A stretch of 64,000 nucleotides of DNA. Source: Bradyrhizobium jicamae. Lineage in GTDB: Bacteria; Pseudomonadota; Alphaproteobacteria; Rhizobiales; Xanthobacteraceae. A program made the position numbers and the translations under genes. Positions 1 through 64,000 of this stretch are shown piece after piece (the stretch's first letter is position 1; every line of letters starts with the position of its first letter). The DNA lies in the NCBI RefSeq assembly GCF_018130695.1, contig NZ_JAFCJX010000003.1:124001-188000 (forward strand), written 5' to 3'. The notes under the pieces were generated by a model that searched no databases, was not told the origin of the DNA, and saw only the letters and a program-made list of their open reading frames with translations.

Positions 1-201
1 CCGCTCGGACTCAACGAGAGCGATACGGATTTCTGCTGGCGCATCGTCCGGGATTACAAGGTCGCGGCGATTCCGGTGTCGGCGTTCTACGAAAAGGATC
101 CCGTGACGTCGGTCGTTCGTTTCTGTTTCTCCAAGAAGGATGCCACGCTGGACACCGCGCTCGAGCGTCTGTCCGACGCGATCCATCGCCGCAAGAGGTA
201 A
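1..201 (+). CDS. Aminotransferase class I/II, C-terminal end (partial)
   Basis: The first 66 codons in frame 1 are the end of a gene that begins before the window and stops with TAA at 199-201. The readable tail (VAAIPVSAFY, then VVRFCFSKKD and a closing ALERL helix) is typical of PLP-dependent fold type I aminotransferases of the methionine/kynurenine aminotransferase group. The catalytic Lys lies upstream, outside the window, so substrate cannot be judged. The binding-protein gene follows after 7 bp. Confidence 0.7.
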   Translation, partial: PLGLNESDTDFCWRIVRDYKVAAIPVSAFYEKDPVTSVVRFCFSKKDATLDTALERLSDAIHRRKR

Positions 202-208
202 GAGACAC

Positions 209-1318
209 ATGCATCTGCAGAGCCGTCGTCACGTCAGTTTCATCGGCGCGATCGCCGCGGTTCTGCTGCTCTCGTCATCCGCGCAGGCGGAAGAGCGCAC
301 GGTCAATTTCTACAATTGGTCGAACTATATGGCGCCGGATGTCCTTGAGGACTTCACCAAGGAGACCGGCATCAAGGTGGTCTACGACACCTTCGACGCC
401 AACGAGACGCTGGAGACGCGGCTGCTCGCCGGCAAGTCCGGCTACGACGTCGTGGTGCCCACCGGTTATTTCCTCCAGCGCCAGATCACCGCAAAAGTCT
501 TCCTGAAGCTCGACAAGTCGAAGCTGCCGAACCTCGCCAACGCCTGGCCGGTGGTCGCCAAGGAGCTTGCCACCTACGATCCCGGCAACAATTACGGCGC
601 CAACTACATGTGGGGCACCACCGGCATCGGCTACAACGTCAAGATGGCGCAGCAGATCCTCGGCGCTGACGCGAAGATCGACAGCTGGGACATCGTCTTC
701 AAGCCGGAGAATCTCGCGAAGTTCAAGGACTGCGGCATCCACATGCTGGACTCCGCCGACGACATCCTGCCGGCGGCGCTGAGCTATCTCGGCATCGATC
801 CGAACTCGACCAAGCAGGCCGACCTGGAGAAGGCTGCCGATCTCGTCATGAAGATCAGGCCTTACGTGCGCAAGTTTCATTCATCCGAATATCTGAGCGC
901 GCTGGCGTCGGGCGAGATCTGCTTCGTGGTCGGCTGGTCCGGCGACGTCATGCAGGCGCGCAGCCGCGCGGCGGAAGCCAAGAGCGGCGTCGAGATCGGC
1001 TACACGATCCCGAAAGAGGGCGCGCAGATGTTCTTCGACAATCTCGCGATCCCCGCCGACGCCAAGAACGTCACCGAGGCCTATGCGCTGATCAACTATC
1101 TCTACCGCCCGGACGTCGCTGCCAAGAACTCCAGCTTCCTGTCCTACGCCAACGGCAATCTGGCGAGCCAGAAGCTGATCGATCCGAAGATTCTGGGCGA
1201 CAAGAACATCTATCCGGACGAGGCGACGCAGAAGAAGCTGTTCGTGATCACCGCGCGCGATCCGGCCACGCAGCGGATCATCAACAGGCTGTGGACTCGG
1301 GTGAAGACGGGGAAGTAA
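209..1318 (+). CDS. Polyamine-type ABC transporter substrate-binding protein (PotF/PotD family)
   Basis: Periplasmic binding protein of 369 residues. The start at 209 is preferred over an upstream ATG at 140 because it opens directly into a Sec signal peptide (hydrophobic stretch about residues 10-24, ending SSAQA) and lies 7 bp after the preceding stop. The mature protein begins with VNFYNWSNYM, the hallmark start of spermidine/putrescine binding proteins, and keeps family blocks such as YDVVVPTGYF and YMWGTTGIGYN. No permease or ATPase gene lies downstream, so the rest of the transporter is upstream or elsewhere. Polyamine specificity is inferred from the family. Confidence 0.85.
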   Translation: MHLQSRRHVSFIGAIAAVLLLSSSAQAEERTVNFYNWSNYMAPDVLEDFTKETGIKVVYDTFDANETLETRLLAGKSGYDVVVPTGYFLQRQITAKVFLKLDKSKLPNLANAWPVVAKELATYDPGNNYGANYMWGTTGIGYNVKMAQQILGADAKIDSWDIVFKPENLAKFKDCGIHMLDSADDILPAALSYLGIDPNSTKQADLEKAADLVMKIRPYVRKFHSSEYLSALASGEICFVVGWSGDVMQARSRAAEAKSGVEIGYTIPKEGAQMFFDNLAIPADAKNVTEAYALINYLYRPDVAAKNSSFLSYANGNLASQKLIDPKILGDKNIYPDEATQKKLFVITARDPATQRIINRLWTRVKTGK

Positions 1319-1325
1319 TTCCATC

Positions 1326-1436
1326 CGTCATTGCCTGCAACAAGCGCAAGGCGCTTGTGCAAGGGAGCAAAGCGACGAAGCAATCCATAGCTCCGCAAGC
1401 TGAGGGATGGATTGCTTCGCTTCGCTCGCAATGACG
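1326..1436. repeat. Palindromic intergenic repeat (CGTCATTGC ... GCAATGACG)
   Basis: A segment of about 111 bp bounded by the exact inverted ends CGTCATTGC (1326-1334) and GCAATGACG (1428-1436). It holds a second internal inverted motif (GAAGCAATCCAT near 1378, ATGGATTGCTTC near 1406). It fills the gap between two convergent genes. Sequences of this form are abundant intergenic repeats in Bradyrhizobium-like genomes; that copy number is prior knowledge, not something one window shows. Confidence 0.7.
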
Positions 1437-1441
1437 ACGCG

Positions 1442-2377
1442 CTACCGCCACCTGCGGTGCAGCCACAGCCACTGATCCGGATACTCGCGCACCCAGCTTT
1501 CGACCACGTCGGTGACCGCCTGCATCGTGCCCTGCACGTCGATCTGGCCGGAGGCGTCGAACACCGGCTTCACTTCCTCCGACAGTTCTGCACGGAAGCG
1601 GCCATCGGGCAGGCGGATGATGCGGGTGCCGTGGATCGGGCAATCGACCTGGCGGCGCAGCCGCGCCAGCATCGGATTGGCGGTGGTCTTGCGGCCGAAG
1701 AAGGTGACGGGGACGCCGTTGGTCAGATACTGATCGACCAGCATCGCGACATGCTGGCCGTTCTGCAGCGCCTGTCCGAGCTTGAGCGGCGCGTCGCGGC
1801 CGGCTGGCACCAGCGTGCCCATCTTGACCTTGCGGATGCGCTCGATCGCGCGGTCGGCGGATTCGATGTTGGGGCGGCGGAACAGGATCGCGGCATCGAG
1901 CCCGTGCGCGACGGCGCCGAGCGCAGGCAGTTCCCAATTGCCGAGATGGGCGGCAAAGAACAGCGCCGGCTTGCCGTCGTCGCGAAGCTGGTCGAACAGC
2001 ACCTTGGTGCGCGGCGAGAACTCGATGCGGCTCGGCCGCTCCGGATGATCGGGGTCGTAGTCCCAGATGTGGTCGAGATGGGCGAACTCGGCACCGAGGC
2101 GACCGAGATTGTTCCAGACGCCGGTGAGGATCTCCTCGATCTCTTCGGGCGACTTCTCGGGGAAGGCGGCCTTGAGGTTCTCGCGCCCGATCCGATCCTC
2201 GCGCAACCGGCGGCCGATGAAATGCGCGGCACGGCCGAAGAACTTTGCGGTCTTGTCCGGATCGAAATAGCGCGTGGTGCGCAGCATGCCGACCGTCAGC
2301 GCGCCGATCGCGGCTTCCGCCGCAGGCTTGGTGGCGTCGCGCAGGCGCGCCTTGGCGCGGAGGAACAGGCGGCTCAT
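1442..2377 (-). CDS. lpxXL: Lipid A acyltransferase, LpxXL/HtrB family
   Basis: Inner-membrane acyltransferase of 311 residues in the LpxL/HtrB family. The catalytic HX4E motif is seen as HLGNWE around residue 142, with conserved AMLVDQ and FFGRKTTANP further on. As the last gene of the acpXL operon it is expected to move the very long hydroxy acyl chain from AcpXL to lipid A. The start lies 20 bp after the fabF1-type gene, and no alcohol dehydrogenase gene separates the two. The function is taken from rhizobial clusters of the same order. Confidence 0.85.
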   Translation of the reverse strand: MSRLFLRAKARLRDATKPAAEAAIGALTVGMLRTTRYFDPDKTAKFFGRAAHFIGRRLREDRIGRENLKAAFPEKSPEEIEEILTGVWNNLGRLGAEFAHLDHIWDYDPDHPERPSRIEFSPRTKVLFDQLRDDGKPALFFAAHLGNWELPALGAVAHGLDAAILFRRPNIESADRAIERIRKVKMGTLVPAGRDAPLKLGQALQNGQHVAMLVDQYLTNGVPVTFFGRKTTANPMLARLRRQVDCPIHGTRIIRLPDGRFRAELSEEVKPVFDASGQIDVQGTMQAVTDVVESWVREYPDQWLWLHRRWR

Positions 2378-2396
2378 GACGAGGGCAGGGGCCGGC

Positions 2397-3674
2397 TTAT
2401 GCCGGCTCGCGCGTCAGGATCAGCGAGGCGTTCTGCCCGCCGAAGCCGAACGAGTTCGACATCACGGCCGTGACGCGGGCGTCGCGCGCCTTGTTGCCGA
2501 CCACGTCGAACGGGATCGCCGGATCCGGCACCTCGTAATTGAGGGTCGGTGGAATCCGCTGATGCTCCAGCGTGAGCAGCGAGTAGATCGCCTCGACCGC
2601 GCCGGCCGCCGAGATGGTGTGCCCGACCGCGGACTTGTTCGACGATACCGGAATCTTCGAGGTGTGATCGCCGAACACGGCAGAGGTCGCCAGATATTCC
2701 ATCTTGTCGTTTTCCGGCGTCGAGGTGCCGTGGGCGTTGATGTGGTCGATCTGCTCCGGCTCCATGCCGGCGTCCGCCAGCGTCTTGCGCACGCAACCAA
2801 TCGCGGGCTTGCCGTCCGGGGCCGATCGGGTGCGGTGGAAGGAGTCGGTGAGCTCGCCGCAACCGGCGACGACCCCGAGGATGCGCGCGCCACGCGCCAT
2901 CGCCGCGTCATAGCTTTCCAGCACCAGCGCGCCGGCGCCTTCGGCCATCACAAAACCGTCGCGGTTCTTGGAGAACGGCTTTGAGGCGGCCTGCGGCGGA
3001 TCATTCTGCGTCGACAATGCCGACAGCAGCGAGAAGCGCACCATGGCTTCGGGATTGACCGAGCCGTCGGTGGCGACACAGAGTGCCGCATCGGTTTCGC
3101 CGCGGCGGATGGCCTCGACGCCGAGCTGGATCGCGGTCGCGCCGGAGGCGCAGGCCGTCGACAGCGAGATCGGCGAGCCCTTGGTGCCAAAGCTGTCGGC
3201 GAGATTGTTGGCGACTGAGCCGAACATGAAGCGGTGATGGTTGTCCGCGAACCGTCCGCCGCCGCTGGCGCGCAGCACGTCCATGGTGGTGAAGTCAGGC
3301 CGGCCGATCGTGCGGCCGACCTCCAGCCGCTGCGGCCATTCGGTTTCGACTGGCGCGACCGCGAGGAACAGCGGCCCCGGGAAATCGCCCTTGCTGCCGA
3401 TGCCGGATTGATCCAGCGCTTCCTCGATCGCCAGCACTGCAAGACGCTCGGACAGGCCGGTGGAGGAGAACGGATCGACCTTCACGAAATCGATCGCGCC
3501 GGCCATCGTGGTCTTCAGCCCGTCGATCGGAAAGCGCGTCACCGTCTTGATGCCGGACTCGCCGGCGGTCAGCCGGGTCCAGTTGTCGGTCTTGCCCGCG
3601 CCGAGCGAGGTCAAAATCCCCATGCCGGTCACGACAACGATCGGCCGGCCGGATTTATCGCGTGGTGCTGCCAT
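2397..3674 (-). CDS. Beta-ketoacyl-ACP synthase II-type (FabF1XL)
   Basis: Condensing enzyme of 425 residues with the whole KAS II triad: Cys175 in STACASG, the first His in NAHGTSTPEND, the second His in NKSAVGHTISAAGA. It should elongate acyl chains on the dedicated carrier AcpXL. It sits between the second, altered synthase and lpxXL, transcribed on the minus strand with short gaps, which marks it as the active synthase of a pair. Assignment to very-long-chain synthesis is from operon context. Confidence 0.88.
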   Translation of the reverse strand: MAAPRDKSGRPIVVVTGMGILTSLGAGKTDNWTRLTAGESGIKTVTRFPIDGLKTTMAGAIDFVKVDPFSSTGLSERLAVLAIEEALDQSGIGSKGDFPGPLFLAVAPVETEWPQRLEVGRTIGRPDFTTMDVLRASGGGRFADNHHRFMFGSVANNLADSFGTKGSPISLSTACASGATAIQLGVEAIRRGETDAALCVATDGSVNPEAMVRFSLLSALSTQNDPPQAASKPFSKNRDGFVMAEGAGALVLESYDAAMARGARILGVVAGCGELTDSFHRTRSAPDGKPAIGCVRKTLADAGMEPEQIDHINAHGTSTPENDKMEYLATSAVFGDHTSKIPVSSNKSAVGHTISAAGAVEAIYSLLTLEHQRIPPTLNYEVPDPAIPFDVVGNKARDARVTAVMSNSFGFGGQNASLILTREPA

Positions 3675-3701
3675 GGTTTCCCCGTCGGTGTTGCGCCGGA
3701 A

Positions 3702-4889
3702 TTATTTCACAGCCTCGACCAGGGCCAAGCCTTCGCCCTGCCAGTGACCGGCCCCCATCACGACAATCTGGGTCGGCGCGTCGGCCTTTTCAACCTCGAG
3801 CCCGGTCGGGTCGTTGGCCGGGTACAGCGCGCCGCGCGACAGCGACAGTGCCGCGAGCGCGAGCCCGAGTGTGAACTGCGCTTCCATCGTATGGCCGAAC
3901 GTGGTGCCGGTGGCGCGTACGGCCAACCCGGGATGCTGGGCGAGGAACGCGCGCTCGTCCGACGTCACGGGCTCGGCACCGGTGGTGCCGGTGATCAGCG
4001 CGGCCTTGTCGTCGCTGACGCCGAGCTTCGGCCACATCGCCTGCAGCGAGTTCGTCACCGCGCCCGGTTGCTTGCGCCGCGCCAGATCGGCGACGACCTT
4101 GGTCAGCTTGGCGTAAGGCTTTGCGCCACGCGCCTCGGCGTGCTCGCGGGACTCCATCACCAGGAACGCGCCAGCGGAGCCGAGCGCGAAGCCGGGCTTG
4201 TCCTTGCGTTGCCACACCGGAGCGTATTGGCCGGTCAGGTTGAAGTCGCCGAATTCGTAGAGGATCAAGAGATCGGGACGCTCGCCATTGTGCGCAGCGC
4301 CAACCAGCGCGATGTCGCTCTGGCCGGCCTCGATGCGGGCGACCGCGATCCGCGCGGCGTCGATGCTGGAGGCTTCCTCGCCCATGAAGGTGCGCGAGGT
4401 GCCGCACACGCCGTGAACGATCGCGATATTGCCGGCGAGCAGATTGGAGAGTTGCGCCAGGAACAGCGTCGGACGCAGTTCGTTCATCAGCTTCTCGTTG
4501 AGGAAGCCGGGCTGCGAATTACCCGCCGCATCGGCGGTCAGGATATTGATATCGACATTGAGATCGCGCTCGCCGCCGCCGGCCGCGACAATCATGTCCA
4601 TCCGCGACAGGATTTCCTGGTTGCCCTTCAAGCCGGCGGAATCCAGCGCAAGGCCGGCCGCATAGGTGCCGATGCGCTGCCAGGCTTCCATCTGGCGCTG
4701 ATCGCCCTTCTTGGGGATCTGGGCATCGAAGCTGACGGGCGCGAGCGGATGAACGATGTACGGCGCGAAGCGCTGCTCGTCGACATTGACGCGCTTGGCG
4801 CTGAGCGCATCCCAATGCGCATCAAGGCCTTCGCCGAGCGACGAGATCAGGCCGATGCCGGTGATCCAGACTTCCTTCGGCTCAGCCAT
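3702..4889 (-). CDS. Beta-ketoacyl-ACP synthase-like protein (FabF2XL), one catalytic His missing
   Basis: Thiolase-fold protein of 395 residues, clearly KAS-related: it starts with VWITGIGLISSLGEG, has Cys162 in HGVCGTSR and a late His in TFGHTMEAQ. Where active KAS enzymes have NAHGTST it reads ITGTTGAEP, so the first catalytic His is absent. This suggests a heterodimer partner or chain-length factor for the neighbouring intact synthase rather than an independent enzyme. It overlaps the fabZ-type gene by 8 bp, so translation is probably coupled. Confidence 0.8.
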   Translation of the reverse strand: MAEPKEVWITGIGLISSLGEGLDAHWDALSAKRVNVDEQRFAPYIVHPLAPVSFDAQIPKKGDQRQMEAWQRIGTYAAGLALDSAGLKGNQEILSRMDMIVAAGGGERDLNVDINILTADAAGNSQPGFLNEKLMNELRPTLFLAQLSNLLAGNIAIVHGVCGTSRTFMGEEASSIDAARIAVARIEAGQSDIALVGAAHNGERPDLLILYEFGDFNLTGQYAPVWQRKDKPGFALGSAGAFLVMESREHAEARGAKPYAKLTKVVADLARRKQPGAVTNSLQAMWPKLGVSDDKAALITGTTGAEPVTSDERAFLAQHPGLAVRATGTTFGHTMEAQFTLGLALAALSLSRGALYPANDPTGLEVEKADAPTQIVVMGAGHWQGEGLALVEAVK

Positions 4890-5355
4890 TGCTCACTGCC
4901 TGCAGGGGGAAACCGATCTTTTTGGCCATCTCGTCCATGTAGACGCGGAAGTTCGGATCGGGGAAAGGGGACAGGCCGAAGGTGATCTCGGCGCTGCACT
5001 TGAGCTCCTTGCCGACGCGGCCCTTGGCCTTGGTGACGGCAAAGCCGGAACCTTCGTGCTCGAGCTTGGCCTCGATGGTCAGCAACTGGCCGGGGCTGAC
5101 GAAGCCGCGCATCTTGGCTTCCTTGACGATCGCGAGGAACGGCATGCGCTCGAACTTCAGGAGGCCGAGCAGCAGCCAGCCCGAGCTCTGCGCCATGGCC
5201 TCGGTGAGCAGCACGCCAGGCATGATCGGGAAGCCCGGAAAATGCCCCTCGAAGATCGTGTGCGCCGCCGGAACCTGGGCCTCAACGACAATCGTCTTGG
5301 CGTCCAGATTGAGGTCGACGATGCGGTCGATCAGCCGAAAGTAATTGATGTCCAT
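4882..5355 (-). CDS. fabZ: 3-hydroxyacyl-ACP dehydratase, FabZ type
   Basis: Hotdog-fold dehydratase of 157 residues. The catalytic segment reads EGHFPGFPIMPGVLLTEAMA, with the His and the Glu in their usual places. It follows acpXL and overlaps the next synthase gene by 8 bp. In rhizobia this copy (fabZXL) works on AcpXL-bound intermediates rather than in housekeeping lipid synthesis; that specialisation is inferred from the operon. Confidence 0.85.
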   Translation of the reverse strand: MDINYFRLIDRIVDLNLDAKTIVVEAQVPAAHTIFEGHFPGFPIMPGVLLTEAMAQSSGWLLLGLLKFERMPFLAIVKEAKMRGFVSPGQLLTIEAKLEHEGSGFAVTKAKGRVGKELKCSAEITFGLSPFPDPNFRVYMDEMAKKIGFPLQAVSNG

Positions 5356-5364
5356 GGTGGGCGA

Positions 5365-5667
5365 TTACGAGCCCGTGCCCGCACCCGCGTTCTTGGCTGC
5401 AACCAGTTCGTCGATCCGGTCGGCGAGGTTCTTCAGCACGAAGTACTGCTCGGTGGTTGCCTTGCCGTCGTTGACCTCCTGGGTCCACTTTTCGAGCGGC
5501 ATCTTGATCCCAAAGGCCTTGTCGATGGCAAAGGCGATGTCCAGGAAGTCGAGGCTGTCGATCCCGAGATCGTCGATCGCATGGCTCTCCGGCTTGATCG
5601 TGTCGCGCGGGATGTCGCAGGTCTCCGCGATAATATTGGCGATCTGATCGTAGGTGGAAGACATCAT
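5365..5667 (-). CDS. acpXL: Specialised acyl carrier protein AcpXL
   Basis: Small acidic carrier of 100 residues (99 if the second in-frame ATG at 5664 is used). The phosphopantetheine site is [11 protein letters not shown]. It differs from housekeeping ACP by an extended C-terminal part after the third helix, as in rhizobial AcpXL, the carrier for the C26-C28 hydroxy fatty acid of lipid A. It is the first gene of the minus-strand operon acpXL-fabZ-fabF2-fabF1-lpxXL, so the promoter should lie in the roughly 190 bp upstream (5668-5853). Confidence 0.88.
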
Positions 5668-5853
5668 TAAGCCTTTGATATATTGGAGATAAATCCGGGA
5701 CGGCTTGGAGGAGGCGGGCGCGTCGCCCCGGAATGCCCAATTCCCCCTGCCGGAGTCGTGTGCCCGTATATCGGAGCATGGCGGTTAGTTCAATGGAGCT
5801 TGGCCAGCCGGCCGGGGACGGTTTTTGGGGCAGGTTCCGGGGGGAGTTCGGGC

Positions 5854-6234
5854 TTAAGTTCGCGGCATCACCGAAATCTTGGCGCAATCGCGCCGACCCA
5901 TCAGCACGCAGTCCTGGGTCTTGCGGAGGTCGGCGATGCTCATCGCGAGCCAGATCCCGATCGCGGTCAGCGCCACCGTGAAGGCGAAGGCCGCGACATT
6001 GGCGAGCATGCGCTGGCGGAAGTCGTCCGGCTCCTCGCGCGGCTTCTCGTAGCGGGAGAGATCGTTGGCGGCCGGGGCGGGGCGCGTGGCGCGGATGGAT
6101 TCGCGGGGGTGACCGGGTGGCTCGGCCGATGTGCGCGGCCGGAATTTGAGCACAACGTGCTCGTCATCCGAGGGAATTGGCCGCTGGGTCTTCACTGCTG
6201 TCAGTCCAATCGCGTCGCGCTCTTTGTTTAGCAT
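5854..6234 (-). CDS. Conserved hypothetical single-pass membrane protein
   Basis: A 126-residue protein of unknown function. The first 70 residues are polar and Pro/Arg-rich. One transmembrane helix follows (about residues 77-98, VAAFAFTVALTAIGIWLAMS), then a short tail with two Cys (QDCVLMGRRDC). The topology suggests a cytoplasmic N-terminus and a small periplasmic tail that could form a disulfide. It stands alone between the acpXL operon and a divergent gene. Confidence 0.6.
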   Translation of the reverse strand: MLNKERDAIGLTAVKTQRPIPSDDEHVVLKFRPRTSAEPPGHPRESIRATRPAPAANDLSRYEKPREEPDDFRQRMLANVAAFAFTVALTAIGIWLAMSIADLRKTQDCVLMGRRDCAKISVMPRT

Positions 6235-6505
6235 GTTCGCCGCGCTTCACACGTAAATTGTTGGTGCGCGCAGAGGTGGTATTCAGGTTTTGAAAGCGCG
6301 TGAGGAACTTCTCCGCAGTCGCAAGTCGACCGCGACCGCAGGCGATGTGTGCGCCGCAGCGGGGGATCGCCGATATGCTTGCAAGCCAACGCGCGGGGGC
6401 GCGCGATGCCTGCAGTTTGCGATGACCAAGCTATGCTTTTACACCTGCGACATTCTGTCATAATGGAACCCATTCCGGAGCGCCGGTCAAACGGGAGCAA
6501 GTCTG

Positions 6506-7129
6506 ATGGGCAACACGCGCGAACCCTATGTCAAACCGATCCCGATCCTGTCGCTGCGCCCGACCCAGATGACGGTCGGCATGCGCGAGGTGAAGGAGAA
6601 GCGCAAGCGCTGGCGTGAGGTGAAGAAGGAGAAGCGCGCCGAGCAACTCGGCAAGCACATGATTCCCGTCGTGCACGGTCCGGACGACCGCTACTACGTG
6701 GTCGATCACCATCATCTGGCGCGCGCGCTGCATGATGAAGGCGTCAAGGATATCCTGGTGACCGTGATCGGCGATCTCAGGATGGTCGAGCGCGATGCGT
6801 TCTGGGGCGTGATGGACAACAAGCGTTGGGTCTATCCGTACGATTCCAAGGGCGAGCGCCGGCACTTCAAGGACATCCCGAAATCGATCGCCAACCTGAA
6901 GGACGATCCCTATCGCAGCCTCGCCGGCGAGATGCGCCGCGCCGGAGGCTTCGCCAAGGACACGACGCCGTTCAGCGAATTCCTGTGGGCCGATTTCCTG
7001 CGCCGCCACATCCCGCGCAAGACCGTCGAGGACAATTTCGCAAAAGCCCTTGAAAAGGGCCTGGCCGTCGGCCGCAGCAAGGATGCGGTCTATCTGCCCG
7101 GTTGGTGCGGGCCGGCATCCGACGACTGA
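6506..7129 (+). CDS. ParB-like (ParBc_2-type) nuclease-domain protein
   Basis: A 207-residue soluble protein. It begins with PILSLRPTQMTVGMREV, then has HMIPVVHGPDDRYYVVDHHHLARAL, the pattern of the putative ParB-like nuclease family with a VDHHH block near residue 70. It is not the chromosomal ParB, since neither the usual helix-turn-helix core nor a parA neighbour is present. Its biochemical role is unknown. The 3' end overlaps the convergent MgtC gene by 40 bp. Confidence 0.7.
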   Translation: MGNTREPYVKPIPILSLRPTQMTVGMREVKEKRKRWREVKKEKRAEQLGKHMIPVVHGPDDRYYVVDHHHLARALHDEGVKDILVTVIGDLRMVERDAFWGVMDNKRWVYPYDSKGERRHFKDIPKSIANLKDDPYRSLAGEMRRAGGFAKDTTPFSEFLWADFLRRHIPRKTVEDNFAKALEKGLAVGRSKDAVYLPGWCGPASDD

Positions 7130-7596
7130 TCGTTCTCTGGCGCGTGCGCATCGTCCTTGCCGCCGAGCAGGCGGTGCAGCCCGCGTTCGATGCGTTGACC
7201 GAACGTCAGCAGCACCAGCGCCATCACCAGCGCGGTGCCGACGATCGGCCATTGTCCGGCGCCGCAGAGGATTCCGACGACTGCGGCAAAGAACGCACAG
7301 GCGGCGCTGGTCAGACCATGAACCCGTGCCCGGTCGCCACGTCGCACGATCACGCCGGCGCCGATGAAGCCGATGCCGGTGAGAATGCCCTGGATGACGC
7401 GGCTCGCCGGGTCGCCGAGCTTGCCGGCGTCGGCGTATTGAACGGCTAACAGGACGACGGTTGCGGTGGACAGGCTGACCAGGCCGAGCGTCTTCAGTCC
7501 GATCGGCTTGCCGCGCAAGTCGCGGTCGAGGCCGATCAGGCCGCCCGCGAGTGTAGCGGCGCCAAGGCGCAGGATGATCTCGTACGAGTCGGCCAA
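7090..7596 (-). CDS. MgtC/SapB family membrane protein
   Basis: A 168-residue protein with about four transmembrane helices and the MgtC signature near the N-terminus (GGLIGLDRDLRGKPIGLKT), plus GILTGIGFIGAGVIV. The family is tied to Mg2+ homeostasis and virulence, but the molecular activity is not settled. The gene lies 9 bp after the carboxymuconolactone-decarboxylase-type gene on the same strand, so the two may be co-transcribed. Confidence 0.85.
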   Translation of the reverse strand: MADSYEIILRLGAATLAGGLIGLDRDLRGKPIGLKTLGLVSLSTATVVLLAVQYADAGKLGDPASRVIQGILTGIGFIGAGVIVRRGDRARVHGLTSAACAFFAAVVGILCGAGQWPIVGTALVMALVLLTFGQRIERGLHRLLGGKDDAHAPENDQSSDAGPHQPGR

Positions 7597-7605
7597 TTGC
7601 GCTCC

Positions 7606-8184
7606 TTACTTCGGCAGCCGCCCGAGCATGTAGAATTCGTCGTTCGGGCGCATCGCGGTGACATTGGCGAGCCGGTTCGACAGCGCGAAGAACGCCGCGA
7701 CCGCGGCGATGTCCCAGACGTCGTCGTCGCTGAAGCCATGGGCTGCCAGTGCTGCGAAGTCAGCCTCCGAGACTTCCTCGGCCGCGCGGCTGACCTTCAT
7801 CGCGAAGTCGAGCATCGCGCGCTGGCGCGGCGTGATGTCGGCCTTGCGGTAATTGACCGCGATCTGGTCGGCAATCACTGGGTTCTTGGCGCGGATGCGC
7901 AGGATCGCGCCATGGGCGATCACGCAATATTGGCACTGGTTGGCCGCCGAGGTCGCCACCACGATCATCTCGCGCTCGGCCTTGGAGAGCCCCGAGTCCT
8001 TCTCCATCAGCGCGTCGTGATAGGCGAAGAAGGCGCGAAACTCGTCGGGACGATAGGCCAGCGTCAGAAAGACATTCGGCACGAAGCCGGATTTTTCCTG
8101 CACCGCGAGGATGCGGGTGCGGATGTCCTCCGGCAGCTTGTCGAGGGGCGGCGCGGCGAAGCGTTTTGCGGGCGATTGCGTCAT
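7606..8184 (-). CDS. Peroxidase-related enzyme, AhpD/carboxymuconolactone decarboxylase-like
   Basis: A 192-residue protein of the AhpD-like fold. The redox motif CQYC is followed three residues later by His (CQYCVIAHG), the active-site arrangement of alkylhydroperoxidase-type members. It ends with the conserved NEFYMLGR-like tail seen in peroxidase-related enzymes. The ATG at 8184 is chosen because the 15 extra upstream codons look non-coding. The natural substrate is unknown. Confidence 0.82.
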   Translation of the reverse strand: MTQSPAKRFAAPPLDKLPEDIRTRILAVQEKSGFVPNVFLTLAYRPDEFRAFFAYHDALMEKDSGLSKAEREMIVVATSAANQCQYCVIAHGAILRIRAKNPVIADQIAVNYRKADITPRQRAMLDFAMKVSRAAEEVSEADFAALAAHGFSDDDVWDIAAVAAFFALSNRLANVTAMRPNDEFYMLGRLPK

Positions 8185-8249
8185 GACGAGGTTCCGGCAT
8201 GCCGCTTGATGCGGCGTTGGCGGAACCATAGTCCATGATGGAGGCAGTG

Positions 8250-8272
8250 CAAGGCGCCTTGGAAGCGCCTTG
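8250..8272. terminator. Stem-loop between two minus-strand genes
   Basis: A perfect 8-bp stem CAAGGCGC (8250-8257) / GCGCCTTG (8265-8272) with a 7-nt loop. It lies between the HerA gene and the AhpD-like gene. No T-run follows in either direction, so it may be a weak or Rho-assisted terminator. Confidence 0.4.
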
Positions 8273-8280
8273 ACCTGGCG

Positions 8281-10029
8281 TTAGCGCAGCGGCTTCTTGA
8301 GAAGCGAGAAGCGGTCGGGATCGAGGCCCATCGAGGGCTGCAGCATCGGCGCTTCGACGGGCGTCATCGGGCGCTGCATTGGCCGCTCATTAATGCCGGG
8401 ATCATTCGGAGCGGAATCGCGTTGCGAGGTTGCGCCGCGCCAGCGCTCCAGCACCGCGCTGACGAAATGCATGTCGTGGCCGGCCGAGACCGACGGCACG
8501 GTGGCGATGGTGGCTTCGCCGCGCGGCAATTGATGCGGCGGCACTTCCTTGAAGCGCAGGCGCGTCGGCAGCGCCACGCCTTCGCCGAACGCCAGCACCT
8601 CGCGGGTGCCGAGTGACGGCACAAAGGACAGCAGGTTCGCAGCCGCATCTGAGACCGCCGAGCGCAGCAGCGCCTGGTCGCGGTCGTTGGCGAGGCGCAT
8701 CGTGAACAGCGTGTTGCACTGGGAAATGATGGTCGCGTCGAGCTCGGCCGGACGCTGGGTGATCAGGCCGAGATAGACGCCGTATTTGCGGCCTTCCTTG
8801 GCGATGCGCGACACCGCCTTGCGGGTCGGACCGAAGCCGATATTGCGGTCGGCGGAGGCGTAACGGTGGGCTTCCTCGCAGACGAACAGCATCGGCGAGA
8901 CGCCGTCGCTCCACAGGCCGAAATCGAACGCCATGCGGCACAGCACCGACACCACGGAGTCGACGACTTCGGCCGGGAAGCCGGCGAGCTGCATGATGGT
9001 CATCGGCTTGCCGTTGGCCGGCAGGCGGAACAGATGGCTGATCACTTCCGCCATGGTGTCGCCGCCGACATTGGCGTTGTCGAACATGAAGGCGTAGCGC
9101 GGGTCGTTGCGCACCGCGTCGATGCGCGAGATCAGCTTGTGATAGATGATGCGCGAGGAGCGGTTCTCCAGCTTGCCCATGCGCTCGTCGATTAGCGAGA
9201 GCAGGTCGACCAGGCGGTACGGCACCGGCGTGTCGACGGTGTAGCCGATCTGCTTCGGGTCGATCCGCTTCAGTCCGAGGCCGACGCGGTCGGCGTTCTG
9301 GTACTGGGTGTAGATGCCCTTCGCCATCGGAATGACTTCGGCGAGGATGTCGAGCTCCTCGGCGACGCCGGGGCGGCCGGCGAACAGAACGTCGACGATC
9401 TCTTCGAAATTGAACAGCCAGAACGGCAGTTTCAGGTTGCGCGGGTTGAGCACCTGGGCGCGCTCGCCGAAGCAGCGGCCATATTCGTTATGGACGTCGA
9501 GCAGGAAGATGCGCAGGTTTGGGCGCGACTTCAGGATCTCGTTGAGCAGCAGCGAAACGCCGGTCGATTTGCCGACGCCGGTCGATCCGAGCACGGCGAA
9601 ATGCTTCGACAGCATCTCCTCGACGTCGACATAGGCGATGATCGAACGGTCCTGTTGCAGGGTGCCGACGTTGATTTGGTCCGATCCCGACGGCGCATAG
9701 ACCGTGCGCAGCTCCTGGCTGGTGATCAGCTCGACGGTGTCGCCGATGGTCGGATAATGGGTCACGCCGCGCTGGAATTTCGGCCGGTCGCCGCCCAGGA
9801 TCTCGCCAAGCAGGTCGACGGATGCAGTTGCCGAGTATTGGTCCGATACCGGCAGGTTCTCGCACGTCACCTCGGTGATCATGGCCACGATGACCGAGGA
9901 GGCGCAGCGCAGGCTGACGAAGCGGCCGACGGTGGCGCGCATCTCCGCGAGTGGGATCTGGTTGGCCGCAAGGAGCCCAACCCTGGCTTGCGAGCCGCGC
10001 ACGGAAATCACACGTCCAAAGGATGTCAC
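8281..10029 (-). CDS. HerA-like ATPase (DUF87 family)
   Basis: A 582-residue hexameric-type DNA translocase. An N-terminal HAS-barrel-like region (to about residue 110) precedes the ATPase core. Walker A is GSTGVGKST near residue 150, Walker B is MLFVCEEAH, and the downstream RKAVSRIAKEGRKYG and LITQRPAEL are typical of HerA. HerA usually works with the nuclease NurA in end resection or with partners in defence systems; no NurA-like gene is visible nearby. It appears to be transcribed alone, and its role here is unassigned. Confidence 0.82.
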   Translation of the reverse strand: MTSFGRVISVRGSQARVGLLAANQIPLAEMRATVGRFVSLRCASSVIVAMITEVTCENLPVSDQYSATASVDLLGEILGGDRPKFQRGVTHYPTIGDTVELITSQELRTVYAPSGSDQINVGTLQQDRSIIAYVDVEEMLSKHFAVLGSTGVGKSTGVSLLLNEILKSRPNLRIFLLDVHNEYGRCFGERAQVLNPRNLKLPFWLFNFEEIVDVLFAGRPGVAEELDILAEVIPMAKGIYTQYQNADRVGLGLKRIDPKQIGYTVDTPVPYRLVDLLSLIDERMGKLENRSSRIIYHKLISRIDAVRNDPRYAFMFDNANVGGDTMAEVISHLFRLPANGKPMTIMQLAGFPAEVVDSVVSVLCRMAFDFGLWSDGVSPMLFVCEEAHRYASADRNIGFGPTRKAVSRIAKEGRKYGVYLGLITQRPAELDATIISQCNTLFTMRLANDRDQALLRSAVSDAAANLLSFVPSLGTREVLAFGEGVALPTRLRFKEVPPHQLPRGEATIATVPSVSAGHDMHFVSAVLERWRGATSQRDSAPNDPGINERPMQRPMTPVEAPMLQPSMGLDPDRFSLLKKPLR

Positions 10030-10426
10030 GGATGTAAACCTGGCATGTCCTGAAATTCTGCTGGGCCTGATTTTCGGGGACGGGACTGGAGAAAGCGTTA
10101 AGTCGCCACGGTTCCGGTTTGGCTAAATCCGCGATATCTCCGTCAGGTTTTCGTTTACGATGCGGTCAAACCCGGCCTGGGGAACCGATTACGCTGGCTA
10201 ATCGCCACTTTCCGGCGGCATGGCGTTTGTTTCGGGATATTTCGGTTAGGGATTGATTCACCATTTCCGACGACGGCGCTGCCGCGTCCTCGGCATCGCC
10301 CGCATCGTGGTACCGCGCTGCGCGCGATGGACGAGTCGGGTATCGGATAACCGTTCGCTAACCGCAAGTTGTAACGCCCTTTCCATCTGTGCTGCGTAAC
10401 CATGCGGTGCGGGGGAGAAACAGCGC
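10030..10426. other. Intergenic region between divergent genes
   Basis: A stretch of 397 bp between the HerA gene (minus) and the GGDEF-EAL gene (plus). No convincing coding frame. It should hold both promoters. A good ribosome-binding site (GGGGGAGAAA, 10411-10420) precedes the GTG start at 10427. Confidence 0.5.
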
Positions 10427-12334
10427 GTGAGCATCGAGCACGGCAAGCCATCGCGGGGGAATGCTGGGGAGCCGGCCGTCGAGGCGGGCGCCACGAGGGG
10501 GCTTGCGTTCTGCGCCGGCATCCTGGTCGGCAGCCTGCTTGGGACTGCGACATCAGGCTGGAGCTTTCGCGAAGGCATGCTGATGACCGGCATGGTCATC
10601 CTGGCCGTGATCGTCGTCCTGCTGTTGAAGCGCCATCAGATCTCCGACGAGAAGCTCGCCGCCGAGCGGCGTCACCTCGCGACCGCCGTCAACAACATCC
10701 CGCAGGGGCTCGTGCTCTACGACGCGCAGGCGCGGATCATCATCTGCAACCAGCCCTACATCGAGATGTTCGGCCTCTCTCCCGACGTGGCAAAGCAGGG
10801 CTGCACGATGCAGCGGCTGATCGCTCATCGCCAGGAGACCGGCTCGTTCGACGGCGACGTCGATGAGTTCTGCAACGCCATCATCCGCACCGTCTCGCTC
10901 GGCAAGGCGACGCGTCAGCTGACGGAGGCGCCCGGCGGGCGCGCCATCGAGATCGTCAACAAGCCGCTGAAGGTCGGCGGCTGGGTCGCGACCATCGAGG
11001 ACATCACCGAGCGCACGCGGGCCGACGAGAAGATCGCGCATATGGCGCATTACGATGCGCTGACCACTCTGCCGAACCGCGTGCTGTTCCGCGAGCGGCT
11101 GGAGCAGGCGCTGAAGGCGATCCGGCCCGGCGAGCAGCTCGCCGTGATGTATATCGACATCGACGAGTTCAAGAGCGTCAACGACGCGCTCGGCCACCAG
11201 ATCGGGGATGAGCTGCTCAAGAGCATCGCCGATCGCCTGCGCTCGTGTCTCAGGGAGACCGACGTCACGGCACGGCTTGGCGGTGACGAGTTTGCGGTGA
11301 TCCAGACCGCCGTGCGCTCGCAGACCGAGACGATGCAATTGCTGGCCGCGATCTATCAGGCGATCCGTGAGCCGATGGAATGCGCTGGCCACTTGATCAC
11401 CACCGACGCCAGCATCGGCATCGCGATGGCGCCGGGCGATGGCCTCGATCTCGACGAGCTGCTGCGCAATGCGGACCTCGCACTCTACGGCGCCAAGGGC
11501 GACGGCCGGCGCACCTACCGCTTCTTCGAGGCCGGGATGGATGCCCGCGCCAAGGCGCGGCGCAGCCTCGAGCTCGAGCTGCGCCAGGCGATCTCCGATG
11601 GCGGTTTCGAGCTGCACTATCAGCCGCTCCTGCACCTGGAGCACGACAGGATCAGCTGCTGCGAGGCGCTGCTGCGCTGGCGGCATCCGGAGCGCGGCAT
11701 GATCTCGCCGGCCGATTTCATTCCTGTCGCCGAGGACACCGGCCTGATCAACGAGCTCGGCCACTGGGTGCTGAACACCGCCTGCGCCGAGGCCGTCAAC
11801 TGGCCGGATCATGTTCATGTCGCCGTCAACGTCTCGCCGATCCAGTTCAAGAGCCGGACGCTCGCGCTGAACGTCGCCGCCGCGCTCGCGGTCTCCGGCC
11901 TCCCAGCCTCGCGGCTCGAGCTCGAGATCACGGAGGCCGTGCTGATCCGCGACGACGAGGCGGCGCTCGACATGCTCTATCAATTGCACGAGCTCGGCGT
12001 TCGCATCGCGCTGGATGATTTCGGGACCGGCTATTCCTCGCTCAGCTATCTGCAACGCTTCCCGTTCGACAAGATCAAGATCGATCGGTCCTTCATCAAG
12101 GACCTCGCGAGTGCCGGCGCCTCGTCCGCGATCGTGCAGGCCGTGGTCAATATCGCCGCCGCCAGCGACATGAGCACGACTGCGGAGGGTGTCGAGACCG
12201 AGCAGCAGCGCAACTGGCTGCGCATCCTCGGCTGCACCGAGATGCAGGGCTTTCTGTTCAGCCGTCCGATCCCGGCGTCCGACATTCGGCCGTTCCTGCT
12301 GTCGTACGGCAGGAAGGCCGCATCGGTCGCCTGA
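10427..12334 (+). CDS. Membrane PAS-GGDEF-EAL protein (cyclic-di-GMP turnover)
   Basis: A 635-residue protein with a GTG start behind GGGGGAGAAA. Two hydrophobic segments (about residues 25-42 and 50-67) anchor it. A PAS-like region follows (about 80-195), then GGDEF and EAL domains. The GGDEF motif is intact (RLGGDEFAVI) with an RETD inhibitory-site motif five residues upstream. The EAL part keeps EALLRWRHP, ELEITE, DDFGTGYSS, TAEGVET and QGFLFSRP. Both synthesis and hydrolysis of c-di-GMP are therefore possible by motif; which dominates cannot be read from sequence. Confidence 0.9.
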   Translation: MSIEHGKPSRGNAGEPAVEAGATRGLAFCAGILVGSLLGTATSGWSFREGMLMTGMVILAVIVVLLLKRHQISDEKLAAERRHLATAVNNIPQGLVLYDAQARIIICNQPYIEMFGLSPDVAKQGCTMQRLIAHRQETGSFDGDVDEFCNAIIRTVSLGKATRQLTEAPGGRAIEIVNKPLKVGGWVATIEDITERTRADEKIAHMAHYDALTTLPNRVLFRERLEQALKAIRPGEQLAVMYIDIDEFKSVNDALGHQIGDELLKSIADRLRSCLRETDVTARLGGDEFAVIQTAVRSQTETMQLLAAIYQAIREPMECAGHLITTDASIGIAMAPGDGLDLDELLRNADLALYGAKGDGRRTYRFFEAGMDARAKARRSLELELRQAISDGGFELHYQPLLHLEHDRISCCEALLRWRHPERGMISPADFIPVAEDTGLINELGHWVLNTACAEAVNWPDHVHVAVNVSPIQFKSRTLALNVAAALAVSGLPASRLELEITEAVLIRDDEAALDMLYQLHELGVRIALDDFGTGYSSLSYLQRFPFDKIKIDRSFIKDLASAGASSAIVQAVVNIAAASDMSTTAEGVETEQQRNWLRILGCTEMQGFLFSRPIPASDIRPFLLSYGRKAASVA

Positions 12335-12429
12335 ACGGCGCGAACCATCCATCATCAGTGTGACGTCGGCCACGGAGCCTGCCGGGGCCAGCTGCCAATC
12401 TTGTGCCCGTGCAACAAGAGGGCCTCGCC

Positions 12430-12621
12430 ATGTACTTCCTGATCAACACGCTGCTCGTTCTTGCGATGGCGTTCTTCTTTTTCCTGCCGATGACGGATCA
12501 GCGCACCGCGCGGATGAAGCTCGGCATGGTCTGCGCGCTCGCCGTTGCGCTCACCGTCTCCGCCGTCTCGTCCCGCCCGCATGCGCCGGCGCCGATCACG
12601 GTGACGATGTCTCGGGGATAA
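12430..12621 (+). CDS. Small hydrophobic protein
   Basis: A 63-residue candidate starting MYFLINTLLVLAMAFFFF, with a second hydrophobic stretch about residues 30-46. An AAGAGGG ribosome-binding site lies 7 bp upstream of the ATG, which supports translation. It sits 95 bp after the GGDEF-EAL gene. Function unknown; it could be a small membrane partner or a chance frame. Confidence 0.45.
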   Translation: MYFLINTLLVLAMAFFFFLPMTDQRTARMKLGMVCALAVALTVSAVSSRPHAPAPITVTMSRG

Positions 12622-12674
12622 CCTTCGTCGTCCGAACCGCGAATTCCCGATGGCTGGTCTGCTCCACATTTTTG

Positions 12675-12709
12675 TTGACGTGACCTGATCTTTTGTACAG
12701 TAGTACAAA
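12675..12709 (+). promoter_or_regulatory. Probable promoter with 18-bp palindromic operator
   Basis: A -35-like TTGACG (12675-12680) is followed by the perfect inverted repeat TTTGTAC-AGTA-GTACAAA (12692-12709), which overlaps the likely -10 (TACAGT, 12696-12701). It lies 127 bp upstream of the dioxygenase start. The overlap with the -10 suggests repression by a dimeric regulator, perhaps GntR-like; no regulator gene is adjacent. Confidence 0.55.
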
Positions 12710-12835
12710 TAGGTGCGCAGCCGTTGCGCGCCGCACATTTTCGCATGTCTCGCGTCTGGTATTCTGGCGCCGGTGCGCCGCACCGCGCCCTGGTGCGGCG
12801 CGAGTCCGCGCTTGTCGCGGAGAGGAGACAGCCAG

Positions 12836-13792
12836 ATGCAGCCGGAACCGATCTTCGATCTCGCCCATCTCGGGCATATGGAATTGCTGACGCCCAAGCC
12901 CGACGAGAGCCTGAAGTTCTTCGTCGACGTCATGGGCATGACGGTCAGCGGCCAAAAGGGCGAGTCGGTCTATCTGCGCGGCTGGGACGACTATGAGCGC
13001 TACTCGCTGAAGCTCACGGCGTCGAACACCTCGGGCATGGAGCACATGGCGCTGCGCGCCCGCAGCCAGCAGGCGCTGGAGCGCCGTGTTGCTGCGCTGA
13101 AGGGCAGTGGCTTCGACATCGGCTGGGTCGACGGCGACATGGGGCAGGGCCCCGCGTTCCGCTGCCGCGATCCCGACGGCCATATCGTCGAGCTCTATTA
13201 CGAGACCGAATGGTACCAGGCGCCGGCCGAGCTGAAGCCCGCGCTGAAGAATCAGGCGCAGCGCTTCCCGGCGCGCGGCGTCAACGTCCGCCGGCTCGAC
13301 CACCTCAATTGCCTGGCCGTCGACATCAAGGCCAATCGCCTGTTCTTCGAGAACTACCTCGGCCTGCGCACCACCGAGCAGATCGTGCTCAACGACGGCA
13401 CGGAGGCGGCGATGTGGATGACGATGTCGAACAAAAGCTACGACTTCGCCTACACCCGTGACCACTACGGGCAGAAGGGGCGCTTCCACCACATCACCTA
13501 CGCGCTCGACAGCCGCGAAGAGATTCTTCGCGCGGCTGATATTTTCCTGGAGAACGGCATCCACATCGAGACCGGGCCGCACAAGCACGCGATCCAGCAG
13601 ACTTTCTTCCTCTATGTCTACGAGCCCGGCGGCAACCGCGTCGAGGTCGCCAACGCCGGCGCGCGCCTGATTCTCGCGCCGGACTGGAAGCCGATCGTGT
13701 GGACGGAGGAGGAGCGCAAGAAGGGCCAGGCCTGGGGGCTGAAGACGATCGAATCGTTCCACACCCACGGCACACCGCCGTTCAAGGGCTGA
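12836..13792 (+). CDS. Catechol 2,3-dioxygenase-type extradiol dioxygenase
   Basis: A 318-residue two-domain vicinal-oxygen-chelate enzyme. The start at 12836 follows a strong GGAGAGGAG site. Candidate Fe(II) ligands are His in the C-terminal domain (RRLDHLNC), His in RFHHITYAL and Glu in YEPGGNRVEV, matching the 2-His-1-carboxylate pattern of type I extradiol enzymes. It should open an aromatic diol ring. No other meta-cleavage genes are adjacent, so the substrate is uncertain. Confidence 0.85.
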   Translation: MQPEPIFDLAHLGHMELLTPKPDESLKFFVDVMGMTVSGQKGESVYLRGWDDYERYSLKLTASNTSGMEHMALRARSQQALERRVAALKGSGFDIGWVDGDMGQGPAFRCRDPDGHIVELYYETEWYQAPAELKPALKNQAQRFPARGVNVRRLDHLNCLAVDIKANRLFFENYLGLRTTEQIVLNDGTEAAMWMTMSNKSYDFAYTRDHYGQKGRFHHITYALDSREEILRAADIFLENGIHIETGPHKHAIQQTFFLYVYEPGGNRVEVANAGARLILAPDWKPIVWTEEERKKGQAWGLKTIESFHTHGTPPFKG

Positions 13793-13794
13793 GC

Positions 13795-14472
13795 TCAGGC
13801 GGCCTTTTCCGGCCTCACGGCGCGAAACTCGACGCCGTGCAGATGGATCGAGGGCGCGATGCCGAAATCGTTGCCGCCGAAGGCGTGCATGCGCCGGTGC
13901 AGTTCGTCGCGGGTGATGTTGAGCGGAATCTCGCAGATGTCGCGATAGGCCTGGCGCGAGTTGCGCTTGTTGCCCCAATAGACCGAGCGGCGCGGCAACG
14001 GCGTCGCCAGCGTCGCAAGCGTCGGGGCCATGTCCCAGAACAGCTTGACCAGATGGGTGTAGGTCAGGCTTTCAAGCGCAGCGACGTCGGTGCCTGCCGG
14101 AATCGGGAACGATGCCGTTTCGTTGATCGCGCCGGAATCGACGCGTTCGGCCATCTCGTGCAGCGTGATGCCGAACTGATCGATCTGGTCGTAGAGCGCA
14201 AAATGCGCGGGCGCCCAGCCCGGATATTGCGGTGGGCCGGGATGGAAATTGTAGGCGCCGTAGCCGAGCGCATTCAGCATCTGGCGCGGCACGACAACCG
14301 GCGTTGCGAAGCCGATCAGTCGCGCACGGTGCAGCGACGTCGGGCTGAGCTTGGCGAGATCCTCGGCGGTCTCGACCGCCGTGATCGCCAGGTCGGGACG
14401 GTGCCGGCGCAGCTTGGTCGTCAGCGGAGCTTGCTCCACTGCGCCCGTCAGCAGGATGATTGTGTCGAACAT
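13795..14472 (-). CDS. Formyltransferase family protein
   Basis: A 225-residue protein with the formyltransferase core: NFHPGPPQYPGWAPAHFAL carries the HPG-type motif, and ITLHEMAERVDSGAI matches the segment that follows in methionyl-tRNA formyltransferase-like enzymes. The ATG at 14472 is chosen for its GGCGGAGAA ribosome-binding site; the 40 codons upstream look untranslated. It lacks the C-terminal tRNA-binding domain of Fmt, so it is more likely a sugar- or metabolite-modifying enzyme. Confidence 0.7.
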   Translation of the reverse strand: MFDTIILLTGAVEQAPLTTKLRRHRPDLAITAVETAEDLAKLSPTSLHRARLIGFATPVVVPRQMLNALGYGAYNFHPGPPQYPGWAPAHFALYDQIDQFGITLHEMAERVDSGAINETASFPIPAGTDVAALESLTYTHLVKLFWDMAPTLATLATPLPRRSVYWGNKRNSRQAYRDICEIPLNITRDELHRRMHAFGGNDFGIAPSIHLHGVEFRAVRPEKAA

Positions 14473-14621
14473 CGTTTCTCCGCCGTGCCCGATTCCGGCC
14501 TCGGCCGACCATGTCGCCACATTCGTTAATTTCTCGTTAACCATAACCGGCCGGCCCGAGGTCGACCTTGCGGGCAGCGCGGCGCGCCCCATCTTCCGGG
14601 AGCCAATACCGGGGACGGCGC

Positions 14622-15830
14622 ATGCCCTTTCAGCCCGATTTCACCAGCGATGCCTTTTTTCGCGACCCTGCGGCCAGCATTGCCGCGCTGCGGGCCGAGG
14701 GGCCGCTGATCAAGACCCGGTTCCCGATCGTGGGCCGGGTCTGGATCACCACGACTTACGAGACGACCGCCGCCGTCCTGAAGGACGGCGCAACCTTCAC
14801 GCTGCGCAAGGAGGGCGGCGCCGTCGCCGGGCTCAGCTGGTGGGTGCCGAGATCGTTCGCGGTGCTCGCCAACAACATGCTGACCATGGACGAGCCTGAC
14901 CATGCCAGGCTGCGCGGCATCGTCGACGAGGCGTTCCGCCGCCGCGCGGTGCTCGACATGGAGCCGCACATCCGCGCCATCGCCGATCGGTTGGCCGACG
15001 ACCTGTTTGCTGAAGGCAGTCCTGCCGATCTGGTGCAGCGCTATGCGCGCATCCTGCCGCTGTCTGTGATCTCCGAGCTGCTGGGCCTGCCGACCGAGGA
15101 TCGACCCAAATTCATCGCCTGGGCCAATTCGATGTCGCAGCTGCGCAGCGCCTTCAGCCTGCTGCGCATGATCGGCAGCGTCAGGAAGATGCGCCGCTAT
15201 TTCGAGGAGCGCCTGCGCATCGCGCGCGAGCAGGGCGGCGAGGGGCTGATCGCCGAGCTCGTGCAGGTCGAGAAGGAGCGCGGACGCATCAGCGCTGACG
15301 AGATGGTCTCGATGATATTCCTGCTGCTCGCCGCGGGATCGGAGACGACCACGCATCTGATCAGCGGCTCGGTCTATGAGCTGCTGAAGGACCCCGCGCG
15401 GCGCGACTGGCTGGCAGCGGATTGGGGACGCGTCGGGCTTGCGGTCGAGGAATTCTTGCGCTTCGTCTCGCCGGTGCAGTTTTCCAAGCCGCGCTACGTG
15501 CGGCGGGACATCGAGCTCGACGGTGTGCAACTGCGCAAGGGCGACCGCGTCATGGTGATGATCGCGGCCGCCAATCTCGATTCGCAGGCCCATGATCATC
15601 CCGGACGAATGGATCTCGAACGCAGGCCGAACCGGCACATCTCGTTCGGCACCGGCATCCATTTCTGCCTCGGCCATCAGCTCGCGCGCATCGAGGCCGC
15701 CTGCGCGCTGCAGGCGCTGTTCACGCGCTGGCCAAGATTGCAGCTCGCGGTCGATCCGTCGCAGATCCATTGGCGCGGCCGGCCAGGCATTCGCTCGATC
15801 GCCAAACTGCCCGTCGTCGCGGGCAATTGA
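14622..15830 (+). CDS. Cytochrome P450
   Basis: A 402-residue soluble P450. The I-helix oxygen-binding motif is AAGSETTTH. An ExxR motif is in EEFLRF. The heme-binding loop is FGTGIHFCLGHQLAR with the proximal Cys. Bacterial class I P450s need a ferredoxin and reductase, and none is encoded beside it. The substrate is unknown. Confidence 0.92.
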   Translation: MPFQPDFTSDAFFRDPAASIAALRAEGPLIKTRFPIVGRVWITTTYETTAAVLKDGATFTLRKEGGAVAGLSWWVPRSFAVLANNMLTMDEPDHARLRGIVDEAFRRRAVLDMEPHIRAIADRLADDLFAEGSPADLVQRYARILPLSVISELLGLPTEDRPKFIAWANSMSQLRSAFSLLRMIGSVRKMRRYFEERLRIAREQGGEGLIAELVQVEKERGRISADEMVSMIFLLLAAGSETTTHLISGSVYELLKDPARRDWLAADWGRVGLAVEEFLRFVSPVQFSKPRYVRRDIELDGVQLRKGDRVMVMIAAANLDSQAHDHPGRMDLERRPNRHISFGTGIHFCLGHQLARIEAACALQALFTRWPRLQLAVDPSQIHWRGRPGIRSIAKLPVVAGN

Positions 15831-15917
15831 TCGCGGACAACGCGGCGGATCATTGCGGACGATCCGGCATTTGATGCTAGGCTCGGGCGCAATAATAAAC
15901 GTCACGGGAAAACGTCG

Positions 15918-17195
15918 ATGAGCGAACAGACGACGGACAAGCGCGTGCGAGAGGCGTCTCGCAGGCATTTCCTTCAGGCGGGTGCGGCACTGGCCGGCGG
16001 CTCTGCGGTGGCAGGGCTCGGTGGCACGACGGCGCTCGCTGACAACGGGGCCAACCTGCCGCCGAACGTCCCTGAATGGATGAAGACGCCCGGCGATCCC
16101 ATGGGCAGCCAGCCCTATGGCGCGCCGTCGGCTTACGAGAAGGGCGTCGTCAAGAATATCTCCAAGACGCTGCCGCAATATATTTCCGCCTCGGGCCGCA
16201 CGCCGCTGCAAGAGCTCGACGGCATCATCACGCCGAACGGCCTGTTCTACGAACGCCATCACGGCGGCGTGCCGACCATCGATCCGGCGCAGCACCGGCT
16301 GATGCTGCATGGGATGGTCGATCGTCCGCTGGTGTTCACCATGGAGGACATCCGCCGCTTTCCCTCGCAGTCGCGCATTCATTTCATCGAATGCTCCGGC
16401 AATCCCGTCTACACGAAGCCGTACGGCAAGACGGCCTCCGATCTGTGCGGGCTCGTCAGTTGCGCGGAATGGACCGGCGTGCCGTTGAAAACCGTGCTGA
16501 ACGAGGCCGGGCTGCAGCCGGGCGCGAAATGGATCGTCGCCGAGGGCGCCGATGCAGCGGCGCTGACGCGGAGCATTCCGATCGAGAAATGCCTCGACGA
16601 TGCCATGCTGGTCTACAGCCAGAACGGCGAGCGACTGCGGCCGCAGCAGGGCTATCCGCTGCGGCTGCTGCTGCCGGGCTTCGAAGGCAACATGAACGTG
16701 AAATGGCTGCGCCGCCTCAAGGTCGTCGCCGAGCCCGTCTATTCGCGCGAGGAGACGTCGAAATATACCGACCTGATGCCTGATGGTACGTCGCGTGAAT
16801 TCACCTTCACCATGGAAGCCAAGTCGATCATCACGCGGCCCTCGGGCGGACAGAAGCTCGGCGCGCCCGGCTTTCACGAAATCACCGGCATCGCCTGGAG
16901 CGGACACGGTAAGATCAAGCGGGTGGAGGTGTCGGTCGACGAAGGTCGGAACTGGCAGAGTGCGGAGCTGCAGGAGCCGGTGCTGACGCGGGCGCTGACC
17001 CGCTTCCGCCTGCCGTGGCAGTGGGACGGCAAGCCGGCGCTGATCCAGAGCCGCGCCGTCGACGAAACCGGTTACGTGCAGCCGACCTTGGCGGAATTGC
17101 TGGCGGTGCGCGGCGCCAATCATTTCTACCACAACAACGCGATCTGGCCGTGGCGCATCGATGGCAGTGGCGAGGTGAGCAATGGCCAGGCGTGA
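15918..17195 (+). CDS. soxC: Sulfane dehydrogenase subunit SoxC (molybdopterin enzyme)
   Basis: A 425-residue periplasmic sulfite-oxidase-family protein. A Tat signal (SRRHFLQAG near residue 15, then a hydrophobic stretch to about residue 42) directs export. The Mo-ligand Cys is in FIECSGN and the dimerisation domain occupies the C-terminal third. The blocks YERHHGGVP and HFYHNNAIWPWRI are SoxC-typical. It overlaps soxD by 14 bp. The soxXYZAB genes are not in the window. Confidence 0.9.
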   Translation: MSEQTTDKRVREASRRHFLQAGAALAGGSAVAGLGGTTALADNGANLPPNVPEWMKTPGDPMGSQPYGAPSAYEKGVVKNISKTLPQYISASGRTPLQELDGIITPNGLFYERHHGGVPTIDPAQHRLMLHGMVDRPLVFTMEDIRRFPSQSRIHFIECSGNPVYTKPYGKTASDLCGLVSCAEWTGVPLKTVLNEAGLQPGAKWIVAEGADAAALTRSIPIEKCLDDAMLVYSQNGERLRPQQGYPLRLLLPGFEGNMNVKWLRRLKVVAEPVYSREETSKYTDLMPDGTSREFTFTMEAKSIITRPSGGQKLGAPGFHEITGIAWSGHGKIKRVEVSVDEGRNWQSAELQEPVLTRALTRFRLPWQWDGKPALIQSRAVDETGYVQPTLAELLAVRGANHFYHNNAIWPWRIDGSGEVSNGQA

Positions 17196-17721
17196 GCTGC
17201 GGATCGCCGCACTTCTGATCGTGGCCGCAACGGTTGCTGCGCGGGCGGAGGAGCGCTTCGGCATCGGCCGCGCGGCGACGCCGGCCGAGATCGCCGGCTG
17301 GAACATCGACATCGGCCGCGACGGCGAGAATCTGCCGCCGGGCAGCGGTAGCGTCGCGCGGGGCCGCACAGTGTTCGCAGAGCAATGTGCCGCGTGTCAC
17401 GGCGCCGAGGGGCAGGGCGCGGTGGGCGACCGGCTGGTCGGCGGGCAGGGCACGCTCGCCAGCGCCAAACCGGTGCGCACCGTCGGCAGCTACTGGCCCT
17501 ACGCGCCGACGCTGTTCGACTACATCCGCCGCGCGATGCCGCAGAACGCGCCGCAATCGCTCAGCGACGACGACGTCTACGCCGTCTCTGCCTACATCCT
17601 CAATCTCAACGGCATCGTGGCAGCCGATGCCGTGCTCGATGCGAAAACGCTGGCCGGCATCAGGATGCCAAACCGCGCGAGCTTCGTCGCCGACCCGCGG
17701 CCGGATGTGCATAACCATTGA
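17182..17721 (+). CDS. soxD: Cytochrome c subunit SoxD (single-heme form)
   Basis: A 179-residue exported cytochrome c with an N-terminal signal peptide and one heme site, CAACH at residues 69-73; the axial Met is probably in RRAMPQN. It overlaps soxC by 14 bp, so the two form the SoxCD sulfane dehydrogenase. It is much shorter than the classical diheme SoxD and has only one heme motif. The 3' end overlaps the convergent acyltransferase gene by 62 bp. Confidence 0.85.
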   Translation: MARRELRIAALLIVAATVAARAEERFGIGRAATPAEIAGWNIDIGRDGENLPPGSGSVARGRTVFAEQCAACHGAEGQGAVGDRLVGGQGTLASAKPVRTVGSYWPYAPTLFDYIRRAMPQNAPQSLSDDDVYAVSAYILNLNGIVAADAVLDAKTLAGIRMPNRASFVADPRPDVHNH

Positions 17722-18976
17722 AGGCATCGCGGGTGAAGCGCAGCTCCGCTGCGGCGATCAGCGTCGCGCGGCGGCGCAGATAGGTGGCGCGCGCCAGCGC
17801 GGAACCGAGCCAGCCCGTCGGGCTGAGCGCGTTGGCCTGACCGGCCAGATAGCGCCGCCCGGCGTCGATCGCGGGCTTCTCGATCAGATGATAGGTGAGG
17901 GCGGCGAAGGGAATCACGAGCACGATCGAGATGATGATCGCAGGCCAGATTGCCTGCGTCGGCGTGCCCAGCAGCATCAGCTTCTCATTGTTGTGCCAGC
18001 CGACGAGATCGATGTGCAATTTGTGGCCGAGATAGGACGCGGCCATCTTCATCACCTGGAACAGGAAAGTGTGGATCATGTAGATCGCGTACGACCACAG
18101 CCCGAGCCGCTGCAGCGCCGTCGAGCGCAGCAGTACCGAGATCCGGCCCTGGTCGAATGAGAACACGTAGATCACGATCGCTGATAGCAGCGGGAAGATG
18201 TATTGCAGGCCGCCCTGCGGGATCGTCAGGAAGAATGCGGCGACCAGGATCACGCACCAGGCCTCCAGCATGTTCGGCGTTGCGAGCTTGCCTTTGGAGT
18301 GCATCCGCATCTCGTAGGTCAGGCAGCCCGCGAAGAACGAGAACATCGCCCGCAGCATGCCCCAGTCGGTCGAGACGAACAACGTGTGCGGCGAGCGCTC
18401 GAACAGCTGCATGCCTGCCGCAAGGCAAAGGCCGAGGAAGATCTCGCGGCGCCGGCGCGGGAACAGGATGACGATGCCGGCGAACAGCAGCGAGACGTAG
18501 AACTCGACCGCCGCGCTCCAGGCCGGGCCGTTCCAGGTCAGCCCGTCATGCAGGTTGAACGACTGCAGGAAAAACACATTGGTGATGACCTCCCACAGCG
18601 TGTGGCCGTCGCCGAACGGCTTTGAGTCCAGCGCCAGTGCGCCGTCGGCGCGCAGGAAGGCGAGCTTGACCACCTCGATCCCGACGAAGGCCAGCAGCAT
18701 CACGATATGCAGCGGCCACAGCCGCGCGAACCGCGCTACGGCAAAGCGGACGCCGCCCTCGCTATCGCCGAGACGGTGGGCGTAGGCGTGGTAGAGCACG
18801 AAGCCGGAGAGGGCGAAAAACATGTCGACGCAGAACTGGAAGTTGGCGAACGCCGGCACGCCCTTCAGCGCATGGTAAATCGGGATGTGGAACATCACCA
18901 CCAGCAGCGCGCAAAGGCCGCGCATGGCATCGAGTGCCTCAAATCGACCCGACCCCGGAACCATCTGTGCTGTCAT
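17660..18976 (-). CDS. Acyltransferase 3 (OafA/YrhL-type) membrane protein
   Basis: A 438-residue protein with about ten transmembrane helices. It opens with the family motif FEALDAMRGLCALLVVMFHI, including the Arg of the R-G block and the catalytic His of the FH block. Such enzymes O-acylate surface polysaccharides, glycans or lipids. The ATG at 18976 has a GAGG site 6 bp upstream; a much longer upstream extension in frame looks non-coding. It converges on soxD with a 62-bp overlap. Confidence 0.85.
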   Translation of the reverse strand: MTAQMVPGSGRFEALDAMRGLCALLVVMFHIPIYHALKGVPAFANFQFCVDMFFALSGFVLYHAYAHRLGDSEGGVRFAVARFARLWPLHIVMLLAFVGIEVVKLAFLRADGALALDSKPFGDGHTLWEVITNVFFLQSFNLHDGLTWNGPAWSAAVEFYVSLLFAGIVILFPRRRREIFLGLCLAAGMQLFERSPHTLFVSTDWGMLRAMFSFFAGCLTYEMRMHSKGKLATPNMLEAWCVILVAAFFLTIPQGGLQYIFPLLSAIVIYVFSFDQGRISVLLRSTALQRLGLWSYAIYMIHTFLFQVMKMAASYLGHKLHIDLVGWHNNEKLMLLGTPTQAIWPAIIISIVLVIPFAALTYHLIEKPAIDAGRRYLAGQANALSPTGWLGSALARATYLRRRATLIAAAELRFTRDAFNGYAHPAAGRRRSSRGLAS

Positions 18977-19117
18977 GACACGCCTCGATCTCTGGTTGTA
19001 TCCATGTGTTTCTTGGTGTGTCCGCTTCAGCAAGACGGAGGCCAACCAGGACGGGATCGAACCACGGGGTGTCAGCGTGCGACCAATCGGGAACCGGCGC
19101 TGAGCATGAGGGGCGAT

Positions 19118-19579
19118 ATGAACAGGGCTTTGATGATGGCGGCTGTGGCGCTCCTTGGCGTTGCGGCATCGGGCATGGGACGGGCGGCATCGCCCGATTA
19201 TCTCGGCAGCTGGACGGTGCAGGGCTCGGAGCCAGCGCCGTGGGCCTCGCCCGCCGACAAGCCTGTCGCGTCCGACCTCAAGGCGCTGATCGGCAAGACC
19301 GTGGTGTTTCGCGCCGACCGGATCGAGGCACCGGCGCCGCTTGGATGCCGCAAGCCGCATTACGAGATCAAGCAGTATGACCCCGACATGCTGTTCCAGG
19401 GCAATCTGACCCGGCCGAAGGCGCAGGCGGCTACGCTTGGATTTGCCGGCAGCAAGGTTCCGACGCTCGAGACCGGCTGCGAGGGCGCGATCGATTTCCA
19501 TTTCGCCGGTGATGCCGCGATGTTCGCGCTGAACAACCGCGTTTACAGGATGGTCCGCGCCAAGCCGGCCGGTCAGTAA
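19118..19579 (+). CDS. Hypothetical exported protein
   Basis: A 153-residue protein of unknown function with a clear signal peptide (MNRALMMAAVALLGVAASGMGRA). The mature part has a SPDYLGSWTVQGSEPAPW start and two Cys that could pair. The ATG at 19118 is chosen over one at 19106 because of the GAGGGGCG site between them. It ends directly against the glgA stop on the opposite strand. Confidence 0.55.
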   Translation: MNRALMMAAVALLGVAASGMGRAASPDYLGSWTVQGSEPAPWASPADKPVASDLKALIGKTVVFRADRIEAPAPLGCRKPHYEIKQYDPDMLFQGNLTRPKAQAATLGFAGSKVPTLETGCEGAIDFHFAGDAAMFALNNRVYRMVRAKPAGQ

Positions 19580-21028
19580 TTAACGTCGTGCGATCTCCCG
19601 ATACAGCGCCGCGTAACGGCCGGCGCGGTTGCGCCAGGACACGTCGGTCGACATGCCGTTCTGCTGCAACGTTCGCCACGCCTGCTTGTCGTGATAGGCG
19701 ATCGCGGCGCGGCGCAGCGCGCGGCCGAGATCGTCTGACGTGACAGGGCCGAACTTGAAGCCGGTGGCGGCATCGCCGCTGAGCGGCGTGCCCTCGAAAT
19801 CGACCACGGTATCTTCGAGGCCACCGACCCGCGAGACGATCGGCACCGCGCCATAGCGCAGCGCGCAGAGCTGCGTCAGACCGCAGGGTTCGAAGCGCGA
19901 GGGCACGATCAGCGCGTCCGATCCGGCCTGGATCAGGTGCGCGAGCGTCTCGTCATAGCCGATCTTGACGCCGATCCGTCCGGGATTGGCTTCAGCCGTC
20001 GCGCGATAGCGATCCTGCAGGTCGGCATCACCGCTGCCGAGCAGCGCGAACTGCATGCCCTGGCCGAGGATGGTCGAGATATTGTCGAGCAGCAGGTCGA
20101 GTCCCTTCTGCCAGGACAGCCGGCTGATGACGCCGAGCAGCAGCGTGTCCGGCGCGGCATCGAGACCGAACTGCCGCTGCAGCGCCACCTTGTTGGCCGC
20201 ACGCGCGGTGAGATCGCCAGCGCCGAACCGCGAGGCGATGGTGGAATCGGTCTCGGGATTCCAGACCGCGATGTCGATGCCGTTCAAGATCCCGCTCAGC
20301 ACGCCCGTGCGCTCGCGCAAGAGGCCGCCGAGGCCCATGCCGCCATCGTCGGTCTGGATCTCCTGCGCATAGGTCGGCGACACCGTGGTGATGCGGTCGG
20401 CATATTGCAGGCCGGCCTTCAGGAAGCTGATCGTGCCGTAATACTCGACGCCGTGGAGGGCATAGGCCTCCGGCGGCAGGCCGAACCCCGCGAGCATCTC
20501 CGGCGAGAACTGGCCCTGATAGGCGAGATTGTGCACGGTCATCACGGTGCCCGGCCGCGGCCGTCGCCCGTAATAGAGATGCGCCGGCGCCAGCCCCGCC
20601 TGCCAGTCATGGGCGTGCACGATGTCGGGCACGAATGACGGGATCGCGCCGACGCCGATCTCCGCCGCCATGCGCGACAGCGCCGCGAAGCGGATGCCGT
20701 TGTCCGGCCAGTCGCGGCCGTCAGGCCCGACATAGGGATTACCCGGCCGCGCATAGAGATGCGGCGCGTCGAGCGCGAGCAGATCGAGGCTGGCATGGTG
20801 GCCGGCGAGCAGGCGGATCGGCCCGCCGTAAAATTCAGGCCATTGCAACAATGTCTCCGCCTGCGGCAGCGCCGCGAGCACGGCGGGATAGCCGGGCACC
20901 AGGGTCCGCGTCGCGATGCCGTGCTCGGTCAGCGCGCCCGGCAGCGCGCCGGCGACATCGGCCAGCCCACCGGTCTTGATGATCGGATAGATTTCCGACG
21001 TGACCGCAAGGACGCGGATCGAACTCAT
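19580..21028 (-). CDS. glgA: Glycogen synthase GlgA
   Basis: A 482-residue GT5 glycosyltransferase. The N-terminal ADP-glucose site is [13 protein letters not shown]; the C-terminal domain has the retaining-GT motif [11 protein letters not shown] with the two Glu/Asp contacts and GGLEDTV. It polymerises ADP-glucose into glycogen. It shares a 4-bp ATGA overlap with glgC upstream, so the two are translationally coupled. Confidence 0.95.
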
Positions 21029-22287
21029 GCACCGAGCCTGTCGATCATCGCCTGTGTGATCAGCGAGATGCCGTTCTCGGTGGTGCGGAAACGCTTCGCG
21101 TCTTCGTCGCGATCCTCGCCGACCACCAGGCCCTCGGGAATGATGACGCCGCGGTCGACCACGGCGTTCTTCAGCCGCGCGCCGCGGCCGACATTCACAT
21201 AGGGCATGATCACGGTGTTCTCGACACTGGCGTAGGAGTTGACGTGCACGCCGGTGAACAGCAGCGAGCGCTTCAGCGACGCGCCCGAGATGATGCAGCC
21301 GCCCGACACCAGCGACGACACCGCCTGTCCCCGCCGGTGCTCCTCGTCATGGACGAATTTGGCCGGCGGGGTGATCTCGGCATAGGTCCAGATCGGCCAT
21401 TCGCGATCGTAGAGGTCGAGCTCGGGCACGACGTCGGTGAGATCGATATTGGCGGACCAATAGGCATCCACCGTTCCGACGTCGCGCCAATAGGCATGCG
21501 GCTCGCCGCCGGAGCGGACGCAGGAGGTCGAGAACTGGTGCGCGATGGCACGGCCGTGCTTGACGATATGGGGGATGATGTCCTTGCCGAAATCATGCGC
21601 CGAGTTCGGATCGGCGGCGTCGCGCTGCAATTCCTCGAACAGGAATTTGGAATCGAAGACATAGATGCCCATGCTGGCGAGTGATACGTCGGACTTGCCC
21701 GGCATCGGTGGCGGGTCCTTGGGCTTTTCCAGGAAGGATTTGATCAGCCCGTCCTCGTCGATATGCATGATGCCGAAGCCGGAGGATTCCGCGCGCGGCA
21801 TCTCCAGGCAGCCGACCGTGACGTCGGCCTTGCTGTCGACATGCTGGCGCAGCATCAACTCGTAATCCATCTTGTAGATGTGATCGCCGGCCAGGATGAC
21901 GATGAACTTGGCGCCGTGGGATTCGATGATGTCGATGTTCTGGTACACGGCATCCGCCGTGCCGACATACCACATCGATTCCGAGACACGCTGGCTGGCG
22001 GGCAGGATGTCAAAACTCTCGTTGCGCTCCGGGCGGAAGAAGTTCCAGCCCTGCTGCAGGTGTCGGATCAGGCTGTGCGCCTTGTATTGCGTCGCCACCG
22101 CGATGCGGCGGATGCCGGAATTGACGGCATTCGACAGCGCGAAATCGATGATGCGGGTCTTGCCGCCGAAATAGACGGCAGGCTTGGCCCGGCGGTCGGT
22201 CAGCTCCATCAGTCGGCTGCCGCGGCCGCCCGCCAGCACATAGGCGAGGGCATGTCGTGACAGCGGCTCATTCCGTATTGCGTTCAT
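21025..22287 (-). CDS. glgC: Glucose-1-phosphate adenylyltransferase GlgC
   Basis: A 420-residue nucleotidyltransferase. The dinucleotide-binding and pyrophosphate loop is [20 protein letters not shown], followed by [14 protein letters not shown]. The C-terminal part is the left-handed beta-helix that carries allosteric control. It makes ADP-glucose for GlgA. The start at 22287 has GGGAGGAGA just upstream; the 18 upstream in-frame codons are not needed. Confidence 0.95.
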
Positions 22288-22698
22288 GGTCTCCTCCCGA
22301 CATTTCCCAGCCGCGTTCTGGAGCAGGCTCTTGGGAACCAAATGCAGACTATTTGCGCGAGTTCCTCAAGCCCCTTTGTGACGAGGCAAGGCCCTTTGTG
22401 AGGTCAGGTTAATTGGACCTGACCGGACCTCGGCATCGTGGGCCTGCCTCAACTCGCGCAGTGTCATCTTGGTTTCGAGGCCGACGCAGGGCAGGGCTGC
22501 GGACATGGCGATAGGGTCTCGCGGTGCAAAGCGCCCGCGTTTTTCGTCTCGTTCCGCCGTCTCCTGGGTGCGAGGGCGCGGGGAAGACCGGGTGCAGCGA
22601 TATGCGCGGGCAGGCCGACCGATCATCCGAGCTACGGATTCCTGACATCGATTCGCTCGGATGAGAGATTGACTCCCACAGTCTGCCCAGATATCTAA
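22288..22698. other. Intergenic region between glgC and the TetR gene
   Basis: About 410 bp between divergent genes. Two short overlapping frames exist on the minus strand, but they have no ribosome-binding site or recognisable motif and are not called. The region should hold the glgCA promoter and, at its right end, the operator of the TetR gene. Confidence 0.4.
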
Positions 22699-22720
22699 TT
22701 CCGGACTAATCGGTCCGGAA
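22699..22720. promoter_or_regulatory. TetR-type operator, copy 1
   Basis: A perfect 22-bp inverted repeat: TTCCGGAC, 6-bp spacer, GTCCGGAA, ending 3 bp before the TetR start codon. The same architecture recurs at 23307-23328. Its position over the start region implies autorepression. Confidence 0.75.
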
Positions 22721-22723
22721 AAG

Positions 22724-23293
22724 ATGGCGCGGCTGAGAGAATTCGATTACGAGCAGGTCCTGGATGGCGCGCTTCAGCTATTTTGGCGCGGCGGCTATGA
22801 GGCAACGTCGCTCGATGGATTGCTGAGCGAAGTGGGCCTCAGCAAAAGCAGCTTCTACGGTGCATTCGGCAGCAAGCACGACATGCTGCTGGCGTCTCTC
22901 GACCGCTACATCGAGACTGTGCTGCAAGCCAACATCGACGATCTGCGGCGTGGATCGCCCCGCGCCGCTATCATCAGGAGCTTCGAAAAGATCCTCGGCT
23001 TTCAACCGACTTCCAAAACCTGCTTTCTTCAGGTTTGCGCGATCGAACGCGGCGGGCATGATCAGCTCGTGCGCATGCGCGTCCGGCGCGGGCTGGAACT
23101 CCTCGAAGAAGCCTACCGCGACGCGATCGTGCGGGGACAGGAGGCCGGGCAGTTCGCGGCCGATGCCGATGCGCGCGTATTGTCGACCTTTCTGGTCGCG
23201 AATCTCTATGGGCTGCAGGTTCTGGGCCGCGCCAATATGGCGGGAGATGCACGAAAGAAGTCGCTCGCAACGATCATGAAAGCCCTCGCATAA
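22724..23293 (+). CDS. TetR/AcrR family transcriptional regulator
   Basis: A 189-residue repressor. The N-terminal helix-turn-helix reads FWRGGYEATSLDGLLSEVGLSKSSFYGAFGSKHDMLL, typical of TetR proteins. The C-terminal ligand-binding domain has two Cys (residues 102 and 107) that could be redox-sensitive. It probably binds the 22-bp palindromes in front of itself and of the downstream gene, giving a two-gene autoregulated unit. The inducer is unknown. Confidence 0.88.
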   Translation: MARLREFDYEQVLDGALQLFWRGGYEATSLDGLLSEVGLSKSSFYGAFGSKHDMLLASLDRYIETVLQANIDDLRRGSPRAAIIRSFEKILGFQPTSKTCFLQVCAIERGGHDQLVRMRVRRGLELLEEAYRDAIVRGQEAGQFAADADARVLSTFLVANLYGLQVLGRANMAGDARKKSLATIMKALA

Positions 23294-23306
23294 TTTTTTT
23301 GTCAAA

Positions 23307-23328
23307 TTATGGACCATTCGGTCCATAA
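23307..23328. promoter_or_regulatory. TetR-type operator, copy 2
   Basis: A perfect inverted repeat TTATGGAC, 6-bp spacer, GTCCATAA. It shares the core GGAC-N3-TCGGTCC and length with the copy at 22699-22720, and lies 19 bp upstream of the SnoaL-like gene. Confidence 0.75.
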
Positions 23329-23346
23329 TAGCCAAGGGAGAGAAAG

Positions 23347-23805
23347 ATGATGACTGATCGAAGAGCCTTCGGATTTGGCCTGGCAGCCGCAACAGCGGCC
23401 GGGGCCACGCCCGCGCACGCCGCAGACGATGTCCGGGAGGCCAACAAGCGGACTGTCCTGGCGTTCTACGATGCGGCCCTGAATCGGTCGAACATCGATG
23501 AGGCCGCGGCCTATCTCGGACCACATTTCATCCAGCATAATCCCAGGAGCAAGGATGGGGTTGAAGGATTTCGTGCGTTGTTTCAGGACCTGAAGACGCA
23601 ATTCCCCGGAGTTCGCGCCGATGTCAAACGCGCCTTCTCCGACGGTGACTTTGTGGTCCTCCATGTCCACGCCAAGCTTCAGCCGGAAGATTTGGGGTTG
23701 GCGATCGTGGACATGTTCCGGCTTGAAGGCGGCAAGATCGTCGAACATTGGGACGTGCGCCAAGCGATCCCCGAAACCGCCGCCAATGCGAACGGGATGT
23801 TTTAG
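23347..23805 (+). CDS. Exported SnoaL/NTF2-like protein
   Basis: A 152-residue protein. The start DRRAFGFGLAAATAAGATPAHA resembles a short Tat-type signal. The rest is a SnoaL-like alpha+beta barrel (AFYDAALNRSNIDEAAAYLGPHFIQHNP, later VEHWDVRQ), a fold shared by polyketide cyclases, isomerases and many uncharacterised proteins. An AAGGGAGAGA site precedes the ATG. Control by the upstream TetR protein is strongly suggested by the shared operator. Confidence 0.75.
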   Translation: MMTDRRAFGFGLAAATAAGATPAHAADDVREANKRTVLAFYDAALNRSNIDEAAAYLGPHFIQHNPRSKDGVEGFRALFQDLKTQFPGVRADVKRAFSDGDFVVLHVHAKLQPEDLGLAIVDMFRLEGGKIVEHWDVRQAIPETAANANGMF

Positions 23806-23817
23806 CGAGGCGACATG

Positions 23818-23897
23818 TAGGGCGGGTTAGCGGAGCGTAACCCGCCACTCGTTATCCGCGGTGAGAATGGCGGATCACGCTGCGCTAATCCGCCCTA
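23818..23897. repeat. Pair of inverted REP-type hairpins
   Basis: Two hairpins in opposite orientation. The first is GGCGGGTTA (23821-23829) / TAACCCGCC (23838-23846). The second is GGCGGATCA (23869-23877) / TAATCCGCC (23886-23894), with one mismatch. Each is flanked outward by TAG/CTA. They sit between convergent genes and may act as a bidirectional terminator. Such paired palindromes are common intergenic repeats. Confidence 0.7.
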
Positions 23898-23909
23898 CGA
23901 TTCGTACCC

Positions 23910-24857
23910 TCAAAACAACCTCGTCCCCAGCCGATCCACTTCCCATCCCTTCAGAAAATCCACCTCGCGGCCGATCCAGCTGATCGGCTCGGTGCCCCAT
24001 TCGCCGACACGGCTGCCGTATTCGCCCATCACCCAGAGATGCCTGACGATGACGAAGGCGTGCGCGGCTTCGAGATCGTCGGGCTTGATCGGGCGGATGG
24101 TGCGGTAGCCCTCGATGAAGGCATCCCAGATCGTGTGCAGCTTGCGGCCGAAGGAGATTTTTGCCCACAGGAAGACGCCCAGATCATAGCCGAGGTAGCC
24201 ACGGCCGCCATCGTCGAAGTCGAAGAAGGCGGCTTCGCCGTTTGTCATGATGCGCGCGTTGAAGCCGTGGCAGTCGCCGTGGCAATGCGTCCAGGTCAGA
24301 TCGTCGAACGCTTCGATGCTCGCGGCGGTGCGCGCGGCGAGGCCTTCGAGCTCGGCGAGCGCGCCGGGTTTGTCGACCACACCGCTGCCCTGGATCCGCG
24401 CCATCGGGCGGTGCAGGAGATGATCGAGGTCGAGCCGGTAGAGCGGGGCGGTTAGCACGAAGGTCTCGGCGGCATTGTGCATCTTCGCCAGCGTGATGCC
24501 ATTGGCGCGCGCGTCCGCGGCCGAGTTCAGTTCGGGCATCCGACCGTCGAGCGCCCCGAACAGCACGCCTTCGCGCATCCCTTCGGCCGCGCGCCCGCGC
24601 GCGAACAGTGCACCGTCGCGGGTCGGGACCGGAGATGCGACCGGCACGCCCGATCGCGCCAGATGGGTGATGAACTCCGTCTCGGTCCGGACATCGGCCG
24701 GCCCGCGCGCACGATGATGCGACAGGCGAAACATGTAACGGGTGCCGTCGGTGGCGGTGAGGGCATAGGTGTCGTTGAAGCCGCGGTTCACCATTCGGCA
24801 ATCGAGCGGAAGCGGCAGCGGGTAATGCGCGGTGACGAATTGCGCCACCGATTCCAT
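23910..24857 (-). CDS. Aminoglycoside phosphotransferase-fold kinase (SrkA/RdoA-like)
   Basis: A 315-residue protein-kinase-like fold enzyme. The catalytic loop is HCHGDCHGFNARI and the metal-binding loop FFDFDDGGRGYLGYDL. Similar proteins phosphorylate small molecules or Ser/Thr residues. The ATG at 24857 is chosen; a GTG at 24905 would add 16 residues, and neither has a strong ribosome-binding site. The gene is alone, converging with the SnoaL-like gene across the REP pair. Confidence 0.75.
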   Translation of the reverse strand: MESVAQFVTAHYPLPLPLDCRMVNRGFNDTYALTATDGTRYMFRLSHHRARGPADVRTETEFITHLARSGVPVASPVPTRDGALFARGRAAEGMREGVLFGALDGRMPELNSAADARANGITLAKMHNAAETFVLTAPLYRLDLDHLLHRPMARIQGSGVVDKPGALAELEGLAARTAASIEAFDDLTWTHCHGDCHGFNARIMTNGEAAFFDFDDGGRGYLGYDLGVFLWAKISFGRKLHTIWDAFIEGYRTIRPIKPDDLEAAHAFVIVRHLWVMGEYGSRVGEWGTEPISWIGREVDFLKGWEVDRLGTRLF

Positions 24858-24966
24858 CCGTGTCGTTGAGTAGATTGGCTCGAGATCGCCCAAGCGGGTG
24901 CCCACAAGACTGAAGACGAGGATATGATACGACCCGGCGGGCGCGCGGAAAAGGACGGAGATCGCG

Positions 24967-25362
24967 ATGGATAATCAAGCCAGGTTGATCGCCCTGCGGC
25001 GCCATTGGGATGCGTCGGATGCCAATGATTTCGAGGCCGAGCATGACATCTATCGCGAGGATGCCGTGCTCGATTATCCGCAATCGGGCGAGCGGATCCG
25101 CGGCCGGCGGAACATCCAGGAAAGCCGCTTCGTGCAGCCGAACAGGAAGCGCTTTGCGGTCCGGCGCATGATCGGGGGTGACGATCTCTGGATCACCGAA
25201 TACGTCCTGACCTATGACGGCGTGCCGTCCTACGTCGTGAGCATCATGGAATTTCGCGAGGGCCTCGTGGCCCACGAGACCCAGTATTTCGGCGACCGCT
25301 TCGATCCGTCGCCCTCGCGGGCGCATCTTGTCGAGCGGGGAGATCAGATCTCGTCGGCATGA
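24967..25362 (+). CDS. SnoaL/NTF2-like protein
   Basis: A 131-residue single-domain protein without a signal peptide. It opens with a long helix (RRHWDASDANDFEAEHDIYREDAVLDYPQ), then an alpha+beta barrel, as in the SnoaL-like family. No catalytic assignment is possible. It is divergent from the phosphotransferase gene with about 110 bp between the starts. Confidence 0.65.
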   Translation: MDNQARLIALRRHWDASDANDFEAEHDIYREDAVLDYPQSGERIRGRRNIQESRFVQPNRKRFAVRRMIGGDDLWITEYVLTYDGVPSYVVSIMEFREGLVAHETQYFGDRFDPSPSRAHLVERGDQISSA

Positions 25363-25574
25363 GCCCCGGTGGGCGCCATCCCGGACCAGACCGGGCTTCT
25401 ACGGGCGTTGATTTGGCCGGCGCGTCAGGCGCTCTATGGCATAAGTTGGGCGCTAACCCCCTGATAATTCCTCGGTGTTGAATTGCGAGTGCCCCAATCG
25501 ACCGCTATACCGGCGGTCGATTTGGCTGGCGGCCGGTTCGAATATGCCCATAGGTCCGCCATCGGGACCTGCTG

Positions 25575-28067
25575 ATGCGATTACTGGTGCGATTTTTTGG
25601 TTTCCTGTTTACCGCAGGAACAGTCATTTTTCTGGTTGGCGTGGCCGCGGTTGCGGCCGGGATCTGGCATTTTTCCAAGGACCTGCCTGACTACACCCAG
25701 CTGCAGAACTATGAGCCGCCGGTGATGACCCGCGTGCACGCGGTCGACGGCTCGCTGCTCGGCGAGTTCGCCAAGGAACGCCGGCTGTATCTGCCGATCC
25801 AGGCGGTGCCGAAACTCGTGATCAACGCGTTCCTCGCCGCCGAGGACAAGAATTTCTACGAGCATGGCGGCATCGACTACACCGGCATGGCGCGCGCCGG
25901 CGTCGCCTACATCCAGAATTTCGGCTCCAACCGCCGTCCGCAGGGCGCGTCCACCATCACCCAGCAGGTCGCCAAGAACTTCCTTCTGACCAACGAGGTC
26001 TCCTTCACCCGCAAGATCAAGGAAGCCTTGGTGGCCATGAGGATCGAGAAGACCTACTCGAAGGACAAGATCCTCGAACTGTATCTGAACGAGATCTATC
26101 TCGGCCTCGGCGCCTACGGCATCGCGGCGGCCTCGCTGGTCTATTTCGACAAGCCGGTGGATGAGCTGACGATCGCCGAAGCCTCCTATCTCGCGGCGCT
26201 GCCGAAGATGCCGACCACGCTGCATCCGGTGCGCAACAAGGCGCGCGCCATCGAGCGGCGGAACTATGTGATCGACCGCCTGCAGGACAATGGCTGGATC
26301 AGCGCCGCGGACGCCGAGAAGGCGCGCAAGGAGCCGCTGGTCGTCACCAGCCGTTCCAATGGCGCGCACACCTTCTCGGGCGAATATTTCGCCGAGGAAG
26401 TCCGCCGCGACATCTTCGAGCGCTATGGCGAGAAGAAGCTCTATGAGGGCGGGCTGTCGGTGCGCACTACGCTCGATCCGAAGATCCAGGCGATGGCGCG
26501 CAAGGCGATGGTGGCCGGCCTCGTGAACTACGACGAGGCGCAGGGTTATCGCGGTGCGATCAGCAAGCTCGATCTGTCCGGCGACTGGGGCGTGACGCTC
26601 GCCGATGTCAAATCGCTCAACGACATCTCGCCGTGGCGGATGGCTGTTGTCCTCGAAGTCAACGATCAGTCGGCGCGGGTTGGATTTCAGCCGGGCCGCG
26701 AGCTCGGCGGCGCCATCTCCAAGCAGCGTGAGACCGGGCTGGTCTCGCTCGAGGGCGTGAAGTGGGCGAAGTCGGATGCCACCCGCGGCAAGCCGCCGAC
26801 CTCGGTGGCGCAGGTGCTGCGCCCCGGCGACGTCATCTATGCCGACCCGCTGTTCGGCAAGGACGGCCAACGTGTCGAGGGCCAGTACCGGCTGCGCCAG
26901 ATCCCGGAGATTTCCGGCGCGATGGTGGCGATGGATCCGCTGACCGGCCGCGTCAAGGCGATGGTCGGCGGCTTCTCCTTCGACCAGAGCCAGTTCAACC
27001 GCGCGACCCAGGCGTATCGGCAGCCGGGCTCGACCTTCAAGCCGATCGTCTATTCGGCGGCGATCGACAATGGTTATACCGGTTCGAGCGTGCTGGCCGA
27101 CGCGCCGATCGAGATCGACCAGGGGCAGGGCGAGGTCTGGCGTCCGGAGAACTTCGACGTCGGCCGATACATGGGCCCGATGACGCTGCGCAACGCGCTG
27201 CGCCTGTCGCGCAACACCGTCACCGTGCGCCTCGCGCAGGAGATCGGCATGCCCTTGATCGGCGAATACGCCAAGCGCTACGGCGTCTATGACGACCTAC
27301 CAAACTATCTGTCCTATTCGCTTGGCGCCGGCGAGACCACTGTCATGCGCATGGTGACGGCGTATTCGATGTTCGCCAATGGCGGCCGCCGGGTGAAGGC
27401 GACCTTGATCGACCGTATCCAGGATCGCTACGGCCGCACCATCTTCAAGCACGACCAGCGCGAATGCCGCGGTTGCGACGCGCCGGAAGGCTGGAAGAAC
27501 CAGCCGGAGCCGCAACTGGTCGACCGCCGCGAGCAGGTGCTCGATCCCATGAGCGCCTACCAGATCACCGAGCTGATGGAAGGCGTCGTGCAGGCCGGCA
27601 CCGCCACCGTGATCAAGGACGTCGGCAAGCCGATCGCCGGCAAGACCGGCACCTCCAACGAGGCGAAGGATCTGTGGTTCGTCGGCTTCTCGCCGGACCT
27701 CGTGGTCGGTCTCTATGTCGGCTACGACAAGCCGCGCAGCCTCGGCCGCAATGCGCAGGCCGGTCACACGGCAGCTCCCATCGCGCGCGACTTCCTCAAG
27801 CTCGCGCTCGCCGACAAGCCGGCGACGCCATTCAAGGTGCCGCCGGGCATTCGCCTGGTGCGCGTCGATTCCAAGTCCGGCCTGCGCGCTTCGCCCGGCC
27901 AGACCTCGGGCACCGTGCTGGAAGCCTTCAAGCCGGGCTCGACGCCGCCAGGCTTCGACGCCATGGCCGCCGCTGCCGCCGTCGATCCCAACGATCCGAA
28001 CGCACAGGTGATTTCGCCTGATGCCGACAGGACGATCATGCGGTCGGGGACGGGCGGATTGTATTGA
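25575..28067 (+). CDS. mrcA: Penicillin-binding protein 1A
   Basis: An 830-residue bifunctional peptidoglycan synthase with an N-terminal membrane anchor (about residues 5-28). The GT51 transglycosylase has EDKNFYEHGGIDYTG and QGASTITQQVAKN. A linker/OB-like region follows, then the transpeptidase with SxxK (GSTFKP), SxN (SRN) and KTG (KTGTSNEAKDLWF). All catalytic motifs are present. A CxxC pair (ECRGCDAPEG) lies near residue 635. It is a single-gene transcription unit. Confidence 0.93.
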   Translation: MRLLVRFFGFLFTAGTVIFLVGVAAVAAGIWHFSKDLPDYTQLQNYEPPVMTRVHAVDGSLLGEFAKERRLYLPIQAVPKLVINAFLAAEDKNFYEHGGIDYTGMARAGVAYIQNFGSNRRPQGASTITQQVAKNFLLTNEVSFTRKIKEALVAMRIEKTYSKDKILELYLNEIYLGLGAYGIAAASLVYFDKPVDELTIAEASYLAALPKMPTTLHPVRNKARAIERRNYVIDRLQDNGWISAADAEKARKEPLVVTSRSNGAHTFSGEYFAEEVRRDIFERYGEKKLYEGGLSVRTTLDPKIQAMARKAMVAGLVNYDEAQGYRGAISKLDLSGDWGVTLADVKSLNDISPWRMAVVLEVNDQSARVGFQPGRELGGAISKQRETGLVSLEGVKWAKSDATRGKPPTSVAQVLRPGDVIYADPLFGKDGQRVEGQYRLRQIPEISGAMVAMDPLTGRVKAMVGGFSFDQSQFNRATQAYRQPGSTFKPIVYSAAIDNGYTGSSVLADAPIEIDQGQGEVWRPENFDVGRYMGPMTLRNALRLSRNTVTVRLAQEIGMPLIGEYAKRYGVYDDLPNYLSYSLGAGETTVMRMVTAYSMFANGGRRVKATLIDRIQDRYGRTIFKHDQRECRGCDAPEGWKNQPEPQLVDRREQVLDPMSAYQITELMEGVVQAGTATVIKDVGKPIAGKTGTSNEAKDLWFVGFSPDLVVGLYVGYDKPRSLGRNAQAGHTAAPIARDFLKLALADKPATPFKVPPGIRLVRVDSKSGLRASPGQTSGTVLEAFKPGSTPPGFDAMAAAAAVDPNDPNAQVISPDADRTIMRSGTGGLY

Positions 28068-28080
28068 GATCGTAGAGATC

Positions 28081-28106
28081 GTAACCCGCATGAGCTTCCG
28101 GGCTAC
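28081..28106. terminator. Stem-loop between convergent genes
   Basis: GTAACCCG (28081-28088) and CGGGCTAC (28099-28106) form an 8-bp stem with one mismatch, 14 bp after the PBP1A stop and overlapping the stop of the opposite gene. No T-run is present. Confidence 0.35.
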
Positions 28107-28327
28107 GAGACCTCCGATTGCTGATCCTGCCGAACCGGCGGCTTGCGGCGCTTGTTGATTTTCATGCACTGGTTGATAAAGGCGAGCGTCATGACGAAGC
28201 CGACGATGATGCCGGCGGCGACATAACCTGCCGCGAACAGCGCCGTGCAGGCCATCCAGCCCACAAACAGCAGCACGGTCCATAGCAGCACGAAGCGAAA
28301 GGTGGTTTTTCCAGTCGGGGTGCTCAT
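28103..28327 (-). CDS. Small two-helix membrane protein
   Basis: A 74-residue protein with two transmembrane helices (about 10-30 and 33-52) and a charged C-terminal tail (KINKRRKPPVRQD). The ATG at 28327 has a CCGGAGAG site; 14 upstream in-frame codons are not needed. Function unknown. Confidence 0.6.
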   Translation of the reverse strand: MSTPTGKTTFRFVLLWTVLLFVGWMACTALFAAGYVAAGIIVGFVMTLAFINQCMKINKRRKPPVRQDQQSEVS

Positions 28328-28452
28328 CACGCTCTCCGGCGGCGGAGTATATGTGGGTCGTGCGCGCAACGCGAACCCTCACGGACGGTCGAGCCTTGCG
28401 GGTTCCCTTAGGAGATGATCAGCTTCGCGCGGGAACACGCTGGAGGCTGACG

Positions 28453-28950
28453 ATGATACGAATTTTCTGGGCGACGCTGCTGCTCGCCGGTTTCATGAGT
28501 GGGTCGGCGCTCGCGCAGGCCACGGCCAAGGTCGGCGACTGGACGGTCGAGAAGCGCGAGAAGGACGATCACTGCAACGCGAGCCGCGATTACACCGACA
28601 AGGACGACGAGAACCGCAACTATGTCGTCGTGGTGAGCTATTCCAAGGACATCATCGTCGTCGCGATCATCTATGACGGCTGGGAATGGGAGAAGGTCGG
28701 CGAGATCCTCAAAGCCGACGTCGGCACCGACGACAAGGACCTCCTGAAAAAGGCCAAGTGGGAGGTCATGGACAAGACCGCCGTGCGCGGCGCCTTCCCG
28801 TTCGATCAATCGCTGCTGGACGGGCTGTCGAAGGCCAAGCGGCTGACGCTCGATTTCGAGGATGACGATGATGACAGCGTCGAGGTCCAGGTCTCGCGCA
28901 TGGGCGAAGCGCTGGCGGCGCTGAAGTTTTGCGAGGAGAACCGGAAGTAA
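28453..28950 (+). CDS. Hypothetical exported acidic protein
   Basis: A 165-residue protein with a signal peptide (MIRIFWATLLLAGFMSGSALAQA). The mature part has a conserved-looking KVGDWTVEKR start and two Cys, one near each end, that could form a disulfide. A run of Asp (FEDDDDDSVE) near residue 140 makes it strongly acidic. The fold resembles invasion-associated/IalB-like small periplasmic proteins only vaguely. Function unknown. Confidence 0.6.
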   Translation: MIRIFWATLLLAGFMSGSALAQATAKVGDWTVEKREKDDHCNASRDYTDKDDENRNYVVVVSYSKDIIVVAIIYDGWEWEKVGEILKADVGTDDKDLLKKAKWEVMDKTAVRGAFPFDQSLLDGLSKAKRLTLDFEDDDDDSVEVQVSRMGEALAALKFCEENRK

Positions 28951-28991
28951 AGGCGAAGTCGTTTCGCCGCCGCGCGTGAGGCCGCCGTACC

Positions 28992-30074
28992 GTGAACCCG
29001 ATGTCGTTCAGGGCTGTCGAGCTTGGCGTCCACGGCGCGGCGTGCGGATTGTTCCTGCTGCTCGCGGGCCTTGCCTGGCGCGACCGGCGCCAGACCAAGG
29101 GCGGGCTGTTGACGGCGGCGCTGATGGTCAGCACCGCCGCATCCATCATCAACTCGGTGCCAGGATTCCAACAGGCGGGCGTGCTCTGGCGCGCGCCCAT
29201 GCTGGGGCTATCGGCCGGCGGCCCGGCCGTGTTCTGGCTGTGGGCGCGGGTGGTGTTCGACGATGATTTCGTGCCCAGGGCGCGGCATGCGGTGCCGTGG
29301 ATGCTGCTCGTCGTCGGCATCTGGCTGAGCGCCTATGGTGACGGCATCCGGGAAGGGGTGGCACATGCCGCCGAGCGCCCGGTGCAGCTTGCGGCGATGT
29401 TGTTCGCCATACTCGCCGTCGCCCAGACCACAGCGACCTGGCGGAACGATCTGGTGCAGGGCCGGCGGCGTCTGCGTGTCGTGATCCTGCTCGCCGCCGT
29501 GCTCTTCATTGTCGTCAATACGATCTATGACATCGGCGGGTTTGCGGTGACGCCGGCCGTGATCGACACGATCAGGGCGACCGCCCAGATCGCGCTCGCG
29601 GTGCTGACGGCCTGGGCCATGCTGCAGGTGGCGCCGGTCGGCCCCGCTGCCGCGATGCTGCCGCCCGCGCGGGACGAGGCTGCGCTCGCCGTGGAGCCGA
29701 AGGCCTTGCCGCAGGGCGTCAACCCCGTGCTGCTGAAGCGGCTTGCGCAGGTGATGACGGAGGAGCGCATCTTCCGCCAGGAGCGGCTGACCATCGGCGC
29801 GCTGGCGTCGCGGCTCGCGGTTCCGGAGGAGCGGCTGCGGCGGGCCATCAACGAGGGGCTCGGCTATCGCAACTTCAACGCCTTCATCAACCACTACCGG
29901 CTCGAGGATGCCAAATCCGCGCTGTCGGACCCGAGCCAGAACGACGTGCCGGTGCTGACCATCGCGATGGATGCCGGCTTCCAGTCACTCGGCCCCTTCA
30001 ACCGCGCCTTCAAGGCCGACACCGGCATGACGCCGACCGAGTACCGGCGGAAGGCGCTGGGCACCGCCGATTGA
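28992..30074 (+). CDS. AraC family regulator with membrane N-terminal domain
   Basis: A 360-residue protein starting with GTG (an ATG at 29001 is the alternative). The first 215 residues hold about seven hydrophobic helices. The C-terminal 110 residues form an AraC DNA-binding domain (RLAVPEERLRRAINEGLGYRNFNAFINHYRL, then MDAGFQSLGPFNRAFKADTGMTPTEYR). It may sense an envelope or membrane signal. The beta-lactamase-family gene 124 bp downstream on the same strand is the obvious candidate target. Confidence 0.85.
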   Translation: MNPMSFRAVELGVHGAACGLFLLLAGLAWRDRRQTKGGLLTAALMVSTAASIINSVPGFQQAGVLWRAPMLGLSAGGPAVFWLWARVVFDDDFVPRARHAVPWMLLVVGIWLSAYGDGIREGVAHAAERPVQLAAMLFAILAVAQTTATWRNDLVQGRRRLRVVILLAAVLFIVVNTIYDIGGFAVTPAVIDTIRATAQIALAVLTAWAMLQVAPVGPAAAMLPPARDEAALAVEPKALPQGVNPVLLKRLAQVMTEERIFRQERLTIGALASRLAVPEERLRRAINEGLGYRNFNAFINHYRLEDAKSALSDPSQNDVPVLTIAMDAGFQSLGPFNRAFKADTGMTPTEYRRKALGTAD

Positions 30075-30198
30075 AGCCTTTTTCGGGGCAGACCGAAGAT
30101 TCGGCTAGCCGAAGCCAGGAGTTCGGCGAGCCAAAGCGGGCGCTTCGGCTGCAATGTCGGGCGACGCAGCGCCTGCTGCCTGACGCCGGAGAGCACGA

Positions 30199-31575
30199 AT
30201 GACCACGCACAAGGATCGACCGACTTATCGACGGAGACGTTTGCTGGAACTGTCCGCTGCGCTGACGCTGCTGGTGTCGGTGGCGGGGCCGGCGGCCGCC
30301 GATGATCTCGCCCAAGTGGCCGATCCGGCGGCGATCGGCTTCTCGGCCACGGGCCTGGCGCGGATCGCGCCGTCATATCAGGCACGCTTCGACTCCTTCC
30401 AGAAGGACATCGTGCCCGGCGCCGTCGTTGCCGTGGCCAAGGGCGGCAAGCTTGCTTATCTGCAACCGATCGGCTTTCAGGACCGCGCCAGGACGGTTCC
30501 GATGAAACCGGACTCGATCTTCTGGATCGCCTCGATGACGAAGCCGGTGACCAGCGTCGCAGCCATGATCCTGGTCGATGACGGCAAGCTCGAGCTCGAC
30601 GCGCCGGTCGCAAAATATCTGCCCGAGATCGCCAACATGCGGGTCGCCTCCGAGACGGCGACCCCGGCCACGATGGCGGACCAACTCGAACCGCAGAAGC
30701 GCCCGATGACGGTTCGCGACCTGCTGCGCCATACCTCCGGCATCGCCTATCCCGAAATGGATTTTGCGTTTCCGGCTGATGGCGGCGCCGATGCCGACCA
30801 GAAGGCGCGGGTTGAGCATCTCCATATGCGTTACGCCTGGCTGGACGCGACCACGTGGCGGCGGGACAACACGATCGGGAATTTCGTATCCGCACTGTCG
30901 CTTCTGCCGCTCGCCCATCAGCCCGGCGAGGCCCATGAATATGGCTGGAGTGCCGACGTGCTCGGGCGCGTGATCGAGGTGGCCTCCGGCCAGCCCCTCG
31001 ACCAGTTCCTGCAAAGCCGTCTGTTCACGCCGCTGCACATGGTCGACACCGGCTTCGACGTGCCGAAGGACAAGCTCGACCGCCTTGTTAACTCTCCGAT
31101 GCCGCAACGGCCGCGGGTCTGGGACTTCACCAAACCCACCAAACTGTTCTCCGGTGGCGGCGGCCTCGTCTCCACCGCGCCCGATTATCTCCGCTTCTGC
31201 CAGATGCTGCTGAATGGCGGCGAACTCGATGGTGTGCGCGTGCTGTCGCAGCAGTCGGTGACGGCGATGACGACGAACGCGCTACCGCCGGATGTCAAGA
31301 TCTACGGAGGAGACGAAGTCAGCGCCCGTGCGGGCACCACTTTCGGACTCGGCTTTGCCATCACAACCAATCCTGCGGGGAGCTGGATAGGCCGATCGCC
31401 CGGCAGCTTCGGCTGGGCCGGACACTGGGGCACTTATTTCTGGATTGATCCGACCGAGAAGCTGATCGGCATCCAGATGATCCAGGCCACGCCAGGCAGC
31501 AAGGCGCGCGCATCGATGCGGGCCGCAGGCATCCATCGTCTGGTCTACGGCGCATTGTCGCCCGGGTCGGAATAA
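30199..31575 (+). CDS. Beta-lactamase-fold serine hydrolase (class C/esterase type)
   Basis: A 458-residue exported enzyme with a signal peptide (hydrophobic about residues 14-33). The active-site SxxK is SMTK in IFWIASMTKPVTS; the Tyr motif is YGWSAD and a late GHWGTYFW replaces KTG. This pattern is typical of EstB-like esterases and D-aminopeptidase-like proteins more than of true beta-lactamases. It follows the AraC-type regulator. Confidence 0.82.
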   Translation: MTTHKDRPTYRRRRLLELSAALTLLVSVAGPAAADDLAQVADPAAIGFSATGLARIAPSYQARFDSFQKDIVPGAVVAVAKGGKLAYLQPIGFQDRARTVPMKPDSIFWIASMTKPVTSVAAMILVDDGKLELDAPVAKYLPEIANMRVASETATPATMADQLEPQKRPMTVRDLLRHTSGIAYPEMDFAFPADGGADADQKARVEHLHMRYAWLDATTWRRDNTIGNFVSALSLLPLAHQPGEAHEYGWSADVLGRVIEVASGQPLDQFLQSRLFTPLHMVDTGFDVPKDKLDRLVNSPMPQRPRVWDFTKPTKLFSGGGGLVSTAPDYLRFCQMLLNGGELDGVRVLSQQSVTAMTTNALPPDVKIYGGDEVSARAGTTFGLGFAITTNPAGSWIGRSPGSFGWAGHWGTYFWIDPTEKLIGIQMIQATPGSKARASMRAAGIHRLVYGALSPGSE

Positions 31576-31584
31576 GGCCGGCCG

Positions 31585-32472
31585 CTAGAGCGACATCGCG
31601 AAGCGATGTTCGGGCAGGCCCTGCGCGAGGCCGTGAATAGCGAGAACATGGCCTGCCTGGGGCTCGCTGCGCAGCTGCTCGTCGCTCAGGAATTTCCGCG
31701 CTGACGTGATGAACAGCGTCGTGAGATCGCGGCCTCCGAAGCAGACGCAGGTTGGATTGGTCACGGGCAGGTGGATGACCGTGTCGATCCGGCCGTCCGG
31801 GCGGTAGCGCACCACGCGGCGGCCGGAGAAGAACGCCTGCCAGATGCCGCCATCGACATCGACGCAGGCGCCGTCCGGCCGCTCGCCGGTGGCGCGATAG
31901 TCGGCAAACAGCCTTCGATTGGAGATGGCGCCGTCGTCGAGATCGAAATCGAATTGCCAGGTGCAGTAGCGCCGCGTGTCGGTGAAATAGAGCGTGCGGT
32001 TGTCGGGCGCAAACGCAATGCCGTTGGTGACGATGACGTCGCTGAACAGGCGCGTCACCTCGCCATCGCCGGTGACGCGATACAGCGCGCCGTTCGGCCG
32101 GTGCAGCTGATTGTCCATCGTGCCGATCCACAGCCGGCCCCGTGCATCGATGCGCCCGTCATTGAGGCGATTGTCGATCTCGCGTTCGACGTCGCAGATG
32201 TGGCGCACCGGGTCCTGGTGATGAAGGCCGAGGTCCAGCGCCAGCAGATGCGAGCCGGCGGATGTCAGGGCCTGGCTGCCGAGGAATTGGCCCTCGTGGG
32301 AATATGTCCGGTGCGCGCCGGTCGCGGGATCGAAGGACTGATGCAGCCGTCGATCGACATCGATCCACCACAGCTTCCGTGACCGGTCGCACCACAACGG
32401 CGTTTCGCCGAGCGCATCTTTGGCCGCAACGGCGGTCTCGACCTTGTCGGCAGGGATCGTGGCGATGCTCAT
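31585..32472 (-). CDS. SMP-30/gluconolactonase family protein
   Basis: A 295-residue six-bladed propeller. Expected metal ligands are Glu in LGETPLWCD, Asn in VTNGIAF and Asp in GACVDVDGG. It probably hydrolyses a sugar lactone. The start shares a 4-bp ATGA overlap with the stop of the M24 peptidase gene, so the two are coupled in the minus-strand operon led by the GntR regulator. Confidence 0.88.
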   Translation of the reverse strand: MSIATIPADKVETAVAAKDALGETPLWCDRSRKLWWIDVDRRLHQSFDPATGAHRTYSHEGQFLGSQALTSAGSHLLALDLGLHHQDPVRHICDVEREIDNRLNDGRIDARGRLWIGTMDNQLHRPNGALYRVTGDGEVTRLFSDVIVTNGIAFAPDNRTLYFTDTRRYCTWQFDFDLDDGAISNRRLFADYRATGERPDGACVDVDGGIWQAFFSGRRVVRYRPDGRIDTVIHLPVTNPTCVCFGGRDLTTLFITSARKFLSDEQLRSEPQAGHVLAIHGLAQGLPEHRFAMSL

Positions 32473-33641
32473 TCGGGTATCTGATTCCAGCCGCGGGCGT
32501 GGTCGCCGAACGCGTCATATCCATTGGCAGTAACGGCGATCGTATCCTCGAGCTTGATGAAGCCGCGCTGCTTGTGGGGCAGGGTGGTCTCGATCGAGAT
32601 CACCATGCCGGCCTCCAGCGAATGATCGGCGTCGTCGGCAGGATAGGGGATCGGACCATCAGCGGTCAGGCGCGGCGCCTCGTGGCTGACGATGCCCATG
32701 CCGTGGGCGACGAAATGCATCTGCTCGCGGTGTGGCGACCGTGCGAGCGCATCGCGCGCCGCCGTGTAGATGTCGCGGCCGAGCAGGCCGGCCTTGATCG
32801 GCGCCCGCGCTGCTTGTTGGACCCGATCGATCTCGCCGAGCAGATCGACCAGCTCCTGGTCGGGCGCGCCGTGCACGGCCATGCGGCAGAGATCGCCGAT
32901 GTACCCGCGAAAATTGCCGCCGGAGTCGAGCGACACGACGTCACCGCGTTTCAGCCGCTGATCAGACGGGGCGCGATTGAAGCTCGTGCCCAATGTCACC
33001 AGCGCATATTCGAAGACCATGTCGCGGGAGAGTTCGGCCTGGCGCAGATGGCCGATGATCTCGCGCTTGCTCTGCCCAAGCCGCGTCAGCTTGACGGTAT
33101 CCAGCATGGAATCGACGACGCGCTCGGAGGCTTCGCGGAGGATATCGAGCTCAGCGGGGCTCTTGATGGCGCGCAGTTTTTCGAGCGGACGCATCGCCTC
33201 CACGATCGGACAATCGCCAAGGCTCGCGCGCAGTGCGTCCGCCGCATCGGCGGGCAGGAACGACATCTCGACGCCGATACGGAGCGGGGAGGTCGCGACG
33301 GCCTTCACATGCTTCAGCGCCAGCGCCATCGCCTCGACGGAGGTGGACGACCCGAACAAGACTTGCGGCATCCAGTGTCCGGCGTCGATCCTGTTCTGGA
33401 CGCTGTCGCGCTCGTTGCGGTTGGCGATGTAGGCGGATTTGTCGAGCGCGCCCTTCACATAGACGACGATTGGCAAGTAACGGCTGATGCCGATCGCCTC
33501 CATGTAATCGAACTGGAAGTGATAGTAGCCGCCGAGCAGGTACTGGATGTTATGCCGGGAAGTGACGAGCAGGACGTCGATGCCGGCCGCATCGAGCAAG
33601 CCGTCGAGCCTCGCCATGGAGAATGGACTATTGGGATGCAT
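32469..33641 (-). CDS. M24 family metallopeptidase (Xaa-Pro peptidase-like)
   Basis: A 390-residue protein with a creatinase-like N-terminal domain and a pita-bread catalytic domain. Metal ligands are visible: Asp in SLDSGG and YIGDLCR, His in HFVAHGMGI, Glu in SIETTL and KLEDT. The ATG at 33641 is chosen; the 25 upstream codons look non-coding. In catabolic clusters such proteins may act on amide-type substrates rather than dipeptides. Confidence 0.85.
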   Translation of the reverse strand: MHPNSPFSMARLDGLLDAAGIDVLLVTSRHNIQYLLGGYYHFQFDYMEAIGISRYLPIVVYVKGALDKSAYIANRNERDSVQNRIDAGHWMPQVLFGSSTSVEAMALALKHVKAVATSPLRIGVEMSFLPADAADALRASLGDCPIVEAMRPLEKLRAIKSPAELDILREASERVVDSMLDTVKLTRLGQSKREIIGHLRQAELSRDMVFEYALVTLGTSFNRAPSDQRLKRGDVVSLDSGGNFRGYIGDLCRMAVHGAPDQELVDLLGEIDRVQQAARAPIKAGLLGRDIYTAARDALARSPHREQMHFVAHGMGIVSHEAPRLTADGPIPYPADDADHSLEAGMVISIETTLPHKQRGFIKLEDTIAVTANGYDAFGDHARGWNQIPE

Positions 33642-33691
33642 CGGCGATCCGTGGCGGCCTGCGCCGCTTCTTGTTTGACGTCCGTCCGGCG

Positions 33692-34396
33692 TTAAGCCGG
33701 TGACCCCTCTTTCCACGACGAGAGGGCGAAGGCGACGCAGTTGTTGATGTGGTCGGTCAGCACCGCCCTCGCGGTCTCGATGTCGCGCTTCAGCGCGCAG
33801 TCCAGCAGCGCCTTGTGCTGGTTGATGGTCTCGGTGCCGCGGTAGCGCAGCGCGTAGCGGAAATATTTGTCGAACACGACGGAGTGGGTCTGCATCAGCT
33901 CGCGCGAGCCGCAGCTCGAGATCAGCGCCTGGTGGAATTCGCCGTCATAGCGCTTGCGCAGCTCCGGATCGTCGCCGGCGGCGGCGATGGTGCGCTCGGT
34001 CGCCGCCAGCTTGTGATGGGCGGAGACGACGCGGCCTTCCCATTCCATATCGCCGGCGCGAAACGACTCGGCCATCGCGTGATGCTCAAGCAGGATGCGA
34101 AGGTCGGCGAGCTCGCGCAGGTTCTGGATCGATACGGGGGCGACCTCGAAGCCGCGCTGGCCTTCGGCCACCACAAATCCCTCGGACGCCAGGCGATTGA
34201 GGATCTCGCGCAGCGTCGAGATGCTGACGCCGTAGTCCTCCTTCATCGCGTCGAGCTTGAGCCGTCCCGACGGCGTCAGCACGCCGAAGATGATGTCGGA
34301 GCGAATCCGTTGATAGCCGCTGTCGCCCGCCGACAGGGGCCGTCCCTCCAGGAACGTCATGCCTTCAAATCCCGCTTTGCCGGATGCGCCGCCCAT
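33692..34396 (-). CDS. GntR family regulator, FCD (FadR-like) subgroup
   Basis: A 234-residue protein if started at the ATG at 34396 (an ATG at 34360 is also possible). The winged helix-turn-helix (LDAMKEDYGVSISTLREILNRLASEGFV) is followed by an all-helical FCD domain with metal-binding His (FHQALISSCGS, DHINNC). It is divergent from the TRAP transporter and heads the operon with the M24 peptidase and SMP-30 genes, so it probably controls both sides. Confidence 0.87.
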   Translation of the reverse strand: MGGASGKAGFEGMTFLEGRPLSAGDSGYQRIRSDIIFGVLTPSGRLKLDAMKEDYGVSISTLREILNRLASEGFVVAEGQRGFEVAPVSIQNLRELADLRILLEHHAMAESFRAGDMEWEGRVVSAHHKLAATERTIAAAGDDPELRKRYDGEFHQALISSCGSRELMQTHSVVFDKYFRYALRYRGTETINQHKALLDCALKRDIETARAVLTDHINNCVAFALSSWKEGSPA

Positions 34397-34479
34397 CGGC
34401 GGGGCTGAACCCTCAATGTTGCCAGCACTATAGCAGAGTCGACGCATCCTATGTCTACATGAATCTCATATGAAAACAA

Positions 34480-34499
34480 TATCATCATTTGACATGATA
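34480..34499. promoter_or_regulatory. Candidate GntR operator in the divergent control region
   Basis: Inverted repeat TATCAT, 8-bp spacer, ATGATA, overlapping a consensus -35 TTGACA (34489-34494). It lies in the AT-rich 190 bp between the GntR gene and the TRAP genes. Confidence 0.45.
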
Positions 34500-34586
34500 A
34501 TAAACGTATGATTTCAGATTGACCTGAAGGCGTGGAAAGCAAGGGCTTAAGCCCCGTTCGCGCCGCGGGCATTCAGGGAGGTCAAA

Positions 34587-35606
34587 ATGAGCTTGTTGGT
34601 ACGGGCGCTGTCGGCGACGGCGATCTGCGTTGCGCTGACAGTGGGGGCATCCGCCGCCGACGACATTCAGGAGCGGACGATCAGGTGGGGACACCTGAAC
34701 AATACCGATCACCCCGTCAGCATGGGCGTGCAGAAGTTCGCCGAGATCCTGCTTAGGAAGAGCGGGGGCAAGATGAAGATCCGCGAGTTCGCGGCCTCGC
34801 AGCTCGGCAACGAGCTGCAGCAGCAATCGGCGCTGCGCGGCGGCACCCAGGAAATGCTGTCGGCCTCGACGACGTCGCTTGCGACCGTCGTGCCGGAGTT
34901 CGGGCTGCTCGACTTCCCCTTCATCGTGAACACGGTCGAGCAGGCCGATGCGCTCGGCACCGGCGCGTTTGGCAAGGCGATGATCGACACGCTGCCGTCA
35001 AAGGGACTGATCGGCCTCGGCTACTGGGGCCTCGGCTTCCGCAACGTCACCAACAGCACCCGTCCCATCACCAAGCTCGAGGATTTCAGCGGGCTCAAGC
35101 TGCGCGTGATCCCGAACCCGGTTTACCTCGAGACCTTCGGCTCATTCAAAGCCAACCCGGTGCCGATGGCGTTCGGCGAGCTATATTCGGCGCTGGAGAC
35201 GCGCACCGTCGACGGCGAAGAGAATCCGTTCACGGTGATCCTCTCCAACAAGTTCTACGAGGTGCAGAAATACGTCTCGGCCACCAACCACACCTTCACG
35301 CTGAACATCATCCTCGTCAGCAAGGCGTTCTGGGACAAGCTGTCGCCGACCGAGCAGCGCCTGATGCGCGAGGCCTATGAGGAGAGCCGCGGCTACCAGA
35401 AGGAGCAGACCAAGGCTCAGACCGAGAAGGCGCTGACGGAATTGCAGGCCAAGGGCATGCAGTACAACACGGTCGCGCCGGAAGAGCTCGACCGCATGCG
35501 CAAGACCGCGCAGCCGGTGGTCGACAAGATCTCCGCCAACCTCAAGCCGGAGGCGGTGAAGCTTTTCAACTCGGAGCTCGAGCGCGTCCGCAAGGACGTG
35601 AAGTAA
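34587..35606 (+). CDS. dctP: TRAP transporter substrate-binding subunit (DctP family)
   Basis: A 339-residue periplasmic binding protein with a signal peptide (to about residue 24, GASAADD). The family block GFRNVTNSTRPI has the substrate-binding Arg just before a PxxxxEDFSGLKLRV segment. TRAP systems of this kind import organic acids with Na+ or H+. The substrate is not readable; the neighbouring dehydroquinase-like and lactonase-like genes hint at a sugar acid or cyclic hydroxy acid. Confidence 0.9.
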   Translation: MSLLVRALSATAICVALTVGASAADDIQERTIRWGHLNNTDHPVSMGVQKFAEILLRKSGGKMKIREFAASQLGNELQQQSALRGGTQEMLSASTTSLATVVPEFGLLDFPFIVNTVEQADALGTGAFGKAMIDTLPSKGLIGLGYWGLGFRNVTNSTRPITKLEDFSGLKLRVIPNPVYLETFGSFKANPVPMAFGELYSALETRTVDGEENPFTVILSNKFYEVQKYVSATNHTFTLNIILVSKAFWDKLSPTEQRLMREAYEESRGYQKEQTKAQTEKALTELQAKGMQYNTVAPEELDRMRKTAQPVVDKISANLKPEAVKLFNSELERVRKDVK

Positions 35607-35669
35607 TCGACCGAACATGCAGGCGGCAGAGCCGGCCGCGTGGCCGGCTCTCGGATTCCCTTTGCCCGG

Positions 35670-36188
35670 ATGTTACCCATGGCGCGAGCTCTCGATCTCT
35701 ATTGTGCGTTCCTGAAGGCCGTCATCGCCGCCTGTCTGGTGGTGATGGTGGTGCTGGTGTTCGGCAACGTCGTCCTGCGCTACGGCTTCAACTCCGGCAT
35801 CACGATCTCGGAGGAACTGTCGCGCTGGCTGCTGGTCTGGCTGACCTTTCTCGGTGCCATCGTCGCGATGCGCGAGCACGCCCATCTCGGCGTCGATACG
35901 CTGGTGCGGATGCTGCCGGCCATGGGCAAGCGCGTCTGTTTCGTCATCAATTACGGCCTGATGCTGTTTGCCGACTGGCTGCTGCTCACGGGCAGCTGGC
36001 GCCAGACCATGATCAACATCGACGATCGCGCGCCGGCCACCGGCCTGTCGATGGCGATCTTCTACGCGGTCGGCGTGATCTTCGCCGTCTCGACCGGGAT
36101 CATCCTGCTCTACGACCTCACCCGGGTGATCACCGGGCAGGCCAGCGAGGAAGACATGGTCGCAGTACGGGAGTCGGAGGAGCAGTGA
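35670..36188 (+). CDS. dctQ: TRAP transporter small permease (DctQ family)
   Basis: A 172-residue membrane protein with four transmembrane helices. The DctQ signature ISEELSRWLLVWLTFLGA and REHAHLGVD is clear. The ATG at 35670 is chosen over a GTG at 35640; an ATG at 35679 is also possible. It lies between dctP and dctM. Confidence 0.88.
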   Translation: MLPMARALDLYCAFLKAVIAACLVVMVVLVFGNVVLRYGFNSGITISEELSRWLLVWLTFLGAIVAMREHAHLGVDTLVRMLPAMGKRVCFVINYGLMLFADWLLLTGSWRQTMINIDDRAPATGLSMAIFYAVGVIFAVSTGIILLYDLTRVITGQASEEDMVAVRESEEQ

Positions 36189-36234
36189 TGTCCTCTCGTC
36201 GCAACCGCTCCCTCCGAGCCAGCGGGTTCACCTC

Positions 36235-37515
36235 ATGACGATCGCGGTCTTCACCTTTTCGCTGCTGGGTGCGATGGCGCTGGGCATGCCGATCGCGTTT
36301 GCGCTGCTGATCTGCGGCGTAGCGCTGATGAGCACGATCGACATGTTCGATTCCCAGATCGTGGCGCAGAACGTCATCAACGGCGCGGACAGCTTTCCGC
36401 TGATGGCGATTCCCTTCTTCATGCTCGCCGGCGAGATCATGAACAAGGGTGGCCTCGCCAAGCGCATCGTCAACGTTGCGCTGGTGGCGGTCGGGCATTT
36501 CCGCGGCGGGCTCGGCTATGTGACGATCCTGGCCGCCTGCATCCTGTCGTCGCTGTCGGGATCGGCCGCTGCAGACGCCGCAGCGCTTGCCGCGCTGCTG
36601 GTGCCGATGATGGTGGCGGCCGGCCACAAGAAGACCTACGCGGCCGGACTTGTCGCCGCCGGCGGCGTCATCGGTCCCGTGATTCCGCCGAGCATCGGCT
36701 TTGTCGTGTTCGGCGTCGCTGCCAACGTCTCGATCTCAAAGCTGTTTCTCGCCGGCATCTTTCCCGGCCTGCTGCTCGGACTGGGCCTCTGCATCGCCTG
36801 GTGGTGGGTGGTGCGCGCGGAAGATCTGACGCCGCCGCCGCGCGCCTCTTTCCGTGAGGTCGCTCACGCCATCATGGACGGCTTCTGGGCGCTGATGCTG
36901 CCGGGGATCATCATCGTGGGCCTGCGCTTCGGCATCTTCACGCCGACCGAGGCGGGCGTGGTCGTAGCGGTCTATTCGCTGTTTGTCGCGACCTGCATCT
37001 ATCGCGAGCTGAAATGGTCGGAGCTCTACGCCGTCATCGTGTCATCGGCGGTGACGACCAGCGTCGTGATGTTCCTGGTCGCGGCCGCGCTGGTGTCGTC
37101 CTGGCTGATCACGGTCTCCGAGATCTCGATGCAGGTCGTCGATCTCCTCAAACCCTTCATGGGCAACAACACGCTCCTGATGCTGGCGATCATGGTCGTC
37201 GTCGTGATCGTGGGCACGGCGCTCGACATGACGCCGACCATCCTGATCCTGACGCCGATCCTGATGCCGATCGTCAAGGCCGCCGGCATCGACCCCGTCT
37301 ATTTCGGCGTGCTGTTCATCATCAACAATTCGATCGGCCTGATCACGCCGCCGGTCGGCATCGTGCTCAACGTCGTCTGCGGCGTCTCCAGGATCAGCAT
37401 GGAGGACGTCATCAAGGGCGTCTGGCCCTTCATGATCGCGCAGCTGGTCGTGCTATTCGTGATGGTGCTATTCCCGGGGCTCGTGACGATCCCGGCGAAA
37501 TGGTTCGGCGGCTAG
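36235..37515 (+). CDS. dctM: TRAP transporter large permease (DctM family)
   Basis: A 426-residue transport channel with about twelve hydrophobic segments. Family blocks FPLMAIPFFMLAGEIMN, GSAAADAAALA, VIPPSIGFVVFG and ITPPVGIVLNVVCG are present. It works with the two preceding subunits. It starts 46 bp after dctQ and is followed 17 bp later by the dehydroquinase-like gene. Confidence 0.92.
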   Translation: MTIAVFTFSLLGAMALGMPIAFALLICGVALMSTIDMFDSQIVAQNVINGADSFPLMAIPFFMLAGEIMNKGGLAKRIVNVALVAVGHFRGGLGYVTILAACILSSLSGSAAADAAALAALLVPMMVAAGHKKTYAAGLVAAGGVIGPVIPPSIGFVVFGVAANVSISKLFLAGIFPGLLLGLGLCIAWWWVVRAEDLTPPPRASFREVAHAIMDGFWALMLPGIIIVGLRFGIFTPTEAGVVVAVYSLFVATCIYRELKWSELYAVIVSSAVTTSVVMFLVAAALVSSWLITVSEISMQVVDLLKPFMGNNTLLMLAIMVVVVIVGTALDMTPTILILTPILMPIVKAAGIDPVYFGVLFIINNSIGLITPPVGIVLNVVCGVSRISMEDVIKGVWPFMIAQLVVLFVMVLFPGLVTIPAKWFGG

Positions 37516-37532
37516 AACAGGGAAGGACGCAC

Positions 37533-38030
37533 ATGACAATCCGGATCATGATCCTCAACGGACCCAATCTGAATTTCCTGGGGATCCGCGAGCCCCACAT
37601 CTACGGCGCGACGACCTTGCAGGAGATCGAGGCGAGCTGCCAGGCGCTTGCCGATTATCTGGGCATCTCGATCTCGTTCCACCAGTCGAACATGGAGGGT
37701 GAGCTGGTCAATCTGATCCAGTCGGCGCATGGGGGCAAGGCCGACGCGATCATCATGAACCCGGCGGCCTATTCCTTCACCTCGATCGCGCTGATCGATG
37801 CGCTGAAGATCTTTGAGGGTCCGAAGATCGAGGTGCATATCTCGAACATCCATGCGCGGGACGAACTGCACCGACACTCCATCACATCGAGCGCCTGTAC
37901 GGCTGTGATCTGCGGCCTCGGTCCTTATGGCTACCTCGCGGCGATGCTGGCGGCCGTGCAGCGACTCGGAAAATTGCCTGACACGGTTCCAGCGGCCCTG
38001 CACGGGCTCGCGACCAGCGGCAAGGCGTAA
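37533..38030 (+). CDS. Type II 3-dehydroquinate dehydratase-like protein, altered active site
   Basis: A 165-residue AroQ homologue: NGPNLNFLGIREP near the start, Arg19 and Tyr24 in place, Asn76 and EVHISN also kept. Two usual active-site residues differ. The THTS block is SFTS, so the catalytic-network His is Phe82. The Arg of the lid-side EEFRRHS block is His113 (DELHRHS). It is therefore probably not the shikimate-pathway enzyme. Position in the TRAP operon suggests it acts on the imported compound. Confidence 0.75.
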   Translation: MTIRIMILNGPNLNFLGIREPHIYGATTLQEIEASCQALADYLGISISFHQSNMEGELVNLIQSAHGGKADAIIMNPAAYSFTSIALIDALKIFEGPKIEVHISNIHARDELHRHSITSSACTAVICGLGPYGYLAAMLAAVQRLGKLPDTVPAALHGLATSGKA

Positions 38031-38040
38031 GGAGATCAGG

Positions 38041-38697
38041 ATGCGCGGCACGGGATTTCTCGCGATCTGGAGCGACGTCGAGGCTGACGATCTCGTCGAT
38101 TACCGGCACTGGCTCACCCGTGAGCACACGACCGAGCGGGTGACGACCAGGGGGTTTCTGGCCTCGCGGGTGTTCCGCGCTGCACGGGACGACATCAACC
38201 GCTTCTTTATTCTCTATGAGCTGGAAACGCCGGAGGTGCTCGATGGTCCGGCCTACATGGCGCGGCTCAATGCGCCGTCGCCATGGTCGCAGCGCATCAT
38301 GCCGAAGCTTGGCAATTTCATCCGGGGCGGCGGCGTCATGGTGGCCCGCGGCGGACGCGGCGAGGGGGCGACCGTGATGGCCTTGCGGGTCGAGAAAATG
38401 CCGGCCGATCCCGCGCGGCTGGTCCAGGCGCTGGTTGCGTGCGACGGCGTTGCCGCAGTGCAAATCGGCGCGACCGATGCGGCCCGCACCTCCGTCCAGA
38501 CGACGGAAAAGGGCATGCGGAAAAATGAGGGGTTTTTTGAGGGGTTGCTGATCATCGAAGCGCTCGACCTGGCGTCGGCGCAAAATGCGTTGTGGAAGGC
38601 GGAAGAGATCGCGCCGGACGTGCTCCGCAGGGCCAGCGATCCCGAAATCTATCTGGGCATGTTCGCGCTCGATGCGCGCATTGCCGACTTCGGTTGA
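38041..38697 (+). CDS. Protein of unknown function in the TRAP operon
   Basis: A 218-residue soluble protein with an AAGGAGATCAGG site right before its ATG. It appears to have two similar halves of ferredoxin-like, dimeric alpha-beta-barrel type: FLAIWSDVEADDLVDYRHWLTREHTTERV at the start, a second beta-rich unit from about residue 115. It lies 10 bp after the dehydroquinase-like gene and closes the operon. The function is not known to me. Confidence 0.6.
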   Translation: MRGTGFLAIWSDVEADDLVDYRHWLTREHTTERVTTRGFLASRVFRAARDDINRFFILYELETPEVLDGPAYMARLNAPSPWSQRIMPKLGNFIRGGGVMVARGGRGEGATVMALRVEKMPADPARLVQALVACDGVAAVQIGATDAARTSVQTTEKGMRKNEGFFEGLLIIEALDLASAQNALWKAEEIAPDVLRRASDPEIYLGMFALDARIADFG

Positions 38698-38900
38698 CCT
38701 GGAACTGTTTCTGATTGTGTTGACCGGCGGTGACGCGACGCCGGGCGGTTGAGCAGTTGCAAAAACTCGCTTTCGGTTGCACGCGTGAATCTTTCTGATA
38801 GCCTGTCGTCGGGCGCATTTTTTTCATCCCTTGCGAAACTCAGGCAGATGCTGCGTCTTCGCGAGCGCGGACAAGAATTGCGTTCTGCATGACGACAAGA

Positions 38901-38922
38901 GCTGGCCCTTAAGATGGCCAGC
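38901..38922 (+). promoter_or_regulatory. Stem-loop in the leader of the sugar ABC operon
   Basis: A perfect 7-bp stem GCTGGCC (38901-38907) / GGCCAGC (38916-38922), 8-nt loop, 20 bp before the start codon. It could be an operator for a dimeric repressor or an RNA element affecting translation. Confidence 0.4.
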
Positions 38923-38942
38923 CACATTCAGGGAGAGAATAG

Positions 38943-39896
38943 ATGCAGCGCCTCTTGGTTGCGGGTGTTTCGGCTGCGTTGGCGATGGCGCTCGGGATGA
39001 GCGCTGCGAACGCCGCGGACAAGAAAGTCCTGGCCTTCGTCGTCAACGGCGCGTCCGACTTCTGGAAGATTGCGGAAGCCGGCGTGAAGAAGGCGCAGGG
39101 CGAGCTTCCGAAATACGATTTGCAGTTCAAATATCCGGAACAGGCTGCCGCTGCTGTGCAGCAGCGCGTGATGGAGGATCTGGTCGCGGCGGGCGCCGCC
39201 GGCATCATGGTCAGCTCCGTCGACCCGAAGAACCAGACCGCGCAACTCGACAAGGTCGCTTCGCAGACGGTGCTGTTCACCACCGATAGCGACGCCCCGC
39301 AGTCGAAGCGGGTCGCCTATATCGGCTCGTCCAACGTCGATCTCGGCAAGGACGCGGGCAAGTTGATGCTCAAGGCGCTGCCGAACGGCGGCAAGTGCGT
39401 CGGCTTCGTTGGCCTGCCCGGCGCCGACAATGCGCGCGAGCGCATCGAAGGCGTCAAGGAGACCATCAAGGGCTCCAAGGTCGAGCTGGTCGACGTCCGC
39501 GGCGACGAGATCGACCAGACCCGCGCCAAGCGCAATGTCGAGGACATCCTCGCTGCGATGCCCGACGTCAGCTGCCTGGTCGGCTTCTACTCCTACAACA
39601 CGCCGCGCATTTATGAAGTGCTGAAGGAGGCCGGCAAGCTCAACAAGATCCAGATCATCGGCTTCGACGAGGATCCGATCACGCTCGGCGGCGTCAAGGA
39701 AGGCTCGATCGCCGGCACCGTCGTGCAGCAGCCGTTCGAGTGGGGCTATCAGGGCATGAAGCTGATGGCCAAATACATCGAGGGCGACAAGTCGGGCATT
39801 CCGCCGAAGGGCATCATCATCGTTCCCGGCAAGGTCATCGACAAGTCGAATGTCGACGACTTCATGGCCTCGATGAAGGCGATGCTGAAGAAGTAA
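38943..39896 (+). CDS. Sugar-type ABC transporter substrate-binding protein
   Basis: A 317-residue periplasmic binding protein of the RbsB/ribose type. The signal peptide runs to about residue 25 (SAANA). The mature start KKVLAFVVNGASDFWKIAEAGVKKA and later GFDEDPITLGGVKEGSIAGTVVQQP are characteristic of the family. It is followed by its ATPase and permease, making a complete CUT2-type importer. The sugar is unknown. Confidence 0.9.
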   Translation: MQRLLVAGVSAALAMALGMSAANAADKKVLAFVVNGASDFWKIAEAGVKKAQGELPKYDLQFKYPEQAAAAVQQRVMEDLVAAGAAGIMVSSVDPKNQTAQLDKVASQTVLFTTDSDAPQSKRVAYIGSSNVDLGKDAGKLMLKALPNGGKCVGFVGLPGADNARERIEGVKETIKGSKVELVDVRGDEIDQTRAKRNVEDILAAMPDVSCLVGFYSYNTPRIYEVLKEAGKLNKIQIIGFDEDPITLGGVKEGSIAGTVVQQPFEWGYQGMKLMAKYIEGDKSGIPPKGIIIVPGKVIDKSNVDDFMASMKAMLKK

Positions 39897-39910
39897 AGGC
39901 TCAGCGCGGC

Positions 39911-41410
<1,500 letters not shown>

Positions 41411-41422
41411 AGTGAGGGGACC

Positions 41423-42400
41423 TTGCACAAGAAAGACCTGAGCCTGCTGGTCCTGATTCTCGTGGTCGGCACCGTCGTCGCCTTGATCAACCCGCGCTTC
41501 CTGCTGGTCGGCAACCTCTCCAATACGCTGAACCAGGTCGGGCTGTTCGGCATCTTCTCGATCGCGGAAGCGTTTGTGATCATCATCGGCGGCATCGAGC
41601 TGTCGGTCGGCTCGGTGATCGCGTTGCTCGGCGTGCTCTTCATCGACCTCATCGTCAATCACGACGTCAACTGGGTGCTGGCCTTTGCCATCATTATCGC
41701 GGCCGGGCTCGTGATTGGCCTCGTGCACGGCACGCTGGTGACGCGGATGAAGATCCAGCCCTTCGTCGTGACGCTGTGCGGGCTTCTGATCTACCGCGGC
41801 GCCGCGCGCTACTACACCGAGGATTCCACCGCCGGCTTCGGCTTCGGCGCGAGCTTCCCGACACTGGAATGGCTGACCGCGGGCCGCACCAACGTGCTGG
41901 GCTTTCCGCTGCCGCACAGCGTGGTGGCGCTGGTCGTGGTCGCCGCGATCGCCTGGGTCGTGCTGCACCGTTCGGTGTTCGGCCGCTATCTCTACGCCGT
42001 CGGCAAGAACGAGGAGGCGGCGCGCTATTCCGGTATCCGTGCCAACCGCGTGATGATCTCCGCCTACATCATCTGCGGCGGGCTGACGGCGTTCTCGGCG
42101 ATCCTGATCGCGATGTACACAAGATCGATCTCGCCGGCCGTGCACGGCTCGTTCTACGAGCTCTACGCCATCGCCGCCGCCGTGCTCGGCGGCTGCTCGC
42201 TGCGCGGCGGCGAGGGCTCGATCGTCGGCGTCGTGCTCGGCACCGTGCTGCTGCAGGTGCTGCAGAACCTCGTCAATCTCTTGGGCATTCCGAGCTCGCT
42301 CAACTTCGCGGTGATGGGCACCGTGATCCTGATCGGCGTGCTAGCCGATCAGTACATCTCCCAGCGCGGCCGGCACGGGGCGGCGAAGGGGCGCGTTTAG
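41423..42400 (+). CDS. Sugar-type ABC transporter permease (RbsC-like)
   Basis: A 325-residue permease with about ten hydrophobic helices, starting at TTG 41423 behind GTGAGGGGA. The family motif GGIELSVGSVIAL (position about 50) and YAVGKNEEAARYSGI are present. It is the third gene of the importer operon. Confidence 0.88.
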   Translation: MHKKDLSLLVLILVVGTVVALINPRFLLVGNLSNTLNQVGLFGIFSIAEAFVIIIGGIELSVGSVIALLGVLFIDLIVNHDVNWVLAFAIIIAAGLVIGLVHGTLVTRMKIQPFVVTLCGLLIYRGAARYYTEDSTAGFGFGASFPTLEWLTAGRTNVLGFPLPHSVVALVVVAAIAWVVLHRSVFGRYLYAVGKNEEAARYSGIRANRVMISAYIICGGLTAFSAILIAMYTRSISPAVHGSFYELYAIAAAVLGGCSLRGGEGSIVGVVLGTVLLQVLQNLVNLLGIPSSLNFAVMGTVILIGVLADQYISQRGRHGAAKGRV

Positions 42401-42522
42401 GCGAAGCGTGCACTCGCCTTTTCGGGCTGGCCGCGGAACCTGGACGCCTTTCGGGACCTCAGTCCATAGGAACTTTGCGCAAGTCCTCCGATTGTCACGC
42501 CGACGATAATTTGGAGGTTTCC

Positions 42523-42597
42523 ATGAACCAGCTCATTTATCTGGTCGGTCTGATCGTGGTCGTTCTGGCGATCCTGTCGTTCTTCGGACTGCGATAG
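42523..42597 (+). CDS. 24-residue membrane microprotein
   Basis: A very short gene: MNQLIYLVGLIVVVLAILSF plus FGLR, one transmembrane helix. A perfect GGAGG site lies 6 bp upstream of the ATG. The next gene starts 9 bp after its stop. GGAAC at 42469-42473 may be the -35 of a stress (EcfG-type) promoter. Small one-helix proteins of this look are common in Rhizobiales, but no function is assigned. Confidence 0.6.
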   Translation: MNQLIYLVGLIVVVLAILSFFGLR

Positions 42598-42606
42598 GCC
42601 GCCGCC

Positions 42607-43446
42607 ATGGACAACGACAATGTGCCTGCCGGGCGCGTCAGCTTCTATTGGCTGCAATGGAGTCCGGTGTTCGCTGGCGCACTCTTCGCTGCAGCGCTCT
42701 CGCTCGTTCTCATCAGTTTTGCTGCCACGATCGGCCTCGGCGTCAGCTCCAGTTCGCCGACCTGGCGTGACGCATCAGCCGCGCTGGCATTATTGTCCGG
42801 GCTGTATCTGATCCTGCAAGCGGTGGTGAGCTTCGGCGTCGGCGGCTATATCGCCGGCCGTTCGCAGCGCACGGACGCGGCCCGGCCTGCAGAATTGGTC
42901 GAGACCAGCGATGGCCTGCACGGGCTGACCTCGTGGGCGCTGGCTGTGCTGATCGGCGCCATCGTGCTCGCGCTGGTCGGGTGGTCGACGGCGCAACGCC
43001 CGGCCAGCGAGCGGCCGTCGTTGAATTCGGCCGAGCCCCTGTTGAGCTATGAGCTGGATCGCCTGTTCCGATCGGCGCGCCGTCCCGCGAATATCGACAT
43101 TGGCTTACCGCGTGCGGAGGCCGGGCGGATCCTGCTGACCGGCTCTGGCCATAGCGGCGTCAGCACCGATGACCGCAATTATCTGATCCAGCAGGTCGCG
43201 GCGATGACCGGCGCGCCCGCGGCCGATGCCGAGAAGCGCGTCGACGTTGCGATCGCGGATTCCAGGACCTCGATCGCGCAGTTGCGCCGCAGCTCGACCA
43301 TCCTGGCGTTTTCGATCGCCGCCGCCTTGCTGTTCGGTGCTGTTGCCGCGTGGGCAGCGGCTGCCGTCGGCGGCCGGCACCGTGATGGCGCGACAATGCC
43401 ACATTGGATGGTGCATCGGTCGACCACGGCCGAACCTGTGATCTGA
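42607..43446 (+). CDS. Hypothetical membrane protein
   Basis: A 279-residue protein with about four transmembrane helices (about 20-45, 58-80, 110-128 and 232-255). A periplasmic or cytoplasmic loop of about 100 residues lies before the last helix. It has a GG/AAG-rich membrane segment typical of conserved rhizobial proteins of unknown function. It follows the microprotein by 9 bp and is probably co-transcribed with it. Confidence 0.65.
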   Translation: MDNDNVPAGRVSFYWLQWSPVFAGALFAAALSLVLISFAATIGLGVSSSSPTWRDASAALALLSGLYLILQAVVSFGVGGYIAGRSQRTDAARPAELVETSDGLHGLTSWALAVLIGAIVLALVGWSTAQRPASERPSLNSAEPLLSYELDRLFRSARRPANIDIGLPRAEAGRILLTGSGHSGVSTDDRNYLIQQVAAMTGAPAADAEKRVDVAIADSRTSIAQLRRSSTILAFSIAAALLFGAVAAWAAAAVGGRHRDGATMPHWMVHRSTTAEPVI

Positions 43447-43481
43447 ATTTGGAGTGCAACGTCTGACGCATCAAGGAGACA

Positions 43482-43706
43482 ATGATGGCTACGTTCGTGG
43501 TGATGGATCATACCGGTGACTCCCGTCAGTATTTCCAGGCGGATGACAGCGAGGCGCTGGCGTTGGCGGAGGCGCGGTTCAAGGAGCTGACCTCGCACGG
43601 CTATACGGCCGCGACGAGAACCGGTGCCGGTGAAGCCTTGATCGTGAAGTCGTTCGATCCCACCGCGGAAGAGACGTTGTTCTATCCGCGTTTGGTCGGC
43701 GGCTGA
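43482..43706 (+). CDS. Small conserved-looking hypothetical protein
   Basis: A 74-residue soluble protein, start ATG-ATG (43482 or 43485) behind AAGGAGACA. It reads FVVMDHTGDSRQYFQADDSEALALAEARFKEL, an alpha+beta pattern. No known domain recognised. Confidence 0.6.
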   Translation: MMATFVVMDHTGDSRQYFQADDSEALALAEARFKELTSHGYTAATRTGAGEALIVKSFDPTAEETLFYPRLVGG

Positions 43707-43731
43707 CGCGCATTCACACGGGTGATCCCTC

Positions 43732-44148
43732 ATGCCGGTTGCCGTGCAACGCGCGATGGATTGGCTGCGTACCGGGCTGCTCCGGATACGCGACCGGTGG
43801 CTGAGCCGGGAGGAGGCCGAGAGCAGGGCGCTTGCGCTCTTGCTCTCCTGGCTCTCGCCGGCGCAACGCGCGCAGTTCGGAGCCTTCCGGTATTTCGACG
43901 TCACGGGATCCGACACCGGCCGGCACTATCGCATCCGCTACGGCACCGCGACCAACGTCTATGAGCTCGACCAACACGGGCGCATCCACGTCGGCTGGTG
44001 TTTCCGGCCCGTCGGTCGCCTGTCGGCCGGAGACGTCATGCTCGCGCAGAAGATCGCGCTCGAGACCGACGAGCCTGGCGCGCTTGCCGTTGCCAACAAA
44101 TTTCCCGGCGGCCTGCCGCCGCGGTCCAATCAGATTCCATTCGGCTAG
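43732..44148 (+). CDS. Hypothetical protein at the left border of the element
   Basis: A 138-residue soluble protein, rich in Arg at the N-terminus, with a compact block FDVTGSDTGRHYRIRYGTATNVYELD. Function unknown. It is the last chromosomal gene before the 20-bp tRNA-end repeat at 44279. Confidence 0.55.
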   Translation: MPVAVQRAMDWLRTGLLRIRDRWLSREEAESRALALLLSWLSPAQRAQFGAFRYFDVTGSDTGRHYRIRYGTATNVYELDQHGRIHVGWCFRPVGRLSAGDVMLAQKIALETDEPGALAVANKFPGGLPPRSNQIPFG

Positions 44149-44278
44149 GCGCGGCTTGCCGAGATGCGATGAGATTGTGGGCGAAGTCGCCATGTGGCGG
44201 TTCAAGTGACGGACGAAGGTTGAAAGCGACGCGGCCGCGGCCCGGCGTGCGGCCACAATGAGACAGGGGCTTTTTCGA

Positions 44279-44298
44279 GCTGGCTGGGGAACCTGGAT
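44279..44298. repeat. Left attachment site repeat
   Basis: Twenty bases identical to 56518-56537, which is the 3' end of tRNA-Gln including encoded CCA plus two flanking bases. It marks the original downstream junction displaced by insertion. Confidence 0.88.
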
Positions 44299-44363
44299 AC
44301 TCAACCAGAATGTCTCGGAAACTCTATAGTGCCTTGTTTATAGATGTTTTTGCCAATAAGTCT

Positions 44364-44387
44364 AGGTGGGTGACCTAGGTGGGTTGG
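44364..44387. repeat. 24-bp terminal repeat, left copy (probable integrase arm site)
   Basis: Identical to 56437-56460 in the same orientation. It holds two copies of AGGTGGGT 13 bp apart. It ends one base before the integrase start codon, so integrase binding here would also control its own gene. Confidence 0.8.
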
Positions 44388-44388
44388 C

Positions 44389-45708
44389 ATGGACCGGAAG
44401 TATCTCGTCAAGCAATACAACACCTACTCGGTAGTGGTGGAGGTCCCCAAGCCTCTCCAGGCCAAGGCGGGTAGAAAACGCTTCAAGAAGTCCCTTGGCA
44501 CCGACAGTCTTGCCGAAGCGAACAGACGCAAGCACTTCCACGTTGCCAACTTCCACAGGCAGATCGCCGAATGGGCGAAGGGCGGCGGCGACGGTGACGC
44601 GAAACTGGCTCGATTGGCAGGAGAGTTCCGGCAGGCGCTCGAAAGCTCCGATAAGCGGTGGCATGAAGACGAGCAGGAGCGCGAGTGGAGCGAGTACGAA
44701 GAGGAGCTTGACCGGCTGAAGGCTCAGGCGGGCGAGATACTGAATAGCGACGGCTCGGAGGCCGCAGCGCGGTTCTACAACGCCGCCACGGGTCAAGCCA
44801 CCTTCCTGAAGGACCAATACCCCCTTTGGCTCGCTGAGGTCCAACACGCTGGCCAAACCAAGGCGCAGCACGAGAGCGCCATCAAGCGGTTCATGGATTG
44901 GGGCACCGACAGCGTGACCGTTGAAGAGGTGACCCGAAAGAAGGCGGGAGCCTACGTGACGGACTTGTTGACCGGCTCAGGCTTTGCGCGCGCCACGGCA
45001 AGGCGTCACGTATCATCACTCTCGTCTCTTTGGCTTTGGCTCGTGGGACGTGGCGTGGCCCAAGAGAACCCTTGGCGAGGCCAGCAACTCGGCAAGAAGC
45101 AGGAACCCGCTGAGCGGAAGGGCCTTCCCAATGAGGCGCTTCTGAAGCTCCTCAAGGGCACCTACAGCACGCCCAAATTCGCCCAAGTGCTCAGCGACCT
45201 TCTAAGGCTTGCACTGCTTCACGGGGCTCGTTTAGAGGAATTGTGTGCCCTGAAGCGGTCCGACGTTCACAAGCGCGAAGATGGATATTGGCTGGCCATC
45301 ACGAGCGGCAAGACGCGCGCCGCCAAGAGGGAGATACCCGTTCACCCGCTGGCCGTGGAAATCATTGAGCGTCGCCGCGACGACAAGGATGAGTACCTGT
45401 TCGCTGGCCTTGATCCGGGCGGACCAGACAAGAAGCGCTCTTGGTACATCAGCAAGGCGTATGGCCGCTTCAGGGAGCAAGTCGAAGTCGATGGGGACAA
45501 GCAGGACTTCCACGCGCTCCGAAACACCTTCATCACCTGCATGGAGGGGCTTGGCGTGATGGAAAGCACCGTAAAGTTGCTTGTGGGACACAGCCGCAAG
45601 GGGAGCATGACCTACGGCCACTACTCCAAGGGTGAGCGCGTGCCCTTACGGGAGGCTATCCAGAAGTTGGATTATGGGGCTGAAGTGATGAAGGCGATTG
45701 CCCTCTAG
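44389..45708 (+). CDS. Tyrosine recombinase (phage-type integrase)
   Basis: A 439-residue site-specific recombinase. The N-terminus (KYLVKQYNTYSVVVEVPKPL) is a DUF6538-like arm-binding domain, followed by a SAM-like core-binding domain (about 155-245). The catalytic domain has Arg in HGARLEEL, Lys in ITSGKTRAAKRE, HxxR in FHALRNTF, His in VGHSRKG and a terminal Tyr in YGHYSKG. All six catalytic positions appear intact. It lies 90 bp inside the left attachment repeat. Confidence 0.92.
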   Translation: MDRKYLVKQYNTYSVVVEVPKPLQAKAGRKRFKKSLGTDSLAEANRRKHFHVANFHRQIAEWAKGGGDGDAKLARLAGEFRQALESSDKRWHEDEQEREWSEYEEELDRLKAQAGEILNSDGSEAAARFYNAATGQATFLKDQYPLWLAEVQHAGQTKAQHESAIKRFMDWGTDSVTVEEVTRKKAGAYVTDLLTGSGFARATARRHVSSLSSLWLWLVGRGVAQENPWRGQQLGKKQEPAERKGLPNEALLKLLKGTYSTPKFAQVLSDLLRLALLHGARLEELCALKRSDVHKREDGYWLAITSGKTRAAKREIPVHPLAVEIIERRRDDKDEYLFAGLDPGGPDKKRSWYISKAYGRFREQVEVDGDKQDFHALRNTFITCMEGLGVMESTVKLLVGHSRKGSMTYGHYSKGERVPLREAIQKLDYGAEVMKAIAL

Positions 45709-46214
45709 GCTCGTGCCTTTTGGTCGGTTCCGTCAAAGCCGTCTTCAGGCGGACCGAACGCCCTCCTGGCATCAAAGCCTTCGGCCAGCTTGATCACGCG
45801 CACAGCATCGGGCCACAGCGATACACCACGCTTCAAGCCTTTCTCCCACGCAGCGATAACACCGGAGATGCGGATCAGGGAGCCGCTGCGGATGGCTACG
45901 CATGTCTTGAGGGTGTTGCCCTTGGCATCGAAAAGCTCTGGTCTCTTGCTCGGAGACTTGAAGTTGAAGGCGATGTTGCCTTCCTTCGTTTCCTTCCAAG
46001 GCAGATGCACGCCCTTCTTGCCAGCGAAGTAGGCCTCAGCGACACCCTGGATTGTCTCCTGGAAGCGCCACGTGTAGTCCGGTGCGGCAGTCGCTTCGGT
46101 CTTATACTTGCCGTCCGCGTATTCACCCATCGTGTCCGGTTCTGAGAGCTTCGGATAGCGAGCGGTCATGACTTCGGTGACGAATGGGACGTACTTGAAT
46201 TTCTTGTCAGCCAT
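45705..46214 (-). CDS. Phage-type ssDNA-binding protein (gp2.5/DUF2815-like)
   Basis: A 169-residue protein resembling podovirus single-stranded-DNA-binding proteins. It has an early GEYADGKYKTE, FNFKSPSKRPELFDAKG in the middle and GSLIRISGVIAAWEKGLKRGVSLWPDAVRVIKL near the end, the order seen in the OB-fold gp2.5/DUF2815 group. The last 20 residues are polar with several acidic residues. It converges with the integrase gene (4-bp overlap). The assignment is by pattern only. Confidence 0.55.
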   Translation of the reverse strand: MADKKFKYVPFVTEVMTARYPKLSEPDTMGEYADGKYKTEATAAPDYTWRFQETIQGVAEAYFAGKKGVHLPWKETKEGNIAFNFKSPSKRPELFDAKGNTLKTCVAIRSGSLIRISGVIAAWEKGLKRGVSLWPDAVRVIKLAEGFDARRAFGPPEDGFDGTDQKARA

Positions 46215-46354
46215 CTTGCGCTTCCCTGCTGAGACTCACCGCTCAGTGAGCATGCTCGCAGGGGACTGCTGACTTCACCTAATGTCGGCTTCTGGCGATT
46301 AAGTGCAGCCGTGTTTGATGGGGCTTGAAGCGGTTGGAGCCCTAAGGAAGGCGT

Positions 46355-46975
46355 TCAAAACTCGATATGCGAGACCGAAGCGCCGTTCCAGTAATATCTC
46401 ACTCCACCGCCTAGTGACGGGTTTTGAAGAGCGCTCCGCTGGAATACTGGCACGCATGTGCCGCCAGCATCGCGCGCAGAGTATGTGTAGAAGGCATCGA
46501 TCCCGGTCTGGCGAGCAACGTCCGCAAGGCTCTGGCAGAACGGATATCCACTTTTGTCGGTGCTCGTAAGTTGCGGATGCGCGCCTTCTTGCCCTCGGAG
46601 GTCCACGGTCATGCCGTCAAACTGGGCACTGATAAACCGATAGTACTTTGCTGAGGACTGCGCCGTCATTGAGGTGTTTTGATAGTTCTTCACCTCTTCG
46701 ATGCACGTCTGTCCTTCTAACGCGGCGTAGTAGACACCATAGCCTTCTCTGTTGAATCTCCCTGGCCAAAACCGCTCCCGAACGAAGCTGAAGCGAATGG
46801 CGTCGTTTGGATTGACAACGACGCTGCTTCTAACGGCTGCGTCACGAACATCTTCCAGGTCTTCAATACCTACGCCAAACTCAAGCAAGATCGCTTCGAG
46901 CGATTCATCGGATAACGAAGCCAAGCGAAGCACTTTGTCGGCGCGGTGCGCTTTGCCCAACTGATCCAGCATCAA
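46355..46975 (-). CDS. RES-domain toxin
   Basis: A 206-residue protein whose core matches RES toxins: RFSFVRERFWPGRFNREGYGVYYAAL followed by EEVKNY, and FYTYSARDAGGTCVPVFQRSAL near the end. The Arg, Tyr and Glu of the family's ADP-ribosyltransferase-like fold are present. Characterised members deplete NAD+. Its start overlaps the antitoxin stop by 4 bp (46972-46975), the usual antitoxin-first order. Confidence 0.85.
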   Translation of the reverse strand: MMLDQLGKAHRADKVLRLASLSDESLEAILLEFGVGIEDLEDVRDAAVRSSVVVNPNDAIRFSFVRERFWPGRFNREGYGVYYAALEGQTCIEEVKNYQNTSMTAQSSAKYYRFISAQFDGMTVDLRGQEGAHPQLTSTDKSGYPFCQSLADVARQTGIDAFYTYSARDAGGTCVPVFQRSALQNPSLGGGVRYYWNGASVSHIEF

Positions 46976-47481
46976 AGCGCCCGTTCCCGATCCACCAATT
47001 CGCGCACCTGCATCATCCCGACCATTCGGCCTTCGGCCATGTAATCAAGCGGTGACTTATTGCCAATCTCAGGGCGGGGCATCTCTAACCATCGGCGTTC
47101 GCTGCTGGTGTTGTTGTTGAACAAAGCGCGCAGGCCAACCGCAATCGCGACCATATAACCAACGCGGTCCTTGACATCCTGAGCACCACGAGCACGACCC
47201 GACAATATTTGGCCTCCAGCAAATTCGTCATCAGCGTAGCCTAAGAGCGCTATTTGCTTCGCTGTTCCGATTTGCCATCGCTCGCAAACCTTGATGAAAC
47301 CGGTTATCACGCCTCGACGAACAGCTTGGTTAGCTGCCTGTGGCCGCGACAGAGCATTGGATGCGGACGGTCCACTATCAACCAATCCCCGCTGTGGCAT
47401 ATATTGGGTAACCGGCATTGCGCCCGCTTCGGGCATCGCGGGTGCCACGGCCCTTGCGCTATTGTCCGGCCTGAGCGGCAT
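46972..47481 (-). CDS. Xre/MbcA/ParS-type antitoxin
   Basis: A 169-residue protein. The first 45 residues are low-complexity, then a helical Xre-like region (about 50-115). The C-terminal toxin-binding domain reads ALFNNNTSSERRWLEMPRPEIGNKSPLDYMAEGRM, the signature of MbcA/ParS-type antitoxins that neutralise RES toxins. It overlaps the toxin gene by 4 bp and the upstream gene by 23 bp, so all three are one operon. Confidence 0.85.
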   Translation of the reverse strand: MPLRPDNSARAVAPAMPEAGAMPVTQYMPQRGLVDSGPSASNALSRPQAANQAVRRGVITGFIKVCERWQIGTAKQIALLGYADDEFAGGQILSGRARGAQDVKDRVGYMVAIAVGLRALFNNNTSSERRWLEMPRPEIGNKSPLDYMAEGRMVGMMQVRELVDRERAL

Positions 47482-48172
47482 TGTCCAACTCCAAATCGAT
47501 CATGGCGAAACACCTGGCTGTGATGCCTTGGATAACAGCAGCCTTTTCGATGAATGGCAGGTCTGAAGGCAACTTCAGAACGTTCAAGTTAATGGCAACA
47601 AAGATAGCCGAAGAAGTTTGGATGCTCGGCTCTGCGGTGACGGTTGCCTCCCAATCGCCCGCCTCAGAAGTTGCGGTGAATTTGACGGCTGGCTTGATCT
47701 GCACTGCGGGAGTGGCTGATGAAGCTGGTGTCCTCGGGATTGTGAAACGAGCAAGAAATTCAGTGACCGTCTCGACATTTCCAAGATCACAGTGACTGTA
47801 GCTTGCGACGTCCACACGACCCGTTTCGATCTCTGGAAACTCTCGTTTGAAACCGTCGTGTAGCTCGCCCAAAATTGAACGGACCAGCCCTAGCTCGCCC
47901 GGATTTGCGCCCGGCACGCTAAAATTCAGGTGATCAGCGTGGAGGGTCACAGTGCTGTTTCCGCCGTACATGCGGTAAGTCAATCGCGCTTCGCCAAGGG
48001 ACGAAGCTCCATTATTTACGTGAAGCTCTCCTGGCTTGAGGCTGAGCATTTGCCCAAAACGCTCGTGCAACATCGCAAAAAATCGAGGCGCAATTTGCAA
48101 GAAGCTGAAGATCGGCTTCTGAAAGTGCCAATCGACGTGCAGGTTCTCTTTCAGGACGTTGTACTTGTACAT
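47459..48172 (-). CDS. Unknown protein, first gene of the toxin-antitoxin operon
   Basis: A 237-residue protein not recognised as a known family; a resemblance to TIGR04255-type proteins is possible but unproven. It starts MYKYNVLKENLHVDWHFQKP (a GTG at 48187 would add five residues). The N-terminal half is beta-rich (EARLTYRMYGGNSTVTLHADHLNF); a Pro/Ala linker (PRTPASSATPAVQIKPA) leads to a second half. The 23-bp overlap with the antitoxin gene implies coupled expression. Confidence 0.6.
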   Translation of the reverse strand: MYKYNVLKENLHVDWHFQKPIFSFLQIAPRFFAMLHERFGQMLSLKPGELHVNNGASSLGEARLTYRMYGGNSTVTLHADHLNFSVPGANPGELGLVRSILGELHDGFKREFPEIETGRVDVASYSHCDLGNVETVTEFLARFTIPRTPASSATPAVQIKPAVKFTATSEAGDWEATVTAEPSIQTSSAIFVAINLNVLKLPSDLPFIEKAAVIQGITARCFAMIDLELDNAAQAGQ

Positions 48173-48242
48173 AACCGATGCTCTCACCCCTACCCAATAT
48201 AGGCATACCCCGCAGCGATTTAAAAAGGTCTTGCGACTGTAT

Positions 48243-48276
48243 ACAAATTGATCTAACGTCCGTTACATCGATTTGT
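48243..48276. promoter_or_regulatory. 34-bp palindrome between divergent genes
   Basis: An extended inverted repeat with half-sites ACAAATTGATCTAACG and CGTTACATCGATTTGT around a central TC. 14 of 17 positions in each half are symmetric. It lies 19 bp upstream of the serine recombinase start and 71 bp from the toxin-antitoxin operon start. It could be a recombinase crossover site or a shared operator. Confidence 0.65.
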
Positions 48277-48294
48277 GTTTAGGGGCTTTTGGTC

Positions 48295-48999
48295 ATGGCT
48301 GAGGGAAAATTTATCTCCTACCTGCGGGTGTCCCGGGAAAAGCAGGGCAGAAGCGGTCTTGGCCTAGAGGCGCAACGCGCCGCCGTTGAGAGCTATCTGA
48401 ACGGAGGCCGCTGGTCGGTCCTCGCCGAATACGTAGAGGTCGAGAGCGGCAAGCGTAATGACCGCCCCAAGCTGACCGCCGCTCTGGCGCACGCAAAGGC
48501 CATGGGGGCCAAGGTGGTCTTTGCCAAGCTCGACAGGCTCACGAGAGACGTGGACCTTCTAAGGGCTCTGGTGTCGAGCGGCGTTGACCTCGTGTTCTGC
48601 GACCTCCCCAGTGTCCCTCCAGGCCCGATGGGGCGCTTCTTGCTCACTCAGATGGCATCGGTAGCGGAGTTGGAAGTCGGCCTCATTGGCGAGCGGACGA
48701 AGGCTGCTCTGGCCGCAGCGAAGGCGCGCGGTGTGAAGCTGGGTAATCCGAATGGTGCGAGGGCGCTGCGAGGCAAGCAGACGGGTAACGCTGAAGCCGT
48801 TGCCAAGATCAAAGAGAACGCCTCTCAGCGCGCAATGGGCCTTCAGGGCATCGTGGAGGGCATCAAGCGTTCGGGCATCACGAGCGTTCGGGCCATCGCT
48901 GAGGAGCTAAACAATCAGGGTGTGCTTTCGCCTCGTGGAGGCGCGTGGCACCCTACAGCGGTGGCAAGGCTGCTCTCGCGTATTTCTGAGGCGGCTTAG
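48295..48999 (+). CDS. Small serine recombinase (resolvase/invertase family)
   Basis: A 234-residue recombinase. The catalytic Ser is in ISYLRVSREKQ, with Arg in KLDRLTRD and the E-helix in FLLTQMASVAELEVGLIGERTKAAL. A C-terminal DNA-binding region (SVRAIAEELNNQGVLSPRGGAWHPTAVARLL) is helix-turn-helix-like. The ATG at 48295 is preferred over TTG at 48289. Its probable target is the palindrome just upstream. Confidence 0.9.
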   Translation: MAEGKFISYLRVSREKQGRSGLGLEAQRAAVESYLNGGRWSVLAEYVEVESGKRNDRPKLTAALAHAKAMGAKVVFAKLDRLTRDVDLLRALVSSGVDLVFCDLPSVPPGPMGRFLLTQMASVAELEVGLIGERTKAALAAAKARGVKLGNPNGARALRGKQTGNAEAVAKIKENASQRAMGLQGIVEGIKRSGITSVRAIAEELNNQGVLSPRGGAWHPTAVARLLSRISEAA

Positions 49000-49280
49000 C
49001 CCGGATCAGGCCAGAAATGGCCATTCAACTGTCGAGCCATTAACGCGGCGACTCGCTCAGGAGCAGCCTTCCACATTTCGTTGAGAAGGCTATCAAAACC
49101 GATCTGATCAATACGCAAGGATACATCGGTTACTCCACCGCCTTTCGACGCAAGCTTGAATCGAATGTCTACCTCTGACTTCCTGTCGCCGTACCTTCCA
49201 ATTGTCACGTCATCCGTTTCATAGTTCCACTGCGATACTGTTTCTCCAGATCGATATACCTCTGCTCGCAAACGCGTCAT
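48996..49280 (-). CDS. Small hypothetical protein
   Basis: A 94-residue protein with a strong GGAGGGCGG site before its ATG. It is beta-rich (AEVYRSGETVSQWNYETDDVTIGRYGDR) and has no known domain. It converges on the recombinase gene with a 4-bp overlap. Confidence 0.55.
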   Translation of the reverse strand: MTRLRAEVYRSGETVSQWNYETDDVTIGRYGDRKSEVDIRFKLASKGGGVTDVSLRIDQIGFDSLLNEMWKAAPERVAALMARQLNGHFWPDPG

Positions 49281-49778
49281 GGCCCGCCCTCCTGATCGAC
49301 CAAAGGCGCAATTTCCGAGTTGGCTGAGCAAATGTCTAGGCTGAATGACTGAATTTGAGTGACGTATTCCCCGCTCTGGTCAGGCTGCGCTGGCTGGCTG
49401 ACGAGACGGCCTTGCGCTGGCGAGACGAGACTGAAGTTCGTGAAGGGTCCTCTAGGGTCCCCCTGGCCGTGGCGTTTTGGAAATCTTTCGATTTAACCGG
49501 TTTCAAAAACTCGGAATAAATCCGGCGTTGTTGTTAGATCGAACAGCGATGAGAAAACCGCCCAGGGGCCGGGGCCAGTTTTGGAGAATTGTGGCAGCGG
49601 GAGGCAGATTGTGGCGGCGCCGATGGCACTTCGGAAGTGACGCCAGTGGGTTAAGCCATGTCGGGGCCTACCTATACACAGGAGGCGGCCTAGAAGGCAC
49701 TTCGGAAGCGGCGCCAGCGGGTTAAGCCCGGTGAGGCAACACCTATACACGGGAGGCGCGCGCGCTTCTCATACCCTG
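49281..49778. other. Intergenic region of the element
   Basis: About 500 bp with no convincing gene. A pair of direct repeats occupies 49625-49760. The left part (49281-49480) shows nothing clear. Confidence 0.45.
49625..49760. repeat. Two tandem direct repeats of about 65 bp (period 71)
   Basis: Copies at 49625-49689 and 49696-49760. Both contain GGCACTTCGGAAG, then CGCCAG, GGGTTAAGCC and CACCTATACAC-like ends followed by GGAGGCG. The first copy's CACTTC-G-GAAGTG is a perfect small palindrome. Possible iteron, protein-binding or RNA element. Confidence 0.65.
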
Positions 49779-50489
49779 TCACCAGCCTAAGTAAGTTGGC
49801 CTTGGTGCGCTGGAGTGCTTGGTGCGCCTTCTGCCAATCGACCGCTGCTCGGCAGACTTTTCGGCCTCGTATTTCAGCGTCCTCGACTTGGAATCGGTAT
49901 GCAGGAGCAAGCTCAATAGGCGCTCCGTGCGCTCACGTAATGGCGACGATGAAGGCGATGACACAAACCCAAGCACTTGATCTGCCGCGTCGCGCGCCTC
50001 CTTCACCTTGCTCCAAGCCAACCCTCGCTTCTTGTTCTCTCTCTTCGTTCGCTTCCGCACGTGATCCTGTATGGGCTTGCCAAAGCCGGTCACATGTCCT
50101 CTGAAAGCAGCCCCCGCATCGAGTATCGTCCATAGAACGCCGTGGGCGGTCCTGTAATGAACTCCTAAAGCCCTTTGAATGTCAGACGCGGAGACGTACG
50201 TGTCACGCTCGTTAGCGCTCAGGAGAGATGCTGCGCGCCACCAACCCGTCAAAGGCACCCGAGAGCCCTGAAGGGCCGTGCGTACGGTGACGCTGAACTG
50301 CCTTCGGCAGACCTTGCAGCCATAAAGGCCGGGCCGCTGAACTCCTCCGCCGATCAGAGCCACCTTGTCCGAGCGGCATTTGGGATGAGGACAACGTGGT
50401 CCGTTAGGCCACCTCAAGCGCTCAAGCTCCCTTCGCGCACTCTCTTCGTCCTGAAACACTCTATCGATAAGCCCTGAGGAAGGAGCCAT
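49779..50489 (-). CDS. IS1595-like zinc-ribbon/HTH protein without DDE domain
   Basis: A 236-residue protein (ATG at 50489; TTG at 50507 possible). It has the N-terminal region of IS1595-type transposases: LERLRWPNGPRCPHPKC, then GLYGCKVCRRQFSVTVRTAL (zinc ribbon, four Cys) and a helical DNA-binding segment (SASDIQRALGVHYRTAHGVLW). The ISXO2-type DDE catalytic domain is missing; instead there is a basic tail. No terminal inverted repeats were found around it. It may be a domesticated DNA-binding protein. Confidence 0.6.
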   Translation of the reverse strand: MAPSSGLIDRVFQDEESARRELERLRWPNGPRCPHPKCRSDKVALIGGGVQRPGLYGCKVCRRQFSVTVRTALQGSRVPLTGWWRAASLLSANERDTYVSASDIQRALGVHYRTAHGVLWTILDAGAAFRGHVTGFGKPIQDHVRKRTKRENKKRGLAWSKVKEARDAADQVLGFVSSPSSSPLRERTERLLSLLLHTDSKSRTLKYEAEKSAEQRSIGRRRTKHSSAPRPTYLGW

Positions 50490-50632
50490 GCCGCCGTGTT
50501 GTCCCAACTGCCTAATAATTTTCTTCCCGTACAGCTTTGAGCAAACAATGTCAATGACTTAGCATTTTCATTGCGTCCCTACGACCTAGAAAGGCGATTT
50601 CCAAGTCATCCCGAAAAGGAGCAGCCAAAACC

Positions 50633-50914
50633 ATCAAGCCTATCCACCACGCCCACGACTACTTCGGCGCTTTCTTCCGTGCCTGCACGAGCGCCAACGA
50701 GCTTCAGAAGCTCAACAGCGTCCTTCACACCTGGACCGAAGACGACCTAGCCGACTTCGCCCGCTGGCACTTCGGCACACCCTTCATCGGCCTGAGCAGA
50801 CGGAAACTCATGGCTATCATCAATAGTGCGCTATCTCGCGATTACTTCTGCCGCCGCTTCCTCAAGGAGCGCGAAGGAAGGCCCGTGTCCGCGCTCGCTT
50901 CCACTAGAACCTAA
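50633..50914 (+). CDS. Repeat-domain protein with no standard start codon
   Basis: An open frame runs from 50558 to the TAA at 50912-50914 with no ATG, GTG or TTG before an internal ATG near codon 60. A strong AAGGAG (50616-50621) lies 11 bp before an in-frame ATC at 50633, taken here as the possible start. The translation (YFGAFFRACTSANELQKLN, then RRKLMAIIN) resembles the repeat of the next protein (RSICRDFNDRLILGQAIRNG, RKRLSAIYD). That supports real coding. It may use a rare start codon or be a damaged gene. Confidence 0.4.
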   Translation: MKPIHHAHDYFGAFFRACTSANELQKLNSVLHTWTEDDLADFARWHFGTPFIGLSRRKLMAIINSALSRDYFCRRFLKEREGRPVSALASTRT

Positions 50915-50924
50915 ACAAACGAGA

Positions 50925-51521
50925 ATGCCAACTTCACTGACTGAAACCAGAGCGTCTTATGACCGCCTTCGCTCAATCTGCCGGGACTTCAATGACCGCC
51001 TCATCCTTGGGCAGGCTATTCGCAATGGATGGCCCGCCAGCGCCATTGAAGAAGTAGCCCAAGGCTATGGTGGCCCTGGCTCGATAGACAGGAAGCGCCT
51101 CTCAGCGATCTACGACACCGCAAAGCGCCAGTACTACTCTCCTGAGCAACGCGCCGCAGACTGGGCAGCCTACGAAGAAGCTCAGGCCGCTGCTGACGCG
51201 CGCGATGCCGTGAAGGCCACCAAAGCCACGAGGCCAAAGGTGCCGCCTGAGTACGCCTCGCTCCGTGCAGCCTGCCGCAGCATGCTGGACTGTGACCACC
51301 TGTCTTGGGCGCTAGAGGAAGGTTGGACGGCTGAGGACATTCGTTACCTCGCTCGCCAGCATAGCGCGGTCGTAGGACGACGCATTCCCAATATCGAAAC
51401 ACCGGGTGCCATTCGCCTCGCACTTGGGTTGATCCAAGGACGCGAGGCAGGGGTCTATCGCGGCTGGCTTCCAAGACCTTCGATTCAACAAAAATCAACG
51501 CAGAAAGAACAAGCAGCTTAA
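50925..51521 (+). CDS. Protein with two copies of an unknown helical repeat
   Basis: A 198-residue protein (ATG 50925). Two segments align by eye: residues about 11-45 (YDRLRSICRDFNDRLILGQA plus IRNGW and IEEVA) and about 112-147 (YASLRAACRSMLDCDHLSWA plus LEEGW and IRYLA). Shared positions include Y, LR, CR, A, GW and A. A charged Ala-rich linker separates them. No known family recognised. Its stop abuts the next start (51522), implying coupling. Confidence 0.6.
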   Translation: MPTSLTETRASYDRLRSICRDFNDRLILGQAIRNGWPASAIEEVAQGYGGPGSIDRKRLSAIYDTAKRQYYSPEQRAADWAAYEEAQAAADARDAVKATKATRPKVPPEYASLRAACRSMLDCDHLSWALEEGWTAEDIRYLARQHSAVVGRRIPNIETPGAIRLALGLIQGREAGVYRGWLPRPSIQQKSTQKEQAA

Positions 51522-53666
51522 ATGCCCATCTATACAATTCAGCTTCCCGATGGCCGACACCTTGACGCGGAAGCCGAAGACGAAAACAGCGCTCTCGCAG
51601 GCGCTCAAGATTGGTACGCCGCCAACGTCACCAACAAGACCGACACTTCGATAACCGGGGCGCTCGCTCAGGGTGCCTCAGACCTCGTGAGAGGCGTAGG
51701 CAAGACCGTGAAGGAGTATGTAGCTCCCGACGCTGGAAAGAGCATTGAGGCCGCTGGAGCCTCCCTCGCTGGCCCTCGCTACAAGTCCGCCATGGAGCAA
51801 TTCAGCCAGCCAGAAGACGGTGCTGATAATCACGTCCTGGGCCGCGACTGGAGCAAGCTCCCTCGTGTGTTGGTCGAGCAAGCTCCCGGCGTGCTGACGG
51901 ACCTCGCGGTTTCAAGGCTGATGAAGCGCCTTGGCCCCGTTGGTCAGGTTGTTGGAGGCATGATGTCTCACGGTCTCCGCATTGCTGGCAACGAGGCGCA
52001 GAAGCGCGCCACCGCTCGCACGGGAGACGAGAGCGCCGAACCCACGTTAGAGGATAAGGCCGTTGGCGCTGGCTCCACGCTCGCTCAGGCAGCGCTCAAC
52101 CAGATTGCGGTCAACAAGGTCCTGAGCCCCGCCAAGGTAGGCGTGGGCGCGTCAGGGGTGACGCAGGCGGCACGAAACGCCCTGACTGCGGCTGCAACGG
52201 AAGGCGTGACCAACGCCGCTCAGGATGCCATCTCACAAGCCGCGTCAACCGTTGGCACGAAGTATGGCCTCGCTATTGACCCGCATTCGCTGGCCGATAG
52301 TGCTATCGTCGGCGGCGTAGGCGGTGGCGTTCTTGGTGCACCAAAGAGCGTGAAGGATGCTGCTTCTGCCGTGCGCTTCCGCGACATGGGTGGCGACCTC
52401 ACGCCCGCGAGCGCAGCCGCTGCGAACAGGATGGCGGAGAAGGCAGGCAGCGTTGAAGCGCTTCAAAGCCCCTCGAAAGCCTTCCATGCGGTGACCGACA
52501 CACATACGGACGTGATGCGCGAACTCTCACAGGCCACGACTGCGTTGCGAAAGCTCGCCCCGTTGCCGGTGGAGGCTGACAACGCGCTGGCGAGAGCAAC
52601 GAAAGGCAACGACCTCACCGATGGAGACTTGGCTGCAATCGAAGCCCTCGACGGCGGAGAGAGCGTGAAGGATCTAGCCAAGCAAGCCGTGGCGCTCGCT
52701 CGCTTGAAGAGCACGGGCAGCTATGACCCTGCCGGTGAGCGCTTCAGCGGTGGCGTTGCTGAGACCGCTCGCAAGTTCGTCAAGAACAACCCCTTGCTGT
52801 CAGGTGGAGCCTATACGGGCGGCAACGCCTTGTTGGCTGGCGTGGACGGCTTGACCAACGCGCTTGGTAGTCACGCATTGCCTGCAATCGGCGCCTACAT
52901 AGGCACGAGGGCCGTGGAGCGTGCTCTTGGCGTCACCGCGCCAGCACGGACCTTCGCGGAGAAGTTCACAAACCCTGACGTTCCTGTCCGCACTGCGCCG
53001 CCTCTTGCGCGACCGCAGAGCCCTACAGGCCCGAAGGTCTCCCCACCGTCACTCAGCCCGCCCCAGCCCTGGGGGCCGATTCCTGAAGCACCACAGCCCT
53101 TCAAGCCTGACGTTGTGGAGCCGGGCTTGAGGAAGCTCGTTGACAAGCTGGAGCGCACCAAGCGGCAAGAGGTCTCACGAGACGTGATGCCCCTTCTTCG
53201 TCAGTTGGCCGCTCAGGGGAAGCTTGTGGGCAATGAAACCTCGGAGCCAACAAGCCGTACCGCCTCATCTCAGCAACACGCCAGTGGGGACACCGCACCC
53301 GAAAGCCAAGCATCACCCTATGCAGGGCTGACGGATGCTGAGGTCCGCACCAAGGCCGTCCAAGACGCTGTTGAGGCGGGGGTCATTCCCGACCTAGCAG
53401 CCGCTCGTGAGCGGTACGGCCAAGGCGTACAGCGCAAGCGTGACACCATCCGCGAAGCGGTTCACAAAGCCGCCAATAGCGATGGCTACACGGATGCTGA
53501 CGTTGAGGCGTTCCAGCCGTTCCTCAGGCGGCTCGTGGTGGCACGAACGCGGGAGGAGGCTAACACGGTGATTAGTGAGGCTGCTGCTCACGTCTCCTCT
53601 AAGGCTCGTCAGGCCCTCATGAGGCACGTAGGTGGCGAGTTCATCAATCGGACTTGGAAGAAGTGA
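51522..53666 (+). CDS. Large phage-like structural or membrane-active protein
   Basis: A 714-residue protein of unknown function. The start MPIYTIQLPDGRHLDAEAED is of the kind found at the beginning of phage virion proteins. Ala/Gly-rich stretches (SAIVGGVGGGVLGAP, LPAIGAYIGTRAVERALG) could insert in a membrane. A Pro-rich linker (about 500-530) and a helical C-terminus (TDAEVRTKAVQDAVEAGVIP) follow. Size is close to podovirus internal virion (ejection) proteins, but that is only an analogy. Confidence 0.5.
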   Translation: MPIYTIQLPDGRHLDAEAEDENSALAGAQDWYAANVTNKTDTSITGALAQGASDLVRGVGKTVKEYVAPDAGKSIEAAGASLAGPRYKSAMEQFSQPEDGADNHVLGRDWSKLPRVLVEQAPGVLTDLAVSRLMKRLGPVGQVVGGMMSHGLRIAGNEAQKRATARTGDESAEPTLEDKAVGAGSTLAQAALNQIAVNKVLSPAKVGVGASGVTQAARNALTAAATEGVTNAAQDAISQAASTVGTKYGLAIDPHSLADSAIVGGVGGGVLGAPKSVKDAASAVRFRDMGGDLTPASAAAANRMAEKAGSVEALQSPSKAFHAVTDTHTDVMRELSQATTALRKLAPLPVEADNALARATKGNDLTDGDLAAIEALDGGESVKDLAKQAVALARLKSTGSYDPAGERFSGGVAETARKFVKNNPLLSGGAYTGGNALLAGVDGLTNALGSHALPAIGAYIGTRAVERALGVTAPARTFAEKFTNPDVPVRTAPPLARPQSPTGPKVSPPSLSPPQPWGPIPEAPQPFKPDVVEPGLRKLVDKLERTKRQEVSRDVMPLLRQLAAQGKLVGNETSEPTSRTASSQQHASGDTAPESQASPYAGLTDAEVRTKAVQDAVEAGVIPDLAAARERYGQGVQRKRDTIREAVHKAANSDGYTDADVEAFQPFLRRLVVARTREEANTVISEAAAHVSSKARQALMRHVGGEFINRTWKK

Positions 53667-54125
53667 CCTCTCACCGCGTTCCAAGCGTGGCGCGATAGTT
53701 ACACGGCCCTAGAGGGCTCTCAGGAATCCACTGAGGGGCATGAGCGCTGAGCCGCCCTTCGTGCGCGGTAAGGCGTAAAGCCTCTCTATGGATTCCCTAG
53801 CGGCTCTCAGCGGCCTTCTGGCTGAGTTCTAACAACGACCGTCAAAGCGCGACCTGGGCACCCACAATGCACAGGCGATGTCTAAGCCCTTGGCGTGATT
53901 CCTAAATAGGCAAACTAAAACTACCTCTTCAAGTCACTCCTGCCGCTTCACGGCCTCAAAGCTCGTGAGGCACCATCCTTATTCACCCCCCGAAACCTCC
54001 TAAGAAAGCTTTTCTTCTTCTCCTTCTTAGGGGGTTCTAGGGGTGCATTCCCGGCTCTGTTCGCACCGCTGCCGGTGCTCCTGAACGATAGGGCCAACCT
54101 CCCCTCAAACCTTCAAAGTTCCCCA
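53667..54125. other. Intergenic region upstream of the helicase gene
   Basis: About 460 bp without a convincing gene. It contains short GGAATCC/GGATTCC-type motifs near 53730 and 53790 and a strong hairpin at 53994-54036. Candidate promoter or replication region of the element. Confidence 0.45.
53994..54036. promoter_or_regulatory. Long stem-loop (13-bp stem)
   Basis: AACCTCCTAAGAA (53994-54006) pairs with TTCTTAGGGGGTT (54024-54036) with only one wobble position, across a 17-nt pyrimidine-rich loop. No T-run follows. It lies about 90 bp before the helicase start. Confidence 0.6.
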
Positions 54126-56072
54126 ATGCAACATCCCATCGGATTGCACGCGCTTCCGCTCGTGCCGCCGCAAGCCTTCTCAAGCCGCATGAAGCAGCAC
54201 TGGACCTCCTCGCTAGGTCTGTGTGCCTCAGCGCCGTTGGAGAGGCTTTGGACCATCATGGCCAAGACGTTCAACGAAGCCATCACTGACAGTGCCAATG
54301 GCGTGCAGCCTCCCTGGCGCATCCTCCAGCCTCCTACGGGTTCCGGAAAGACACGAGGAGCCTGCCTGTTTGTCGCAATGCAGGCAGAGTTGAACGCAGC
54401 GAGCGCCGCTCCTGTTGGCAGCATCATCGTAACACGCCTCATTGATGAAGCAGGTGCACTCGTTAGTGAAATCAATGACCATGCTGGACGTGAGGTCGCG
54501 ATAGCGCACCACTCGCGTGCTCCGAAGTCCGCTGAGGTGCTTCAGCAGTACGACACCTTGGTGATTACACACCAAGCGTGCGTGAACGCAGCGGCCAGCC
54601 TCAACGCCTCACGAGGGACGGCCTTTGAGCGCTTGAGCCGCTGGAGGGGCGGAGAGCGCCTTCTGACCATCATTGACGAGGCTCTAGCCAACGTCGTGGA
54701 TGACGTGAAGGTCACGGCCGATGATATCGCTGAAGTGCAGCGGTACATCACCAATGACCTCAACAAGTCATTTCCAACCGAGTGCACCGCTCTCCGGCTG
54801 CTCGGGCTGGCACTGGCGAATTACGAGGCTCATGACGGCGGGGCTTCGGTCTTCCTGCCTGACGCCATCAACGCTGCATATCCAGACGTGCCGCTTGTGA
54901 ACTTCCGTCCTCTCCGGGCTGCAATGAAGGGCACTCAGTATGACCGCCTGGGGGCTCACATGGAGGACACAGAGACACGACTGCGAATTGGACGGAAGGT
55001 TGATAGGACGCTGGAAGGCTGTCAGGCCCTCTTCGATCAGTGGTCATACTATGCGAAGAGCGGCGATGAGCATTCCTTCAACTCATCGTCCCTATCAGTG
55101 CCGTGGGGCGCTCCTGGCCCTGTGGTGCTCGACGCCACCGCACGAGCAGACTTCCTGTGGGACCTGTTCGAGGACAAGGCGCGTCTAGTGCCAACACCAA
55201 GCCATGTCCGTGACTACAGCAATGCGACGCTTCATGTTGCGCGATGCAGTGGCGTCGGCAAGCGGTCAATGGTCAAGAGCTTCAAGACGCGGTTCGCTCG
55301 TCTCGCGGCCGATCTGGAGAAGCGTTTGTCGCCTACCAGTTCGGTCTTCCTATGCACACACAAAGCCAACGCTCACATTGCCATGAGCGATGGCATGGGC
55401 TTCGAGAGGTTCGCTGTGGGCCACTGGAACGCGGTGGACGGTCGCAACGATTGGGCAGACTGCGACACAGCGGTGATATTTGGTCTGCCTTACCGAGACC
55501 AGATATGGGCAAACAACACCTTCTTTGCCGCGAAGGGCCTACAGACTGACGAATGGTTGCAGTCGCCAGTGTGGAAGGGGCACGCTGACGTGCGCCGCGT
55601 CATGCAGCAGCGTCAGCTTTCCGTGTCGATCATTCAGGCCATCAACCGTATCCGAGTGAGACGCGCTGTTGATGAGCACGGACGATGCCCTGAGGCCAAC
55701 ATCTACATCGTATTGCCGAAGGACGTTGACGGTGAGGCCATCCTGACCAACATCAAGGCCGATATGCCCGGCCTCAAGGTTGCAGACTGGCCCTTCGAGA
55801 TGGACGGGCCGAAGGTGAAGAGACCGCGCAAAGGCTCATCGCACGAAGCTCTGGTATCGTTCATGGAGGCCCGCTTGCCCGGCAGGACGCCGCTGTCCGT
55901 TATCAAGCGAGAGCTATCCTTAAGTGACACGGGTCTGAAGAAGCTGAGGGAGACCTTGGGGGACAAGGAGCACGCCACGACGAAGGCGTTGAGCGCTCTT
56001 GGTGTTGAGTACCTTGTCACGGGGAGAGGCAGAGGAAGACAGAGCTTCCTCGCCAAACATCAGCCCGCGTAG
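54126..56072 (+). CDS. SF2-type helicase/ATPase
   Basis: A 648-residue protein from ATG 54126 (a GTG at 54075 would add 17). Walker A is LQPPTGSGKTRGA, Walker B/motif II TIIDEAL (DEAx), and motif VI IIQAINRIRVRR fits the QxxxRxxR pattern. A C-terminal region (ALVSFMEARLPGRTPLSVIKRELSLSDTGLKKLRE) looks like a winged helix. Together with the ssDNA-binding protein it could replicate the excised element. No primase domain is visible. Confidence 0.65.
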   Translation: MQHPIGLHALPLVPPQAFSSRMKQHWTSSLGLCASAPLERLWTIMAKTFNEAITDSANGVQPPWRILQPPTGSGKTRGACLFVAMQAELNAASAAPVGSIIVTRLIDEAGALVSEINDHAGREVAIAHHSRAPKSAEVLQQYDTLVITHQACVNAAASLNASRGTAFERLSRWRGGERLLTIIDEALANVVDDVKVTADDIAEVQRYITNDLNKSFPTECTALRLLGLALANYEAHDGGASVFLPDAINAAYPDVPLVNFRPLRAAMKGTQYDRLGAHMEDTETRLRIGRKVDRTLEGCQALFDQWSYYAKSGDEHSFNSSSLSVPWGAPGPVVLDATARADFLWDLFEDKARLVPTPSHVRDYSNATLHVARCSGVGKRSMVKSFKTRFARLAADLEKRLSPTSSVFLCTHKANAHIAMSDGMGFERFAVGHWNAVDGRNDWADCDTAVIFGLPYRDQIWANNTFFAAKGLQTDEWLQSPVWKGHADVRRVMQQRQLSVSIIQAINRIRVRRAVDEHGRCPEANIYIVLPKDVDGEAILTNIKADMPGLKVADWPFEMDGPKVKRPRKGSSHEALVSFMEARLPGRTPLSVIKRELSLSDTGLKKLRETLGDKEHATTKALSALGVEYLVTGRGRGRQSFLAKHQPA

Positions 56073-56188
56073 AGGCTGAAGGATCAGACTTGCCGGTGCA
56101 GTTCCGAAAGGGCTCTGCATCGGTTCCTTTCGAGCGGAGCAAAGGCAGCACAGAACGGCGTGCGCTGCCCTCCGCCCTTGACAGCACC

Positions 56189-56473
56189 CTAACCGGCTGC
56201 GCTACGGCGCTTGCGGGGCTTTGAAGCCTTCTTGCCCTTCGGCCGCGCGATCTGCCTGCGGTAGGTGTTATGGACCTCGAAGAAAGGCACGCCAAAACGT
56301 TCCGCCATCTTCTCCAGCGAGCCGCCCACTTCGTTGGCGAGCGCGTCGAGGTCTTGGCTGAGCTTGCTGGCCGCCTGCATGAGCCCCAACAGGGTTGCGA
56401 GGTCTGCGAGTTGGCGCTTGTCAGCGCTCTGAACCGAGGTGGGTGACCTAGGTGGGTTGGGTTTTCTTGCCAT
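56189..56473 (-). CDS. Small basic protein at the right end of the element
   Basis: A 94-residue protein, ATG 56473 behind GGAG with 8-bp spacing. Residues 5-13 (PNPPRSPTS) are encoded by the right 24-bp repeat. A helical middle (LADLATLLGLMQAASKLSQDL) leads to a very basic tail (KGKKASKPRKRR). Position and charge would fit a recombination directionality factor or nucleoid-type protein, but no motif proves it. Confidence 0.5.
   Translation of the reverse strand: MARKPNPPRSPTSVQSADKRQLADLATLLGLMQAASKLSQDLDALANEVGGSLEKMAERFGVPFFEVHNTYRRQIARPKGKKASKPRKRRSAAG
56437..56460. repeat. 24-bp terminal repeat, right copy (probable integrase arm site)
   Basis: Identical and in the same orientation as 44364-44387. 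It lies within the start of the 94-residue gene, 57 bp from the right attachment repeat. Confidence 0.8.
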
Positions 56474-56517
56474 CTTGGAAGCTCCTGTTTTCATTGAAGA
56501 AACGGGCTTCCGAGTAT

Positions 56518-56537
56518 GCTGGCTGGGGAACCTGGAT
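56518..56537. repeat. Right attachment site repeat
   Basis: Twenty bases identical to 44279-44298; 18 of them are the 3' end of the tRNA-Gln gene. Integration here keeps the tRNA intact. Confidence 0.88.
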
Positions 56538-56593
56538 TCGAACCAAGACAAACAGAGTCAGAGTCTGTTGTGCTACCGTTACACCATTCCCCA
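56520..56593 (-). tRNA. tRNA-Gln (anticodon CTG)
   Basis: A 74-nt tRNA including an encoded CCA. The acceptor stem TGGGGAA / TTCCCCA, D-arm GTGT...GCAC, anticodon stem ACAGA / TCTGT with loop CTCTGAC, and T-arm CTTGG-TTCGAAT-CCAGG all pair. Its 3' end is the insertion target of the element. The 5' flank is chromosomal. Confidence 0.93.
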
Positions 56594-57120
56594 AGAATTG
56601 CTCAGTGATATCAAGGCGTTGTCGTGATATCTGGGCAATCTTTGCGGCGCGGCTGCTGACAAATCAGCGCCTCGCGCGAGTGCGGGTCCTTCTACTCGGT
56701 TGGTCCCTTGCTTGGCAAGCATTGATGGTGCGGGATTGGCGGCAAAAATGGGGCTTCCGTTGGCCGGAGTTGCCCTGGGCAGGGGAGTCAGGGCCTGGTT
56801 CGTTGCATGCTCGACGGGGCGGCACCGTTACGATTGGACGAGATGCCACGATCGACAATGGCGCGCTTGCCCTCACGCACAGTCATGCACCGGTCATTCT
56901 CCGACGATGCGGAATGTCGCGTCGCCCGTTCGCGCAAAACGTGCACGCCAATCGCATTCACGCAGCGACTTTAGTCGCAGTCTTTCGCTGTGCGCATGTG
57001 CTCGCCTTGCCGGTTCCGGGTCACCATGCAATGCTGGCACACCACAAAAACCAAGAGGGAGGCGGCGGCTTTGCCGGACGTGTCCCAACGGCGACAAGAC
57101 CGATCTGGGGAGACGTTCAT
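56594..57120. other. Intergenic region between tRNA-Gln and the liv operon
   Basis: About 527 bp. Two GTGATATC copies (56605-56612, 56624-56631) lie just upstream of the tRNA gene and may be part of its promoter. The remainder has no convincing gene and should hold the livK promoter; GGGGAGA precedes the livK start. Confidence 0.45.
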
Positions 57121-58374
57121 ATGAGCATGTCGAAGCTTGTCGGGCTGCTTTCCGCGGCCGCGATCATGATGGCGCTGGGCACCAGCGCTTTTGCCCAGCA
57201 GAAGACCGTCAAGATCGGCGCCGTCTTTCCGCTGACCGGCCAGGCCGCGAGCGCCGGCGTGCATGCAAAGGCGGCGATCGAGGTCGCGCTCGACATCATC
57301 AACAACGCGCATCCTGAACTGGGCAATTTCCCGCTGGCGAAGAATGCGGGGCTCGCCGGCCTCGGCGGCGCCAAGCTCGAGGTCGTCTTCGCCGACAACC
57401 AGGGGAGTCCGGCGACCGGGCAGAACCAGGCGCTGCGGCTGATCACGGAAGAGAAGGTGGTGGCGCTGACCGGCGCCTATCAGTCCGGCATCACGCTGAC
57501 GACCAGCGCGATCTCGGAGAAATATGGCATCCCCTTTGTCAACGGTGAGTCGGTCGCCGCGAACCTCACCGAGCGCGGCTTCAAATGGTTTTTCCGCACC
57601 ACGCCGATCGCGACCGATTTTGCCAAGGTCTATTATGACTTCCTGACCGAGATGAAGGCGTCGGGCGCCAAGACCGACCATATCGCGCTGGTGCATGACA
57701 CCACCGAATATGGCGCTTCCGTTGCCGCCACCATCACCTCGGCCTTCAAGGAGAAGGGCATCGCGATCGCGCAGGACGTCGCCTACACGACGAACGCGAC
57801 CGACGTGCAGAGCCAGGTGCTGCAGCTGAAGGAGAAGAAGCCCGACGTCGTGATCATGATCTCCTACACGTCGGATGCGATCCTGTTCGCCAAGACCATG
57901 CAGTCGCTCGACTACAAGCCGCCGATGCTGCTCGCCGACGATGCCGGCTATTCTGATCCGTCGTTCCTGAAAGCGGTCGGCAAGATCTCGATTGGCGCCT
58001 TCAACCGCTCGTCCTGGAGCGTCGGCGCGCCGGGATCTGCGACTGCCATTATCGCAAAACTCTACAAGGACAAGAGCGGCGACGAGATGGACGACACCGC
58101 AGCGCGCGAGATGCAGGGCTTCTTCGTGCTGGCCGATGCCATCGACCGCGCCGGCTCGACGGAGTCTGCCAAGATCCAGGCCGCGCTGAAGGCGACCGAC
58201 ATGAAACCCGAGCAGCTGATGATGGGCTACAAGGGCATCAAGTTCGACGACAAGGGCCAGAACATCCTGGCTTCCGGGCTGATCATCCAGCTGCAGGATG
58301 GCGAGAACTATGTCGCGGTGTTCCCGAAAGCGAATGCCGAGAAGGCGCCCGTGATGCCCTACAAGGGCTGGTGA
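57121..58374 (+). CDS. livK: Branched-chain amino acid ABC transporter substrate-binding protein
   Basis: A 417-residue periplasmic binding protein with a signal peptide (to about residue 25, SAFAQ). The family start KTVKIGAVFPLTGQAASAG and the block VVALTGAYQSGITL are clear. It is the first gene of a complete five-gene importer. Rhizobial members of the family also bind amides and aromatic acids, so leucine-type specificity is not certain. Confidence 0.9.
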   Translation: MSMSKLVGLLSAAAIMMALGTSAFAQQKTVKIGAVFPLTGQAASAGVHAKAAIEVALDIINNAHPELGNFPLAKNAGLAGLGGAKLEVVFADNQGSPATGQNQALRLITEEKVVALTGAYQSGITLTTSAISEKYGIPFVNGESVAANLTERGFKWFFRTTPIATDFAKVYYDFLTEMKASGAKTDHIALVHDTTEYGASVAATITSAFKEKGIAIAQDVAYTTNATDVQSQVLQLKEKKPDVVIMISYTSDAILFAKTMQSLDYKPPMLLADDAGYSDPSFLKAVGKISIGAFNRSSWSVGAPGSATAIIAKLYKDKSGDEMDDTAAREMQGFFVLADAIDRAGSTESAKIQAALKATDMKPEQLMMGYKGIKFDDKGQNILASGLIIQLQDGENYVAVFPKANAEKAPVMPYKGW

Positions 58375-58455
58375 TATCGTGTGGGGGCGGGCCGAAGGCC
58401 TCGCCCTCAATGGTTTGCCGTCAATGACGACAGCGCTTGATCGATAGTCGGCCCG

Positions 58456-59319
58456 ATGTCCTTTGTCCTCGTCCAGGTGATCGTCGGCGGCCTCCTGCTG
58501 GGCGCCGTCTACGCGCTGTTCTCCTCCGGCCTCACGCTGGTGTGGGGCATGATGAACGTGGTCAATTTCGCCCATGGCGATTTCGTCATGGTCGGCATGT
58601 ATGTCGCCTACGTCGTCTACACCTTGCTCGGCGGGGGGCCACTCGTTGGCGCGCCCTTGGCGACGCTGCTGCTCGCGACGCTCGGCATCGTCGTGTATTT
58701 CGGTCTGATCCGCGACATCATGAAGGGGCCGATGCTGGCGCAGATCCTCGGCACCTTCGGGCTGGCGCTGCTGTTGCGCTACTCCGTGTTCTGGTGGTTC
58801 GGCGCCAATTTCCTGTCGTTGCCGGAAAACCTGGTCGGCGGCACCTTCGACATTGGCGGCATCCGCATCCAGGCCTCGCGGCTGCTGGCCGGCGTGGTCG
58901 CGCTGCTGGTCACGCTCGGCCTGCATCTGCTGCTGACGCGCACGACCCTGGGCTCGCGGATGCTCGCGGTGGCGGAGGATTCGACCGCGGCGCAGCTGAT
59001 GGGCATCCGCCCCGACACTATGCAGGCGATCGCCTGGGCGATTGCGGCGGGTGCCACAGGACTCGCCGGCGCGCTGATCGCGACCTTCTTCTACGTGGTG
59101 CCGACGGTCGGCGAGACGCTCGGCATCGTCGCCTTTGTTACGGTCTCGCTCGGCGGCTTCGGCAGCGTGCCGGGCGCGCTGGTCGCGGGGCTGTTAATCG
59201 GCGTGATCGAGTCGCTGTCGGGCTATCTGATCGGCGCCGTCTACAAGGACATGGTGGTCTACGCGCTGTTCCTCGGCTTCCTCTGGTTCCGGCCGCAAGG
59301 ATTGATGGGGAAGTCCTGA
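58456..59319 (+). CDS. livH: Branched-chain amino acid ABC permease LivH
   Basis: A 287-residue permease with about eight helices. Family block SSGLTLVWGMMNVVNFAHGDFVMVG near residue 25 and the EAA-like loop GIRPDTMQAIAWAIAAG are present. It lies 81 bp after livK and 13 bp before livM. Confidence 0.92.
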   Translation: MSFVLVQVIVGGLLLGAVYALFSSGLTLVWGMMNVVNFAHGDFVMVGMYVAYVVYTLLGGGPLVGAPLATLLLATLGIVVYFGLIRDIMKGPMLAQILGTFGLALLLRYSVFWWFGANFLSLPENLVGGTFDIGGIRIQASRLLAGVVALLVTLGLHLLLTRTTLGSRMLAVAEDSTAAQLMGIRPDTMQAIAWAIAAGATGLAGALIATFFYVVPTVGETLGIVAFVTVSLGGFGSVPGALVAGLLIGVIESLSGYLIGAVYKDMVVYALFLGFLWFRPQGLMGKS

Positions 59320-59332
59320 TGGGCAAAACGTG

Positions 59333-60298
59333 ATGCGGCGTTATGTCTGGCTTCTGATCGCGCTGGCGCTGGTCATCGCTTATCCCTGGGTGTTCTCGAC
59401 GCCGTTCCAGCAGCGGCTCGGCGCGCTGGTCCTGCTCTATGCCATCGCGGCGTCGGCGTGGAACATCATCGGCGGCTACGCCGGGCAGGTCTCGGTCGGC
59501 CATGTCGTGTTCTTCGGCTGCGGCGCGTATGCCGCGATGGGCGCCTATGCGCATTACGGGCTGTCGCCGCTGGTCGGCATTCCCGCAGGCTTTGCCGCGA
59601 GCGTCGCCATTGCCGCGGTGATCGGCGTGCCGACGCTGCGGCTCGCCGGGCACTATTTCAGCATGGCGACGATCGCGGTCGCCGAGCTGGCGCGGCTGAT
59701 CGTCACCAACACCGACTATCTCGGCGCCGCCGTCGGCCTCAGCGGGCCGACCGTGCCGCGCAATGTGTTCGATCTCTCCTTCATCTCGGCGCTGCCGTAC
59801 TACTATCTCTTCCTCATCGTGCTCGCGATCACGCTCGTCATCACCTGGTGGATGGCGCGCAGCCGGATGGGATTCTATCTGCGCGCCATCAAGGATTCCG
59901 AGCGCGCGGCGCGTTCGCTCGGGGCGCCGGCGAGCCGCACCAAGCTCCATGCCTACATGCTGAGCGCCGGTCTCACGTCGGTGGCCGGCGCGCTCTATGC
60001 GATGATGTTCGGCTTCGTCGACCCCGAGTCCGGGCTCGGCATCCTGATCTCGGTGAAGATCCTGATCATGGCCGCGCTCGGCGGCGCCGGCCTGCTGTTC
60101 GGCCCGCTGGTGGGCGCTGCGATCCTGGTGCCACTGGAGGAGATCTCCAACGCCTGGCTCGGCGGCAAGGGGGCAGGGCTCACCTTCGTGGTCTATGGCG
60201 CGATCATCATGCTGATCGCGCGCTTCCAGCCCGGCGGCATCCTGGCGCTGGTTAACCGGCTTTTGTCGAAACGCAAGGGAGCGCCGCATGCTCCTTGA
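59333..60298 (+). CDS. livM: Branched-chain amino acid ABC permease LivM
   Basis: A 321-residue permease (ATG 59333; GTG 59330 is adjacent). The blocks WNIIGGYAGQVSVGHVVFFGCGAY and IKDSERAARSLGAPASRTKLHAY are family hallmarks. It overlaps livG by 11 bp. Confidence 0.92.
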   Translation: MRRYVWLLIALALVIAYPWVFSTPFQQRLGALVLLYAIAASAWNIIGGYAGQVSVGHVVFFGCGAYAAMGAYAHYGLSPLVGIPAGFAASVAIAAVIGVPTLRLAGHYFSMATIAVAELARLIVTNTDYLGAAVGLSGPTVPRNVFDLSFISALPYYYLFLIVLAITLVITWWMARSRMGFYLRAIKDSERAARSLGAPASRTKLHAYMLSAGLTSVAGALYAMMFGFVDPESGLGILISVKILIMAALGGAGLLFGPLVGAAILVPLEEISNAWLGGKGAGLTFVVYGAIIMLIARFQPGGILALVNRLLSKRKGAPHAP

Positions 60299-61058
60299 AG
60301 CGCGCAACATCACCAAAGCCTTCGGCAGCTTCAAGGCGGTGGACGATGCCAGCGTCACGCTCGAGCAGGGCGATATCCTCGGCCTGATCGGCCCGAACGG
60401 TGCCGGCAAGTCGACCTTCTTCAATTGCCTGACCGGCGATCTCGCCGCGACCTCGGGGCAGGTGCGGTTCGAGGGGCACGACATCACCAGGCTTGCGCCG
60501 GAAGCCCGCGCGCGGCTCGGGCTGGCGCGCACCTTCCAGGTGCCGCAGACGTTTGAAGGCATGAGCGTGCTGGAGAACGTGATGATCGGCGCGTTCCTGC
60601 GCACCGCGCATCGCACTGAAGCCGAGACGAAGGCACGCGCGGTGCTGGCGCGCGTCGGCATGGAGCGGCTGGCGGACGCGCCGGCGCGCTCGCTCGGCAC
60701 GCCCGGCCGCAAGCGGCTGGAGATCGCCCGTGCGCTGGCAACCGAGCCCAAGGTGCTGCTGCTCGACGAAGCCATGGCCGGGCTGACCCTGCAGGAGGTC
60801 AATCGCGCGATCGAGCTGGTACGCGACATCCATCGCGCCGGAGTTACGTTGGTCATCGTCGAGCACATCATGGAAGTGATCATGTCGCTGGCGAGCCGCG
60901 TCATGGTGTTCCACCAGGGCAAGGAGATCGCCCGCGGCACGCCGCGCGAGGTGACGTCGAATCCCGCCGTGATCGCCGCCTATCTCGGCAGCCGCGCCGC
61001 CGCGAAAGTTGCGGCCGGTCACACGCCGATCGAATTGATGGGCGGGCCTACGACATGA
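60288..61058 (+). CDS. livG: Branched-chain amino acid ABC ATPase LivG
   Basis: A 256-residue ATPase. Walker A is GPNGAGKST; Walker B VLLLDEAMAGL. The signature position reads LGTPGRKRLEIARAL, with TPGRKR in place of the usual SYGxQR, a mild divergence. It overlaps livM by 11 bp and livF by 4 bp. Confidence 0.9.
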   Translation: MLLEARNITKAFGSFKAVDDASVTLEQGDILGLIGPNGAGKSTFFNCLTGDLAATSGQVRFEGHDITRLAPEARARLGLARTFQVPQTFEGMSVLENVMIGAFLRTAHRTEAETKARAVLARVGMERLADAPARSLGTPGRKRLEIARALATEPKVLLLDEAMAGLTLQEVNRAIELVRDIHRAGVTLVIVEHIMEVIMSLASRVMVFHQGKEIARGTPREVTSNPAVIAAYLGSRAAAKVAAGHTPIELMGGPTT

Positions 61059-61852
61059 GCAAAGCGTTTTCGAGCGAAGTGGGTACCGGTTCGCGTGAGG
61101 AAAACGCGTCAAGACGAGAATCCGGAGCTGGGAACGGCTCCGGTCCGCTGCTCAAGATCGAGCATCTCGAAGTCCGTTACGGGGACCTGATCGGTGTTTC
61201 CGATGTGTCGCTTGAAGTGCCGCAAGGCAGCGTCGTCGCGCTGCTCGGCTCCAATGGCGGCGGCAAGACCACGACGCTGAACGCGATCGCAGGTCTGATC
61301 CCCGCGCATTCCGGATCGATTCGCTTTGCCGGCGAGGAGGTCGCAGGCGAGAGCGCGTTTGCGATTGTGCGCAAGGGGCTGGCGCTGTCGCCGGAGGGCT
61401 GGCGGCTGTTCGTGCAGCAGAGCGTCGAGAACAATCTCTTGCTCGGCGCCACCCCGCTGCACGACAAGGCGCGTATCAAGACGCTGCTCGAGCGCGTCTA
61501 CGACATCTTCCCGAAACTGCGGGAGCGCCGCACCCAGCGTGCCGGTACGATGTCCGGCGGCGAGCGCCAGATGCTCGCGGTCGGCCGCGCGCTGATGAGC
61601 GATCCGAAACTCTTGATGCTGGACGAGCCATCACTTGGGCTCGCGCCGGCCGTGGTGGAGTCCATGTACGAGACGTTCGGCCGTTTGCACCGGGAAGGGC
61701 TGACGATCTTGCTCGCCGAGCAGTCGATCGAGCTCGCCTTGGAAGTCTCGGATTTTGCCACCGTGCTGCAGGTCGGCAAGAGCGTGCTTTCGGGCACGGC
61801 CGCCGCGCTCGCCGAGGATCCGCAGGTGCAGAAGGCGTATCTGGGGGCGTGA
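61055..61852 (+). CDS. livF: Branched-chain amino acid ABC ATPase LivF with extra N-terminus
   Basis: A 265-residue ATPase. Walker A is GSNGGGKTT, signature MSGGERQML, Walker B LLMLDEPSLGL. The usual LivF core begins at LLKIEHLEVRYGD, about residue 31. The preceding 30 residues are extra, and about 17 of them are encoded by a palindromic repeat (61062-61112). The ATGA overlap with livG fixes the start at 61055. Confidence 0.9.
   Translation: MSKAFSSEVGTGSREENASRRESGAGNGSGPLLKIEHLEVRYGDLIGVSDVSLEVPQGSVVALLGSNGGGKTTTLNAIAGLIPAHSGSIRFAGEEVAGESAFAIVRKGLALSPEGWRLFVQQSVENNLLLGATPLHDKARIKTLLERVYDIFPKLRERRTQRAGTMSGGERQMLAVGRALMSDPKLLMLDEPSLGLAPAVVESMYETFGRLHREGLTILLAEQSIELALEVSDFATVLQVGKSVLSGTAAALAEDPQVQKAYLGA
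61062..61112. repeat. Palindromic repeat inside the livF coding sequence
   Basis: About 50 bp with inverted ends GCGTTTTC (61064-61071) and GAAAACGC (61100-61107) around a GGTACC centre. It resembles a repeat widespread in Bradyrhizobium-like genomes. It stays in frame and adds residues about 4-19 of LivF. Confidence 0.65.
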
Positions 61853-61859
61853 TGCGAAT

Positions 61860-63083
61860 CTACGCCGTTCGTTTCTGCCCAATCGCTTCGAACTGCGCCT
61901 TCTGCTCGTCGGTCAGTGTCGCATAAAAATCCTTCAGCGCCGCGCTCACCAGACCGATGGCCTGCAGCATGGCTTCGAGACGTCCCTGCACCGCGTCAAG
62001 CCGTGCGGGCGGCGTGGTGGCGTCTTCCGGCTGGCAGTGGGCGCCAAGGATGCCGGCTGCCTGCACGGCAGCGTTCTGCAGCGCGTTGAGGGCAGGGCGC
62101 TGCGCGTCATTTGGGTGCAGCCGGGCTTCGATCTCGGCTGCCGGCCATGGCAGCGCAGCCAGCTGCGCCATGCCGCAACCCTGGGCCGGTGCTTCGGGGC
62201 TCGCGTTTGCGGCGGACATCTTGCGCCGGTCCCCCGCGGAGACGCTAAGGCGCGCCTCCTGTTCGTCGTCCAGCAGGTCATAGAATTTCTCAAGCGGTTG
62301 CTGCAGGACATAGCGTGCCTTGATCATCGCCTCGATGCGTTCCTGCATGACGGCGAGCCGCGCCGGGGCCGTGAGCGCCGGTTGCGCTGGACACGACGCC
62401 AGGATCAACTGGGCGCTCGCGGCCAGTGCCTTGGCGAGATCGTCCATACTGGTGCGCTGAGCCTCATTGCTGAGTTGCATGATTGGCTGAAGCTGAGTTG
62501 CAGGAAGGCCGGCAATGTCGTTTCCGTCTCTGCCGCAAAGCTCGGACAGCGCAGCGACCTTGCGATGTCGGCGACCGAACGGTCGCGGTTCGGTAAAGGC
62601 TACGAGCTCATCGCGGCCATATGGCGCAAAGATCGCCGCATAGAGGTCACGATAGCCGTAGTCCCAAAATCCGATGCCGTCGCCCCAGACGGCATAGTCG
62701 GTCATGTCGTGAATCGCGTATGGCCAGAACAGTGGCCCGACCCAGCCATATCCCCCGTCGGCGTGTCGCCACCATCCGCTTGCGGTGCGGCCGCCCTGCC
62801 AGCCAGCCAGCGCTGTGGCGGCAACAATCTGCCTGCGCGCGGCTGGATTGCCTCGCGCGGACTCCACGATGTTGCGAACATCAGGCGGTCGGACAGCCGC
62901 CGTCCTGATGCGGCCGTGGCGAGCGTAGCTGCGCCCGTGGTGCAACCCGCCGAGGGACAACACGCGCCCGACTGCAAATCTCGCGACGCCAAGCGGGCCA
63001 CCGAGACGTAGTCCGGCCGCAGCCTCACTCGATAGCAGGGTTGCCAGAGCGAGAACGGCAATTCCAATCCGGGTCTTCGACAT
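61860..63083 (-). CDS. Exported LTXXQ/Spy-CpxP-like protein
   Basis: A 407-residue protein with a signal peptide (to about residue 23). The N-terminal part is Gly/Trp/Tyr-rich (GWVGPLFWPYAIHDMTDYAVWGDGIGFWDYGY). Two similar helical domains follow, each ending in an LTXXQ-like motif: LLDDEQEARL near residue 268 and TLTDEQKAQF near residue 394. Such domains are typical of periplasmic chaperone-like Spy/CpxP proteins. It converges on livF with 7 bp between the stops. Confidence 0.75.
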   Translation of the reverse strand: MSKTRIGIAVLALATLLSSEAAAGLRLGGPLGVARFAVGRVLSLGGLHHGRSYARHGRIRTAAVRPPDVRNIVESARGNPAARRQIVAATALAGWQGGRTASGWWRHADGGYGWVGPLFWPYAIHDMTDYAVWGDGIGFWDYGYRDLYAAIFAPYGRDELVAFTEPRPFGRRHRKVAALSELCGRDGNDIAGLPATQLQPIMQLSNEAQRTSMDDLAKALAASAQLILASCPAQPALTAPARLAVMQERIEAMIKARYVLQQPLEKFYDLLDDEQEARLSVSAGDRRKMSAANASPEAPAQGCGMAQLAALPWPAAEIEARLHPNDAQRPALNALQNAAVQAAGILGAHCQPEDATTPPARLDAVQGRLEAMLQAIGLVSAALKDFYATLTDEQKAQFEAIGQKRTA

Positions 63084-63218
63084 GACCCCCTCCAGCGCCG
63101 GGCCCTATCGCGATCAGAGATGACGCCGGAGGGAACCAAAAGTTCCGCGGATTTTTGCGCGATCAGCACGATCGCGCGGGTTGCGACGACGTGGGGAATG
63201 CGGAAATGGCGCCGTCAG

Positions 63219-63779
63219 CTACTTGATCTTCTCATACACCGTCGCGAAGTCGGTCAGCGGCATCGGGATGGTGATGGTTTCCTTCGACAGGTTCTGGAAC
63301 AGGATCTTCAGCTGCTTGCCGGTCTTCAGCGCAGCGAGCATGTCGGCGGCGATCGGGGCGTTGACGTAACAGCCGCGGGCTTCGCAGGTCTGGATCGCGA
63401 CGTCGACGGCCTTGCCCTCGTCGACCTGCAGCTTGGCGCCGGCCGGCAGGTTGAGGCCGAGCGGCAGCTGGATCAGCGCCTGGGGCGCACGGGTGTCGCC
63501 GGGCACGCGGATGTTGACCAGCACGATCAGTTGGCCGGTCTTGGTCAGCACCGCGTTCTGCTCCATCGCGCATTCCAGCGGCGCCTCGCGGCTGCCGCTG
63601 GTGCAGCGGGCGACCCAGCCGGGCGGGGAAGTGCCGTCGGCCTGAGGTGCGGCCGGGGCGGGCGCGGGGGCCGGTGCGGCGGGCGCCGGCGCATTCTTCT
63701 TTTGCGCCTGGGCATGCACGAGGCTCGTCGCGCTCAATGCGACGGCAAGGACAAGCAGACATTTGACGGCAATCTTCAC
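63219..63779 (-). CDS. Invasion-associated locus B (IalB) family protein
   Basis: A 186-residue exported protein. The signal peptide (to about residue 24) is followed by an Ala-Pro repeat linker (APAPAAPAPAPAPAAP). The IalB-like domain reads GWVARCTSGSREAPLECAMEQ, then CEARGCYVNAPI, with four Cys likely forming disulfides. Function in free-living rhizobia is unknown; the name comes from Bartonella. Confidence 0.85.
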   Translation of the reverse strand: MKIAVKCLLVLAVALSATSLVHAQAQKKNAPAPAAPAPAPAPAAPQADGTSPPGWVARCTSGSREAPLECAMEQNAVLTKTGQLIVLVNIRVPGDTRAPQALIQLPLGLNLPAGAKLQVDEGKAVDVAIQTCEARGCYVNAPIAADMLAALKTGKQLKILFQNLSKETITIPMPLTDFATVYEKIK

Positions 63780-63836
63780 GGGCGCGGCTCCGAAATGAAC
63801 GCACTTCGGATGTGCCGAGCAGCCGTCAAAGTCAAG

Positions 63837-64000
63837 TCATTCGGCGGCTTCCTTGACCGAGCGCTCCTCGCCTTCGTGCGCGGAATGATCATCGCGCGGC
63901 GAGCGGCCCCAATTGGCAAACGCATTGGAGAGGCGGTCGAGATAGAGATAGACCACGGGCGTCGTGAACAGCGTCAGCGCCTGGCTCACGATCAGGCCGC
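63837..64000 (-). CDS. RND efflux transporter, C-terminal end (partial)
   Basis: The last 53 codons of a gene that begins beyond the window. The tail GLIVSQALTLFTTPVVYLYLDRL is the final transmembrane segment typical of AcrB/MdtC-type RND pumps, followed by a charged cytoplasmic end. Substrate unknown. Confidence 0.8.
   Translation of the reverse strand, partial: GLIVSQALTLFTTPVVYLYLDRLSNAFANWGRSPRDDHSAHEGEERSVKEAAE

Follow-up and report, generated by a model that had tools for sequence, protein, structure and literature searches.

A branch of type II dehydroquinases carrying a Phe82/His113 pair and often coupled to import genes

Type II dehydroquinases hold their substrate through a described set of residues. 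According to the accessible part of PMC6011038, the C5 hydroxyl is bound in the Mycobacterium tuberculosis and Helicobacter pylori enzymes by His81/82 and Arg112/113, the carboxylate is held by the backbone of residues 102/103 and 103/104, the Ser103/Thr104 side chain, and Asn75/76, and the C4 hydroxyl is held by Asp88'/89'; Arg112/113 is also described as lowering the pKa of the tyrosine. The catalytic residues listed in the excerpted text of PMC10772564 are Asn12, Arg19, Tyr24, Asn75/76, Glu99/100, His101/102, and Arg108/109, and the same text reports that the Corynebacterium glutamicum variants His81Ala and Arg112Ala each lacked detectable activity. The Bacillus subtilis enzyme is active with a natural Tyr24Phe exchange (PMC4314829); the accessible part of that paper does not give the residues at 82/113 of the 38 enzymes assayed. 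No account of a dehydroquinase branch with Phe/His at these positions was found in the open-licence literature searched, and the terms aroQ, quinate, shikimate, and dehydroquin are absent from the text of PMC10949508.

The TRAP operon of the window

The window (the whole 64,000-nucleotide stretch of DNA that was analyzed) contains an open reading frame encoding a full-length, 165-aa type II dehydroquinase, P0001, here called AroQ-F. In a Pfam scan, P0001 matched PF01220 with 176.8 bits (gathering score 23.3), which places it in this superfamily, and in alignments to solved type II dehydroquinases its best relative was 2uyg (144 bits). The genes for DctP, DctQ, and DctM precede aroQ-F in this order on the same strand and form a TRAP transporter operon with it, as the initial annotation had proposed; its description of the gene as closely following dctM and preceding a gene for a protein of unknown function was also correct. 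The features of the locus are as follows.

31585-32472 (-): SMP-30/gluconolactonase-type (SGL) protein, common in close relatives
32469-33716 (-): M24/creatinase-type protein, an occasional neighbor in relatives; the gene caller chose a later start, 33641
33692-34447 (-): GntR/FCD regulator, divergent from dctP
34448-34586: control region of 139 bp between gntR and dctP
34587-35606 (+): TRAP solute-binding protein DctP, with 4p47 and 7bbr as nearest solved chains
35640-36188 (+): DctQ, the small TRAP permease; resembles YiaM but scores under the YiaM cut-off
36235-37515 (+): DctM, the large TRAP permease; resembles YiaN but scores under the YiaN cut-off; its stop codon lies 17 bp upstream of the AroQ-F start
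37533-38030 (+): AroQ-F, type II dehydroquinase paralogue of 165 aa; Phe82 codon at 37776-37778, His113 codon at 37869-37871
38041-38697 (+): P0010, 10 bp behind AroQ-F; predicted fold taken to be a tandem dimeric alpha+beta barrel

Beside aroQ-F in the window, the neighbors are thus the TRAP, P0010, GntR, M24, and SGL genes, and aroE, a dehydroshikimate (DHS) dehydratase gene, and pca genes are absent there. Ribose-type ABC transporter genes follow at 38943-42400, 245 bp behind P0010, with a binding protein (PF13407) and then open reading frames that read as an ATPase and a permease. A serine hydrolase of the beta-lactamase fold (PF00144; 30199-31575), with a likely signal peptide as judged by eye, is convergent with the SGL gene. 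The open reading frame at 44389-45708 reads like a tyrosine recombinase, judged by its motif, and perhaps marks the edge of a mobile element.

Neither Pfam nor NCBIfam gave a match for P0010 at E 0.001. Its structure, predicted with high confidence (pLDDT 91.9), showed a fold that we presume to be a tandem dimeric alpha+beta barrel, and the model was nearest to putative monooxygenases, with a TM of about 0.6 and an identity of about 10%. W24, R27, E28, H29, E32, and R33 were invariant in 12 aligned sequences, and a paralogue (31%) was found on contig C45 of the same genome. The nearest solved relatives of the window DctP were 4p47 (282.7 bits) and 7bbr (251.5 bits), the second of which we take to be CxaP. 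According to the excerpted text of PMC12076931, the ligands of CxaP include xylonic, fuconic, galactonic, and gluconic acids. Any substrate read from the homology of DctP would be only a lead.

Residues 82 and 113 and the extent of the branch

When P0001 was aligned with solved type II dehydroquinases, Phe82 fell on the His of the HTS motif and His113 on the Arg of EEFR, and Asn12, Arg19, Tyr24, Asn76, Asp89, Glu100, His102, Ser104, and Arg109 were unchanged. These alignments bear out the two exchanges that the initial annotation had reported, together with the retention of Arg19, Tyr24, Asn76, and His102. P0001 numbering at the substrate-binding positions is the same as that of H. pylori. Because the 82/113 pair binds the C5 hydroxyl in the solved enzymes, the switch affects the C5-hydroxyl site and spares the other ligands. 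A hydrogen bond to a C5 oxygen could still come from His113 or Tyr113.

A residue table was compiled from 133 distinct sequences with more than about 100 aligned residues, comprising 93 Phe/His, nine Phe/Tyr, 30 His/Arg, and one Met/Arg at positions 82/113; all were found through their likeness to P0001 or L079, so that these shares are not population frequencies. Phe82 was always paired with His113 or Tyr113 (102/102) and His82 always with Arg113 (30/30). Asn12, Arg19, Tyr24, Asn76, Ser84, Asp89, Glu100, His102, and Arg109 were identical in all Phe82 and His82 sequences of this set that cover them, and the catalytic residues listed above were all present in P0001 and in 102/102 Phe-type sequences. 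Columns 82, 112, and 113 separated the Phe type from the His/Arg type completely; column 112 is the only independent one among them, as 82 and 113 served to define the groups. The Phe82/Tyr113 variant was seen in L091, L101, L111, L129, L133, L135, L158, L160-L164, L250-L252, and L254-L256; its hosts are rhizobia, other Alphaproteobacteria, and Burkholderiaceae, and some of these genes lie in quinate/protocatechuate clusters. Met82/Arg113 (L100) and Asn82/Arg113 (L244) were rarer single variants.

Among the best 80 of 391 confirmed candidate loci, ranked by likeness to P0001, all 80 encoded Phe82 together with His113. These loci came from a scan of named genomes; most hosts were Bradyrhizobium and its kin, and the remainder included Nisaea, Pseudomonas, an Aeromicrobium, and a Burkholderiales bin. 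When 385 alphaproteobacterial genomes were searched separately, more Phe-type members were found, along with His/Arg neighbors. This recurrence, with the 80/80 result, confirmed that the pair is more than a chance combination.

Trees were built from 70 of 138 sequences, with near copies (at least 86% identity) removed. In the tree calculated without columns 82, 112, and 113, 37 rows (35 Phe/His and two Phe/Tyr) were separated from the other 33 with support of 98/98, and five changes were needed for the four residue types. The five other Phe/Tyr rows were placed on the His/Arg side, suggesting that the Phe/Tyr type may be an intermediate or may have arisen apart. AroQ-F is a member of a real, conserved branch of type II dehydroquinases that is often coupled to import, and not a one-off gene.

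Plasmids also carry dehydroquinase homologues, and 106 of the 413 plasmid records with one were from Klebsiella. In five annotated plasmid records, the annotated Phe-type proteins were named type II 3-dehydroquinate dehydratase. The Bradyrhizobium japonicum plasmid pS11L-1 (L248), typed as conjugative, bears a seemingly decaying copy of the window operon near an IS21 element, with no dctP listed and with short genes for a flavoprotein and in the place of gntR.

Paralogues and gene neighborhoods

The initial annotation had called the gene a paralogue, a claim that the absence of any other aroQ would undo; the window genome (8.68 Mb) gave three PF01220 matches, and the two further aroQ genes are both of the His/Arg type. 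One (L001) adjoins a biotin-carrier, accB-like gene (PF00364), and the other (L002/L174) has two protocatechuate-3,4-dioxygenase-like genes on one side and an aroE-like gene on the other. In the comparison with authentic AroQ that the annotation had suggested, P0001 was about 48% identical to both. P0001 scored 168.8 bits against TIGR01088, below the equivalog cut-off of 169.85, versus 192.7 and 191.2 for the two His/Arg proteins of the same genome; six of the eight Phe-type proteins scanned, P0001 included, were below this cut-off. P0001 passed NCBI subfamily models named type II 3-dehydroquinate dehydratase, for example, PRK05395.1-3. Since the C5-hydroxyl pair His82/Arg113, taken here as a mark of an authentic 3-dehydroquinate dehydratase, is absent, P0001 is filed in the PF01220 superfamily and not under that name; it most likely works like one. 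A His/Arg copy was also present in 24/24 other Phe-type genomes checked, and six genomes with a Phe-type gene near QuiC (G186, G203, G041, G044, G373, and G475) each have two aroQ genes, the other being His/Arg.

Gene context was compared between 38 Phe-type and 20 His/Arg representatives, with near copies (at least 86% identity) removed and at least 6 kb of flank required; L171 stands in for L174 and L176, and L169 for L170, leaving the pca and transporter neighbors of these merged loci uncounted, and L248-L253 and L254-L256 (the latter all Phe/Tyr) entered no count. A transporter gene lay directly upstream on the same strand in 21/38 Phe-type versus 1/20 His/Arg representatives (p 1.4e-4), and a permease alone in 19/38 versus 0/20 (p 6e-5). 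A Pfam check of the unlabeled upstream genes (six on the His/Arg side and three on the Phe side, plus the accB-like gene) added the binding-protein genes of L161 and L162 on the Phe side and the ABC ATPase gene of L171 on the His/Arg side. DctM was encoded within 8 kb of 17/38 Phe-type versus 0/20 His/Arg genes, whereas an accB-like neighbor was found in 0/38 versus 13/20. AroE or QuiC was encoded within 8 kb in 11/38 versus 2/20 representatives; this difference was not significant (p 0.18), and individual clear cases occur on the annotated plasmids described below. No recognized neighbor was present at 9/31 Phe/His representatives. His/Arg copies are likewise found in catabolic or transporter-linked settings, as in L171, with an ABC ATPase gene directly upstream, and L169/L170, with QuiC and AroE.

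Homologues of the window neighbors and associated proteins were counted in the best 80 of 391 loci, some of which are shortened by contig ends: P0010 in 54, DctM in 45, GntR in 43, a KstD-like protein in 32, SGL in 29, and a TIM-barrel protein in 24. The order aroQ-F, P0010, TIM-barrel, and KstD-like occurred in 13 of these best 80. The window copy has no TIM-barrel and KstD-like genes behind P0010; the QuiC-like, KstD-like, and TIM-barrel homologues of the window genome are located on other contigs. L022-like loci add aroE, two protocatechuate-3,4-dioxygenase genes, and an intradiol dioxygenase gene. The KstD-like gene adjoins aroQ-F in L069, L073, and L125 and is near it in many Bradyrhizobium; its product is a distant relation of 4-oxocyclohex-2-ene-1-carboxylate 5-dehydrogenase (445 bits versus a cut-off of 900). 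The SMP-30 and M24 proteins across the control region had also been linked to the enzyme. For the first part of this link, the 29 SGL loci are mostly close relatives, but an SGL gene was near only 5/38 dereplicated Phe-type genes (4/31 Phe/His and 1/7 Phe/Tyr), two of them distant (L069 and L073). The second part was weak: M24 lay between SGL and gntR in nine of the best 80 of 391 loci, or eight according to the gene calls, and was dropped as a partner. Neither neighbor is general.

Several relatives lie next to genes of the quinate-to-protocatechuate route. Neighbors of about 630 aa in L070, L114, L117, L122, and L124 aligned with the QuiC model over almost its whole length, scoring 630-723 bits; the cut-off of this model is 1200, and it was passed in 0/14 control genomes. 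The L124 protein matched 5hmq with 623 bits, and 5hmq is Pseudomonas putida QuiC1 (PMC7442255). A QuiC-like gene was found within 8 kb of 9/38 Phe-type representatives (L070, L072, L114, L117, L122, L124, L126, L127, and L162). The nine QuiC proteins near Phe-type genes retained nine or ten of the ten QuiC site residues listed in the accessible part of PMC7442255, and two near His/Arg genes retained all ten. Three c8 TIM-barrel proteins also retained over half of them. Such retention is no specific proof, since the TIM-barrel superfamily shares several of these residues.

Among Phe/Tyr members, a Chelatococcus plasmid shows the arrangement TRAP-AroQ-QuiC, a Paracoccus plasmid shows pcaHG, TRAP-AroQ, and pcaF, and on a plasmid of Rhizobium sp. 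CIAT894 (L252) AroQ is encoded amid transporter genes together with QuiC, shikimate dehydrogenase, and pca genes. In the latter and in Shinella (L256), the Phe/Tyr gene sits between an ABC binding-protein gene and permease genes. The Phe/Tyr genes of Paraburkholderia and Caballeronia follow an MFS transporter gene and, like the Phe/His gene of Terrarubrum, have no QuiC, shikimate dehydrogenase, or pca neighbors. Periplasmic oxidation of quinate with import of dehydroquinate was considered and not adopted: the membrane PQQ dehydrogenase TIGR03074 was above cut-off in 7/25 Phe-type genomes (the window's not among them) versus 3/26 others, and at 600 bits or more in 11/25 (the window's included) versus 6/26, neither contrast being significant, and nine of the 26 others (G363, G112, G114, G164, G348, G366, G196, G075, and G383) were deemed non-Phe by identity to P0001 alone.

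Candidate roles and comparison with known systems

We give about an even chance to AroQ-F being a catabolic dehydratase that is coupled to a transporter and acts on 3-dehydroquinate or on an analogue altered at C5. An acid would be imported by the TRAP transporter, and a 3-oxo-1-hydroxy-cyclohexane-carboxylate of the 3-dehydroquinate type would be dehydrated by standard chemistry, in which arginines, among them Arg19 and Arg109, would tune Tyr24 for removal of the C2 proton and His102 would protonate the leaving C1 hydroxyl. The product would be an enone of the 3-dehydroshikimate type, to be aromatized by a dehydroshikimate dehydratase (QuiC-like or a TIM-barrel protein) or by a dehydrogenase before ring cleavage. 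In place of the His82/Arg113 pair that clamps the C5 hydroxyl, there would be an aromatic wall (Phe82) and one neutral donor (His or Tyr113), and His113 may still hold a C5 oxygen. Alongside the observed residues, pair conservation, paralogy, and gene contexts, we infer the activity of AroQ-F, its substrate (3-dehydroquinate or a close analogue), and the order of the pathway. The later pathway enzymes are not adjacent in the window operon, and candidates for them are encoded on other contigs.

Because some relatives occur beside shikimate/quinate dehydrogenase, QuiC, and protocatechuate genes, AroQ-F most likely catalyzes the ordinary dehydration as part of a catabolic route. The new type of reaction envisaged in the initial annotation is not needed, given these neighbors of some relatives and the retention of all residues of the elimination chemistry. 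Several observations count against the catabolic dehydratase. A normal grip on 3-dehydroquinate is not obvious, since the C. glutamicum alanine variants at both positions are reported as inactive in the excerpted text of PMC10772564, and a third aroQ for plain quinate looks redundant because a His/Arg aroQ beside aroE and pcaGH (L174) is already in the genome. His/Arg copies (L171 and L169/L170) can also occupy catabolic, transporter-linked clusters, AroE or QuiC is not significantly commoner near Phe-type genes, some Phe/His genes stand without a recognized neighbor, and P0001 is just under TIGR01088. In addition, quinate is not known to us as a ligand of the binding proteins closest to the window DctP.

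The loss of both C5-hydroxyl ligands, with the carboxylate, C1-hydroxyl, and C4-hydroxyl ligands intact, would also suit a different substrate. The same elimination may act on a 3-dehydroquinate with an altered C5 (lacking the hydroxyl, differing in stereochemistry, or O-substituted in the manner of 5-O-acyl quinates) in a separate catabolic route, which we consider possible but doubtful. In Bradyrhizobium such a route would include P0010, the TIM-barrel protein, and a KstD/ChcC-like dehydrogenase that could aromatize by dehydrogenation. The strict pairwise conservation suggests selection for another substrate, and the placing of the KstD-like gene, behind aroQ-F, P0010, and the TIM-barrel gene in the 13 loci noted above and adjoining aroQ-F in L069, L073, and L125, and the coexistence of a His/Arg catabolic aroQ in the window genome point the same way. 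However, the QuiC proteins of Phe-type loci retain the dehydroshikimate dehydratase active-site set, Phe/Tyr members lie within quinate-to-protocatechuate clusters, and no natural C5-altered substrate emerged from the analysis. In the fullest version, which we regard as rather speculative, quinate-type acids altered at C5 (5-deoxy, 5-epi, or 5-O-acyl, e.g., chlorogenate-type esters after C3 oxidation) would be brought in by TRAP or other transporters and degraded by a hitherto undescribed route, with AroQ-F as its hallmark enzyme and with P0010, the dehydroshikimate-dehydratase-like TIM-barrel protein, and the KstD/ChcC-like dehydrogenase completing aromatization in Bradyrhizobium.

It is unlikely that AroQ-F instead acts as the dehydratase of an acyclic beta-hydroxy ketone that stems from a sugar acid supplied by the SMP-30 lactonase and imported by the TRAP transporter. 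The relation of DctP to the presumed CxaP, the resemblance of the permeases to YiaMN below cut-offs, the divergent SGL gene, and the rbs-type ABC transporter that follows fit this idea; against it, SGL is near few dereplicated genes, and distant members use other transporters, several of them beside aromatic-acid pathway genes. We regard it as very improbable that P0001 is an ordinary dehydroquinase serving redundantly in aromatic amino acid biosynthesis: P0001 passes the NCBI models so named, two AroQ copies are jointly needed in Ralstonia (accessible part of PMC10171560), and B. subtilis tolerates Tyr24Phe (excerpt of PMC4314829), but every Phe-type genome checked retains a His/Arg copy, and the accB-like neighbor of His/Arg genes is missing from all Phe-type representatives. 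The two residues lost are ones whose alanine variants are inactive (PMC10772564, as excerpted), which would suit a catalytically dead relative serving as a ligand sensor or scaffold; with the residues of the elimination chemistry invariant in 102/102 Phe-type sequences, we hold this to be highly unlikely.

The conserved switch would mean either that a large group of enzymes is misnamed and has another substrate or that a contact regarded as essential can be built in another way. It spans Alphaproteobacteria, Pseudomonas, Burkholderiales, and one actinobacterial record, and the operons would provide a way of studying how rhizobia take up plant acids of the quinate type through TRAP transporters.

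Compared with cyclohexanecarboxylate aromatization by ChcC1/ChcC2, the KstD-like neighbor in relatives is a distant homologue below the equivalog cut-off, and the window operon itself has no such gene. The sugar-acid TRAP operons (CxaP and YiaMNO) resemble the window operon in their DctPQM order and in related DctP and permeases, whereas the window has a dehydroquinase paralogue after dctM and no recognized sugar-acid enzyme save the divergent SMP-30 protein. With catabolic AroQ/QsuC of aroQ-aroE-quiC-pca clusters, some distant Phe-type members share neighbor genes and, presumably, the same step; in contrast, the catabolic His/Arg copies L169, L170, and L174 keep the C5-hydroxyl pair, and the window operon is without aroE, quiC, and pca. 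AroQ-F is like AroQ (PF01220 and TIGR01088; C. glutamicum, H. pylori, and Thermus thermophilus) in fold family, length, and Asn12, Arg19, Tyr24, Asn76, Asp89, Glu100, His102, and Arg109, but has Phe82 for His, His113 for Arg, Leu112 for Phe, and Ile117 for Tyr, and belongs to a separate clade whose genes often lie beside transporter genes and not accB.
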